From NCBI GenBank assembly GCA_016187175.1, contig JACPKG010000012.1, positions 1-39,315 on the forward strand: a DNA stretch of 39,315 bases, in the 5' to 3' direction. Position 1 is the first letter of the stretch. Each line of letters opens with the position of its first letter. Both the position numbers and the translations under genes were made by a program. The stretch is from Candidatus Saccharimonadota bacterium (GTDB taxonomy: Bacteria; Patescibacteriota; Saccharimonadia; Saccharimonadales; UBA10212). Positions 1 through 39,315 of this stretch are shown here, piece after piece. Below the pieces are notes generated by a model. It was not told the DNA's origin. It did not search any database and saw only the letters and a program-made list of their open reading frames with translations.

Positions 1-2
1 TG

Positions 3-488
3 GCTATAGGCCTTGATAAGCCACTAAATAAATTTCTGGATAGCTTGGATAAACGTGGACGTGAACGAGAAATAAAGCGTGTTATTAAATACATGAAACA
101 GAAACATCTGATAGATTACAGTTCAGCCGAGAGATTTGAACACGGTATCACTATTACCAAAAAAGGTCGTGCAAGACTTGCCCACAGTCATTTTAAGTCC
201 TTGCGTATAGCTAGACCCGATAACTGGGACGCAAAATGGCGATTGGTAGTTTTTGACATACCCGAAGATCGTAAATTAAGACGTGATGCTCTAACCGCTA
301 AACTCTACAGGCTTGATTTTCGACCTCTTCAAAGAAGTGTGTGGATCCATCCCTTCCCTTGCCATGAAGAGATTCAGGCGGTTGTGCTTTATTACAAGCT
401 AGAAAATTACGTGACCTATATTGAGACCAGCTACATTGATAAACCGGATAAACTTAAGGCTTTGTTTCACAATCTTCTCAAAAGCTAG
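3..488 (+). CDS. PaaX-like wHTH / Cas2-like ferredoxin-fold domain protein (5' truncated by window edge)
   Basis: The reading frame is open upstream of the called TTG at 45 to the window edge (…AIGLDKPLNKFLDSLDKRGRERE…). The C-terminal half 'KWRLVVFDIPEDRKLRRDALTAKLYRLDFRPLQRSVWIHPF' is typical of the Cas2-like domain of PaaX-type regulators. Confidence 0.75.
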   Translation, partial: AIGLDKPLNKFLDSLDKRGREREIKRVIKYMKQKHLIDYSSAERFEHGITITKKGRARLAHSHFKSLRIARPDNWDAKWRLVVFDIPEDRKLRRDALTAKLYRLDFRPLQRSVWIHPFPCHEEIQAVVLYYKLENYVTYIETSYIDKPDKLKALFHNLLKS

Positions 489-518
489 AACAAAACTCAG
501 CGATCGCTGAGTTTTGTT
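489..518. repeat. 30-bp perfect palindrome AACAAAACTCAGCGATCGCTGAGTTTTGTT, possibly a bidirectional terminator between convergent genes
   Basis: Perfect inverted repeat directly after the stop codon. A second diverged copy lies at 31593-31622. Confidence 0.85.
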
Positions 519-620
519 AGAAATTTAGGAAAGTCATTTAAGACATGGCCTTAGCGACCCAAATCGTGTATGTCTTGTGCGTATTTTCAGCGTTTGTAGT
601 CGGCCCTTGAGTTTCCAATT

Positions 621-1157
621 TTAGCCGTTGTCAATGCAGTAAAAGGTATTAGATCTATCTAGGGCAATAACGAAAGCGTAGGAGCGGGCATTAACACCGC
701 CGCCGGAGCCGGCCTGGACACCTTCGCCATTGCAGCGGTTACCTACAGAGATCCAGGCATTACCTTGGGCCCATGTAATAACTGCGCTGCTGGTCGAGAT
801 ATTAATGGCCGTATTGCTACCAGTAGAGGGATCGTTAATGTTGACCGGCGGATTGGCTCCGGTAATATAGCGACTCAACCAGTCTCCGCATTGGCCTGTA
901 CCCGAGAGTGATGTACAGTTTTGGTAAGAATTGGTAACGCCGCCAAACGGGTACTTTCCTTGATTATTGCCAGCGTAGCTTTCCAGTTCCGATTTTAGAC
1001 GAGAAACTATATTTTGACGCTGGTTATCTCGGGTGTTACGTTGTAGCTGGGGTACGGCAATGAAGACGATAGCTAAAATTAAACCGGCAATTGCCAGTAC
1101 GATCATTACCTCGATTATGGTAAAGCCGGCAGGGTTTCTATTGTTTAGGTTCTTCAT
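621..1157 (-). CDS. Type IV prepilin-like protein
   Basis: Class III signal/N-methylation motif 'GFTIIEVMIVLAIAGLILAIVFIAVP'; last gene of the pil operon. Confidence 0.93.
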   Translation of the reverse strand: MKNLNNRNPAGFTIIEVMIVLAIAGLILAIVFIAVPQLQRNTRDNQRQNIVSRLKSELESYAGNNQGKYPFGGVTNSYQNCTSLSGTGQCGDWLSRYITGANPPVNINDPSTGSNTAINISTSSAVITWAQGNAWISVGNRCNGEGVQAGSGGGVNARSYAFVIALDRSNTFYCIDNG

Positions 1158-1255
1158 CTGTTTTTTTCAGCCCCCCCAAGTGATTATGTTTAAACTTCTT
1201 ATGTTTACATACTAGATTTATGCATATAAAAATGCAAGCAGTTTTAGGGTGAGTC

Positions 1256-2473
1256 CTAGCGGGGCGCCGAAAATTTGCCGCCCAACGAATAAATCGGCAG
1301 CAGTACAGCGGCCACGATTATTAAAGCCAAAATACCGACAACTATCATAAGAACCGGTTCAATAATGGTTGATACGGATTTAATTTGGCTGTCCACTTCC
1401 TTTTCGTAATAGTCAGCTACTTTAGCCATCATGTCCTCTAGCTCGCCGGACTGCTCGCCAATATGTATCATGTTGGGCACCAGCTCTAGAAAATACGGGT
1501 CACCTTCTAAGCTGGCGGAGAGGGTTTTACCACCCTTAACTTGTTCAGCCGCCCTATGAATTGAGGCGGCAACCTGACTGTTGCCTACGGCTTCGGCGGT
1601 TGTATTTAACATCTGGATCATCGGTACCCCGCTGCCTATTAAAGTAGAAGCGGTCCGGGCAAACCGGGCCATGTATAACTTCCTAAACAGAGGTGCTACA
1701 GGCCAAGCGCGCAGTTTTATCTGATCAAGTACTTGTTTGCCCTTGGGGGTACGTAGCCAGCGCCGCGTTACTACAATTCCTACTACTAAAACCAGGATCA
1801 ACACCCACCAAAAGTCAACTATAAAATTAGCAGTCCCTACCAACCATAGCGTAATAAACGGTAGTTTAACCCCCGGCAGACTTTTATAAAGGTTCTCGAC
1901 TTGAGGTAAAACAGTGGTCATCATAAAAATAACCAAAGCAAAAAGCACCAAAAGCACAATTGCCGGATACATCATGGCCCCCCGCACCTTCGACAGAACC
2001 TCGGCATCCTTCTCCTGTTGGGCGGCTAAACGTTCAAGTGATAGGTGCAGCTTGCCAGAGGTTTCGCCGGCAGCTATGAGGCTGACGTATACTCCATCAA
2101 AAACTGATGAGTGCTTAGCTAGAGACGAGGCAAGGGGAGCACCAGCTTCGATGTCTGTAATTATTGCGTCAATAATCGCTTGTAGTGCCTTGTTGGCGGT
2201 CTGGCCCCGGACAGTATTTAAACTCTGCAGCAGCGGCAGACCAGCGTTAATCAAAGTCGACAGCTGGCGCGAGAAAATTACCCGCTCCTTGGCAGGTACA
2301 CGATTGCGAAAACCGACTCCCGGCTTCCTGGTCTTTAGACCGATTTCTAAAGGTATGAAGCCACGCTCAATTAAGAGTTTGCCAGCGGCTTGTTCATTTT
2401 CGGCTTCAATTTCGGCCTTAACTTTCTGGCCGGTTTGGGTATTGCGCGCCGTATAGGTAAAACTCTGCATCAC
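1256..2473 (-). CDS. pilC: Type IV pilus inner-membrane platform protein PilC
   Basis: GspF/PilC architecture: 'FSRQLSTLINAGLPLLQSL', 'MIHIGEQSGELEDMMAKVADYYEKEVD'. Confidence 0.95.
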   Translation of the reverse strand: MMQSFTYTARNTQTGQKVKAEIEAENEQAAGKLLIERGFIPLEIGLKTRKPGVGFRNRVPAKERVIFSRQLSTLINAGLPLLQSLNTVRGQTANKALQAIIDAIITDIEAGAPLASSLAKHSSVFDGVYVSLIAAGETSGKLHLSLERLAAQQEKDAEVLSKVRGAMMYPAIVLLVLFALVIFMMTTVLPQVENLYKSLPGVKLPFITLWLVGTANFIVDFWWVLILVLVVGIVVTRRWLRTPKGKQVLDQIKLRAWPVAPLFRKLYMARFARTASTLIGSGVPMIQMLNTTAEAVGNSQVAASIHRAAEQVKGGKTLSASLEGDPYFLELVPNMIHIGEQSGELEDMMAKVADYYEKEVDSQIKSVSTIIEPVLMIVVGILALIIVAAVLLPIYSLGGKFSAPR

Positions 2474-2493
2474 ACTCTGCCTAGCGTCGGCTC

Positions 2494-2590
2494 GATTATC
2501 AATTGGCGATTATCAATTGGCAATGAATTATCAATGATCAATGACAAATGATCAATTAATGGTAAATGGTAAATGGTAAATGGTAAATGG
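2494..2590. repeat. 7-nt-period degenerate array (GATTATC/AATTGGC, AATGATC, then ATGGTAA x4)
   Basis: Direct reading: GATTATC AATTGGC GATTATC AATTGGC … AATGATC AATGACA AATGATC … ATGGTAA ATGGTAA ATGGTAA. Confidence 0.85.
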
Positions 2591-2608
2591 AGTGACGGAG
2601 TCACGATG

Positions 2609-3676
2609 TTAGCCTCTCATCAGCCGGTCAAGTTCTTCTATATCAACCGCGAAGTTACGGGCTTCGTCATAGCTGACTATCCCAGAGTGAATCATGCTAA
2701 CAAGTGTTTTATCCATGCTTTGCATCCCGTACTCACTACCGGTTTGGATGACAGCATCCAGTTGGTAATTCTTACCTTCGCGAATAATATTACGAACGGC
2801 TGGTGTAGCAATCAAAATTTCCGTGGCTGGCGCTCGGCCGCTGCCAAGTGCCGGAATCAAGCGCTGCGAACAGATAGCCATCAAAATGTTGCCCAGTTGG
2901 GCCCGGACCTGCGGTTGCTGATGTGGCGGAAAAACGTCAATCATGCGGTCAATGCTCTGGCTGGCACTGTTGGTATGAAGAGTGGCAAAAACTAAATGGC
3001 CTGTTTCGGCTATCGTAATGGCAGCAGCGATAGTTTCTAAATCGCGCATCTCACCAATCAAAACAACGTCTGGGTCTTCGCGCAGCGCAGATCTAAGAGC
3101 CGCCGAAAAACTGTAGGTATCATAATGTACCTCTCTTTGCACCACCACCGCTTTTTTAGACTGGTGAGTATATTCAATTGGATCCTCCACGGTAATAATG
3201 TGCACTGCGCGCTCGTTATTTATCTTGTCAATTAAAGCTGCCAACGTTGAAGATTTACCCGAACCGGTAGGACCCGTTACTAAAACTAGGCCGCGTGGGT
3301 AATTAGCAAAATTATTAAGCACTTTGGGTAGTCCTAGTTGCTCGATAGATCGGATCTCATTGGAGATTAAACGCATAGCAGCAGCTAAATTGCCTCGTTC
3401 ATGAAAGGCATTGACTCGAAAACGTCCAATGTCACCGAAGGCAAAAGAAAAATCAAACTCTTTATCCCGCAGCAAGATTTGTTTTTGGTCTTCGTCAAGT
3501 AACGAAAAAACCATCGTTTCAACCACCTGTTCATTCAAAGAGGTGGCATTTTGACTAGGAGTCAAGCGGCCGTCAATACGAATCATGGCCGGCAAACCTA
3601 CTTGCAGGTGCAGGTCAGACGCCTTGCGCTTCACGACTTCATCAAGCAGAATCTCAATCTTTGGTTGCGCCTGCAT
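2609..3676 (-). CDS. pilT: Type IV pilus twitching ATPase PilT
   Basis: Walker A 'GPTGSGKSSTLAALID', 'LREDPDVVLIGEMRDLETI', 'ATLHTNSA'. Confidence 0.95.
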   Translation of the reverse strand: MQAQPKIEILLDEVVKRKASDLHLQVGLPAMIRIDGRLTPSQNATSLNEQVVETMVFSLLDEDQKQILLRDKEFDFSFAFGDIGRFRVNAFHERGNLAAAMRLISNEIRSIEQLGLPKVLNNFANYPRGLVLVTGPTGSGKSSTLAALIDKINNERAVHIITVEDPIEYTHQSKKAVVVQREVHYDTYSFSAALRSALREDPDVVLIGEMRDLETIAAAITIAETGHLVFATLHTNSASQSIDRMIDVFPPHQQPQVRAQLGNILMAICSQRLIPALGSGRAPATEILIATPAVRNIIREGKNYQLDAVIQTGSEYGMQSMDKTLVSMIHSGIVSYDEARNFAVDIEELDRLMRG

Positions 3677-3697
3677 CTTTATTCCCCACCATTTTTC

Positions 3698-5488
3698 CTA
3701 CGCATCTATTGATGCAACTCGATTAACTTCTAGCAGCGTGGTCAAACCCGCTAAAGCCTTTAGGTAACCATCTTGGCGCATGGTGATCATACCTTGGGTG
3801 ATAGCCATTTGCTGAATCATAGTACTAGTGGCCCTTTTTAAGATTAAATCTTGAATCTGGTCCGTAACTTGAAACACTTCATAAAGGCCCATGCGTCCAG
3901 AAAGCCCCGATTTATTCTCGGGCAAGGGCTTTCCCTTAACCAAAGTATAAGCGTTTTGGCTGGCAAGTGGCAAGTTAGAGTAGCCTAAGTCCTGGCCAAC
4001 CGAACTGACTTCGGCGGATGTCTTAGGCAGCAAGTGGCCAATGGCTGTCTTGATGGCTTTTGTTTCAGCCGGACTTGATTTATAAGTTTCACCGCCGGGC
4101 ACAACTCGGCGCACCAAGCGTTGGCCGATAACAGTGTGTACTGTACTGGCAATTAAAAATGGCTCCACGCCCATGTCCAGCAGCCGCGGCAAAATACCGG
4201 CAGCCGAGTTTGTGTGCAGCGTGCTAAAAACCAGATGTCCCGTTAACGCCGCCTGGACTGCTAGGTTAGCCGTTTCTTTGTCGCGGATCTCGCCGACCAT
4301 GACCACATCAGGGTCTTGCCGCAATACTGACCGCAGACCAGTGGCAAAAGTTAAACCGACATCGGGGTTCATCTGAATCTGGTTAACACCTTCGATTTTA
4401 TATTCAACCGGGTCTTCTAGCGTGACTATATTAACGGAGTCAGTTTTTATTTCCTGAATCATGGCATACATTGAAGTCGATTTCCCGGAACCTGTGGGTC
4501 CTGACGTCAAAATCATGCCATGAGGTTGCTTTAAACCTTGACGTATCAGACGCAGAGCTCTGCCTATGTACCCCATATCTTCGAGCCTCATGCTGGTACC
4601 AGTTTTGTCCAGTAAACGCAGTACGACTTGCTCCCCCCAGACGGTAGGACTTATGGCCACACGCACATCTATGGGCCGGCCGCTGGCAGAAATAGAAAAC
4701 TGTCCGTCTTGCGGAATACGGTGTTCGTCGATTTTTAGGTTGGCCAGTATTTTAATACGGCTAATTAACGGCGGTTCCGCGCTTTTTGGTAGCTTCATGA
4801 CTTCACGCAGTACGCCGTCAACCCGACAGCGGATTTTTAACTCCCCTTCTAAGGGTTCTATATGAATATCACTAGCTCGATTCTTGACAGCGTAATCCAT
4901 CATAGCGCTAAGCGCTTTGCTAATCGGCGAGTCTTGGACAATGGTTTGAACCGTTTGACTAGGGGTACCAACTTCAGTTACGGATGGCTCAGAAGCCTCA
5001 GCCTCTATCTCTTGGGGTAAGCTTAACATGCTACTTATGCGCTTAGCGCTATCATACTGCCCAAGTACATGACGAATACCCGATTCGCTAGCAACATAAA
5101 CTTTTAAGGGTCGGCCTATTTTATTACTCAAGAAGTCTACGGCTTGTACGTTGTCGGCATCCAGCATGGCTACCACCAAGCGGTGCTGCATTTCGCCAAG
5201 CGGTACGGCCATATAACGGCCAGCTATATCTTGGGGCAGTAGCTCAAGTACCCTGGGGTTAATATGGGCATTGCTTAAATTTACATAAGGGATGTTGCTA
5301 ACGTTAGCTAAAGTCTTGGTCAGTTGTTCATCAGTTATATGACCCTCTTTAAGAAGCAGGCTAAAGACCGACTGGTTTTGTTTTTTGGCTTGACTTTTTA
5401 TAAGGTTAAGCTGGCCGTCAGATATAAGGCCGTCAGTAACTAGCTGTTCTTCCACATTTTGTTGAGTGGTAGTCGATAAAACATTCAC
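3698..5488 (-). CDS. pilB: Type IV pilus assembly ATPase PilB (GspE family, N-terminal MshEN-like region)
   Basis: 'GPTGSGKSTSMYAMI', 'LRQDPDVVMVGEIRDKETANLAVQAALTGHLVFSTLHTN'. Confidence 0.95.
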   Translation of the reverse strand: MNVLSTTTQQNVEEQLVTDGLISDGQLNLIKSQAKKQNQSVFSLLLKEGHITDEQLTKTLANVSNIPYVNLSNAHINPRVLELLPQDIAGRYMAVPLGEMQHRLVVAMLDADNVQAVDFLSNKIGRPLKVYVASESGIRHVLGQYDSAKRISSMLSLPQEIEAEASEPSVTEVGTPSQTVQTIVQDSPISKALSAMMDYAVKNRASDIHIEPLEGELKIRCRVDGVLREVMKLPKSAEPPLISRIKILANLKIDEHRIPQDGQFSISASGRPIDVRVAISPTVWGEQVVLRLLDKTGTSMRLEDMGYIGRALRLIRQGLKQPHGMILTSGPTGSGKSTSMYAMIQEIKTDSVNIVTLEDPVEYKIEGVNQIQMNPDVGLTFATGLRSVLRQDPDVVMVGEIRDKETANLAVQAALTGHLVFSTLHTNSAAGILPRLLDMGVEPFLIASTVHTVIGQRLVRRVVPGGETYKSSPAETKAIKTAIGHLLPKTSAEVSSVGQDLGYSNLPLASQNAYTLVKGKPLPENKSGLSGRMGLYEVFQVTDQIQDLILKRATSTMIQQMAITQGMITMRQDGYLKALAGLTTLLEVNRVASIDA

Positions 5489-5512
5489 GCGTTAGTCACC
5501 CCTTGCCTGCAT

Positions 5513-5779
5513 TTACTGACTCCGGTTACTGAAAGGCGCATTGTTTTGGGTATTACCAATTTGAACCGGTTGGGCAGGATCAAGGGCGTTGGTATTAAGA
5601 AAATATTTGTAAGCCGGATCGTTCTTAATATCGGGCAATGAAGTGCCAATAGGCTCAACTACTGGTACCTTGGAGCTTTGTTGGTGGGGGGCGCTGAAAA
5701 AAAGACTGGCGATTATTAAAGAAATAACACCTGTTAGCGCCGCTACTGTAGCTAAAGCGGTCAGATCTTTACGATTCAT
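5513..5779 (-). CDS. Small single-TM protein inside the pil operon
   Basis: 88 aa with an N-terminal TM segment 'LTALATVAALTGVISLIIASLFF'; position between pilO and pilB. Confidence 0.7.
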   Translation of the reverse strand: MNRKDLTALATVAALTGVISLIIASLFFSAPHQQSSKVPVVEPIGTSLPDIKNDPAYKYFLNTNALDPAQPVQIGNTQNNAPFSNRSQ

Positions 5780-6463
5780 CTAACGTATCTCCTTGGTATT
5801 GGTCATTAAGGATTTAGCCGGCTGATAATAAGTACTCAGCACAGTTGATATAACTAGGTTAGATTCACTGCCAGAAAGCGACAACTTGCTAATATCAAAT
5901 GGTCTAATTGATCTCTCAAAATCCTTAATCAGCGCCTGAGCGTTATGGTAGCCGCCATTACCACTAACTGACAGGTCGATTTTGACAGGCTGCGGATTAG
6001 CCGACGGCGTACTTGTTAAAGTCGAAGATAGGTCGGAGCCGCCAATGGAGGGGCTACCAATACTATTATTAGTTAGAATCTTAGAAACACTTGTTAGCAA
6101 GGCCGGAAAATCATAACTAGTTGGCAACGCATCCAGCACAATGCGACCGTTAGTGCCATCGGGTGGCGAAGCATTAGGGCTAGGATCGTTTTTACCACCG
6201 AGGATGTTAGCCGGACTGGCGCCTTCAAAAACGTCATTATATTGAGTAACTAAAGTGTTCGCTTGTTTAATATTTTCTTCAATCTGCTTGGTGGCCGCAT
6301 GTCGGGCATTAACCACACGGTTTTGATAGGCAAATCGGCCAAGCAACGCCTTTGTGCTAACTAAAGAAAAAACCACGATCATCGTGGACAGCGCAATTAT
6401 CAACATCATTCTGGATTGACTTTTGTCTATCTGCAGGCTTTTTTTCGATAATTTAATATTCAT
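5780..6463 (-). CDS. pilO: PilO-like pilus alignment protein
   Basis: Follows pilN; one N-terminal TM plus coiled coil and ferredoxin-like C-terminus. I prefer the internal start MNIKLSKKS (6463) to the called start at 6517, which overlaps pilN. Confidence 0.7.
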   Translation of the reverse strand: MNIKLSKKSLQIDKSQSRMMLIIALSTMIVVFSLVSTKALLGRFAYQNRVVNARHAATKQIEENIKQANTLVTQYNDVFEGASPANILGGKNDPSPNASPPDGTNGRIVLDALPTSYDFPALLTSVSKILTNNSIGSPSIGGSDLSSTLTSTPSANPQPVKIDLSVSGNGGYHNAQALIKDFERSIRPFDISKLSLSGSESNLVISTVLSTYYQPAKSLMTNTKEIR

Positions 6464-6464
6464 G

Positions 6465-7172
6465 TTACCTGCCGCCTGTCTGATCTTTAAATATCGCATT
6501 ACCGGCATCATTAACACCCCTCCTAGTAGTAGTTAGCGTCGGCACCGATAGTTTAGGTTCTTGGGGATTTCCTTGATCGTCCAGCAGGTTGTTAGCAAAA
6601 AGCTGGGGGTCGAATTGGATATCTAGGCTATAACTGACGTTACTTGGGTTAATGGCAAAGGCGCTTTCCACGACTGACGGAAAGGCTGTTTGGTTGCTGT
6701 CATCTGTACCGATCTTAAAGGTGGTGAACTTAAGAGTATCGATGAATGTGTTGACTGTTTTCTGAGAGTCGGCGTTACCCGATACGCCCATAGTATTAGT
6801 TGATAAATCCATGTCTAGTTTACCAATGCTGGCGCTGGCAGGTGTTACCTGAGATAAATAAGTAAAAATGCGGGAAGTTATATGTTTACTCTGATGTAAG
6901 CCTACCAGGGTTTGGAGTTGGTTTTGAATAGTTATAACCTGCTCTAAATTGGGAATATTCTGCAGCCGCTGGCTGGCAGCGTTTTGAGCTTTGGCGGCGT
7001 TATTCAGCTGCGTTTTCTGGACTACGCCAACCATGATTAACATAACTAAAAAGAGAGTCAGTGATACAGCGCTAGCCATAATGGCCGCCTTAAAAACCAA
7101 ACTCTGGAGGCGCCTGGCCTTATCAAACCGCTGCTTAGTATCGGGCAATAAATTGAATTGGAGTCTGGTCAT
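6465..7172 (-). CDS. pilN: PilN-like pilus assembly protein
   Basis: 'MTRLQFNLLPDTKQRFD' N-terminus (LLP motif), single TM, follows pilM. Confidence 0.78.
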   Translation of the reverse strand: MTRLQFNLLPDTKQRFDKARRLQSLVFKAAIMASAVSLTLFLVMLIMVGVVQKTQLNNAAKAQNAASQRLQNIPNLEQVITIQNQLQTLVGLHQSKHITSRIFTYLSQVTPASASIGKLDMDLSTNTMGVSGNADSQKTVNTFIDTLKFTTFKIGTDDSNQTAFPSVVESAFAINPSNVSYSLDIQFDPQLFANNLLDDQGNPQEPKLSVPTLTTTRRGVNDAGNAIFKDQTGGR

Positions 7173-8209
7173 ATTTCCCTCTCCGCCAACCCAACGGCTA
7201 CGGCAAAATGGTTGGAAACTGCCAGCACTTCATTTTGCCGGGCGGGCGGCACGCTGACGTTACGCCAGGCATTACCAATTTCGACATTGATATGAAATTT
7301 ATTGGCTAAATAAAGTGGCAGTTCGGGCAACGTCGAAGCGCCACCGGTTACAACTATCCTTTCCAGCTTGATACCACTGTACCTCTCGGCAAAGAATTTT
7401 ATGGATTTTTCGATTTCACCTACTAAAGTGTCAACAGTTCCGATGATGGCACTATAGACTTTGCCCTCTAGCTTATCGTGACTGAGACCAAATTTAAATA
7501 CAAATTGCTCGGCCTGAGCTGGTTCAACCCCTAAAGTCTGAGCTGCTGCCGTGATAAAAGCCTGCTGGCCTATGGGAATAGCACGTGATAGGCGCGGTGC
7601 GCCGGCGCTGACTATTACTATGTCGGTAGTGGCACTGCCAACGTCCAGCACCATACAAGGCGCAGTAGTTGCGGTAGAAGTAACAGCCCGCACTAAGGCC
7701 AGGCTATCGGGCTCAAAGGCAATCACATTTAAACCTACTAACTCTAACATCTCCAGCCGTTTTTCGATAAAATCATTGGGTACGCTGGACAGTAAAACCT
7801 CGACTTTTTGAGCGTCCTTGGGCGAGTTGCCAATAACTGCCCAGTCAACCTTGGACTCTGCCAAAGGGGTGGGAATATAAGTATCTACTTGGTAATGTAT
7901 GACTTTGGCTAGTTCTTCAGCCGGCAGGCGACCTATATCAATAACTGTTGTAAATACGTGGTTTGAAGGTAAATTAACAGCTACGTTTTTCGTTGAAATC
8001 TTAACTTGCTCAATCAGTCTTAAAATTGTCTGAGCTACTCTTTGTCGATCAGTTTTAGAATCACTTAGTGCCATAGTGCCCGCAAAAGGGGCTTGACCGT
8101 AACTATCTAGCGTTTTGAAAGGTCCCTGTCCTCTTAGCTGCACTACTCTCACTGCGCTGACTCCCATGTCTAAACCAAAGAAGTCCGAAGTCCCACTCAT
8201 TAAATGCAT
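7169..8209 (-). CDS. pilM: PilM, actin-like type IV pilus assembly protein
   Basis: 'FFGLDMGVSAVRVVQLRG', 'MVLDVGSATTDIVIVSAG', 'IVVTGGASTLPELPLYLANKF'. Confidence 0.92.
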   Translation of the reverse strand: MHLMSGTSDFFGLDMGVSAVRVVQLRGQGPFKTLDSYGQAPFAGTMALSDSKTDRQRVAQTILRLIEQVKISTKNVAVNLPSNHVFTTVIDIGRLPAEELAKVIHYQVDTYIPTPLAESKVDWAVIGNSPKDAQKVEVLLSSVPNDFIEKRLEMLELVGLNVIAFEPDSLALVRAVTSTATTAPCMVLDVGSATTDIVIVSAGAPRLSRAIPIGQQAFITAAAQTLGVEPAQAEQFVFKFGLSHDKLEGKVYSAIIGTVDTLVGEIEKSIKFFAERYSGIKLERIVVTGGASTLPELPLYLANKFHINVEIGNAWRNVSVPPARQNEVLAVSNHFAVAVGLAEREI

Positions 8210-8250
8210 AATTGCTTCCGATTATAGCATGAGCGTTTTGCTTTAACCCC

Positions 8251-9396
8251 CTAAAAAACTGGCGGTAGAGCAATAAGACTATTGATTTTCGGACCAGTAG
8301 TTGGCGTTGGGTTAAAGAACGGCCCGCCGATAGTCATAGCCGGACTGTAATTGATAACTTCGGCTATATTGGAGTTGCCAATGCCTTCACTTGGAGTATC
8401 TTCACTAGTAGAAGCACTGGCCACGTCGCCCTTAACCCGCATAAAATTGACCTGCTTGGCCACCAACGCCCCATTAATTACCAATTGATTAGTGCAGGCG
8501 GTAGCTGGGAAGGTGTAGTGAATCGGATCGGTATTGTTAAGATGACAAGTCCATATATCACCAGCCGTCGTGCTGTTGCTGAGTGGTTGAGCAATATAAA
8601 GTCCGTCCAGTTGAGTAACGCCTGGATCTATGTAAATGTTCCCCTTGGCTACAAGTGCAAATTTGGGCACATTGTTGACTTTATCAAGCTGATAGACAAT
8701 ATTCTGACCGATAAACACGTTACCATCAACGTAAATGGTTATTTTAATACCCAGCCCTAAAGTCACTACTGAGTTGTTCAACGCATAGTTGGTACCGCCG
8801 CCAGCCGAAGCTGTATAGACGCCGGAAGGCGTAGATGAACTAAGAGAAGCTAGTCCTGGGGGCGCCGGACTTGGCAGCTTGCTGTAGTAGTCAGGAATGC
8901 AGTTGCTCTGACGTACGCTACCATCAAATTTACCTCCCCACACAGTGGCAGTGCTGCCATCATTGGCAAATGTCAGTAAGTTTCTTGAGGTGGGAGCGGT
9001 TAACGCTTGCGCCCCGGCACTGTAAAAGCCATACAGCTCCGGATCAGAACCTTCAATAATACCAAGAGCAAAGACACCAAATTGTGAGCTGGCACCGCCA
9101 GCCGAGCGGCCAGCACCGTCTTTTTTAGCGTAACTCAAAATACCGCCAGTGCGATCATCGCGGCTAAAGCCAGAAGCTGGATCGGAGTAGTTCGGATCTT
9201 GATATTTAGAGTCGGTGGACGTATCGCAACTGGTTCCCGAATTAAACCAGCCGCCGCTAAACACATCCGACCCATAGGTTTTAAAATATGGTTTAGTCAC
9301 AGCCAGTACTGGTACGGCGGTCACTAAAATACTAAAACAGCAGGCTAAAGCCGTAGAAACTATTTTTTGTCTTTTAGTGATCTGGGCTGACCCCAT
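8251..9396 (-). CDS. Secreted protein of unknown function, upstream of the pil operon
   Basis: N-terminal signal/TM segment; Cys-containing, Gly/Ser-rich repeated beta-like segments ('VDGNVFIGQNIVYQ…FALVAKGNIYIDPGVTQLDGLYIAQP'). Confidence 0.75.
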   Translation of the reverse strand: MGSAQITKRQKIVSTALACCFSILVTAVPVLAVTKPYFKTYGSDVFSGGWFNSGTSCDTSTDSKYQDPNYSDPASGFSRDDRTGGILSYAKKDGAGRSAGGASSQFGVFALGIIEGSDPELYGFYSAGAQALTAPTSRNLLTFANDGSTATVWGGKFDGSVRQSNCIPDYYSKLPSPAPPGLASLSSSTPSGVYTASAGGGTNYALNNSVVTLGLGIKITIYVDGNVFIGQNIVYQLDKVNNVPKFALVAKGNIYIDPGVTQLDGLYIAQPLSNSTTAGDIWTCHLNNTDPIHYTFPATACTNQLVINGALVAKQVNFMRVKGDVASASTSEDTPSEGIGNSNIAEVINYSPAMTIGGPFFNPTPTTGPKINSLIALPPVF

Positions 9397-9502
9397 CCCG
9401 TTAGAACCTCACCCTTGGTTTACGATGGTTGTTTATCGCTGGATATCCAAATTGCCTCCGACATAAGGTGTGGCTGAAAGTTGCAGGCTGAGGTCTAACG
9501 GG
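9397..9502 (-). promoter_or_regulatory. Leader-like RNA element, copy B, ending at the ATG of the secreted protein gene
   Basis: On the minus strand CCGTTAGACCTCA pairs with TGAGG(U)UCUAACGG next to the start codon. ~82% identical by hand alignment to 33392-33500 (19 differences over 105 nt). Confidence 0.72.
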
Positions 9503-9516
9503 ACCCATACATAAGC

Positions 9517-9545
9517 ATTATATGGACCCGTTAATAGTTTGTAAA
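9517..9545 (-). promoter_or_regulatory. Putative sigma70 promoter for leader copy B (TTTACA-17 nt-TATAAT)
   Basis: Minus-strand TTTACA (9545-9540), 17-nt spacer, TATAAT (9522-9517). Places the start site at about the 5' end of the leader stem. Confidence 0.6.
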
Positions 9546-9575
9546 TCGTTTAGCGAAATGAGATACTTTGACTAA

Positions 9576-12362
9576 TTGTCAAATTGGTGTCTTATACATA
9601 AGCTTTTAGGAATTGGGTCGGCTACTACAATAGTATTGGCCATTGTTATTCTATTCACAACGTCTGCTACTAACGCCGTGACCTCCTTTTCATGGATCAA
9701 CGATCCCCTTGCGTTCCAAAAAGGGTCTGATACAACAGCGGCGCCAACTTCACTTAATAGTAATATAGATTGCCACGCACAAGATTCTTCTACATGTGCA
9801 GTCCCAACAACATACGGCGGCGCCAGCCAAAATGGGACTGTTCGATTAAATGGTACTGAGGTTTTTCGACCAGTTATTACCTATGTAGATAATAGGCAGC
9901 ATTTTTTAGGCGTACCTAATTCCGCTACCGTAATTAGCTATACTACTGAGCCGCCATATGGATTCTATCTATATTTCAACTACAACTTTGGAAGTTCAAT
10001 AACAAGAGTACCGGTCTTTGGCGGCGGTATACAATACCAAATTAACAGACCGCCAGATGGAAAACTAGTCGATAAAACCAACCGCCGCTTGGCTGCTGAT
10101 TACGGATCCTTGAATTTTTCGAAGAACGGTCAATGGATGGTTGTATCAATGCCTAACGTAGCCATGCTGCGGGTAAACTTGCAGACTTTTGAGGTTATAC
10201 CCTTTGCCGGCGGTTTTAACTACACGATTGGAATCGACCCAGCTATTAGAACCGCAATTAGTAATGATGGACGCTATGCTGCAGTCAGCTCCAAAGGTTT
10301 TAATACCTTCAAGATTTATGATTTAGATACTTGTGCGCCGACTCCAAACACAATCACCGGGCCAGTGCTTTGCCGCTCACGTGATCTTAAAAGTTTTATC
10401 AACCAGCGGCTACCTGGATATAGCTTCAGCAGCAACGTTGAATTTATAAATAATGATGGCTTGTCATTTTACGGCACCTATCTTGTTGGCACGAATCGTA
10501 AAACAGCCAAAATTCTAATTGGCGCTAGCGGTAGTATTGCGCATCAACTGGACCTACTTGGAGTGGGAGAGTCTTACATATCCGGCGAAGGGGCATTTAA
10601 CTACCAAAGCGGCACTGACACGGCTGACAATAAGTGCCACCTATCGCTTATTTCATATCCGTACCTTATCGGCCGTGATTTAAACTATAACTCGTATCAC
10701 TCTGTGGCGTGTTCTGGTGGACGCGCAGATGATATAACCAACTCAGGCTTAGATTATAGAGGCCAGGCCCAAAATAGAACAATTTTAAGAAGCGAAAGAA
10801 CAGCTCAAGACGTTGATTCAATATTCGCTTCTTTCAAGCCGGGCTATGTAAATCAGTCTGACTTCGTTAGCCGGTACCAGCCCAAAGTTATTTTGTTATC
10901 GATTGGCGGTAATGATATCGGTTTCTCAAAAATCGTTACCCGCTGCGCTGCACCATGGGAACTGACCATATGCTATAGCAACTACGAGGATAGGTTAGAA
11001 CTAGTTCGGGAAATGAATAACCAGGTCTTTCCAAGACTGGTACAAACATACCAAACAATTAAAAGTGCCGGGGCGCCGGACAGTCGGATTTATGTTATCG
11101 GCTACCCACAAATTGCTAAGCCCGGCGGTAACTGTGCGCTTAACATCCATTTAAACCAGGAAGAAATATTATTTTCTGAGCAGTTAATCAGTTATTTAAA
11201 CACAGTAATTAAGCTGGCTACCTTAAAGGCTGGGGTCAGTTATGTTGATACCGAAGACGCCTTTAACGGCCACCGACTCTGTGAAGCCAAACCTGGTTCG
11301 GTCGCAATTAATGGACTAACACTGGGTAATGATGCACCCTTTTCTTTTGGGCCAATTGGCAATGAGAGCTACCATCCCAACGACCTGGGTCATCAGCTGC
11401 TAGAAAATAACATCCTAGCTACCACTCACAATCTAACCGACCCAATGCCAATTGCCAATCTGAGTATCATACCGCCGAGTGAAGCCAATTTGGGGATTCT
11501 AAATGCCCCACCTTCCGGCCGGGCAGTCTCTGCTCTCCAATATGACGACAACATAAGCGATAACTTGGTTTTTGCGCAGTCTTCCGCTCCATTGATAGTT
11601 GACGGGTCGCAGCACGCCTTAAAACCATTAACTTCTTACCGCGTCGAACTCCATTCCGACCCCGTCATCTTGGGTAGCTACAGTACAGATGCAACTGGAA
11701 ATTTAAATACCCAAATTCAAATCCCAACCAGCACTTCGCCGGGTGAACATTCACTGCATATTTATGGCACAAATTTAGCCGGCGATTCAATCGATGTTTA
11801 CAAATCAATTTATGTCGGTGCCAGTTCGAGCGACTACGATGGTGACGGTATCCCAAACAGTAGTGACAATTGTGTGTTTATCGCTCCATCCGGTCAGGAT
11901 TATGATCAGGACGGGATTGACGATGCTTGTGATGACGTGATTTCAGAGCCGCCACCAGCGGAATTAAATCAAAACCCCACCGAGCAACTGCCCACCCTAC
12001 CAAGCCAGCCTTTAATGCCAGCATTACCTGTTAGTGTTGGCACAAGTTCAAGCGGCTTTTTAAATCAAGACGCTGCTGATGTGCTTGATTTGGTTTTTAC
12101 TACCTTTCCTCAGGCGCCCGCCTTCGTCAACCAGACCTCGTCACCAGCGTCCATTTCAGGCCCGACTTTTACTGATCTTACATACGCTCATCAAACTGCG
12201 CCAACTCAATCTCTGATCTTAAATAGACCAACTGTTTTATCCGCAAAAACAAACCGCCAAACCACGAATTCTCATAACAGATCAACCAAAATTATCACTT
12301 TTTTAACCGGTGGCGTAGTCGCCACCGGACTGGCCGCAGGTATTTATCGAAAATATTTTTAA
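9576..12362 (+). CDS. Large secreted SGNH/GDSL-type hydrolase with thrombospondin type-3-like Ca-binding repeats and a C-terminal TM anchor
   Basis: Signal peptide; 'GVGESYISGEGAF' (GES in place of GDS), 'VILLSIGGNDIGF', 'SYHPNDLGHQLL', 'DYDGDGIPNSSDNCVFIAPSGQDYDQDGIDDACD', C-terminal 'FLTGGVVATGLAAGIYRKYF'. Confidence 0.88.
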   Translation: MSNWCLIHKLLGIGSATTIVLAIVILFTTSATNAVTSFSWINDPLAFQKGSDTTAAPTSLNSNIDCHAQDSSTCAVPTTYGGASQNGTVRLNGTEVFRPVITYVDNRQHFLGVPNSATVISYTTEPPYGFYLYFNYNFGSSITRVPVFGGGIQYQINRPPDGKLVDKTNRRLAADYGSLNFSKNGQWMVVSMPNVAMLRVNLQTFEVIPFAGGFNYTIGIDPAIRTAISNDGRYAAVSSKGFNTFKIYDLDTCAPTPNTITGPVLCRSRDLKSFINQRLPGYSFSSNVEFINNDGLSFYGTYLVGTNRKTAKILIGASGSIAHQLDLLGVGESYISGEGAFNYQSGTDTADNKCHLSLISYPYLIGRDLNYNSYHSVACSGGRADDITNSGLDYRGQAQNRTILRSERTAQDVDSIFASFKPGYVNQSDFVSRYQPKVILLSIGGNDIGFSKIVTRCAAPWELTICYSNYEDRLELVREMNNQVFPRLVQTYQTIKSAGAPDSRIYVIGYPQIAKPGGNCALNIHLNQEEILFSEQLISYLNTVIKLATLKAGVSYVDTEDAFNGHRLCEAKPGSVAINGLTLGNDAPFSFGPIGNESYHPNDLGHQLLENNILATTHNLTDPMPIANLSIIPPSEANLGILNAPPSGRAVSALQYDDNISDNLVFAQSSAPLIVDGSQHALKPLTSYRVELHSDPVILGSYSTDATGNLNTQIQIPTSTSPGEHSLHIYGTNLAGDSIDVYKSIYVGASSSDYDGDGIPNSSDNCVFIAPSGQDYDQDGIDDACDDVISEPPPAELNQNPTEQLPTLPSQPLMPALPVSVGTSSSGFLNQDAADVLDLVFTTFPQAPAFVNQTSSPASISGPTFTDLTYAHQTAPTQSLILNRPTVLSAKTNRQTTNSHNRSTKIITFLTGGVVATGLAAGIYRKYF

Positions 12363-12381
12363 GCTGTAGAGAATTTGATGC

Positions 12382-12807
12382 TTAAGCTGAAATTTCGTCG
12401 AAGTCGGCGGTTTCTGGAGATTGATAGACTATCTCTTGCGGAGAATACAAACGGCCTTTCTCTCTTTCAAAGATTAAAAAACTCTGTCCCAGATTTAATC
12501 CGGAAGCACCATAGTGTCGTATTAACCACTTAGCCGCTCCTTTATTATTGCTTAGCATAAGGGCCTTTATCGCATCCAAAGCATCAACGATCACAACTCG
12601 AGCCGCATCATATCGCCCCATACAACAATCAACTGTATCTATGATTGTCCAAGTACCTTCATGCCGCACATTATGCTCTCGAACTGGAAAGGCAACGTGA
12701 AGATACTGTTGCTGAACAATTGCTGGCTCATTGCCCTCAGGCAAGATAGTAGGCACAAACCAAGCGGCTATTTGGCTGGACATCTCCTGGCCTTGATACT
12801 CTTCCAT
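12382..12807 (-). CDS. Hypothetical protein
   Basis: Open reading frame of 141 aa with plausible composition; no family recognised. Confidence 0.6.
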   Translation of the reverse strand: MEEYQGQEMSSQIAAWFVPTILPEGNEPAIVQQQYLHVAFPVREHNVRHEGTWTIIDTVDCCMGRYDAARVVIVDALDAIKALMLSNNKGAAKWLIRHYGASGLNLGQSFLIFEREKGRLYSPQEIVYQSPETADFDEISA

Positions 12808-12980
12808 AATTATTATAATAACAGCTGGGCCCTCTGTTAAAATAACAAAGTGGCTTTATCTATAGGCATAGTGATTTTATAGCCATACCTTTTGAAATAA
12901 AGGTTAAGATGCCACCAACTGATAGAGGTAAGCGCGGTTATTCGGATGAATACTTTGCTAGAGCTAAGAAAGAATTACAG

Positions 12981-13970
12981 TTAGCTTAATCCTTGCAATC
13001 GTACGTCAACCTCATTAAATACTCCGTCAAAACCCTTGCCGTAGTCCTTGCCATACTTTCCCTTAAGTTCTGTCCAATCTTTTCTGGCGTAATCTAAATT
13101 TGCTTTAGCATTTTCCATTAGTTGATTAAACAGCGCTTCAGCGCGAGGGTTAGCTTTTGCTTTTCTAAGCAATGCTACTACTTCGTCCCATCTATCCTGT
13201 AGAAATTTGGGGGTAGCATCCCTTTGCCATTGCGAAGGACCAAAGGTAGGAGTTCCAGGTTCTACAAAAAGTTGTATTCGTTCGGCCAAAACAAATTCTG
13301 TTAGGTCTCCCGTTTTTGCGTGTTCAGCATAATCTCTGAGCTTTTTGGCAACTTCGGATTCACCAAGGCCAATGTCCTCCAGGCCTTTTATCAGTTCATC
13401 CGCAGCAGTGAACGTTTCCAAAACAAAGTCTTTATCTTGACCACTGGCTATAGCATCAGAAAGCTCAACCAAAATACTACCAACCGTAAAAGCAACATTT
13501 TTTCTGAAGTCATCATCAACTTGTTCTTGGCCAATGCCTGATAGAAAACTACCAAACTTGTCGCCATCCTCCAGTTGTAAACGAACCGGACCTATTTCTT
13601 CTTTACCCTGTGGACCGAACATTACAGCTTGCTGGCGAACTGGCGTGATTTTTAAACCGATGGGCTGTAAGGTTTGCGCACTGGTAAGATCTAAAATACC
13701 GCGAGCCATTTCTTGTTCTTCACTATGCGGTACAGTTTCTGGCCCTTCCTCTGCTACAATTCGTCTAGCCTCTAACTCAGTCATTCCAGATTCCATTAGT
13801 TTACCAATTCTTAGGTTCGGGCCAATTATCCCAAAGATTGAATGTGCCATAGCTTTGCCCAAAGAATATTCATCATTATGGGCATGGATAGCAACTAAAG
13901 CCTCATTAAATTGCCGAGTAGCCTGGGATTGTGGATGTGATTCTGAAGTGGTTTGTTCTTGTGTACTCAT
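12981..13970 (-). CDS. Hypothetical protein
   Basis: 329-aa uninterrupted ORF, charged and soluble; no family recognised. Confidence 0.7.
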   Translation of the reverse strand: MSTQEQTTSESHPQSQATRQFNEALVAIHAHNDEYSLGKAMAHSIFGIIGPNLRIGKLMESGMTELEARRIVAEEGPETVPHSEEQEMARGILDLTSAQTLQPIGLKITPVRQQAVMFGPQGKEEIGPVRLQLEDGDKFGSFLSGIGQEQVDDDFRKNVAFTVGSILVELSDAIASGQDKDFVLETFTAADELIKGLEDIGLGESEVAKKLRDYAEHAKTGDLTEFVLAERIQLFVEPGTPTFGPSQWQRDATPKFLQDRWDEVVALLRKAKANPRAEALFNQLMENAKANLDYARKDWTELKGKYGKDYGKGFDGVFNEVDVRLQGLS

Positions 13971-14076
13971 TTTTTGTTTTTAGTTGACTCTTATAAAATA
14001 GCATATTTTTGCTATTTTGGCAATGGTTTTTCCTATCGTGCTATGATTAACAGATGAGAAATAGTGAGGAACATTC

Positions 14077-15156
14077 TTGGCACTTCAAATAGGGATTGTG
14101 GGGTTACCAAATGTCGGCAAGTCTACTTTATTTAACGCGTTGACAGACGCAGAGGCATTAATTGCTAACTACCCTTTCGCGACTATTGAGCCAAATACCG
14201 GCATTGTGCCAATACCGGATGACAGATTGCCCAAGTTAGCCGAGATTCATAAAACAGACAAAATTGTACCTGCAACTGTTAAGTTCGTGGATATAGCTGG
14301 TTTGGTAGCCGGTTCTAGCCAGGGCGAGGGCTTGGGTAACCAATTCTTGAGTCATATTCGCTCAACCTCGGCTATTTGCCATGTGGTCCGGATTTTTGAC
14401 GATCCAAACATCCAAAATTCCGGCACCTCGGACCCCAAAAAAGACATAGACATTATTAATACAGAGCTAATTTTGGCTGATCTTCAGACCATTGATAAAA
14501 GATTGCCCATTTTAGAAAAAGAAACTAAGTCTAACCCAAACTTAAAGCCAGTTTATGAAAATTTAGCCCGCACTAAAGAACTGCTGGAAAGCGGCAAATC
14601 TCTGCTTGGCAATGATGCTATAGACTTAGAACTTTTGGCTGATTTATTCTTAATTACTACCAAACCGGTTATTTATGTGTTTAATGTTGATGAAGAAAGC
14701 CTAGCGGATGAAGCCAAGAAAAAAGAGTCGGCCGGCTTGGTGGTGCCCGCGAAAGCGGTCTTTATCTGCGCAAAGTTAGAAAATGAACTGCGTGGTTTGG
14801 ACGAGATTGATCGTAAAGAGTTACTGCAGAGCTACGGGCAAAAAAAGAGCGGTCTGGTGCAACTAATCCACGCCTCATACGATATCTTGGGATTGCAAAG
14901 TTTTTTGACGGCCGGCGAAAAGGAAGTCCGGGCTTGGACCATCGCTAAAGGCTCAACTGCTCCCCAGGCCGCCGGAGTAATTCACAGCGACTTTGAACGT
15001 GGTTTCATTGCCGCCCAAGTTGTGAGCTATCAAGATTTAATAAATGCCGGTTCGTTAGCTGGGGCTCGCGTGGCCGGCAAGGTTAGAACAGAGGGCAAAG
15101 CCTATATCATGCAGCCAGACGATGTGGCTGAATTTAGATTTAATGTTTCTAAATAA
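14077..15156 (+). CDS. ychF: Redox-regulated ATPase/GTPase YchF (OLA1 family)
   Basis: 'IGIVGLPNVGKSTLFNALT', 'NYPFATIEPNTGIVPIPDDRL', 'FVDIAGLVAGSSQGEGLGNQFLSHIR', C-terminal TGS domain. Confidence 0.97.
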   Translation: MALQIGIVGLPNVGKSTLFNALTDAEALIANYPFATIEPNTGIVPIPDDRLPKLAEIHKTDKIVPATVKFVDIAGLVAGSSQGEGLGNQFLSHIRSTSAICHVVRIFDDPNIQNSGTSDPKKDIDIINTELILADLQTIDKRLPILEKETKSNPNLKPVYENLARTKELLESGKSLLGNDAIDLELLADLFLITTKPVIYVFNVDEESLADEAKKKESAGLVVPAKAVFICAKLENELRGLDEIDRKELLQSYGQKKSGLVQLIHASYDILGLQSFLTAGEKEVRAWTIAKGSTAPQAAGVIHSDFERGFIAAQVVSYQDLINAGSLAGARVAGKVRTEGKAYIMQPDDVAEFRFNVSK

Positions 15157-15181
15157 AATAATTAATTACCAGAAAAAATAA

Positions 15182-15898
15182 TTATATTTTCTCAAGTAAA
15201 TAAAAGCGTTCCAAATTACCCCTGCTGCCGGACACTTTGCTGTCGGTTTTACCAACAGTTTTGAACAATTTTTTTGTCCAATTTTCATAATCTTTGAAGA
15301 TTCGCCGGCGTATCCGGTCATTTTTAACGACACCTCTGTTAATTTGATCCTTCCCGGCCTCGAATTGGGGTTTGAGTAGTACTATAATTTGAGTTTTTGG
15401 ACCGCATAGACTAACCAGATACTGCAAAATTAATCTGGCCGAAATGAATGAAATGTCCATCAAAATAATATCAGGGATAATTCTTGGCTGAAAATTCCTA
15501 ATATCTGTTTTTTCATGTAGCTCGATTCGTTTATCCCCACGTAGTTTTGGGTGCAACTGATTAGTCCCGATGTCCACGGCTATAATTTTGGCTGACCCAT
15601 TTTGCAACGCGTAATCTGTAAATCCGCCCGTACTACTGCCTACATCCAGCACTATTTTGTTTTTAAAATTAATTTTAAATAATTTATTGGCGGCTTCTAA
15701 TTTAAATCCTGCCCGACTGACATATTTTTCTGATTTATTTAATTTAATTTCCTGATTTTTTGAAATAAATAATCCGGGCTTCAAAACCGGCTGGCCATTT
15801 ACCAAAACAAAGCCTAGTTTAATATAGCTTTCAGCTTGGCTGCGCGTGGCAACCAAACCTTTTTGCACTAAAGCCTGGTCCAGTCTAATCTTATTCAT
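15182..15898 (-). CDS. tlyA: TlyA family rRNA (cytidine-2'-O)-methyltransferase / hemolysin A-like
   Basis: S4 domain 'MNKIRLDQALVQKGLVATRSQAESYIKLGFVLVNG' plus FtsJ-like 'VLDVGSSTGGFTDYALQNGS'. Confidence 0.93.
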   Translation of the reverse strand: MNKIRLDQALVQKGLVATRSQAESYIKLGFVLVNGQPVLKPGLFISKNQEIKLNKSEKYVSRAGFKLEAANKLFKINFKNKIVLDVGSSTGGFTDYALQNGSAKIIAVDIGTNQLHPKLRGDKRIELHEKTDIRNFQPRIIPDIILMDISFISARLILQYLVSLCGPKTQIIVLLKPQFEAGKDQINRGVVKNDRIRRRIFKDYENWTKKLFKTVGKTDSKVSGSRGNLERFYLLEKI

Positions 15899-16397
15899 GA
15901 AATATGGCCTTGGCAGCTACTTGGCGCATGTGATCTTCGCGGCGAGTGGCACGAATTAAGACTAGATGCGATACACGAAATTTTTCAGCTTCGGTCAGCA
16001 CAAAACCCCTGCGTTGGGCGACATGCGGCTTATAATCATCCCCAACATAAGGATCGCGTTCGGCCCAACGTGCGCCTAGCTCGCCAAACCAAGACAAGGC
16101 CAGCTCATGCAGTTTTAGAAATTGGGTTCTTGGCTCGATGATGTTAACTGGAACATCCTTTTTAGGACCAAACATTCTTGGTTCGCCGACCATAGCATCG
16201 AATCGTTGTACGCCATCGAAGTGTTTGTAGAACCAGTCAATGAACGTCTTTTCATCTGTTTCCAAGGCAAACCACGGCAAAATGGTAATATGAAGTTCTG
16301 AAGGCGTAAACTTAGTGCCCACGGACAAGTCTCGCAATAAGTACGCGATATAGTAACGGTAAGGCTTAGTCTTTAACGCGTGTTCTGTAGGTGCCAT
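15891..16397 (-). CDS. 2H phosphoesterase / 2'-5' RNA ligase-like protein
   Basis: Two HxT/HxA-type motifs, 'LHITILPWF' and 'YKPHVAQRRGF', spaced as in the 2H superfamily. Confidence 0.6.
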   Translation of the reverse strand: MAPTEHALKTKPYRYYIAYLLRDLSVGTKFTPSELHITILPWFALETDEKTFIDWFYKHFDGVQRFDAMVGEPRMFGPKKDVPVNIIEPRTQFLKLHELALSWFGELGARWAERDPYVGDDYKPHVAQRRGFVLTEAEKFRVSHLVLIRATRREDHMRQVAAKAIFHE

Positions 16398-16932
16398 TAG
16401 CTGTATCCACCGAAATTATATCGCCTTGTTTGATAAATGCCGGGACTTTAACCTTGATACCTGTTTCCAGTGTGGCATCTTTAGTGATAGCAGTGCTGGT
16501 ATCGCCGCGGACTGCATTTGCGGTATAAGTTACTTTGAGAGGCACATTTTTTGGTAGCTCAACGTTGATTATCTGGCCATTGAAGAACTGAGCCGAGACG
16601 TTGTCACCCTCTTTCAAGTAGCCTTTTTTATCTGCCATATAAGCTGCGCCAAGGCTGAATTGTTCATAATTTTCGGTATCCATAAAGTGATACTGGCCAC
16701 CATCGCTATAAAGATATTGCACAGGCCGGCTGATGACGCTGGCGCTGTCAATATCCTCGCTGCCCTTGAAGGTTTTATCCAAAACTTTGCCGTCGGCTAG
16801 GTTACGGATTTTTACGCTAACCGTTGAGCTGCCCCGCCCCATCATGGTGTGTTTGTAATCAAGCACCTTATACGGCGCGCCGTCCATCTGAAAAATCGTC
16901 CCTTTTTTAAGCTCAGTAATCGAGAGACTCAT
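16366..16932 (-). CDS. efp: Elongation factor P
   Basis: 'ITELKKGTIFQMDGAPYKVLDYKHTMMGRGSSTVSVKIRNLADG' and the C-terminal OB domains. Confidence 0.95.
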   Translation of the reverse strand: MSLSITELKKGTIFQMDGAPYKVLDYKHTMMGRGSSTVSVKIRNLADGKVLDKTFKGSEDIDSASVISRPVQYLYSDGGQYHFMDTENYEQFSLGAAYMADKKGYLKEGDNVSAQFFNGQIINVELPKNVPLKVTYTANAVRGDTSTAITKDATLETGIKVKVPAFIKQGDIISVDTANGTYRTRVKD

Positions 16933-17354
16933 AGTTTCTCCGAATTACTGAGCGCTATAGGCTGTTCGTATTTGGTATTTGGCTGAGACCAGGACTTTAC
17001 AGAACTAGTTAATCCATTGACCAGCTTGTGAACTCTTACTGCTCGGTTGGCAAGAGATTCATATTTATCAATATCTAAATAACCAACGTCTCGTGCAAGA
17101 AGCAATTGACTTTGAGATTCAACAACCGAACCTTTAGCAACCGAATAAAATTGTATTTTTTCTTTTATACTGTGTCTTGAAAAACCTTCGGCTATATTTG
17201 AACTAATTGAAACAGCCGCTCTTCTATGCTGACTTGTCAGACCAAATTGCTCGTTAGCTGGGAAGTTATTTGTAGCTTTATAGATAGCAACAGCAAAAGT
17301 GTGCGCTTCCTGCCATGCTTCCAAGTCTTCAAAAGAGTTAATCTTATTAGCCAT
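16929..17354 (-). CDS. Four-helix-bundle protein (23S rRNA intervening-sequence protein / Avd-like family)
   Basis: 'INSFEDLEAWQEAHTFAVAIYKATNNFPANEQFGLTSQHRRAAVSISSNIAEGFSRHS'. The internal start MANKINSFEDL (17354) is preferred over the called 17417. Confidence 0.92.
   Translation of the reverse strand: MANKINSFEDLEAWQEAHTFAVAIYKATNNFPANEQFGLTSQHRRAAVSISSNIAEGFSRHSIKEKIQFYSVAKGSVVESQSQLLLARDVGYLDIDKYESLANRAVRVHKLVNGLTSSVKSWSQPNTKYEQPIALSNSEKL
16958..16985. repeat. 7-nt-period array overlapping the 3' end of the four-helix-bundle gene
   Basis: TAGGCTG TTCGTAT TTGGTAT TTGGCTG in constant phase. Confidence 0.75.
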
Positions 17355-17399
17355 ATACGAAATACCAATAGCCAAAGGCCGTTCTTTAGCCGTTAGCGA
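17355..17399. repeat. 7-nt-period array upstream of the four-helix-bundle gene
   Basis: ATACGAA ATACCAA TAGCCAA AGGCCGT … TTAGCCG TTAGCGA. Words match the reverse complement of the 16958-16985 words. Confidence 0.72.
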
Positions 17400-17589
17400 C
17401 GAATGGTAATAGGGCAATGTGGCGGGCGCGTTTGATGGCGCGAGCCAGTTGGCGCTGCTTGGACTCGGTCAAGCCGGTCTTTTTGCGCTGCTCTATCTGT
17501 CCGTATTGATTGATGTAGCGCTGCAAGGTTTTGAAATCCTTGTAGTCAAAGTAGGCTACATCAGTTCGGTGTTTAAATATCTTCGCCAT
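17386..17589 (-). CDS. rpsR: 30S ribosomal protein S18
   Basis: 'DVAYFDYKDFKTLQRYINQYGQIEQRKKTGLTESKQRQLARAIKRARHIALLPF'. Confidence 0.96.
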   Translation of the reverse strand: MAKIFKHRTDVAYFDYKDFKTLQRYINQYGQIEQRKKTGLTESKQRQLARAIKRARHIALLPFVANG

Positions 17590-17659
17590 TTAATTCCTTT
17601 CTTATTAATTGTATCGGGATGAGCAGCCGGAGCGTCGGATTCATTCCGCGCCCCGCGCG

Positions 17660-17688
17660 ATGAGAAACCTTCCGAAGGGGTTTCTCAT
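17660..17688. other. Stable hairpin in the ssb-rpsR intergenic region
   Basis: ATGAGAAACC…GGTTTCTCAT, 10-bp stem with a CCTTCCGAAGG core. Confidence 0.7.
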
Positions 17689-17700
17689 AAGGCGAAGCCG

Positions 17701-18186
17701 CTAAAAAGGTATGTCATCTAGGTTAATTGGTTCGTCGCCGATGTCTTCGATGACCACGTCCTCTTCGTCTTTTTTCTTCGCTGCGGATTTCTTAGCCGGT
17801 TTAGCGTCCGTTTCGTCAGCCGGTTCAGCTACGGAGGCTGGTGCCGTTGTGCCACCAGGGCTGCCCAGAAATGTCACATCATTAGCCACGACTTCGACTT
17901 TGCTGCGTTTTTGGCCGTCTTGCTCCCAGCTGCGGCTTTGCAACCGGCCACTAACTAGCGCCGGCCGGCCTTTGGTTAGGTATTGGGCTACCCGCTCACC
18001 CAGCGGACCCCAGGCTACAATATCAATAAAGTCGGTCATTTCTTTCCACTCGCCGTCGCCGCCTTTGTAGCTTCTGTTTAAAGCCAGGCTAAAACTGCAG
18101 ACGCTTTGACCGTTCGGCGTAGTGCGCAACTCAGGGTCGCGCGTCAAATTGCCCATCAATATAACTTGATTAAAACTCCTCGCCAT
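17701..18186 (-). CDS. ssb: Single-stranded DNA-binding protein
   Basis: 'MARSFNQVILMGNLTRDPELRTTPNGQSVCSFSLALNRSYK', acidic C-terminal tip 'DDIPF'. Confidence 0.97.
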   Translation of the reverse strand: MARSFNQVILMGNLTRDPELRTTPNGQSVCSFSLALNRSYKGGDGEWKEMTDFIDIVAWGPLGERVAQYLTKGRPALVSGRLQSRSWEQDGQKRSKVEVVANDVTFLGSPGGTTAPASVAEPADETDAKPAKKSAAKKKDEEDVVIEDIGDEPINLDDIPF

Positions 18187-18322
18187 GGTTCGCCCGTTTA
18201 TACTAACGAATTACTGTGTCAAGCCCTGCGTTACTCCCTCAAAGTATTGTCCATACATTTCGGTCCGTTACTCAAGCTTTCCTTGTACTTCGTTGCCTAA
18301 ACGATCTCCTTTCTACAAATTG

Positions 18323-18913
18323 CTACTTTAATTCTACTCTAGTCCGGCGGCGAGGCTGGTCTTCCTCATCCTCGGCTTCGTTTTCATCTTTGCCACGTTC
18401 GGCTGCTTTCTTCGCCTTTTCGGCTGCCAAGGCTTCGGCTTTGGCTTTGGCTTTAAGGTCCGGTTTGGTGACCAAAAAGCGGATAATTTCATCGCTTATA
18501 TTAAAGGTCTGCTCGATTTTTTGGACGCTTTCAGCCGGCATTTCAACCGTATAAAAAACATATACGGCAAACTCGTTTTTCTTGATTGGATAGGCCAGTT
18601 TGCGCTTGCCCCAACTGTCAGTATTGGTAATTTTGCCGCCGTTATCGGTAATGATTTTTTCGACCTTTGTCGATGCTTTTTCCAGATCAATTTCCAGATC
18701 CGGATGGTACAACACCGCAACTTCATAAGTATTCAACGACCCACGCACCGCACTGCCCTGCCCACCAGCAGAGCCGGCGGCACTGACCGTGCTTGCAGGC
18801 GCATTACTGCGTTGCCGACTGCGGTCCGCAGTCAACGTACCTTCCTGTACGTCTCCTTTGCGCTCCTCGTCGGCGTCTTGTACTGCACCTGCCTGCGTGG
18901 CTCGTGCAACCAT
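18323..18913 (-). CDS. rpsF: 30S ribosomal protein S6 with a ~60-aa N-terminal extension and acidic C-terminal tail
   Basis: S6 core 'NTYEVAVLYHPDLEIDLEKASTKVEKIITDNGGKITNTDSWGKRKLAYPIKKNEFAVYVFYTVEM'. A strong SD (AAGGAGA) lies ~8 nt before the ATG at 18913. Confidence 0.93.
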   Translation of the reverse strand: MVARATQAGAVQDADEERKGDVQEGTLTADRSRQRSNAPASTVSAAGSAGGQGSAVRGSLNTYEVAVLYHPDLEIDLEKASTKVEKIITDNGGKITNTDSWGKRKLAYPIKKNEFAVYVFYTVEMPAESVQKIEQTFNISDEIIRFLVTKPDLKAKAKAEALAAEKAKKAAERGKDENEAEDEEDQPRRRTRVELK

Positions 18914-19134
18914 AATTTTTCTCCTTCCTTCGGTTATCGCCTAGGCGCCTTACAAAGATGCCCTAAGCAGAAGTTTTGTTAACTGGTTAATTTTAGCAGA
19001 ATTACTAACAGGGGTCAACAGATTGCAGCATTAGCATTTTTGTTGTATTGTTAGAGTAAGCCCTGGAGTGGAGACATTCGGGCTCTCGGTCTTTATTGAC
19101 AACCCATCTACCGAACCACCGAGAGGAGGTTCCG

Positions 19135-19581
19135 TTGACCAGCTCGACAAACAACAAGATCGGCTGGCTGCGAAGCCTTTTCTGCAGCCATCTCAAAAGA
19201 CTACTGCTGTTCGCGGCAGCCGGCGTTCCGCTAACAGCCATAGGGCTCGGGCTTTATTATGTCGAGGTGTCGCACCTCGACGCTAATAAGTTCGCAGTCC
19301 GCCCCGTCAATTGGGTAGTGCTGACGGGGCTTGGATTCATGCTCAACTGGCTAATTTGGCGGGAGCGGCGTTCGCCGAAATGCCTGTCGGGCGTGAAGTT
19401 CTATCTAGTGGCGGTAGTCTGCTCAGGGTTAAGCTTTAGCCTGTTTGTGCTGCTGACCCTGACAGCTGACTTGCAATACCTGTTGGCTCAAGTAGTCACA
19501 GGTGCAACCGTCGGCTTGCCGCACTATATCATCAACGACAAGGGGGTGTTCATCAGAAAATCGAAGACCGTAAGGGCGTGA
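19135..19581 (+). CDS. GtrA-like small multi-TM membrane protein
   Basis: SD GAGAGGAGG precedes TTG at 19135; TM segments with 'FAVRPVNWVVLTGLGFMLNWLIWRERR' and 'AQVVTGATVGLPHYIINDKGVF'. Confidence 0.65.
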   Translation: MTSSTNNKIGWLRSLFCSHLKRLLLFAAAGVPLTAIGLGLYYVEVSHLDANKFAVRPVNWVVLTGLGFMLNWLIWRERRSPKCLSGVKFYLVAVVCSGLSFSLFVLLTLTADLQYLLAQVVTGATVGLPHYIINDKGVFIRKSKTVRA

Positions 19582-19615
19582 GTACTGGTTGAGCGCAAGC
19601 TCCCGTACTCACGCC
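19575..19615. terminator. Hairpin at the end of the GtrA-like gene
   Basis: GGCGTGAGTAC … GAGCgcaaGCTC … GTACTCACGCC; 11-bp outer stem, no clear U-tract. Confidence 0.6.
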
Positions 19616-19638
19616 TCGCGCAATTTATAAATTATCAA

Positions 19639-19902
19639 TCAAAAGAAACAGGGCGGTTTTATAAACCATAGTGATGCATATGCTAAAACTAAGCTAACCG
19701 CAAATACAACGAGCATTAATAGGACGACAATAAAGCCAAACAAGTAATTGCTAGTTTTTTGATTAAATCTTTTGTATATCTTATAAGCAGCAAAGGCGCC
19801 CATCAATACAAAAGCTATTGGCACTAACCAGCCCAAAATACTCTGAAGAGCACCGCTTTCGCGGCAACCATCACTATCCCAGGTGAAGAAACCGCCAAAC
19901 AC
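19639..19902 (-). CDS. Small two-TM membrane protein
   Basis: 87 aa with two hydrophobic segments; stop/start overlap with ftsK. Confidence 0.6.
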   Translation of the reverse strand: MFGGFFTWDSDGCRESGALQSILGWLVPIAFVLMGAFAAYKIYKRFNQKTSNYLFGFIVVLLMLVVFAVSLVLAYASLWFIKPPCFF

Positions 19903-22088
19903 TATTTTTCCTTATCTGGGAAGTTGTCGTCGTAAATATCATCATTGGCACTCCCGACGCTCCGGTCGGGACCCCGAATATCCGTCGGGGCAAAAACTTG
20001 GTCAATGCTGCTGACTAATACCTGGCGTGGGCGGGAGCCTTCGGCCGGGCCGACAATGCCTTGCTCTTCCATCATATCTATAAGGCGTGAGGCGCGGCCG
20101 TAGCCAATGCGCAGTTTACGCTGCAGCAAGCTGGTGCTGGCCTTGCTGCTGGTTATTACCACCTCAACCGCCTCTTTCCAGGCTTTGTCATCTACCCCGG
20201 CCTCGCCGCCGGAAATTATCGCCCCCCTGCCGGTCAGCTGGACCGGCTGGCTGACAACTTCGTCGTCATAGGTCGGCGGGCGCTGGGCGCGCAGGAAATC
20301 ACAAATTTTGTTAGTCTCGGCATCAGTAATCAACGCGGCCTGCATGCGGCGAGGCTTGGGATATTCTGGAATACTAAATAACATATCTCCGGTACCGAGC
20401 AATTTTTCGGCGCCGGCTTGGTCAATAATGGTACGCGAATCTACCTGGCTGATAGTCGTGAAGGCAATACGGCCCGGCACGTTGGCTTTAATTAGGCCGG
20501 TTATAACATCTACGCTCGGCCTCTGGGTAGCAATTACCAAGTGGATACCGGCGGCGCGGGCTTTTTGGGCAATGCGCACAACCAGCGCCTCGACGTCGCG
20601 AGCGGCCATCATCATCAAATCGGCCAGTTCGTCAACCACAATGACAACGTAGGGCATGCCTTCTTCTTTTTTAAGTTGGTTGTATTCAGCTATGTTGCGC
20701 CGGCCAACTTCAGCAAAAGCTTTCAGTCGGCGCTCCATTTCAGCCACCGCCCATTTTAGCGCGCTAATGCATTTTTCCGGATCATGAATTACCGGCGCCA
20801 GCAAATGCGGGATATCTTTATAAAGGTTCATTTCGACTTGTTTGGGGTCAACCAAGATAAGTTTAAGATCACTTGGGCTGTTGCGGTAGAGCAAGCTGGT
20901 TATCATAGTGTTAATCATAACGCTTTTGCCCGAGCCGGTTTGGCCAGCAATGAGCAGGTGCGGCATGCGTTCCAGATCGCCAACTATGGCGTTGCCGGAA
21001 ATGTCTTTGCCGATAGCAATAGCCAGTGGGCTTTTGGCCGCCTGCCATTCGGCACTGCTTAATATGCCGTAGGCCGATACTGTTGCGGCCTTAACGTTCG
21101 GCACTTCAATACCAACCGCCCGTTTGCCGGGAATTGGCGCCTCCATACGGATGGTGTCAGCGGCTAAATCGAGCGCTAGGTTGTTTTCCAGCGTCGTAAG
21201 GCGTGACAGTTTAACGCCGTTCGGCGGCCTGAGCGTGTATTGGGTAACGCGTGGGCCAACATTAGCGCCTTCGACTTCGACATCGATATTAAAATTGGCA
21301 AAAGTTTCTTTGATAGTTTCGGCATTTCCTTGCACGTTGCCGGCATCTGCTTTGTCCTGCTTGTCATTAAGTAAGTTTAGCGGGGGGAACTGCCAGTCAG
21401 GATCGCGAGCTGTTGTTAGCGCAGCATGATCTTCGGATGGCGCTAGCCTCTGGGCAGTGTTGCGCCAGTTGGCCAGGCGGGTCGTGCTGTGATGCTCAAC
21501 CGGTACGCCTTCATGCAACTGGAAGTTGGGGCTCATCTTACCCTTAAGAGCAGCTAAATCTTCCACCTCCTTACCCTCGCCTTCGGGTTTTTCGCGCTTG
21601 AATAGTACCAGCAGCTTAATCAAGGAACGCGGGTCAATGGCAAAGGTGAACAAAATGGCGAAAAGGGTCAGGATAAAAAAGACCAGCGACGATAAGAAGT
21701 TGCCCATGGCGCCCTCTAGTACATCACCTACTGTCTGCCCTACCCGGCCGCCATTGGTAAAGGCCGTATGCATCCAGCTGGCAAAAAAGCTTAGCAGACC
21801 CAGTGTGGCCAGCATTTTAGGCAGCGGAATTTGTTGATCTTCAGTTAAAAACTTCAAAGAACCAAGGTAAATTAAGACAAACGGTACAAACGCGGCGCCG
21901 ATACCAAAAGCTCGCCAAGCGCCGTCCCACATGTCACGAGGAATAGGCGCGTCTATAAAAATGCCAAAACCAATAACGATACCGGCAATAATTAAAAGCA
22001 CGGCGCCGACGCCCCGCCAAAAATTAGACGAAGCCTCGCTTTTTTTAATTTTTTTGGGCGGCCGGCCCGGTTTGCGTTTAGCAGACAT
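19902..22088 (-). CDS. ftsK: DNA translocase FtsK/SpoIIIE
   Basis: 'GDLERMPHLLIAGQTGSGKSVMINTMITSLLYRNSP', 'IHLVIATQRPSVDVITGLIKANVPGRIAF', C-terminal gamma wHTH. Confidence 0.97.
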   Translation of the reverse strand: MSAKRKPGRPPKKIKKSEASSNFWRGVGAVLLIIAGIVIGFGIFIDAPIPRDMWDGAWRAFGIGAAFVPFVLIYLGSLKFLTEDQQIPLPKMLATLGLLSFFASWMHTAFTNGGRVGQTVGDVLEGAMGNFLSSLVFFILTLFAILFTFAIDPRSLIKLLVLFKREKPEGEGKEVEDLAALKGKMSPNFQLHEGVPVEHHSTTRLANWRNTAQRLAPSEDHAALTTARDPDWQFPPLNLLNDKQDKADAGNVQGNAETIKETFANFNIDVEVEGANVGPRVTQYTLRPPNGVKLSRLTTLENNLALDLAADTIRMEAPIPGKRAVGIEVPNVKAATVSAYGILSSAEWQAAKSPLAIAIGKDISGNAIVGDLERMPHLLIAGQTGSGKSVMINTMITSLLYRNSPSDLKLILVDPKQVEMNLYKDIPHLLAPVIHDPEKCISALKWAVAEMERRLKAFAEVGRRNIAEYNQLKKEEGMPYVVIVVDELADLMMMAARDVEALVVRIAQKARAAGIHLVIATQRPSVDVITGLIKANVPGRIAFTTISQVDSRTIIDQAGAEKLLGTGDMLFSIPEYPKPRRMQAALITDAETNKICDFLRAQRPPTYDDEVVSQPVQLTGRGAIISGGEAGVDDKAWKEAVEVVITSSKASTSLLQRKLRIGYGRASRLIDMMEEQGIVGPAEGSRPRQVLVSSIDQVFAPTDIRGPDRSVGSANDDIYDDNFPDKEK

Positions 22089-22204
22089 TGTTATAAGTAT
22101 AAGTGTTATAGCTAAAACAGTCTATTCCACCAGCCGGCGGATAGACTGTTGTAATTATAACACATTCACGCTGCCTTTGTCAATTTTCCGTTTTGGCAGC
22201 GTGA

Positions 22205-22284
22205 GGAGGTCCGTCCTTGGGAAAAGCAAGATTGGAAATATAAAACTATAAGGTTTTACCTCTCTTTTCTTAAGGTCGGACCTC
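22205..22284. repeat. GAGGTCYG palindromic repeat, copy 1
   Basis: GAGGTCCGTCCTTGGGAAAAGCAAG … CTTTTCTTAAGGTCGGACCTC. Confidence 0.75.
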
Positions 22285-22295
22285 TAAGTGAGCTG

Positions 22296-22592
22296 TCAAG
22301 TAGAGCTTTTCAGGGTACTTTCTATTATCATCAATGTGGCTCCACGCAAGGCTAAATCCTTATAAGGATATGGGTGAGCAAAGACATCAGCTGCAGCTTC
22401 CTGTCTAACTCTTAGCCTAAAGGGTGTTTGGTCTATATCTTTTGGTTCGACCTCAATAATAAGTTTTCCATCTCCAGGGTCTAAAAAGAGACTAACCCTA
22501 TTGGCTGCGTCGTTGCGCTCATCAACCTCAAGTAAATTTTCGCCTCCACCAAACGTTACTAATTCGGGCGCGTCTTCAGGTACGTTACTCAT
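22296..22592 (-). CDS. Hypothetical protein
   Basis: 98-aa ORF; no family recognised. Confidence 0.55.
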   Translation of the reverse strand: MSNVPEDAPELVTFGGGENLLEVDERNDAANRVSLFLDPGDGKLIIEVEPKDIDQTPFRLRVRQEAAADVFAHPYPYKDLALRGATLMIIESTLKSST

Positions 22593-22759
22593 CTTCCTTC
22601 CCCTTTGTTCCAGTCTTTATTTTTACCAGTGAAGTCAGTGGCTAGAATTCCATATGGGTTGACTGAATACTCCAATTAAACTCCGCAATATATTGGAAGT
22701 CAACACAAAAAGCTGTGATTAACTAAACTGAAAGCCGGCAAAACTTTTCGAAAACTAGC

Positions 22760-23908
22760 CTAAATAAAATAGTTAAGCCATCTGCCGGGGTGTTCTGTAC
22801 CGCGACTCTCAATACTTATGATACGAGAACTGACAACTTGCCCTATTCGCCGTCCCGTTAAACCGTGTTTTTGGCCGACTTTAAGAACATTATTTGGTTC
22901 TTCAGTAGCGATAATCAAACCTATCCCCATGCACAAAACCCGGTAGGCTTCTTTATCCGGAACTCTACCTAATGTTTGAGCTAAAGCCATAGCTTCTGGT
23001 GGTTTAAAAGGATTATCGATAACCGCGCCGTAACCACTTGCCTTGAGTAAGCTGCTAAGTTTTTCGGGAATTCCACCACCGCTAATGTTAACTGCGCCAC
23101 TAAATTGGGCTGGGGCTGGCCGGTTGAGGTCATAGCCACCGGTCATATCTACCAGTGCCGGAGTATACATTTCAGACGGAGTGAGTACCAGATCAGCCAG
23201 TCGTTGGCCCATGAACTGTTCCTCGCCCCACTCCTCGCCATAATAATATTCAAATATATCCAGGAGTAATGAAAAACCATTGCTCCGAAAGCCGGCTTCG
23301 TAAAAACCAACCAAAGCATTGTCAGGTTCAATCTTCGAGCCATCAACTAGACGTGATTTATGCCCAAAAGATGTTAGCGCGCCGTCCCATTCAAAACGAA
23401 ATTCATCAAGATGTCCCATGGTGTTGTCCTGGGCTAACTCACCATTAGTAATTGAGATTCCAGCCCGAGCACAAGGCTCGGTGCAACTTTCTCCTAGTTC
23501 TCTTATTTTATCCAGCCGGGATTCATCCTGGCCTAGAGTGTTAACCTTCACAACTGTGACTAGATGTACCGGCTCATAACCCTCGCAGGCAGCATCGCAT
23601 CCAGAAGCTTCAATCAGGTCGGTGGAGATTGTATCAAGCCTGCCGGCAATCCTGGCAATTTGCGGTTTGCTGCCTGTCCCATCGGCGTTTTCGTACATCA
23701 CGGTTCCTTCTGGAAGACAACTCACATCACTAAACCGGACACCCCTGAAGTCATCATAAAGAGCCTCTACCTGCCCTAGCTTGCCGCGACGGTTCTCCCA
23801 AGTAGGTTTGGACGTTTCATAAAGAATGCGCGAGGCTTTTCCTTCAATACGGACATCAACACCCGATTCACCGTAGCTAAAACTTTTCGGTTTCCAAATC
23901 TCTGCCAT
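22760..23908 (-). CDS. AIR synthase (PurM)-related ATP-grasp-like fold protein
   Basis: 'SYGESGVDVRIEGKASRILYE', 'ENADGTGSKPQIA', 'GFYEAGFRSNGFSLL', 'LADLVLTPSEMYTPAL', 'GAVNISGGGIPEKLSSLL', 'YRVLCMGIGLIIA', in PurM order. Confidence 0.8.
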   Translation of the reverse strand: MAEIWKPKSFSYGESGVDVRIEGKASRILYETSKPTWENRRGKLGQVEALYDDFRGVRFSDVSCLPEGTVMYENADGTGSKPQIARIAGRLDTISTDLIEASGCDAACEGYEPVHLVTVVKVNTLGQDESRLDKIRELGESCTEPCARAGISITNGELAQDNTMGHLDEFRFEWDGALTSFGHKSRLVDGSKIEPDNALVGFYEAGFRSNGFSLLLDIFEYYYGEEWGEEQFMGQRLADLVLTPSEMYTPALVDMTGGYDLNRPAPAQFSGAVNISGGGIPEKLSSLLKASGYGAVIDNPFKPPEAMALAQTLGRVPDKEAYRVLCMGIGLIIATEEPNNVLKVGQKHGLTGRRIGQVVSSRIISIESRGTEHPGRWLNYFI

Positions 23909-23990
23909 AAGAAAATTGTGGGGGCCGCTAGTTGATTTTGCAAGCGTAATCGGTAAGCATTGCTTGACTCTGGTAGTCTAATTTCCTACT

Positions 23991-24590
23991 ATGCCACTAA
24001 AGGATTCATCTATGGCAACAAGTGCCGAGCTATCTCGTGCTCCAGAAATGGTCACGCCCCAAGATCTCTACAACATTATGGTGGTCCTTGTTGATAGGTT
24101 CAAGCCAGAGCATGATACAAGACCAACATTTGATGGACGCAGAACAGTATCTACGGAATATTTAACGGATAGCATAGATGCCGCTAAAGTTGCTGATCGA
24201 ACAATTTTTAGGCTAGGAGTTGAGATCCATTCTGACCCAGAAAATTCAAGCAACGTAAAAGTTCTTCCCAGACAGCTCTTTTGGCCAGTTGGCATATATA
24301 AAAAAGGCGCACCGTCAGAATATTATTATCTTCATTTTGAAGGCAACAACGGTCACGCCAGCAAGATGACATTGCCCACAGACTTAGATATTGCCGCCAG
24401 AAATAATCTTATAAAAGAACTATATGATATGTTTAGTAACCCAAACCTGGTTACTGTAAATGAAGCAAAAAGGCAAGAAAAAGAAGCCGCAGATGCTCGG
24501 CGAAGTTGGGCCGGCCGCAAAACCGCAGGTCTATTAGGGAGTGCGCGGGGGATCGGACGAGGATTGGAGCGAATGCTTAGCGGGCTTTAA
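23991..24590 (+). CDS. Hypothetical protein
   Basis: 199-aa ORF; no family recognised. The start may be the internal MATSAELSRAPEMV. Confidence 0.6.
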   Translation: MPLKDSSMATSAELSRAPEMVTPQDLYNIMVVLVDRFKPEHDTRPTFDGRRTVSTEYLTDSIDAAKVADRTIFRLGVEIHSDPENSSNVKVLPRQLFWPVGIYKKGAPSEYYYLHFEGNNGHASKMTLPTDLDIAARNNLIKELYDMFSNPNLVTVNEAKRQEKEAADARRSWAGRKTAGLLGSARGIGRGLERMLSGL

Positions 24591-24599
24591 GTTCAAGAC

Positions 24600-26672
24600 C
24601 TAATCTACCCGGGCGTCTTGGTTTAGTAACCGTTGGCGCATTTGGGCAAAGCGGCGCTGCTGCTCCAAGGCGATTTCTTCCGGCGTCTTGGGTCGTTCGC
24701 CGTTGGCACCAGGTCTATGTAGTTCATTGCCAGCCTTTTCGGCCCGGCCGCCAATAACATTAACAACCGGAATGACAATTGGGCTACGCTGGGTTTGTTC
24801 GTAAAGAAAGTGCGTAACATAGTCTTTTAACTCGGCTTTAAAGCGGTCCAAATCAACCCGTTTGAAGCGTTGTGTCACGGCCCGGCGTAATTCGGCGCGA
24901 AAGGCGTTCATCAACTCTTCGTTTTCTTTCATATAGATGAAGCCGCGGCTGATGATGTCTGGGCTAGTTAGCAGTTGACCAGTCTTTTTATCGATTGTTA
25001 GCACCACGGCTACCATGCCCTCTTCGGCCAGTAGCACGCGGTCCTTGACCACGATGGTACTAACAATGGCGCCGGTCTGGTCCACCAAAATTGTGCCGTG
25101 CGGCACTTCTCCGGTTAACTCCATCTTATCTTTTGTGAAAGTGATTATTTGGCCGTTTTCAGCATTGACCATGTTTGCACGGGGCACTCCTTCCTCTAGG
25201 GCGATATCCACGTGGTACTTCTTGGCTGTGTAGTCGCCATAAATCGGCACGAAGAACTTAGGTTTGATCAGTTTAATCATGTCACGGTATTCCTCGATAC
25301 TTCCATGACCGGAAACATGCAGTGGGCCGCCATGGTCCAGTTCGTAGGTTTCGTGACGGTAAACATGCACGCCCTTACGCAAAAAGTCATCGACCATGCT
25401 GCGAATAAGTGCGTCGTTGCCAGTGTATGGGATAGCCATACTGGACAAGATAACTGAATCTTGCTCCTTCAGCGAGATGTGTTTGTGGTCGCCCATAGCC
25501 ATACGCTGTAGTGCTGAATTTGGCTCGCCTTGGCCACCGGTGCAGACAATCACAACTTCGTTATCTTTGAGGTTGGGCACTGAAGCAATTGGCACAAAGG
25601 TACCTTTGGGAATCTTCATAAAGCCGTTTCTAACAGCCATTTCCATGGTGCTGATCATGCTGCGGCCGTCGAGTGCTATCTTACGCCCGTGGTGAACAGC
25701 AGCGTTCACTATCATCTGAACGCGGTTGACATTGGTTGAAAAAATGGCCACAAAGATGCGGCCCGGGGCCCGGTCCATAATGTCTATATAGCTCTTTTCA
25801 ATGGTACTCTCGCTTGGTGTGCGACCCAAACGCTCGGTAGTTGTGCTTTCGCTCATCAGCACCAGCACCCCACCTTTGGTCAGTTCTTCCAAGCGGGCGA
25901 TATCCGTCCTTTCATGATCCAAAGGGTTAGGGTCAAGACGAAAATCGCCGGTATTAATTAAGCGACCAATCGGAGTATCAATTACCACCATGGTACTGCC
26001 TGGAATAGAATGCGTTACACGAACCAACTCAACATAAAATTCACCAATTTTCAACCGTTCGTGCGTAGTTTCGTTCATGATTACGGTCTGCAATTGAAAG
26101 CCATCAGGCATTGGCAGGCTAAAGTTTTGGAAAATTTCTTCCACGCGGCCAATTGTAAAGCGGCCGCCGTAAACCGGTACGTTATATTTTGGCAAGATAT
26201 GCGGCAGACCGCCCATATGATCGAGGTGGCCGTGGGTTATGACAAAGGCGCGCAGCTTGTTTTTAATCTGGTCGAGGTAAGTCGTATCGGCAATTCCATA
26301 GTTAATGCCTGGTAAGTCAACCCCCAAGTCATTACCGCAATCGATAACAATTGCGTCATTTTGGTACTCAATAACCATCATATTTTTTGACCCGCCACCG
26401 TCCATGCCGCCAAGGCCGATAATTTTCAGCCGGGGGCTATCATCAATTAAATTGGCGCGCCGTCCTGTACCAGACGGTTCAAGGCGCCGCGGACGGGCTG
26501 CTTGTTTGGTTACGCCAGGCGCCGTCTGATGCCTGGCTGCCGCATCCAGATATTGGCTAGCCACCCGGTTAGCGTCGCTGACAGCCTGTCTCTGAGCCCG
26601 CATCGCCGCTCCCCGGCTCGACCTTCGAGCCGGGGGTCTTTGTTTACTAGGCTGATTTGGTTTTTTATCCAT
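24600..26672 (-). CDS. rnj: Ribonuclease J
   Basis: Metallo-beta-lactamase 'VITHGHLDHMGGLPHIL', 'GDFRLDPNP', 'SGHGSIEEYRDMIKLIKPKFFVPIYGDY'; basic disordered N-terminus; SD AAGGAG before ATG. Confidence 0.95.
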   Translation of the reverse strand: MDKKPNQPSKQRPPARRSSRGAAMRAQRQAVSDANRVASQYLDAAARHQTAPGVTKQAARPRRLEPSGTGRRANLIDDSPRLKIIGLGGMDGGGSKNMMVIEYQNDAIVIDCGNDLGVDLPGINYGIADTTYLDQIKNKLRAFVITHGHLDHMGGLPHILPKYNVPVYGGRFTIGRVEEIFQNFSLPMPDGFQLQTVIMNETTHERLKIGEFYVELVRVTHSIPGSTMVVIDTPIGRLINTGDFRLDPNPLDHERTDIARLEELTKGGVLVLMSESTTTERLGRTPSESTIEKSYIDIMDRAPGRIFVAIFSTNVNRVQMIVNAAVHHGRKIALDGRSMISTMEMAVRNGFMKIPKGTFVPIASVPNLKDNEVVIVCTGGQGEPNSALQRMAMGDHKHISLKEQDSVILSSMAIPYTGNDALIRSMVDDFLRKGVHVYRHETYELDHGGPLHVSGHGSIEEYRDMIKLIKPKFFVPIYGDYTAKKYHVDIALEEGVPRANMVNAENGQIITFTKDKMELTGEVPHGTILVDQTGAIVSTIVVKDRVLLAEEGMVAVVLTIDKKTGQLLTSPDIISRGFIYMKENEELMNAFRAELRRAVTQRFKRVDLDRFKAELKDYVTHFLYEQTQRSPIVIPVVNVIGGRAEKAGNELHRPGANGERPKTPEEIALEQQRRFAQMRQRLLNQDARVD

Positions 26673-26681
26673 TTAATCTCC

Positions 26682-27317
26682 TTATGTGAAGAGGTCTGTT
26701 CTTTTGCTTTTTCCAAGGACAGACCTCACTTTAACTTCTTGGTTAATCTTTTTTAAAATTGCAGGAATCCGCATGAAGTCGTTAACGAGTGTTTGGCGCA
26801 GGCCGTTGTCATATAGCGCCGCCGCCGGATGAAATAGTGGCAAATACACCTGCCCTTTATATCTTTTGGGCTGTCCGTGGCACTGGCTAATTTGCGGTCC
26901 TGCCAAGAAGCACTCCATGCTGTGCCGGCCCAGTGTCACGATAAGCTTGGGCCTGATAACTTCTATCTGCCGGTGTAAGAATGGCAAAAAGGCGGCTTTT
27001 TCGGAAGGTAGGGGGTCGCGGTTATTCGGTGGGCGATATTTAACGATGTTGGTTATATAAACGTCCTGCCTTTTTAATTCGATCATGGCCAACATTTCGT
27101 CCAAGAATCGGCCGGCCGCGCCGACAAATGGCAGCCCTTGCTCGTCTTCATTTTTGCCTGGCGCCTCGCCAATAAAAACTAAATCTGCGTCTGGATTCCC
27201 TTCGCCAAAAACTAGCTGAGTTGCGCCGACAGCTAGATCGGGACAAACGTTTTGTTTCACAATGTCAGCCTTAATTTCTTCTAACCCTTGTCGCTTAGAG
27301 GAATTACCCGTTTTCAT
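26682..27317 (-). CDS. Family 4-type uracil-DNA glycosylase
   Basis: '[30 protein letters not shown]', '[17 protein letters not shown]', '[10 protein letters not shown]'. Confidence 0.93.
26691..26727. repeat. GAGGTCYG palindromic repeat, copy 2 (encodes the UDG C-terminus and sits just upstream of the rnj SD)
   Basis: GAGGTCTGTTCTT…AAGGACAGACCTC, 13-bp stem with one wobble; minus strand GAGGTCTGTCCTTGGAAAAAGCAAAAG matches copy 1. Confidence 0.8.
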
Positions 27318-27356
27318 TTGCCTGTTGCCTATGAGTGGTCATTTACCCTTTACCAG
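27316..27356. repeat. 7-nt-period array downstream of the truncated four-helix-bundle gene
   Basis: TTGCCTG TTGCCTA … TCATTTA CCCTTTA CC. Confidence 0.6.
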
Positions 27357-27551
27357 TACCAGTTTTTCGACCTTTTTTGATGATGCGTCTTGCGCTTCGG
27401 CATAATTTGCCCCGATAGCCGTAATTGATCGAATAAGCTGATCACCTACGGATCGCGGGATATTCCTTTGCTGCTCGGTGTATTTAATAACACGTTCACT
27501 AAGTTCAAGCATTTGTTCTAGTATTTCGTTGCTCTTGCGCTTATTATCCAT
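27339..27551 (-). pseudogene. Truncated four-helix-bundle (23S-IVP-like) gene
   Basis: 'RNIPRSVGDQLIRSITAIGANYAEAQDASSKKVEK' is the family signature. The expected C-terminal helices are missing; the ORF ends in array-derived sequence. Confidence 0.75.
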
Positions 27552-27610
27552 AACTGTTAATTGATAACCGATAATTCATTGATAACTGATAAGTGGTAAT
27601 TGATCATTTA
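27550..27610. repeat. 7-nt-period array upstream of the truncated four-helix-bundle gene
   Basis: TGTTAAT TGATAAC CGATAAT … TGATAAC TGATAAG TGGTAAT TGATCAT. Confidence 0.8.
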
Positions 27611-27807
27611 GGAAAAATGGAGTGTGTCAGCCAAGCAGTTTGTTTGATGGCCCAAATGAAGAAAAGGATCGCCAGCGCATATTCGATTAGACTGCCCGAA
27701 TCAATGGCCAAGCTGGCAAAACCGTAGGCAATACCTAAAAAGAGTACAGCCAGTACTGCTCTAACCCACCGTCTGTTTAGCAGTTTTTGCTCCTCGTTCT
27801 TAATCAT
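27604..27807 (-). CDS. Small two-TM membrane protein, overlapping the pnp stop
   Basis: Start MIKNEEQKLLNRRW overlaps the pnp stop (ATGATTAA); two hydrophobic segments. Confidence 0.6.
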   Translation of the reverse strand: MIKNEEQKLLNRRWVRAVLAVLFLGIAYGFASLAIDSGSLIEYALAILFFIWAIKQTAWLTHSIFPK

Positions 27808-30013
27808 TCTTTTTGTCCAATTCTCGTGCTGCCGCTCGCATTGACAGCTGCAGGCGGCCGCGGTCATCAATAGCCACCAATTGAACTGTTACTCGGTCGC
27901 CCTCTTTCACAACATCGCTCGGCTTTTCGACTCGTTCTTCACGCATCTCACTAACGTGTACCAAACCCTCCTTGCCTGGCAAAATCTCCACGAAGGCACC
28001 AAAGTCCAATACGCTTACCACTCGGCAGTTTTCGTAAATCTTGCCCACTTCCGGCTCGGCAGTAATAGACTCTATCCATTGACGCGCTGCGTCAATGGAT
28101 TTTTTATCCGGGCTGGCAATCATCACCATGCCATCATCCTTAATATCGATCTCGGCGCCGGTTTCGGCAGTAATTTTTTGGATAGTTTCGCCGCCCTTGC
28201 CTATGACTTCACGGATTTTATCGGGGCTAATCATTATCGTTTCAACACGCGGCGCATACGGGCTCAGCTCCTTCCTCGGTTCTGGCAAGATAGAGCGCAT
28301 GTGGGCCAATATCTCGGCGCGGCCGCTTTTGCTCTGCTTCAACGCCTCAGCCAGGATTGCTATCGGTAGACCGTGTACTTTAATGTCCATTTGCAGCGCT
28401 GTAATACCAGCCGGCGTGCCGGTAATTTTGAGGTCCATATCGCCGGCAAAATCTTCAGCGTCGGCAATATCACTCAAAATTACATACTTTGCCGCCTGCC
28501 CCGAGCCTGTCGCCCTTCGAGCTTCCTCAGGGCGACCCTGAGCACCAGTCGAATGGGTCGAGGGGTTGGTTATCAACCCCATAGCGATTCCGCTAACCGG
28601 CGCCTGCAGAGCCACTCCGGCATCCATCAGTGCCAGGCAGCTTGCGCAGGTTGCCGCCATGGACGTACTCCCGTTCTGGCTCATAATTTCAGTCACGGAG
28701 CGGATTGTATACGGAAAATCAGCTTCGCTTGGCAATACAGGTAACAGCGCCCGCTCGGCTAAATATCCATGGCCGATTTCGCGGCGGCCGGGGCTAGCTA
28801 AACGCCGAACTTCGCCAACCGTGTAGCCAGGCGCGTTGTAATGGTGCATATAACGCCGCTCGCCTTCGCGCTCCATAGTATCTACCATTTGGGCGTAGCT
28901 TAGCGGTGCCAGAGTCACAATGTTCAGAGCTTGGGTTACGCCCCGTGTAAATAAGCTGCTGCCATGCGCCCGTGGCAAAAAACCAACTTCGCTACTTAGC
29001 GGACGTATTTCCATCATTTTTCGGCCGTCGGGACGAATACCTTCGTTTAAAATGCCCTCTCGTACATCATTGTGGACAGCCACTTGGAAAGCTTCATCGT
29101 AATCGGCCGCTTTGGCCATAAATTCTTCTTCGCCTAACTCCCCAGTAAAGTTTTCGTGCATCTTCACCCGCAGTTCGTTAACTAAGTCGTTACGTTCCGG
29201 ATAGGGCGCGCGCAAGCCAGCGCCCAGTTTGCCTTTTAGCCACGCGTCAACGCTTTTTTGGATATCTTCGTCAGGCAAAATCAGTTCATACTCCTGGGGT
29301 CTGATGTCAACCTTCTGGACAAGTTCATTCTGCAGGTCGATTGCCGGTTGGATAATCTTATGCGCATAGGCTAACGCCTCAGTAATTACGTCTTCACTGA
29401 CCTCGCGAGCCCCGGCTTCTACCATCATGATAGCGTCTTTGGTGCCGGCGACCACTAAATCAAGGTCGCCCTGTTCCAACTGCTCAACGCTGGCAAAAGC
29501 TTGTGGCTTACCGTCAACCAAGCCAACCCGAACGCCAGCTACCGGACCTTTAAAGGGCACGCCGGTTAGCATAAAAGCAGCACTCATAGCAATCATGGCG
29601 ATAGCGTCTGGCCTAAAGTCTGGATCTAGGCTCAATACCGTGGCTACACCCTGCACCTCGTGTCGATAACCTTTAGGCCACAGCGGGCGGATGGGTCTGT
29701 CTATTAAACGGCCGATCAAAACAGCTTCGTCACTAGGTCGGCCTTCTCTTTTTATAAAGCGGCTACCACTGATCTTACCAGCCGCATAAAATTTTTCTTC
29801 ATAGTCTATACTCAGCGGGAAATAATCCAGCCCTGAGATAGTCTCAGGGCTCACCATAGCGGTGCCTAGAACTACTGTATCGCCGTAACGCGCCACCACT
29901 GAAGCCGAGGTCCTAAAGCCTACCCGGTTTATTTCTAAACTTAATTCGCGACCAGCGAAAGGGCCTGTTACTTGAATTATTTTTTTACCGAACGGGTTAA
30001 TGGTTCCTGCCAT
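27800..30013 (-). CDS. pnp: Polyribonucleotide nucleotidyltransferase (PNPase)
   Basis: Two RNase PH domains, KH 'ISPDKIREVIGKGGETIQKITAETGAEIDI' and S1 'VGKIYENCRVVSVLDFGAFVEILPGKEGLVHVSEM'. Confidence 0.97.
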   Translation of the reverse strand: MAGTINPFGKKIIQVTGPFAGRELSLEINRVGFRTSASVVARYGDTVVLGTAMVSPETISGLDYFPLSIDYEEKFYAAGKISGSRFIKREGRPSDEAVLIGRLIDRPIRPLWPKGYRHEVQGVATVLSLDPDFRPDAIAMIAMSAAFMLTGVPFKGPVAGVRVGLVDGKPQAFASVEQLEQGDLDLVVAGTKDAIMMVEAGAREVSEDVITEALAYAHKIIQPAIDLQNELVQKVDIRPQEYELILPDEDIQKSVDAWLKGKLGAGLRAPYPERNDLVNELRVKMHENFTGELGEEEFMAKAADYDEAFQVAVHNDVREGILNEGIRPDGRKMMEIRPLSSEVGFLPRAHGSSLFTRGVTQALNIVTLAPLSYAQMVDTMEREGERRYMHHYNAPGYTVGEVRRLASPGRREIGHGYLAERALLPVLPSEADFPYTIRSVTEIMSQNGSTSMAATCASCLALMDAGVALQAPVSGIAMGLITNPSTHSTGAQGRPEEARRATGSGQAAKYVILSDIADAEDFAGDMDLKITGTPAGITALQMDIKVHGLPIAILAEALKQSKSGRAEILAHMRSILPEPRKELSPYAPRVETIMISPDKIREVIGKGGETIQKITAETGAEIDIKDDGMVMIASPDKKSIDAARQWIESITAEPEVGKIYENCRVVSVLDFGAFVEILPGKEGLVHVSEMREERVEKPSDVVKEGDRVTVQLVAIDDRGRLQLSMRAAARELDKKND
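28074..28100. other. Perfect 12-bp-arm hairpin in pnp, followed by T6 on the plus (antisense) strand
   Basis: ATCCATTGACGC gct GCGTCAATGGAT then TTTTTTATCC. Confidence 0.75.
28500..28577. repeat. REP-like palindromic insert within pnp
   Basis: Minus strand ATTCGAC…CTCAGGGtcgCCCTGAG…CTCGAAGGG; encodes 'STHSTGAQGRPEEARRATGSGQ' between GLI and KYVILSDI, which are normally near-adjacent in PNPases. Confidence 0.75.
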
Positions 30014-30100
30014 TATTTTTGTTCACCTTTCTCGAGTGAAGGGGTTCAACCGATCCGCTTTTGGCGGACAAGCTGTGCTCCGTCACCCGACTATCGCTGG

Positions 30101-30183
30101 CGAGGTCTGGCCTTGCAAAAAGACGGGTAAAATCTGGTGATTTTACATAAAAATCACTTTGCTTTTTGCAAGGCCAGACCTCG
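30101..30183. repeat. GAGGTCYG palindromic repeat, copy 3; 22-bp perfect stem in the rpsO-pnp intergenic region
   Basis: CGAGGTCTGGCCTTGCAAAAAG (30101-30122) / CTTTTTGCAAGGCCAGACCTCG (30162-30183), with internal GTAAAATCtggtGATTTTAC. Confidence 0.9.
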
Positions 30184-30202
30184 ATTGTTAAGTTAATGAT
30201 CC

Positions 30203-30275
30203 TAGAATTTAGGTTCTAGATTTTGGATATTAGTTTTGGCTAACGTCCAATGTCTAATCTCTAACGTCTGATCCC
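30203..30275. repeat. 7-nt-period inverted array at the 3' end of rpsO
   Basis: TAGAATT TAGGTTC TAGATTT TGGATAT TAGTTTT / TAACGTC CAATGTC TAATCTC TAACGTC TGATCCC. Confidence 0.82.
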
Positions 30276-30527
30276 GAGTTTTTTAATAAGTTCTAAGTAC
30301 GCGTCACTACTGCCTTCGGCGATGTATTTAAGGTGTCTTTTGCGTTTGCCAACCAGCTGCAGCAGGGCGCGGCGAGCAGCGTGATCATGCTTATTTTTCT
30401 TCAAATGATCTGTCAGTTCGGTAATCCGGGCCGTCATAATACCAACCTGCACAGCAGGCGAACCGGTATCCGTCTTGTGCGAGGCCAGATCTGAAGTAAT
30501 CTGAGCCTTCTTCTCACTAGATATCAT
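30261..30527 (-). CDS. rpsO: 30S ribosomal protein S15
   Basis: 'DTGSPAVQVGIMTARITELTDHLKKNKHDHAARRALLQLVGKRKRHLKYI'. Confidence 0.97.
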   Translation of the reverse strand: MISSEKKAQITSDLASHKTDTGSPAVQVGIMTARITELTDHLKKNKHDHAARRALLQLVGKRKRHLKYIAEGSSDAYLELIKKLGIRR

Positions 30528-30579
30528 TCTTGGCTAGATACTAGCATATCAGAGGTAATTTGGCAACACATTTTCTCAA

Positions 30580-31152
30580 CTACCTGCTTTTTAGCAGTCG
30601 ATTCAGCCAGCCAATTTTGGGGCCGCTTTTAACTCGGAATTTTGACAAAGTACTTTGGAATTTTTCCCAATCATCTATTGAAACCGCTTCCATAAGCCCA
30701 GATCTCTTTTCTTCGGCCACTTTGCTTAAATCATTTATTATTCCTTCAGTCAATGAACTGCCTATCCATTCTCCAAAGGCGTCATTATATTCAGATTCAT
30801 CTGAATAATCACTGGGGTTAGGCGCTTCATCCCATTTAAAGGGGCTGACAGATGCGTACGTCCAAGTTGATAGTTTTGATATTTCAGGAAAGTATTCGAA
30901 GAAATTAGTGATTACCTGAGAACCATTGTTACTAGTAACCCTTAGGTGAATTCTTCTCTTGTCATCTGGAGTAAAACCAAGAACTAGATTAGCTTCGTCC
31001 TTTCCAACAGTGCCCTCAGTCTGTCTGATATTATGAACTCTACCCCCAGGCGGACCATCAATTATCCTCGAATGTGTGAGGATTCTCTCGATATGGCGAT
31101 CAATATTACCCTGAAAGGGGTTATGCTCATTAAGACGGGGTTGCTCACTCAT
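30580..31152 (-). CDS. Hypothetical protein
   Basis: 190-aa ORF; no family recognised. Confidence 0.6.
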   Translation of the reverse strand: MSEQPRLNEHNPFQGNIDRHIERILTHSRIIDGPPGGRVHNIRQTEGTVGKDEANLVLGFTPDDKRRIHLRVTSNNGSQVITNFFEYFPEISKLSTWTYASVSPFKWDEAPNPSDYSDESEYNDAFGEWIGSSLTEGIINDLSKVAEEKRSGLMEAVSIDDWEKFQSTLSKFRVKSGPKIGWLNRLLKSR

Positions 31153-31214
31153 AGCTTAATTTTTTTGTTTTTTAATTTAGAGCGATCATTTAACATTAAT
31201 ACATACCACACTTA

Positions 31215-31985
31215 TTATATTTTTGCAAGTAGTCTTAGGCTATCTCCTTCAACTTCATCAAGGTTTTTTGCATTCTTGATATCAAAGCTGCCAACTTTAG
31301 TACGGCGGAGAGCTGATAAATAGGCGCCTGTACCAAGTTTTTGGCCGATATCTTCGGCCAGTGACCGGATGTATGTGCCGGATGAAACTTCTGCAACTAA
31401 CTTAAGTTTAGGGTATTTATAGTCTGTAATCTGTAACCTGTACACTGTAACCTGCCTGGGCTTCAGCTTAGGCTTTTTGCCCGCTCTGGCCAGTTTATAC
31501 GCCCTTTGGCCGCCAACTTTGATGGCACTATACGCTGGAGGAATTTGTTTAATTTCGCCAATAAATGTCTTAAGCACCTCCGTTATTTTCGGAACAGAAT
31601 TCAGCGATCGTTGAATTCTGTTTAGGTTGTGCTTATCTGAAGTTGAAGTTATGGGACCTTCGGCGTCGCCAGTTGGGCTGGTGGCGCCAAGCGTCAGTTC
31701 GCATTCGTAGGTTTTGTCGAGCTTGGAAAACTCAGCCGCTCTCTTGGTGTAACTGCCAAGTACTAAAATCATTAGCCCTGACGCCAAGGGGTCCAACGTC
31801 CCAGTATGCCCAACGCGTACTTTAGGTGTACGAGTCGCTAGTCGATAGTCACTAGTCGTAAGCCCTTTTTGACTTTTGACTGTTGACTTTTGGCTATCGG
31901 ACTGACGCAAAACTCTTCTAACTCTTGCGACCACATCATGAGATGTCCAGTCTTTTGGTTTATCAATTAGTAAAATTCCATCCAC
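31215..31985 (-). CDS. truB: tRNA pseudouridine(55) synthase TruB, carrying repeat-derived insertions
   Basis: 'GILLIDKPKDWTSHDVVARVRRVL', 'VGHTGTLDPLASGLMILVLG', 'IPPAYSAIKVGGQRAYKLARAG', 'VSSGTYIRSLAEDIGQKLGTGAYLSALRRTKVG'. Confidence 0.95.
   Translation of the reverse strand: MDGILLIDKPKDWTSHDVVARVRRVLRQSDSQKSTVKSQKGLTTSDYRLATRTPKVRVGHTGTLDPLASGLMILVLGSYTKRAAEFSKLDKTYECELTLGATSPTGDAEGPITSTSDKHNLNRIQRSLNSVPKITEVLKTFIGEIKQIPPAYSAIKVGGQRAYKLARAGKKPKLKPRQVTVYRLQITDYKYPKLKLVAEVSSGTYIRSLAEDIGQKLGTGAYLSALRRTKVGSFDIKNAKNLDEVEGDSLRLLAKI
31420..31455. repeat. 7-nt-period array in truB
   Basis: TAGTCTG TAATCTG TAACCTG TACACTG TAACCTG CC. Confidence 0.85.
31593..31622. repeat. 30-bp palindrome, copy 2, in-frame in truB
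   Basis: AACAGAATTCAGCGATCGTTGAATTCTGTT; minus strand encodes NRIQRSLNSV. Confidence 0.88.
31832..31901. repeat. 7-nt-period array inserted in truB between VRRVLRQ and KVRVGHTGTLDP
   Basis: GAGTCGC TAGTCGA TAGTCAC TAGTCGT AAGCCCT TTTTGAC TTTTGAC TGTTGAC TTTTGGC TATCGGA, all in the same 7-nt phase. Confidence 0.92.
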
Positions 31986-31992
31986 AAAGAAT

Positions 31993-32048
31993 AGGTTACA
32001 GGTTTTAGGTCATAGGTTCTAGAACCTAACAACTCGATCCTAGAACCT
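31993..32048. repeat. 7-nt-period array with dyad symmetry between truB and the DHH-like gene
   Basis: AGGTTAC AGGTTTT AGGTCAT AGGTTCT | AGAACCT AACAACT CGATCCT AGAACCT. Confidence 0.9.
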
Positions 32049-33391
32049 CATTTCGGAGGAATTAGAGGCGGCGGAACAGGAGGAGGCGGTGTTGGATGTA
32101 AAGTCTGGCTGAGCGGTTGAGCACCCAAGCCAGCAATGGGGTGAGCGGCCGGATCAAACGGTGCTGCAGCGGCAGCCTTTTGAACCGCGTCGCGAGCATT
32201 GTCAATTGCGCTTAGGCCGCGATCCATCGATTGGTCGTTCTCACGACGGGCATTGCTTAGCGGATCATCTGTAAAAGTGTCCTTCGGCTCGGACCAGTTC
32301 GGTTTAGTGTCAGCCGAAAACGGCGTATCTAGAACTGGCTGATGAGACGATGGATCGAGAAATGAATGTGGACCGGGTATAGGTCCATCAGACGTTGGCG
32401 CCGGCCGGACACTTGATGGAGAGCTAACTGGTTCCGGCAACGTCGTTGGCTGAGTCTGTGCAGCCGGGATTATATTGCCCTTTTCGTCGATGCGAATTTC
32501 TCCTGTTTTAACCTCTATCTCCGGACTATCCGGTTTTTCTGGTTTATGCGATACATTCAACACGCCGGTCGGCGGCGTTTGGGGCTCTGGCGGTGGTTTT
32601 TTGGGTACTGGCCGAGCACTACTAGCAGGCGGCGGAGCTGGCGGTTCCAGCTTACTGACGATTAATTGCTGATTGGCACCGGCGGCCATCAGTTGGGCGC
32701 TCATGGTCATAACTTTGGGTGAGGTTTTATCATTACTGAAGCGCTTGGTTTCGGCCACTATACCGGTCAAAAAGGCCGTCGCCATTTGGTTATCAATTAA
32801 TCCCGTACCAAAAGCCTCGCTGATACTTACCAGCATCTCACACAAACTGCTGGCCGTAGGATCTTGCCAATTTATCTGTCCAAGCTCCGGCGCTTTATCG
32901 TTACCGGCATTAACCGAAACTACAGTGGCGTCATGTAAAATGCGGCCATGCGCAGTAATGGCTTTATCCAGTTGAGCCCGGTCTTTGACGCCTAAAGTCA
33001 GTACTACTTCAACGTTAAAGTCGCCCTGGCTAAAGACCAGATCCTTTTCGCTCAAAGACGTTTTGTAGGGTGTTATAAAGATGCGTACCACGTCATTTTC
33101 AACTTTGTAGCGCAGTTTATCGGCCTTGTCTTTATCCAGCGAGATAATAAAGTCCTGCAGGCTATCGGTGTTTGTTTCGATGGTTTTTTCCGGCTGCAAA
33201 AATTCGATGGTCGAGGGCACTTGGCCGGAAAAAACCGCCGTGGCATGTTTGTTCATCTTGTTAAACAGCAGCGTCACGCCGATGCAGGCCGCCAGTTGAT
33301 CAACCGAGGGGTTATTGCTAACCGTCACCAAAACATTGGACGCCTGCTTAATGCGTTCGATGATCTGCTGTTTAGCTGCCGCGGGGTCCAT
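32048..33391 (-). CDS. DHH-superfamily-like protein with degenerate catalytic motifs and a Pro-rich C-terminal tail
   Basis: Fold-typical segments 'VLVTVSNNPSVDQLAACIGVTLLFNKMNKHATAVFSGQVPSTIEFLQPE', 'TAFLTGIVAETKRFSN'; DHH/NPDGD motifs absent. Confidence 0.7.
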   Translation of the reverse strand: MDPAAAKQQIIERIKQASNVLVTVSNNPSVDQLAACIGVTLLFNKMNKHATAVFSGQVPSTIEFLQPEKTIETNTDSLQDFIISLDKDKADKLRYKVENDVVRIFITPYKTSLSEKDLVFSQGDFNVEVVLTLGVKDRAQLDKAITAHGRILHDATVVSVNAGNDKAPELGQINWQDPTASSLCEMLVSISEAFGTGLIDNQMATAFLTGIVAETKRFSNDKTSPKVMTMSAQLMAAGANQQLIVSKLEPPAPPPASSARPVPKKPPPEPQTPPTGVLNVSHKPEKPDSPEIEVKTGEIRIDEKGNIIPAAQTQPTTLPEPVSSPSSVRPAPTSDGPIPGPHSFLDPSSHQPVLDTPFSADTKPNWSEPKDTFTDDPLSNARRENDQSMDRGLSAIDNARDAVQKAAAAAPFDPAAHPIAGLGAQPLSQTLHPTPPPPVPPPLIPPK

Positions 33392-33500
33392 CCCGTTAGA
33401 ACCTCACCCTTGGCTTATGATAATTATTTATCGTTGGGAGTCTAAGGTGACTCCGACATAAAGTGAAGCTGAGAGTTGCAGGCTGAGGTCTAACGGAATC
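33392..33500 (-). promoter_or_regulatory. Leader-like RNA element, copy A, ending at the ATG of the DHH-like gene
   Basis: Same outer stem, same SD-in-stem and same CUAACGGG-AUGG junction as 9397-9502. Confidence 0.72.
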
Positions 33501-33549
33501 CATTTTTTATTTTCGCTTTTTGACTATTGTTGCAACAGTAGCATAACAA

Positions 33550-33605
33550 TAGCCGCTAGTCCATAGCCTTTAGCTGATGGTTATTAGCCAAGTGCTTCGG
33601 CTATG
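33550..33605. repeat. 7-nt-period array upstream of rpsT (TAGCCNN words)
   Basis: TAGCCGC TAGTCCA TAGCCTT TAGCTGA TGGTTAT TAGCCAA …; CATAGCC…GGCTATG dyad. Confidence 0.75.
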
Positions 33606-33654
33606 CGACCTCTTTACAAAAGAGTCCTCTATCTGTTATTGTCTCAATTTGCTT

Positions 33655-33692
33655 GACAACTGTAACCCGTAACCTCTAACCTGTAACCTACA
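33655..33692. repeat. 7-nt-period array abutting the rpsT start codon
   Basis: TGTAACC CGTAACC TCTAACC TGTAACC TACACTT ATG. Confidence 0.88.
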
Positions 33693-33695
33693 CTT

Positions 33696-34052
33696 ATGCC
33701 AATAATTAAATCAGCTAAAAAACGCGTTAAACTGGCCGCTAAGGCCAACGCCCGCAATACACGAACCCGCCGCAGTCTGCGAGAAGCCATTAAAGCTTTT
33801 AACAAAGCCCTCGAGAGTGGTAAGTCTGCGGAGATTCTTAAACTTCAGACTGAAGCTACAAGCGCGATTGACACTGCCGCCAAGAAAAATGTTATTCATA
33901 AGAGCAAAGCCGCTCGCTTCAAATCCCGAATGGCTATCCAAGCCAAATCCAAAGGCATAAAGCCGGTAAAACCGGCTAGTCGCCAGTCCTCGATCGTGAG
34001 TCAAAAGCCAAAAACTAAAAAAACTCCAGCCAAACCCAGAGCTAAAAGCTAG
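33696..34052 (+). CDS. rpsT: 30S ribosomal protein S20 with a repeat-derived C-terminal extension
   Basis: 'MPIIKSAKKRVKLAAKANARNTRTRRSLREAIKAFNKAL…KNVIHKSKAARFKSRMAIQAKS'; tail SRQSSIVSQKPKTKKTPAKPRAKS. Confidence 0.95.
   Translation: MPIIKSAKKRVKLAAKANARNTRTRRSLREAIKAFNKALESGKSAEILKLQTEATSAIDTAAKKNVIHKSKAARFKSRMAIQAKSKGIKPVKPASRQSSIVSQKPKTKKTPAKPRAKS
33975..34016. repeat. 7-nt-period array forming the rpsT 3' coding extension
   Basis: GCTAGTC GCCAGTC CTCGATC GTGAGTC AAAAGCC AAAAACT in phase. Confidence 0.72.
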
Positions 34053-34060
34053 AAACTACC

Positions 34061-34109
34061 GAGTTAACGACTAGTGACTAATGACTGTCGACTATCAACT
34101 AAAGACTTA
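34061..34109. repeat. 7-nt-period array between rpsT and holA
   Basis: GAGTTAA CGACTAG TGACTAA TGACTGT CGACTAT CAACTAA AGACTTA. Confidence 0.88.
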
Positions 34110-35013
34110 CTATGTAAGTCTTTAGGGCTTCATCCATGTCTAGGGCGGTCGTTTTGCCTCGCCAATCAATATCCAGCGCGCCGGCAATCATATTTTTTAA
34201 ATCATTTTCGCTTAACTTATCAGCTAATTTTCTAGCTTTTCGTAAGGGGTAGTCTTTGATACCACTATCGCGGCTAACTTCTGATATATCCGCTTTTTCG
34301 GAGTATTTGGCAACAGCAATTACGTTCAATTGCCAAGCAATCATGGCCAAAATTGTCTGTGGTTCGACTTTTTGAGCCCGCTGCTCGTCATAAAGCCTTA
34401 ATGCCCTTTCCTTGTGGCCGTCAAACACAGCGTCTAGTAAGTCAAAGACCTTGCTTTGCGGGTTTGGCTCAGTCAATAGGTCTATATTTTCGCGGGTTAT
34501 TTCTGGACTATAAATCATTAATTTGTCCAGCTCGTTTGCCAAAAGCGTTTGGTTGGTTCCTAGCCGCTCCACCAAATACTGCGCGTCCAGAATAGGCAAG
34601 GAACCCCCATGCAGTTTTGCTTCTTCCACTATCCATCTTGCTAGTTGCCGAGCGTCAAGCTCGTTAAATTCTTCAATCCTAGTTTGGCTTTTTAACACCT
34701 TAAAATAACTGGTTCGACGATCTATCTCAGGATCTACAAAAATTAAATCGACACCGTCGTTTGTTGAACTAATTATTTGTTCGATTTGTTCAATCAGTTT
34801 TTTGTTTTTAGACGGATCTCTGACAATAACCATCTTCTTTTTTGCCAGAAATGGCAGGTTCTGCAAGGCTTCAAAAACAACTTGAGGCTCGACTTCTTCG
34901 CCGTCAATCCGCTCCAGCGCCAAGTCACCATATCTTTTTACAAACTCACTAGTCAGTTCATTTAACCGCCGTTTTAAAGTAAACGAATTACTCCCGATCA
35001 ACGCAAAGATCAT
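34099..35013 (-). CDS. holA: DNA polymerase III subunit delta
   Basis: 'ALIGSNSFTLKRRLNELTSEF…', 'NLPFLAKKKMVIVRDPSKNKKLIEQIEQII', 'VFDLLDAVFDGHKERALRLYDEQRAQKVEPQTILAMIAWQLNVI'. Confidence 0.93.
   Translation of the reverse strand: MIFALIGSNSFTLKRRLNELTSEFVKRYGDLALERIDGEEVEPQVVFEALQNLPFLAKKKMVIVRDPSKNKKLIEQIEQIISSTNDGVDLIFVDPEIDRRTSYFKVLKSQTRIEEFNELDARQLARWIVEEAKLHGGSLPILDAQYLVERLGTNQTLLANELDKLMIYSPEITRENIDLLTEPNPQSKVFDLLDAVFDGHKERALRLYDEQRAQKVEPQTILAMIAWQLNVIAVAKYSEKADISEVSRDSGIKDYPLRKARKLADKLSENDLKNMIAGALDIDWRGKTTALDMDEALKTYIVSL
34100..34124. terminator. Perfect hairpin at the convergent rpsT/holA ends
   Basis: TAAAGACTTAC tat GTAAGTCTTTA; 11-bp stem, overlaps the holA stop codon. Confidence 0.75.
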
Positions 35014-35088
35014 AAGGATATTTTAACAGTCTATAGTTTAAGAATGTACTTGGTGTACAATTGAGCTTACCTAGAAAGAAGTTTAAGA

Positions 35089-35553
35089 ATGAACTCTTTG
35101 ATTAGATTACTATACGCACTGCTAATCGCGGGGGCAGTAGTTACTTTTGTTGGACTAGGTATTTATTCCTTCTACCAGCCGCCAAAGTATCCAGAATATC
35201 CCAATTACAATTCAGTCTCAGCTGATGACACAGTTTACCAACGGCAGCAGAAGGAATTTGAAAAAGCCACCGAAGCCTACGATAAAAAAGAGAAAGTCTA
35301 CCAGCGTAATGTAACTCTCGCAGTACTACCGTTGGCTGTGGTGTTTGTGGTTGGCGGCTCATATTGGTTGAAGCGCTCAGATGTCATTGGCGAAGGTGTG
35401 GCGCTTGGCGGTATAGCAACGACTATGTATGCCATTATTACTTCTAGCATCGCAGATGCACGTATCTTGCGGTTTTTGTCAGTTACACTCTTGCTTGCAA
35501 GTGTATTGTTTGTTGCCCATCGCCGATTTTACTCCAAAGAGCTTAAAACTTAA
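35089..35553 (+). CDS. Small multi-TM membrane protein
   Basis: Three or more hydrophobic segments; no family recognised. Confidence 0.7.
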   Translation: MNSLIRLLYALLIAGAVVTFVGLGIYSFYQPPKYPEYPNYNSVSADDTVYQRQQKEFEKATEAYDKKEKVYQRNVTLAVLPLAVVFVVGGSYWLKRSDVIGEGVALGGIATTMYAIITSSIADARILRFLSVTLLLASVLFVAHRRFYSKELKT

Positions 35554-36458
35554 CGCTCTTGACACTTTGGGCAGATGTGCGTGCCTCGGTTGGCAACCCG
35601 GATTTTTATAATTTCCGTGCCGCAGCGGGGACAGGGTTGACCCTCACGTCTAAAAACCTGGGCAAAGCTCAGATAACTCCCCTTTTTACCTTTGGCATCA
35701 ACGTAATTGCGGTCGGTGCTGCCGCCTTTATCTATAGCCGTTCGCAGTATTTGGCGCAGGGCATTATGGAGCATTACTAATTTTGCTTTAGAAACTTTAA
35801 AAACAGGAGTAGCTGGATGAATTTTAGCGGCAAATAAGGATTCGTCGGCATAGATATTCCCCACCCCAGCCAACACAGTTTGATCCAGCAGCACAGCTTT
35901 TATCGAACTGCTTTTTCGGCGGTTGAGTCTTTCAATAAACACGCCAACCGTAAAATCATCTTCCAGCGGTTCCGGGCCGACTTTTTTCATAAAGTCAATC
36001 TGGGGCACTTCAACTGTCGGCAGCAGGCGCATCCAGCCAAACTTACGCTGGTCGTTAAAGTAGAGCTTGGGCTCATCTGTGAAATCAATCACTACCCTAG
36101 TACTTTTGTCCGGTAAATCATTTATTAAAGAATCCGTGGGGTGTCCGCCTCCAAACTTTTTTTCGGCTTTTTGCTTTTGGCTTTTTGCTTTTTGCTCGCT
36201 AGTTTTTGGCACAAAAACCAGTTGCCCTGTCATTTTTAAATGAATAACCAGCGAGTAGCCGCTGGAAAGTTCAATTATCAAGACTTTGGCTCGACGTTTA
36301 ACTGATATGATCTTGGCATCCACCAAAAATCGAGCCACATCCGCCGGCGCGTTCGGAAAAGATTTTTGCCAGTCGTGCCAAACATCGGCAATAATCCGCC
36401 CGGGCAATAGTTTAGATAAGCCTTGTTTTATAATCTCAATTTCAGGAAGCTCAGGCAT
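35550..36458 (-). CDS. mutM: Formamidopyrimidine-DNA glycosylase with a repeat-derived insertion
   Basis: 'PELPEIEIIKQGL', 'HLKMTGQLVF', 'FNDQRKFGWM', 'VGNIYADESLFAAKIHP', zinc finger 'CPRCGTEI…CPKCQ'. Confidence 0.97.
   Translation of the reverse strand: MPELPEIEIIKQGLSKLLPGRIIADVWHDWQKSFPNAPADVARFLVDAKIISVKRRAKVLIIELSSGYSLVIHLKMTGQLVFVPKTSEQKAKSQKQKAEKKFGGGHPTDSLINDLPDKSTRVVIDFTDEPKLYFNDQRKFGWMRLLPTVEVPQIDFMKKVGPEPLEDDFTVGVFIERLNRRKSSSIKAVLLDQTVLAGVGNIYADESLFAAKIHPATPVFKVSKAKLVMLHNALRQILRTAIDKGGSTDRNYVDAKGKKGSYLSFAQVFRREGQPCPRCGTEIIKIRVANRGTHICPKCQER
36164..36198. repeat. 7-nt-period array in mutM
   Basis: CGGCTTT TTGCTTT TGGCTTT TTGCTTT TTGCTCG; encodes SEQKAKSQKQKAEK. Confidence 0.88.
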
Positions 36459-36492
36459 TCCTTAATTATACGTGAGGGTATAATAGGCAGTG

Positions 36493-36738
36493 ATGGATAG
36501 TTTGGGAAAAATACTCAAGTCGCACAACGTGGTGCAAGCGCCTAGTGAGATAAAAACCATTCAAGGCTACATACTCAAGAAATATAAAAGTCCGGCTAAG
36601 GTTAGAGTCCGGCGGGGCGCCTTGATAGTTACTGTGCCCAACTCTGGCCTGGCGGCTACCATGCACTTAGAACAACATGCAATAATTAAAGCCTGCAAGC
36701 TTGAAAATTCTAAGCTGGTCATCCGCACCGGAAGATAA
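36493..36738 (+). CDS. Short DciA/DUF721-like protein
   Basis: 'VRVRRGALIVTVPNSGLAATMHLEQHAIIKACKLENSKLVIRTGR' resembles the DUF721 core. Confidence 0.5.
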   Translation: MDSLGKILKSHNVVQAPSEIKTIQGYILKKYKSPAKVRVRRGALIVTVPNSGLAATMHLEQHAIIKACKLENSKLVIRTGR

Positions 36739-36740
36739 AA

Positions 36741-36772
36741 CAGGTTACAGATTGTAGGTTATGGGTTACAGC
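36741..36772. repeat. 7-nt-period array at convergent gene ends
   Basis: CAGGTTA CAGATTG TAGGTTA TGGGTTA CAGC; supplies the TAA stop of the HAD gene. Confidence 0.8.
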
Positions 36773-37332
36773 AATGCTTCGAGCTCGATTTTCATTTGTT
36801 CAAAGTCTTTGTATTGTATCGCCTGCATCCCAATGTCCCGGGCTGACTGGCAATACCGGGCAATATCATCTATCATCACGCACTCGCTGGGCTGGACACC
36901 CAGGTTACGTGCCGCTGCCTCATAAATTCTAGGGTCTGGCTTGGCTATACCAAGCTTGTATGATTGCACCACATCATCTAACAAGGCTATTTGTTCAGGA
37001 GTAAAAAGTTGATCAAGCCAGTCAGCGCCGGTGTTGGATAGCATACCTACTTTATACCTAGGCTTCAATTTTTCGCGAATAAACTCAAAAAGGGACACAT
37101 TGGGTTTATTGCCCTCCAAATAGCTAGATACTATCTTTTTGCTAACTCCAGCCAACTCGGCTAGAGCATTTTCGAAACTCTCATACTGCATATTACCCAA
37201 CGACAGCTGGTCCATCGCGGTCTGCGCAGCAGCCCGTTTGTCCGGAGAATTTTTAAAGTACTGATCGCAAAACACTCTAAAGCCTTCGGTAGACAAAACC
37301 CCAAAGCAATCGAAGATTATGGCTTTTATCAC
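36766..37332 (-). CDS. HAD superfamily (subclass IA) hydrolase
   Basis: 'IIFDCFGVLSTEG', 'VGMLSNTGADWLDQLF', 'KLGIAKPDPRIYEAAARNLGVQPSECVMIDD'. Confidence 0.93.
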   Translation of the reverse strand: MIKAIIFDCFGVLSTEGFRVFCDQYFKNSPDKRAAAQTAMDQLSLGNMQYESFENALAELAGVSKKIVSSYLEGNKPNVSLFEFIREKLKPRYKVGMLSNTGADWLDQLFTPEQIALLDDVVQSYKLGIAKPDPRIYEAAARNLGVQPSECVMIDDIARYCQSARDIGMQAIQYKDFEQMKIELEALL

Positions 37333-37376
37333 TCTGGTATTTTGGCAGTTTCTCTAATAGCGGGCAAGTTGGATAG

Positions 37377-38077
37377 CTAAAGACCCATTTCTGACAGAGT
37401 TTCGGTAGTCAGTGACAGAGTTTCTCCATCAAAATTAATAATTCCTTTTTCTTCAAGAAGTGTTCCATACCACCTTACAACCTCTGGATGCAATTGGAGC
37501 ATGGTCGCCAGAATACTTGTCTGATGCTGCCCTTGAATAATATTTGCAGGCCACTCAGCCGGATGGCGAGCATCTAACTCCAAAACACTTGCAATTGTTT
37601 TTACCGCGAAGATATGGAACTTACCGGGCTGCTCAAAGTCACCCTCATCCCTGTCCCTAAGGGCCGCTAGTATTTCCCCTGTACGATAAACGTAGTCAAC
37701 GAAAGCAGCTCTTTTTTGCAAAATTTGCATTACTGTTTCACATTTTGCAGCTTGCTCTACTAATGCCTCTGGGGAATTTCCCTCTACTCCACCCGCACAA
37801 TCACAAACCACATGGAATCGACAAAAATTCTCGCCAGTTCTCCAATCATTACCTTCGTGGTAAATCCAAGACCCTCGATGCCCATTGACTTTATAAGTAG
37901 TCACTGGCTGGATTTTATCGCCGTACCTTTTTCTGGTTGCGTTTGCCCAGAATGCTGAACGCCCGTCAAAATTAGCCGGTTGCGTCCCTACCTCAAGTTC
38001 TCTAGGAACATGAATAATCCTAAAACTCTTTCCTCGTCAAATGTGACGGAATGCTTTAGGATTTCAACAGAGGCCAT
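37377..38077 (-). pseudogene. Hypothetical protein; ORF track covers 37377-37904, but the reading frame extends upstream and appears frameshifted relative to a plausible ATG at 38077
   Basis: In-frame upstream 'RGKSFRIIHVPRELEVGTQPANFDGRSAFWANATRKRYGDKIQP-VTTYKVNG…'; the other frame starts 'MASVEILKHSVTFDEE'. Confidence 0.5.
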
Positions 38078-38113
38078 AGAATACTCCTGAACTTTGTCGA
38101 AATTATAGCAAAA

Positions 38114-38549
38114 CTATTTGGTAAGGAGTGTTGTGAATTCTGGTGGGTATTTGTAGACTAGCCGTCTAGCGGCTTCTTTTCTACTGACCCATTCATAGCC
38201 CGCATGTTCTTTACTAAGTAAAGATCTTGCTACTTTCCGGAATTTTTATCTTATAAATCATTAGGACTAACCCGACCGTTCGTCCATCGAGGGGTATATC
38301 TTTGAAGTTCGAAATAACGGCTGTGAAAAATTTGGGGTTGATTATTTGCTTAATGCCAGTTTCCTCTGCAACTTCCCGTCGCATCGTATCCAGTGCCGAA
38401 TAGCCTTCTTGGATCCGCCCGCCAGGAATATCCCAATGTCTTTTTTGATGTTTTAAGTGCCAATCGCCAGAATCTAGCACCAAAATCTCGCCTTCATCGT
38501 TTGTAATTAGGGCTTTAACACCAACCTGGAATAATTTCTCGTTAGCCAT
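38114..38549 (-). pseudogene. NUDIX hydrolase interrupted by a +1 frameshift (ORF track covers 38214-38549)
   Basis: N-terminal Nudix box 'GGRIQEGYSALDTMRREVAEETGI'. The other frame continues 'LSKEHAGYEWVSRKEAARRLVYKYPPEFTTLLTK*', a typical Nudix C-terminus. Confidence 0.82.
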
Positions 38550-38610
38550 TATAGTTCGCCCCAGTCATTCGACTCATTACATTCGTCCATGATTATAATT
38601 TTTGCCGGAT

Positions 38611-38874
38611 TTATCCATATAGTTCACTATGTGTGCCGATAAATGTAAAAAGGGCTATTTTTTCCCCTTGCCACTGAAACAGCGTTCGTACATCGCCGGT
38701 AACATTAATACTCCAGTAGCCTTTGTATTTTCCTTTTAGCGGGTGTAGTTCCAACTGGGGGTCGGACTGGTCAGAAATAAAAAGCTTAAGTCTTAAGTCG
38801 AATCTAGTTTGGATTTTACGGGGAAGCTTGTGGTACTGTCTTTGAAAAGTCTTTGTAGCATCGTAACGAATCAT
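38611..38874 (-). CDS. RelE/YafQ-type mRNA interferase toxin
   Basis: 'ATKTFQRQYHKLPRKIQTRFDLRLKLF…HPLKGKYKGYWSINVTGDVRTLFQWQGEKIALFTFIGTHSELYG'. Confidence 0.92.
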   Translation of the reverse strand: MIRYDATKTFQRQYHKLPRKIQTRFDLRLKLFISDQSDPQLELHPLKGKYKGYWSINVTGDVRTLFQWQGEKIALFTFIGTHSELYG

Positions 38875-38879
38875 AGCCG

Positions 38880-39149
38880 TTAGCTTTTAAGGGCGGCTAG
38901 AAAATCATCAACATTGTCAAAAGGACCGATTGTTTCGCCGCGAGCTATTTCTTTTTCGGCTTTACCAATCAGTTTTTCTAGCTTGGGAGTCATTGGCTCG
39001 GGCGCGTATATTTCAATCCGGCGGGTAGCGGCAACTTGATTAAAGTAGGCATTGACCAGCGTACTTAAAGTTATGCCAGCGCTTTTGGCGATTGCCTGAG
39101 CTGACTCCTTGGCTGATTTATCTACGCTTACGCTGATAGTTGTTTTCAT
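38880..39149 (-). CDS. RelB/DinJ-type antitoxin
   Basis: 'MKTTISVSVDKSAKESAQAIAKSAGITLSTLVNAYFNQVAATRRIEI'; adjacent to the toxin. Confidence 0.9.
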   Translation of the reverse strand: MKTTISVSVDKSAKESAQAIAKSAGITLSTLVNAYFNQVAATRRIEIYAPEPMTPKLEKLIGKAEKEIARGETIGPFDNVDDFLAALKS

Positions 39150-39315
39150 ATATTAGAAATAATATAGATTACAATAGTTATGTCAATAGTAATTTAATGT
39201 TCTCCTCAATTCATGTTGCGGAAGCATTAACAAAGACACATAATTATAATAATGTTAAGACGCTTCAAAAATCGAAGGTTCGTAATCATCTTTAGTTCTA
39301 TTATTCTGGTCATAA

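Follow-up and report, generated by a model that had tools for sequence, protein, structure and literature searches.

As summarised in PMC10969869, Rickettsia palindromic elements (RPEs) are short palindromic selfish repeats that occupy unrelated genes of small-genome bacteria and keep the frame open in coding sequence, where they form internal protein inserts (Ogata et al., 2000). The elements described here share these general properties, but differ in lying at start codons, in a 4-bp target duplication, in usually forming a separate leader ORF instead of a protein insert, in having a nuclease-coding version, and in belonging to another phylum. The likeness is one of description, and we call the present elements RPE-like in effect with no claim of membership. 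MITE-like elements offer a second comparison, with short inverted ends, a target duplication and many copies, most of which lack a transposase of their own. The same features were found here, namely terminal inverted repeats, a target-site duplication (TGRR in 54 of 57 start-codon copies) and empty sites (for both copies studied in detail and for one in rpsB), whereas the absence of a classical transposase with these ends, the strong preference for start codons and the open ORF set the present family apart.

A third group consists of small GIY-YIG genes in CPR rRNA genes, carried by insertions that correspond to introns of neither group I nor group II and apparently lie outside homing (PMC11270868). 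The resemblance lies in the small GIY-YIG genes, in their non-intron insertions and in the Patescibacteria as hosts; the CPR insertions sit in rRNA genes, and the passages of that source which deal with them describe no start-codon family. The nearest solved relatives by sequence of the nuclease encoded by our elements are the UPF0213 GIY-YIG proteins (PDB 1zg2 and 1ywl), which are annotated as hypothetical proteins. Finally, translational coupling across short stop-to-start distances has been experimentally established in other prokaryotes, and such distances are needed for termination-reinitiation (PMC10666635).

The present analysis concerns a stretch of 39,315 nt (the window) of contig JACPKG010000012.1 (GCA_016187175.1), from the 664 kb genome of Candidatus Saccharimonadota bacterium, a member of the Saccharibacteria. 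A first-pass annotation had reported a two-copy leader element in the window, and both copies are indeed present: copies A and B lie on the minus strand at 33388-33503 and 9393-9508, and are 84% identical over 116 nt without gaps. On sequence comparison, the two are very probably non-autonomous members of a family of very small, selfish, palindromic mobile elements that target start codons. The account as a whole, comprising the element, its insertion at start codons, the leader ORF and a GIY-YIG protein as the likely mover, has in our estimate a probability of about 0.87. The features on which it builds are as follows.

33391..33498, minus strand: copy A, 108 nt, from TTCCGTTAGACCTCA to TGAGGTTCTAACGGGA; its final base doubles as the first base of the ATG of the gene.
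33499..33502, minus strand: upstream TGGA duplication of copy A; with 33503 it forms ATGGA, the original start codon.
33387..33390, minus strand: downstream TGGA duplication of copy A.
33396..33503, minus strand: leader ORF of copy A, MDSVRPQPATLSFTLCRSHLRLPTINNYHKPRVRF*; its stop codon lies 4 nt before the next ATG.
32048..33391, minus strand: target gene of copy A, 447 aa; called DHH-like in the first-pass annotation, no Pfam match.
9396..9503, minus strand: copy B, 108 nt, from TCCCGTTAGACCTCA to TGAGGTTCTAACGGGA.
9504..9507, minus strand: upstream TGGG duplication of copy B; with 9508 it forms ATGGG.
9392..9395, minus strand: downstream TGGG duplication of copy B.
9401..9508, minus strand: leader ORF of copy B, MGPVRPQPATFSHTLCRRQFGYPAINNHRKPRVRF*.
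9517..9522, minus strand: TATAAT, putative -10 box, 8 nt ahead of copy B's first ATG.
8251..9396, minus strand: target gene of copy B, 381 aa, secreted-type, ahead of a pilM-like gene; no Pfam match.

In both copies the start codon is present twice, as ATGGA[element]TGGA in copy A and as ATGGG[element]TGGG in copy B, with the layouts ATGGA-[TTCCGTTAGACCTCA ... TGAGGTTCTAACGGGA]-TGGACCCC and ATGGG-[TCCCGTTAGA ... TCTAACGGGA]-TGGGGTCA, respectively. A 4-bp direct repeat, TGRR, borders the element, and the A of the second ATG is the element's own terminal base. An ORF of 35 codons opens at the upstream ATG, spans the element and closes with a UAA 4 nt short of the gene's ATG. An outer stem terminating at the AUG, as originally proposed, is present in both copies, with MFE values of -39.6 (copy A) and -42.0 kcal/mol (copy B) and z = -5.6 and -4.7 against shuffled sequences. 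The TATAAT upstream of copy B is probably a -10 box, in which case the transcript would begin at or near the duplicated start codon. The target gene of copy A has matches in 14 of 15 relatives, and is flanked on either side by inverted-repeat stretches resembling AGGTTACAGGTTTTAGGTCATAGGTT (window positions 31987-32048 and 33664-33695).

The corresponding sites are empty in several relatives. At the copy-A site, the same-genus genome G001 reads ATGGATCCAGCG / ..aaaaataaaaaATGGATCCAGCGGCAGC with no insert, and the site is also empty in G003, G004 and G005, while G006 carries a different element type at this very start codon. The empty sites of copy B read TATAATGCTTATGTATGAAT and TATAATGCTTATGTATGAGA in G001 and G002. 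A copy within rpsB is decayed but in frame in G002, and absent from G001 and others. These empty sites show that the copies are insertions. The identical start-codon junction of copies A and B is real, but what had been taken for regulatory design is the footprint of insertion, given the TGRR duplication and the empty sites. The duplication of the start codon had gone unnoticed, as had the 35-codon leader ORF and the multi-copy nature of the element, and the fallback explanation of a recent 5′-UTR duplication is ruled out by copy number, TGRR duplications and empty sites.

BLAST of the host genome returned 11 full or near-full copies, the two in the window included, and several partial ones. 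The terminal inverted repeats of the family are TCCCGTTAGA/TCTAACGGGA. The end CCCGTTAGA occurs 22+22 times in the genome versus 3+3 times for the reversed control, nearly always in inverted pairs 65-272 nt apart, and the total comes to about 25 elements with differing interiors: a 108-nt type (n = 11), types of 103-111 nt, a 65-79-nt type and a single element of 274 nt. All but two are at start codons, where a few copies have one intact end only. The first exception is an in-frame insertion early in rpsB, MAVANVD[PVRSKSPKATAGSQSTNRTSNGI]DIKELL, with the duplication TAGA; the second is a compound copy at C22:28836 (L063). The latter and L105, in G006, are nested or tandem copies, which lack a clean target duplication and look as if one element had inserted into or beside another. 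The genes hit (among them dnaG, gyrB-like, frr, L36, L19, gatC, pheT-like, murB, a sugar-nucleotide dehydratase and an ABC ATPase) are unrelated housekeeping genes and form no regulon.

For a wider comparison, 40 regions from seven other genomes were read for element copies, and the combined set with the host genome comprises 57 deduplicated start-codon copies in 7 genomes (58 in some counts). The TGRR duplication is exact in the 54 copies given above. With its A contributed by the element, the codon on the downstream side is invariably ATG (57 of 57), although that on the upstream side is GTG in five copies. The target consensus consists only of (A/G)TGRR and an AT-rich stretch upstream; a perfect TATAAT lies 6-10 nt upstream of the start at 12/58 sites, which suggests leaderless starts. 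With the window taken as a sample and the gene set chosen by visual inspection of the listed ORFs, start codons were estimated to make up 22% of the RTGRR sites that could be hit without gene breakage, yet they hold 22 of 24 copies (p = 5e-13). Both orientations of the element are found at start codons (L107 and L110 versus L099 and L114), and the preference thus lies in the target, not in what the element carries.

Among genomes of the same genus and family, G001, G002, G006 and G013 are rich in these ends, and G007, G009 and G010 have none. Of 294 Patescibacteria genomes sampled across the phylum, 17 contain the strict end pair (control: zero). The copies read from this sample are mixed, some with the 4-bp duplication and some without, and only part of them at start codons; the start-codon rule is therefore taken as established only within the Saccharibacteria set, and not phylum-wide. 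In another family of Patescibacteria (L215-L217, in G115, G128 and G082), the same ends lie directly before an apparent start codon, ..TG[TCCCG..CGGGA]TGG.., without a 4-bp duplication and with at most TG common to both sides.

The 274-nt copy of the host genome (C13:17288-17559) encodes MNPVRASMFYIYVLRSKRSRKLYTGFASDLRKRL..., a GIY-YIG protein (Pfam PF01541, E = 9.6e-16), whose ORF is read from the duplicated start codon and ends as an ATGA overlap with the next gene. Some members of about 274 bp carry an 86-90 aa GIY-YIG nuclease between the ends of the family, at start codons; this arrangement is also found in G005, in G029, in UBA6824 of the Saccharibacteria, in two Kaiserbacteria and in a Parcubacteria genome with an end that differs slightly. 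The GIY-YIG motif and the catalytic Arg, His and Glu are conserved, with Y16, G18, R26, H30 and E62 invariant in 13 sequences, and by these residues the element protein is predicted to be a functional GIY-YIG nuclease. No classical transposase (DDE, HUH, serine or tyrosine) was found within the ends of elements up to about 320 nt, the GIY-YIG gene being the only one there. Carriage by viruses was considered and rejected, as the element nuclease was not found in viral contigs; six of these (L244-L249) carry the strict palindrome TCCCGTTAGA-N30-60-TCTAACGGGA.

The GIY-YIG protein is the candidate that we favour, with some reserve, as the mobilising enzyme of the family. The reserve stems from G006, in which about 25 elements are present and no GIY-YIG copy was recognised between family ends, and from G013, whose GIY-YIG copy is broken; on both counts the mover could be another enzyme, and the assignment is kept only somewhat above even odds. 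The main alternative, which we consider possible but rather unlikely, is that an unlinked enzyme moves the elements and that the GIY-YIG gene is a passenger using their ends. This would fit the absence of a classical transposase with these ends, the element-rich genome G006, and the small GIY-YIG genes that also occur elsewhere, at RNase P RNA and 16S rRNA. It sits poorly with the recurrence, in distant lineages, of a GIY-YIG gene with the same ends and the same start-codon site, and with a second start-codon repeat family that is also associated with a GIY-YIG gene.

This second family has the ends CC(C/T)AGTAGTGAGC ... ACTACTGGG and the duplication TATG or TATAA, and its GIY-YIG gene is likewise found at start codons. 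Individual members vary in their setting. L242, in the host genome (C1:83562), is bordered by TATAA on both sides, which places it in a TATAAT-like box; L195 and L197 have the GIY-YIG gene after an ATG; and L167, in G006, is a copy without the GIY-YIG gene, fused in frame at the orthologue of the copy-B gene.

Under the preferred account, that of a mobile family moved by its GIY-YIG nuclease, an element would insert into TGRR at the start codon of a gene and duplicate these four bases. The last A of the element would complete a new ATG, which would serve the gene, and the original start would remain upstream of it, together with the promoter. This upstream codon would then open a leader ORF through the element which, depending on the frame, would stop 4 nt before the ATG, overlap it as ATGA, or read on into the gene. 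Expression of the gene would follow by termination-reinitiation or through fusion at the N-terminus. The ATG of the gene could be hidden by the outer hairpin, which a ribosome reading the leader would open. Essential genes probably tolerate the insertions because the open frame through the element keeps translation going. The ~274-bp GIY-YIG members are likely to be the autonomous elements that move the short ones. Both the current mobility of the elements and the expression of the genes through coupled translation are inferred here from sequence.

It is an even question, in our judgement, whether these features amount to a new type of transposable element, complete in about 274 bp, moved by a single nuclease of about 90 residues, aimed at start codons and permitting gene expression in all three frames. 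The ORF of such an element would borrow the promoter and start codon of the host and hand a fresh ATG back to the gene. To our knowledge, no single GIY-YIG protein of about 90 aa acts as a transposase. If the reading is correct, the GIY-YIG element would rank with the smallest autonomous transposable elements known. It is a candidate minimal transposition system that can be tested directly, and its start-codon targeting and readability in all frames would be a so far undescribed way for selfish DNA to inhabit essential genes in streamlined genomes. The insertions alter the annotation of start codons, leader ORFs and N-termini in Patescibacteria (e.g. of ribosomal protein S2), and the elements offer an explanation for the abundance of small GIY-YIG genes in these bacteria and perhaps for the unexplained non-intron insertions in their rRNA genes. 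No description of a start-codon insertion family was found in the literature searched, most subscription journals and preprints being outside the search.

The frame of the leader ORF is under constraint. It is open to the gene in 52/58 start-codon copies, versus 3/58 and 0/58 for the other two frames. In the deduplicated set it is open in 51 of 57, of which 38 stop 4 nt before the ATG, 11 end as an ATGA overlap and two are in-frame fusions; the right end TCTAACGGGATGR is compatible with all three exits. The 108-nt type shows no nonsense change where 8.5 were expected, and as copies of one element type share ancestry, such counts are not fully independent.

The open frame also bears on a further proposal, namely that the elements are mobile in origin and have been retained at many genes since their leader ORF and hairpin became useful as translational control. 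Elements are found in more than one genome at several orthologous genes (the copy-A gene, dnaG, frr and a murB-like gene), and sharing of this kind, with several orthologous start codons occupied in two genomes, could reflect retention for function rather than chance. However, the element types at the copy-A gene, dnaG and GDPD differ between genomes, which indicates repeated insertion, copies are absent from close relatives, and an open frame is equally expected from the simple avoidance of damage. We hold retention for control to be improbable.

The first-pass annotation had favoured a cis-regulatory RNA. As a rival explanation, this would have the hairpin conceal the ribosome site of the genes of a regulon until a ligand or protein opened it. 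Several observations speak for it: the strong outer stem (z about -5), the position in the leader, and covariation in the short variants. The short type forms a three-way structure in which 12 of 27 pairs show two-sided changes, and covariation of sub-terminal pairs is seen across element types. The hairpin matters, be it at the DNA level during transposition or at the RNA level within the leader. In the 108-nt type, by contrast with what a riboswitch would need, 18 copies chosen by that length, and aligning without gaps, conserve the outer stem alone, and no interior consensus fold or aptamer core was found across them. The genes concerned are unrelated (from gyrB-like, dnaG and frr to L36, L19, gatC, pheT-like and murB), the start codon is duplicated, sites are empty in relatives, and both orientations occur. 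A riboswitch-like regulator is very unlikely on these grounds. What stands of the original claim is a repeated mRNA-leader element with a conserved outer stem, and its placement outside the known riboswitch classes has held up: no Rfam model matched the window at gathering score, nor did a relaxed threshold yield any meaningful match around copy A. With neither a match nor a conserved core, a riboswitch or other Rfam RNA was rejected.

Two further readings can be set aside as scarcely credible. A conserved leader peptide acting through sequence-specific ribosome stalling or attenuation might be read from the constant 35-codon length of an ORF ending just before the gene, but in the 108-nt type the three codon positions are equally variable in entropy and the synonymous share is 0.29 versus 0.25 expected, so that the peptide is not conserved, and other element types encode unrelated leader peptides; codon-position and synonymous-change tests together rule it out. 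Equally far-fetched is that the ribosome bypasses the element by hopping between the two ATGRR sites, or that the element is removed from the RNA, with the product unchanged: matched codons around a hairpin do resemble the take-off and landing sites of bypassing elements such as phage T4 gene 60 and the yeast mitochondrial byps, but the gene is already restored by the downstream ATG, expression can proceed normally from each of the three exit frames, the rpsB copy retains an open in-frame insert, and there is no match to an intron family. A group I or II intron was rejected, with no Rfam match to a catalytic core; elements of 65-110 nt are too short for either.

Small GIY-YIG genes were also seen apart from the two end families. 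They lie in long hairpins in the 5′ part of RNase P RNA in the host genome (L191, C3:4354-4566) and in G031 (L189), and within a 16S rRNA gene in G002 (L183); Rfam places RNase P RNA next to L191 and L189, and 16S rRNA across L183. Others (L187, L190 and L198) are beside tRNA genes, and that of L190, in G022, is flanked by two partial tRNA-like copies (about 36 nt repeated), as if it had been inserted into a tRNA gene with duplication.
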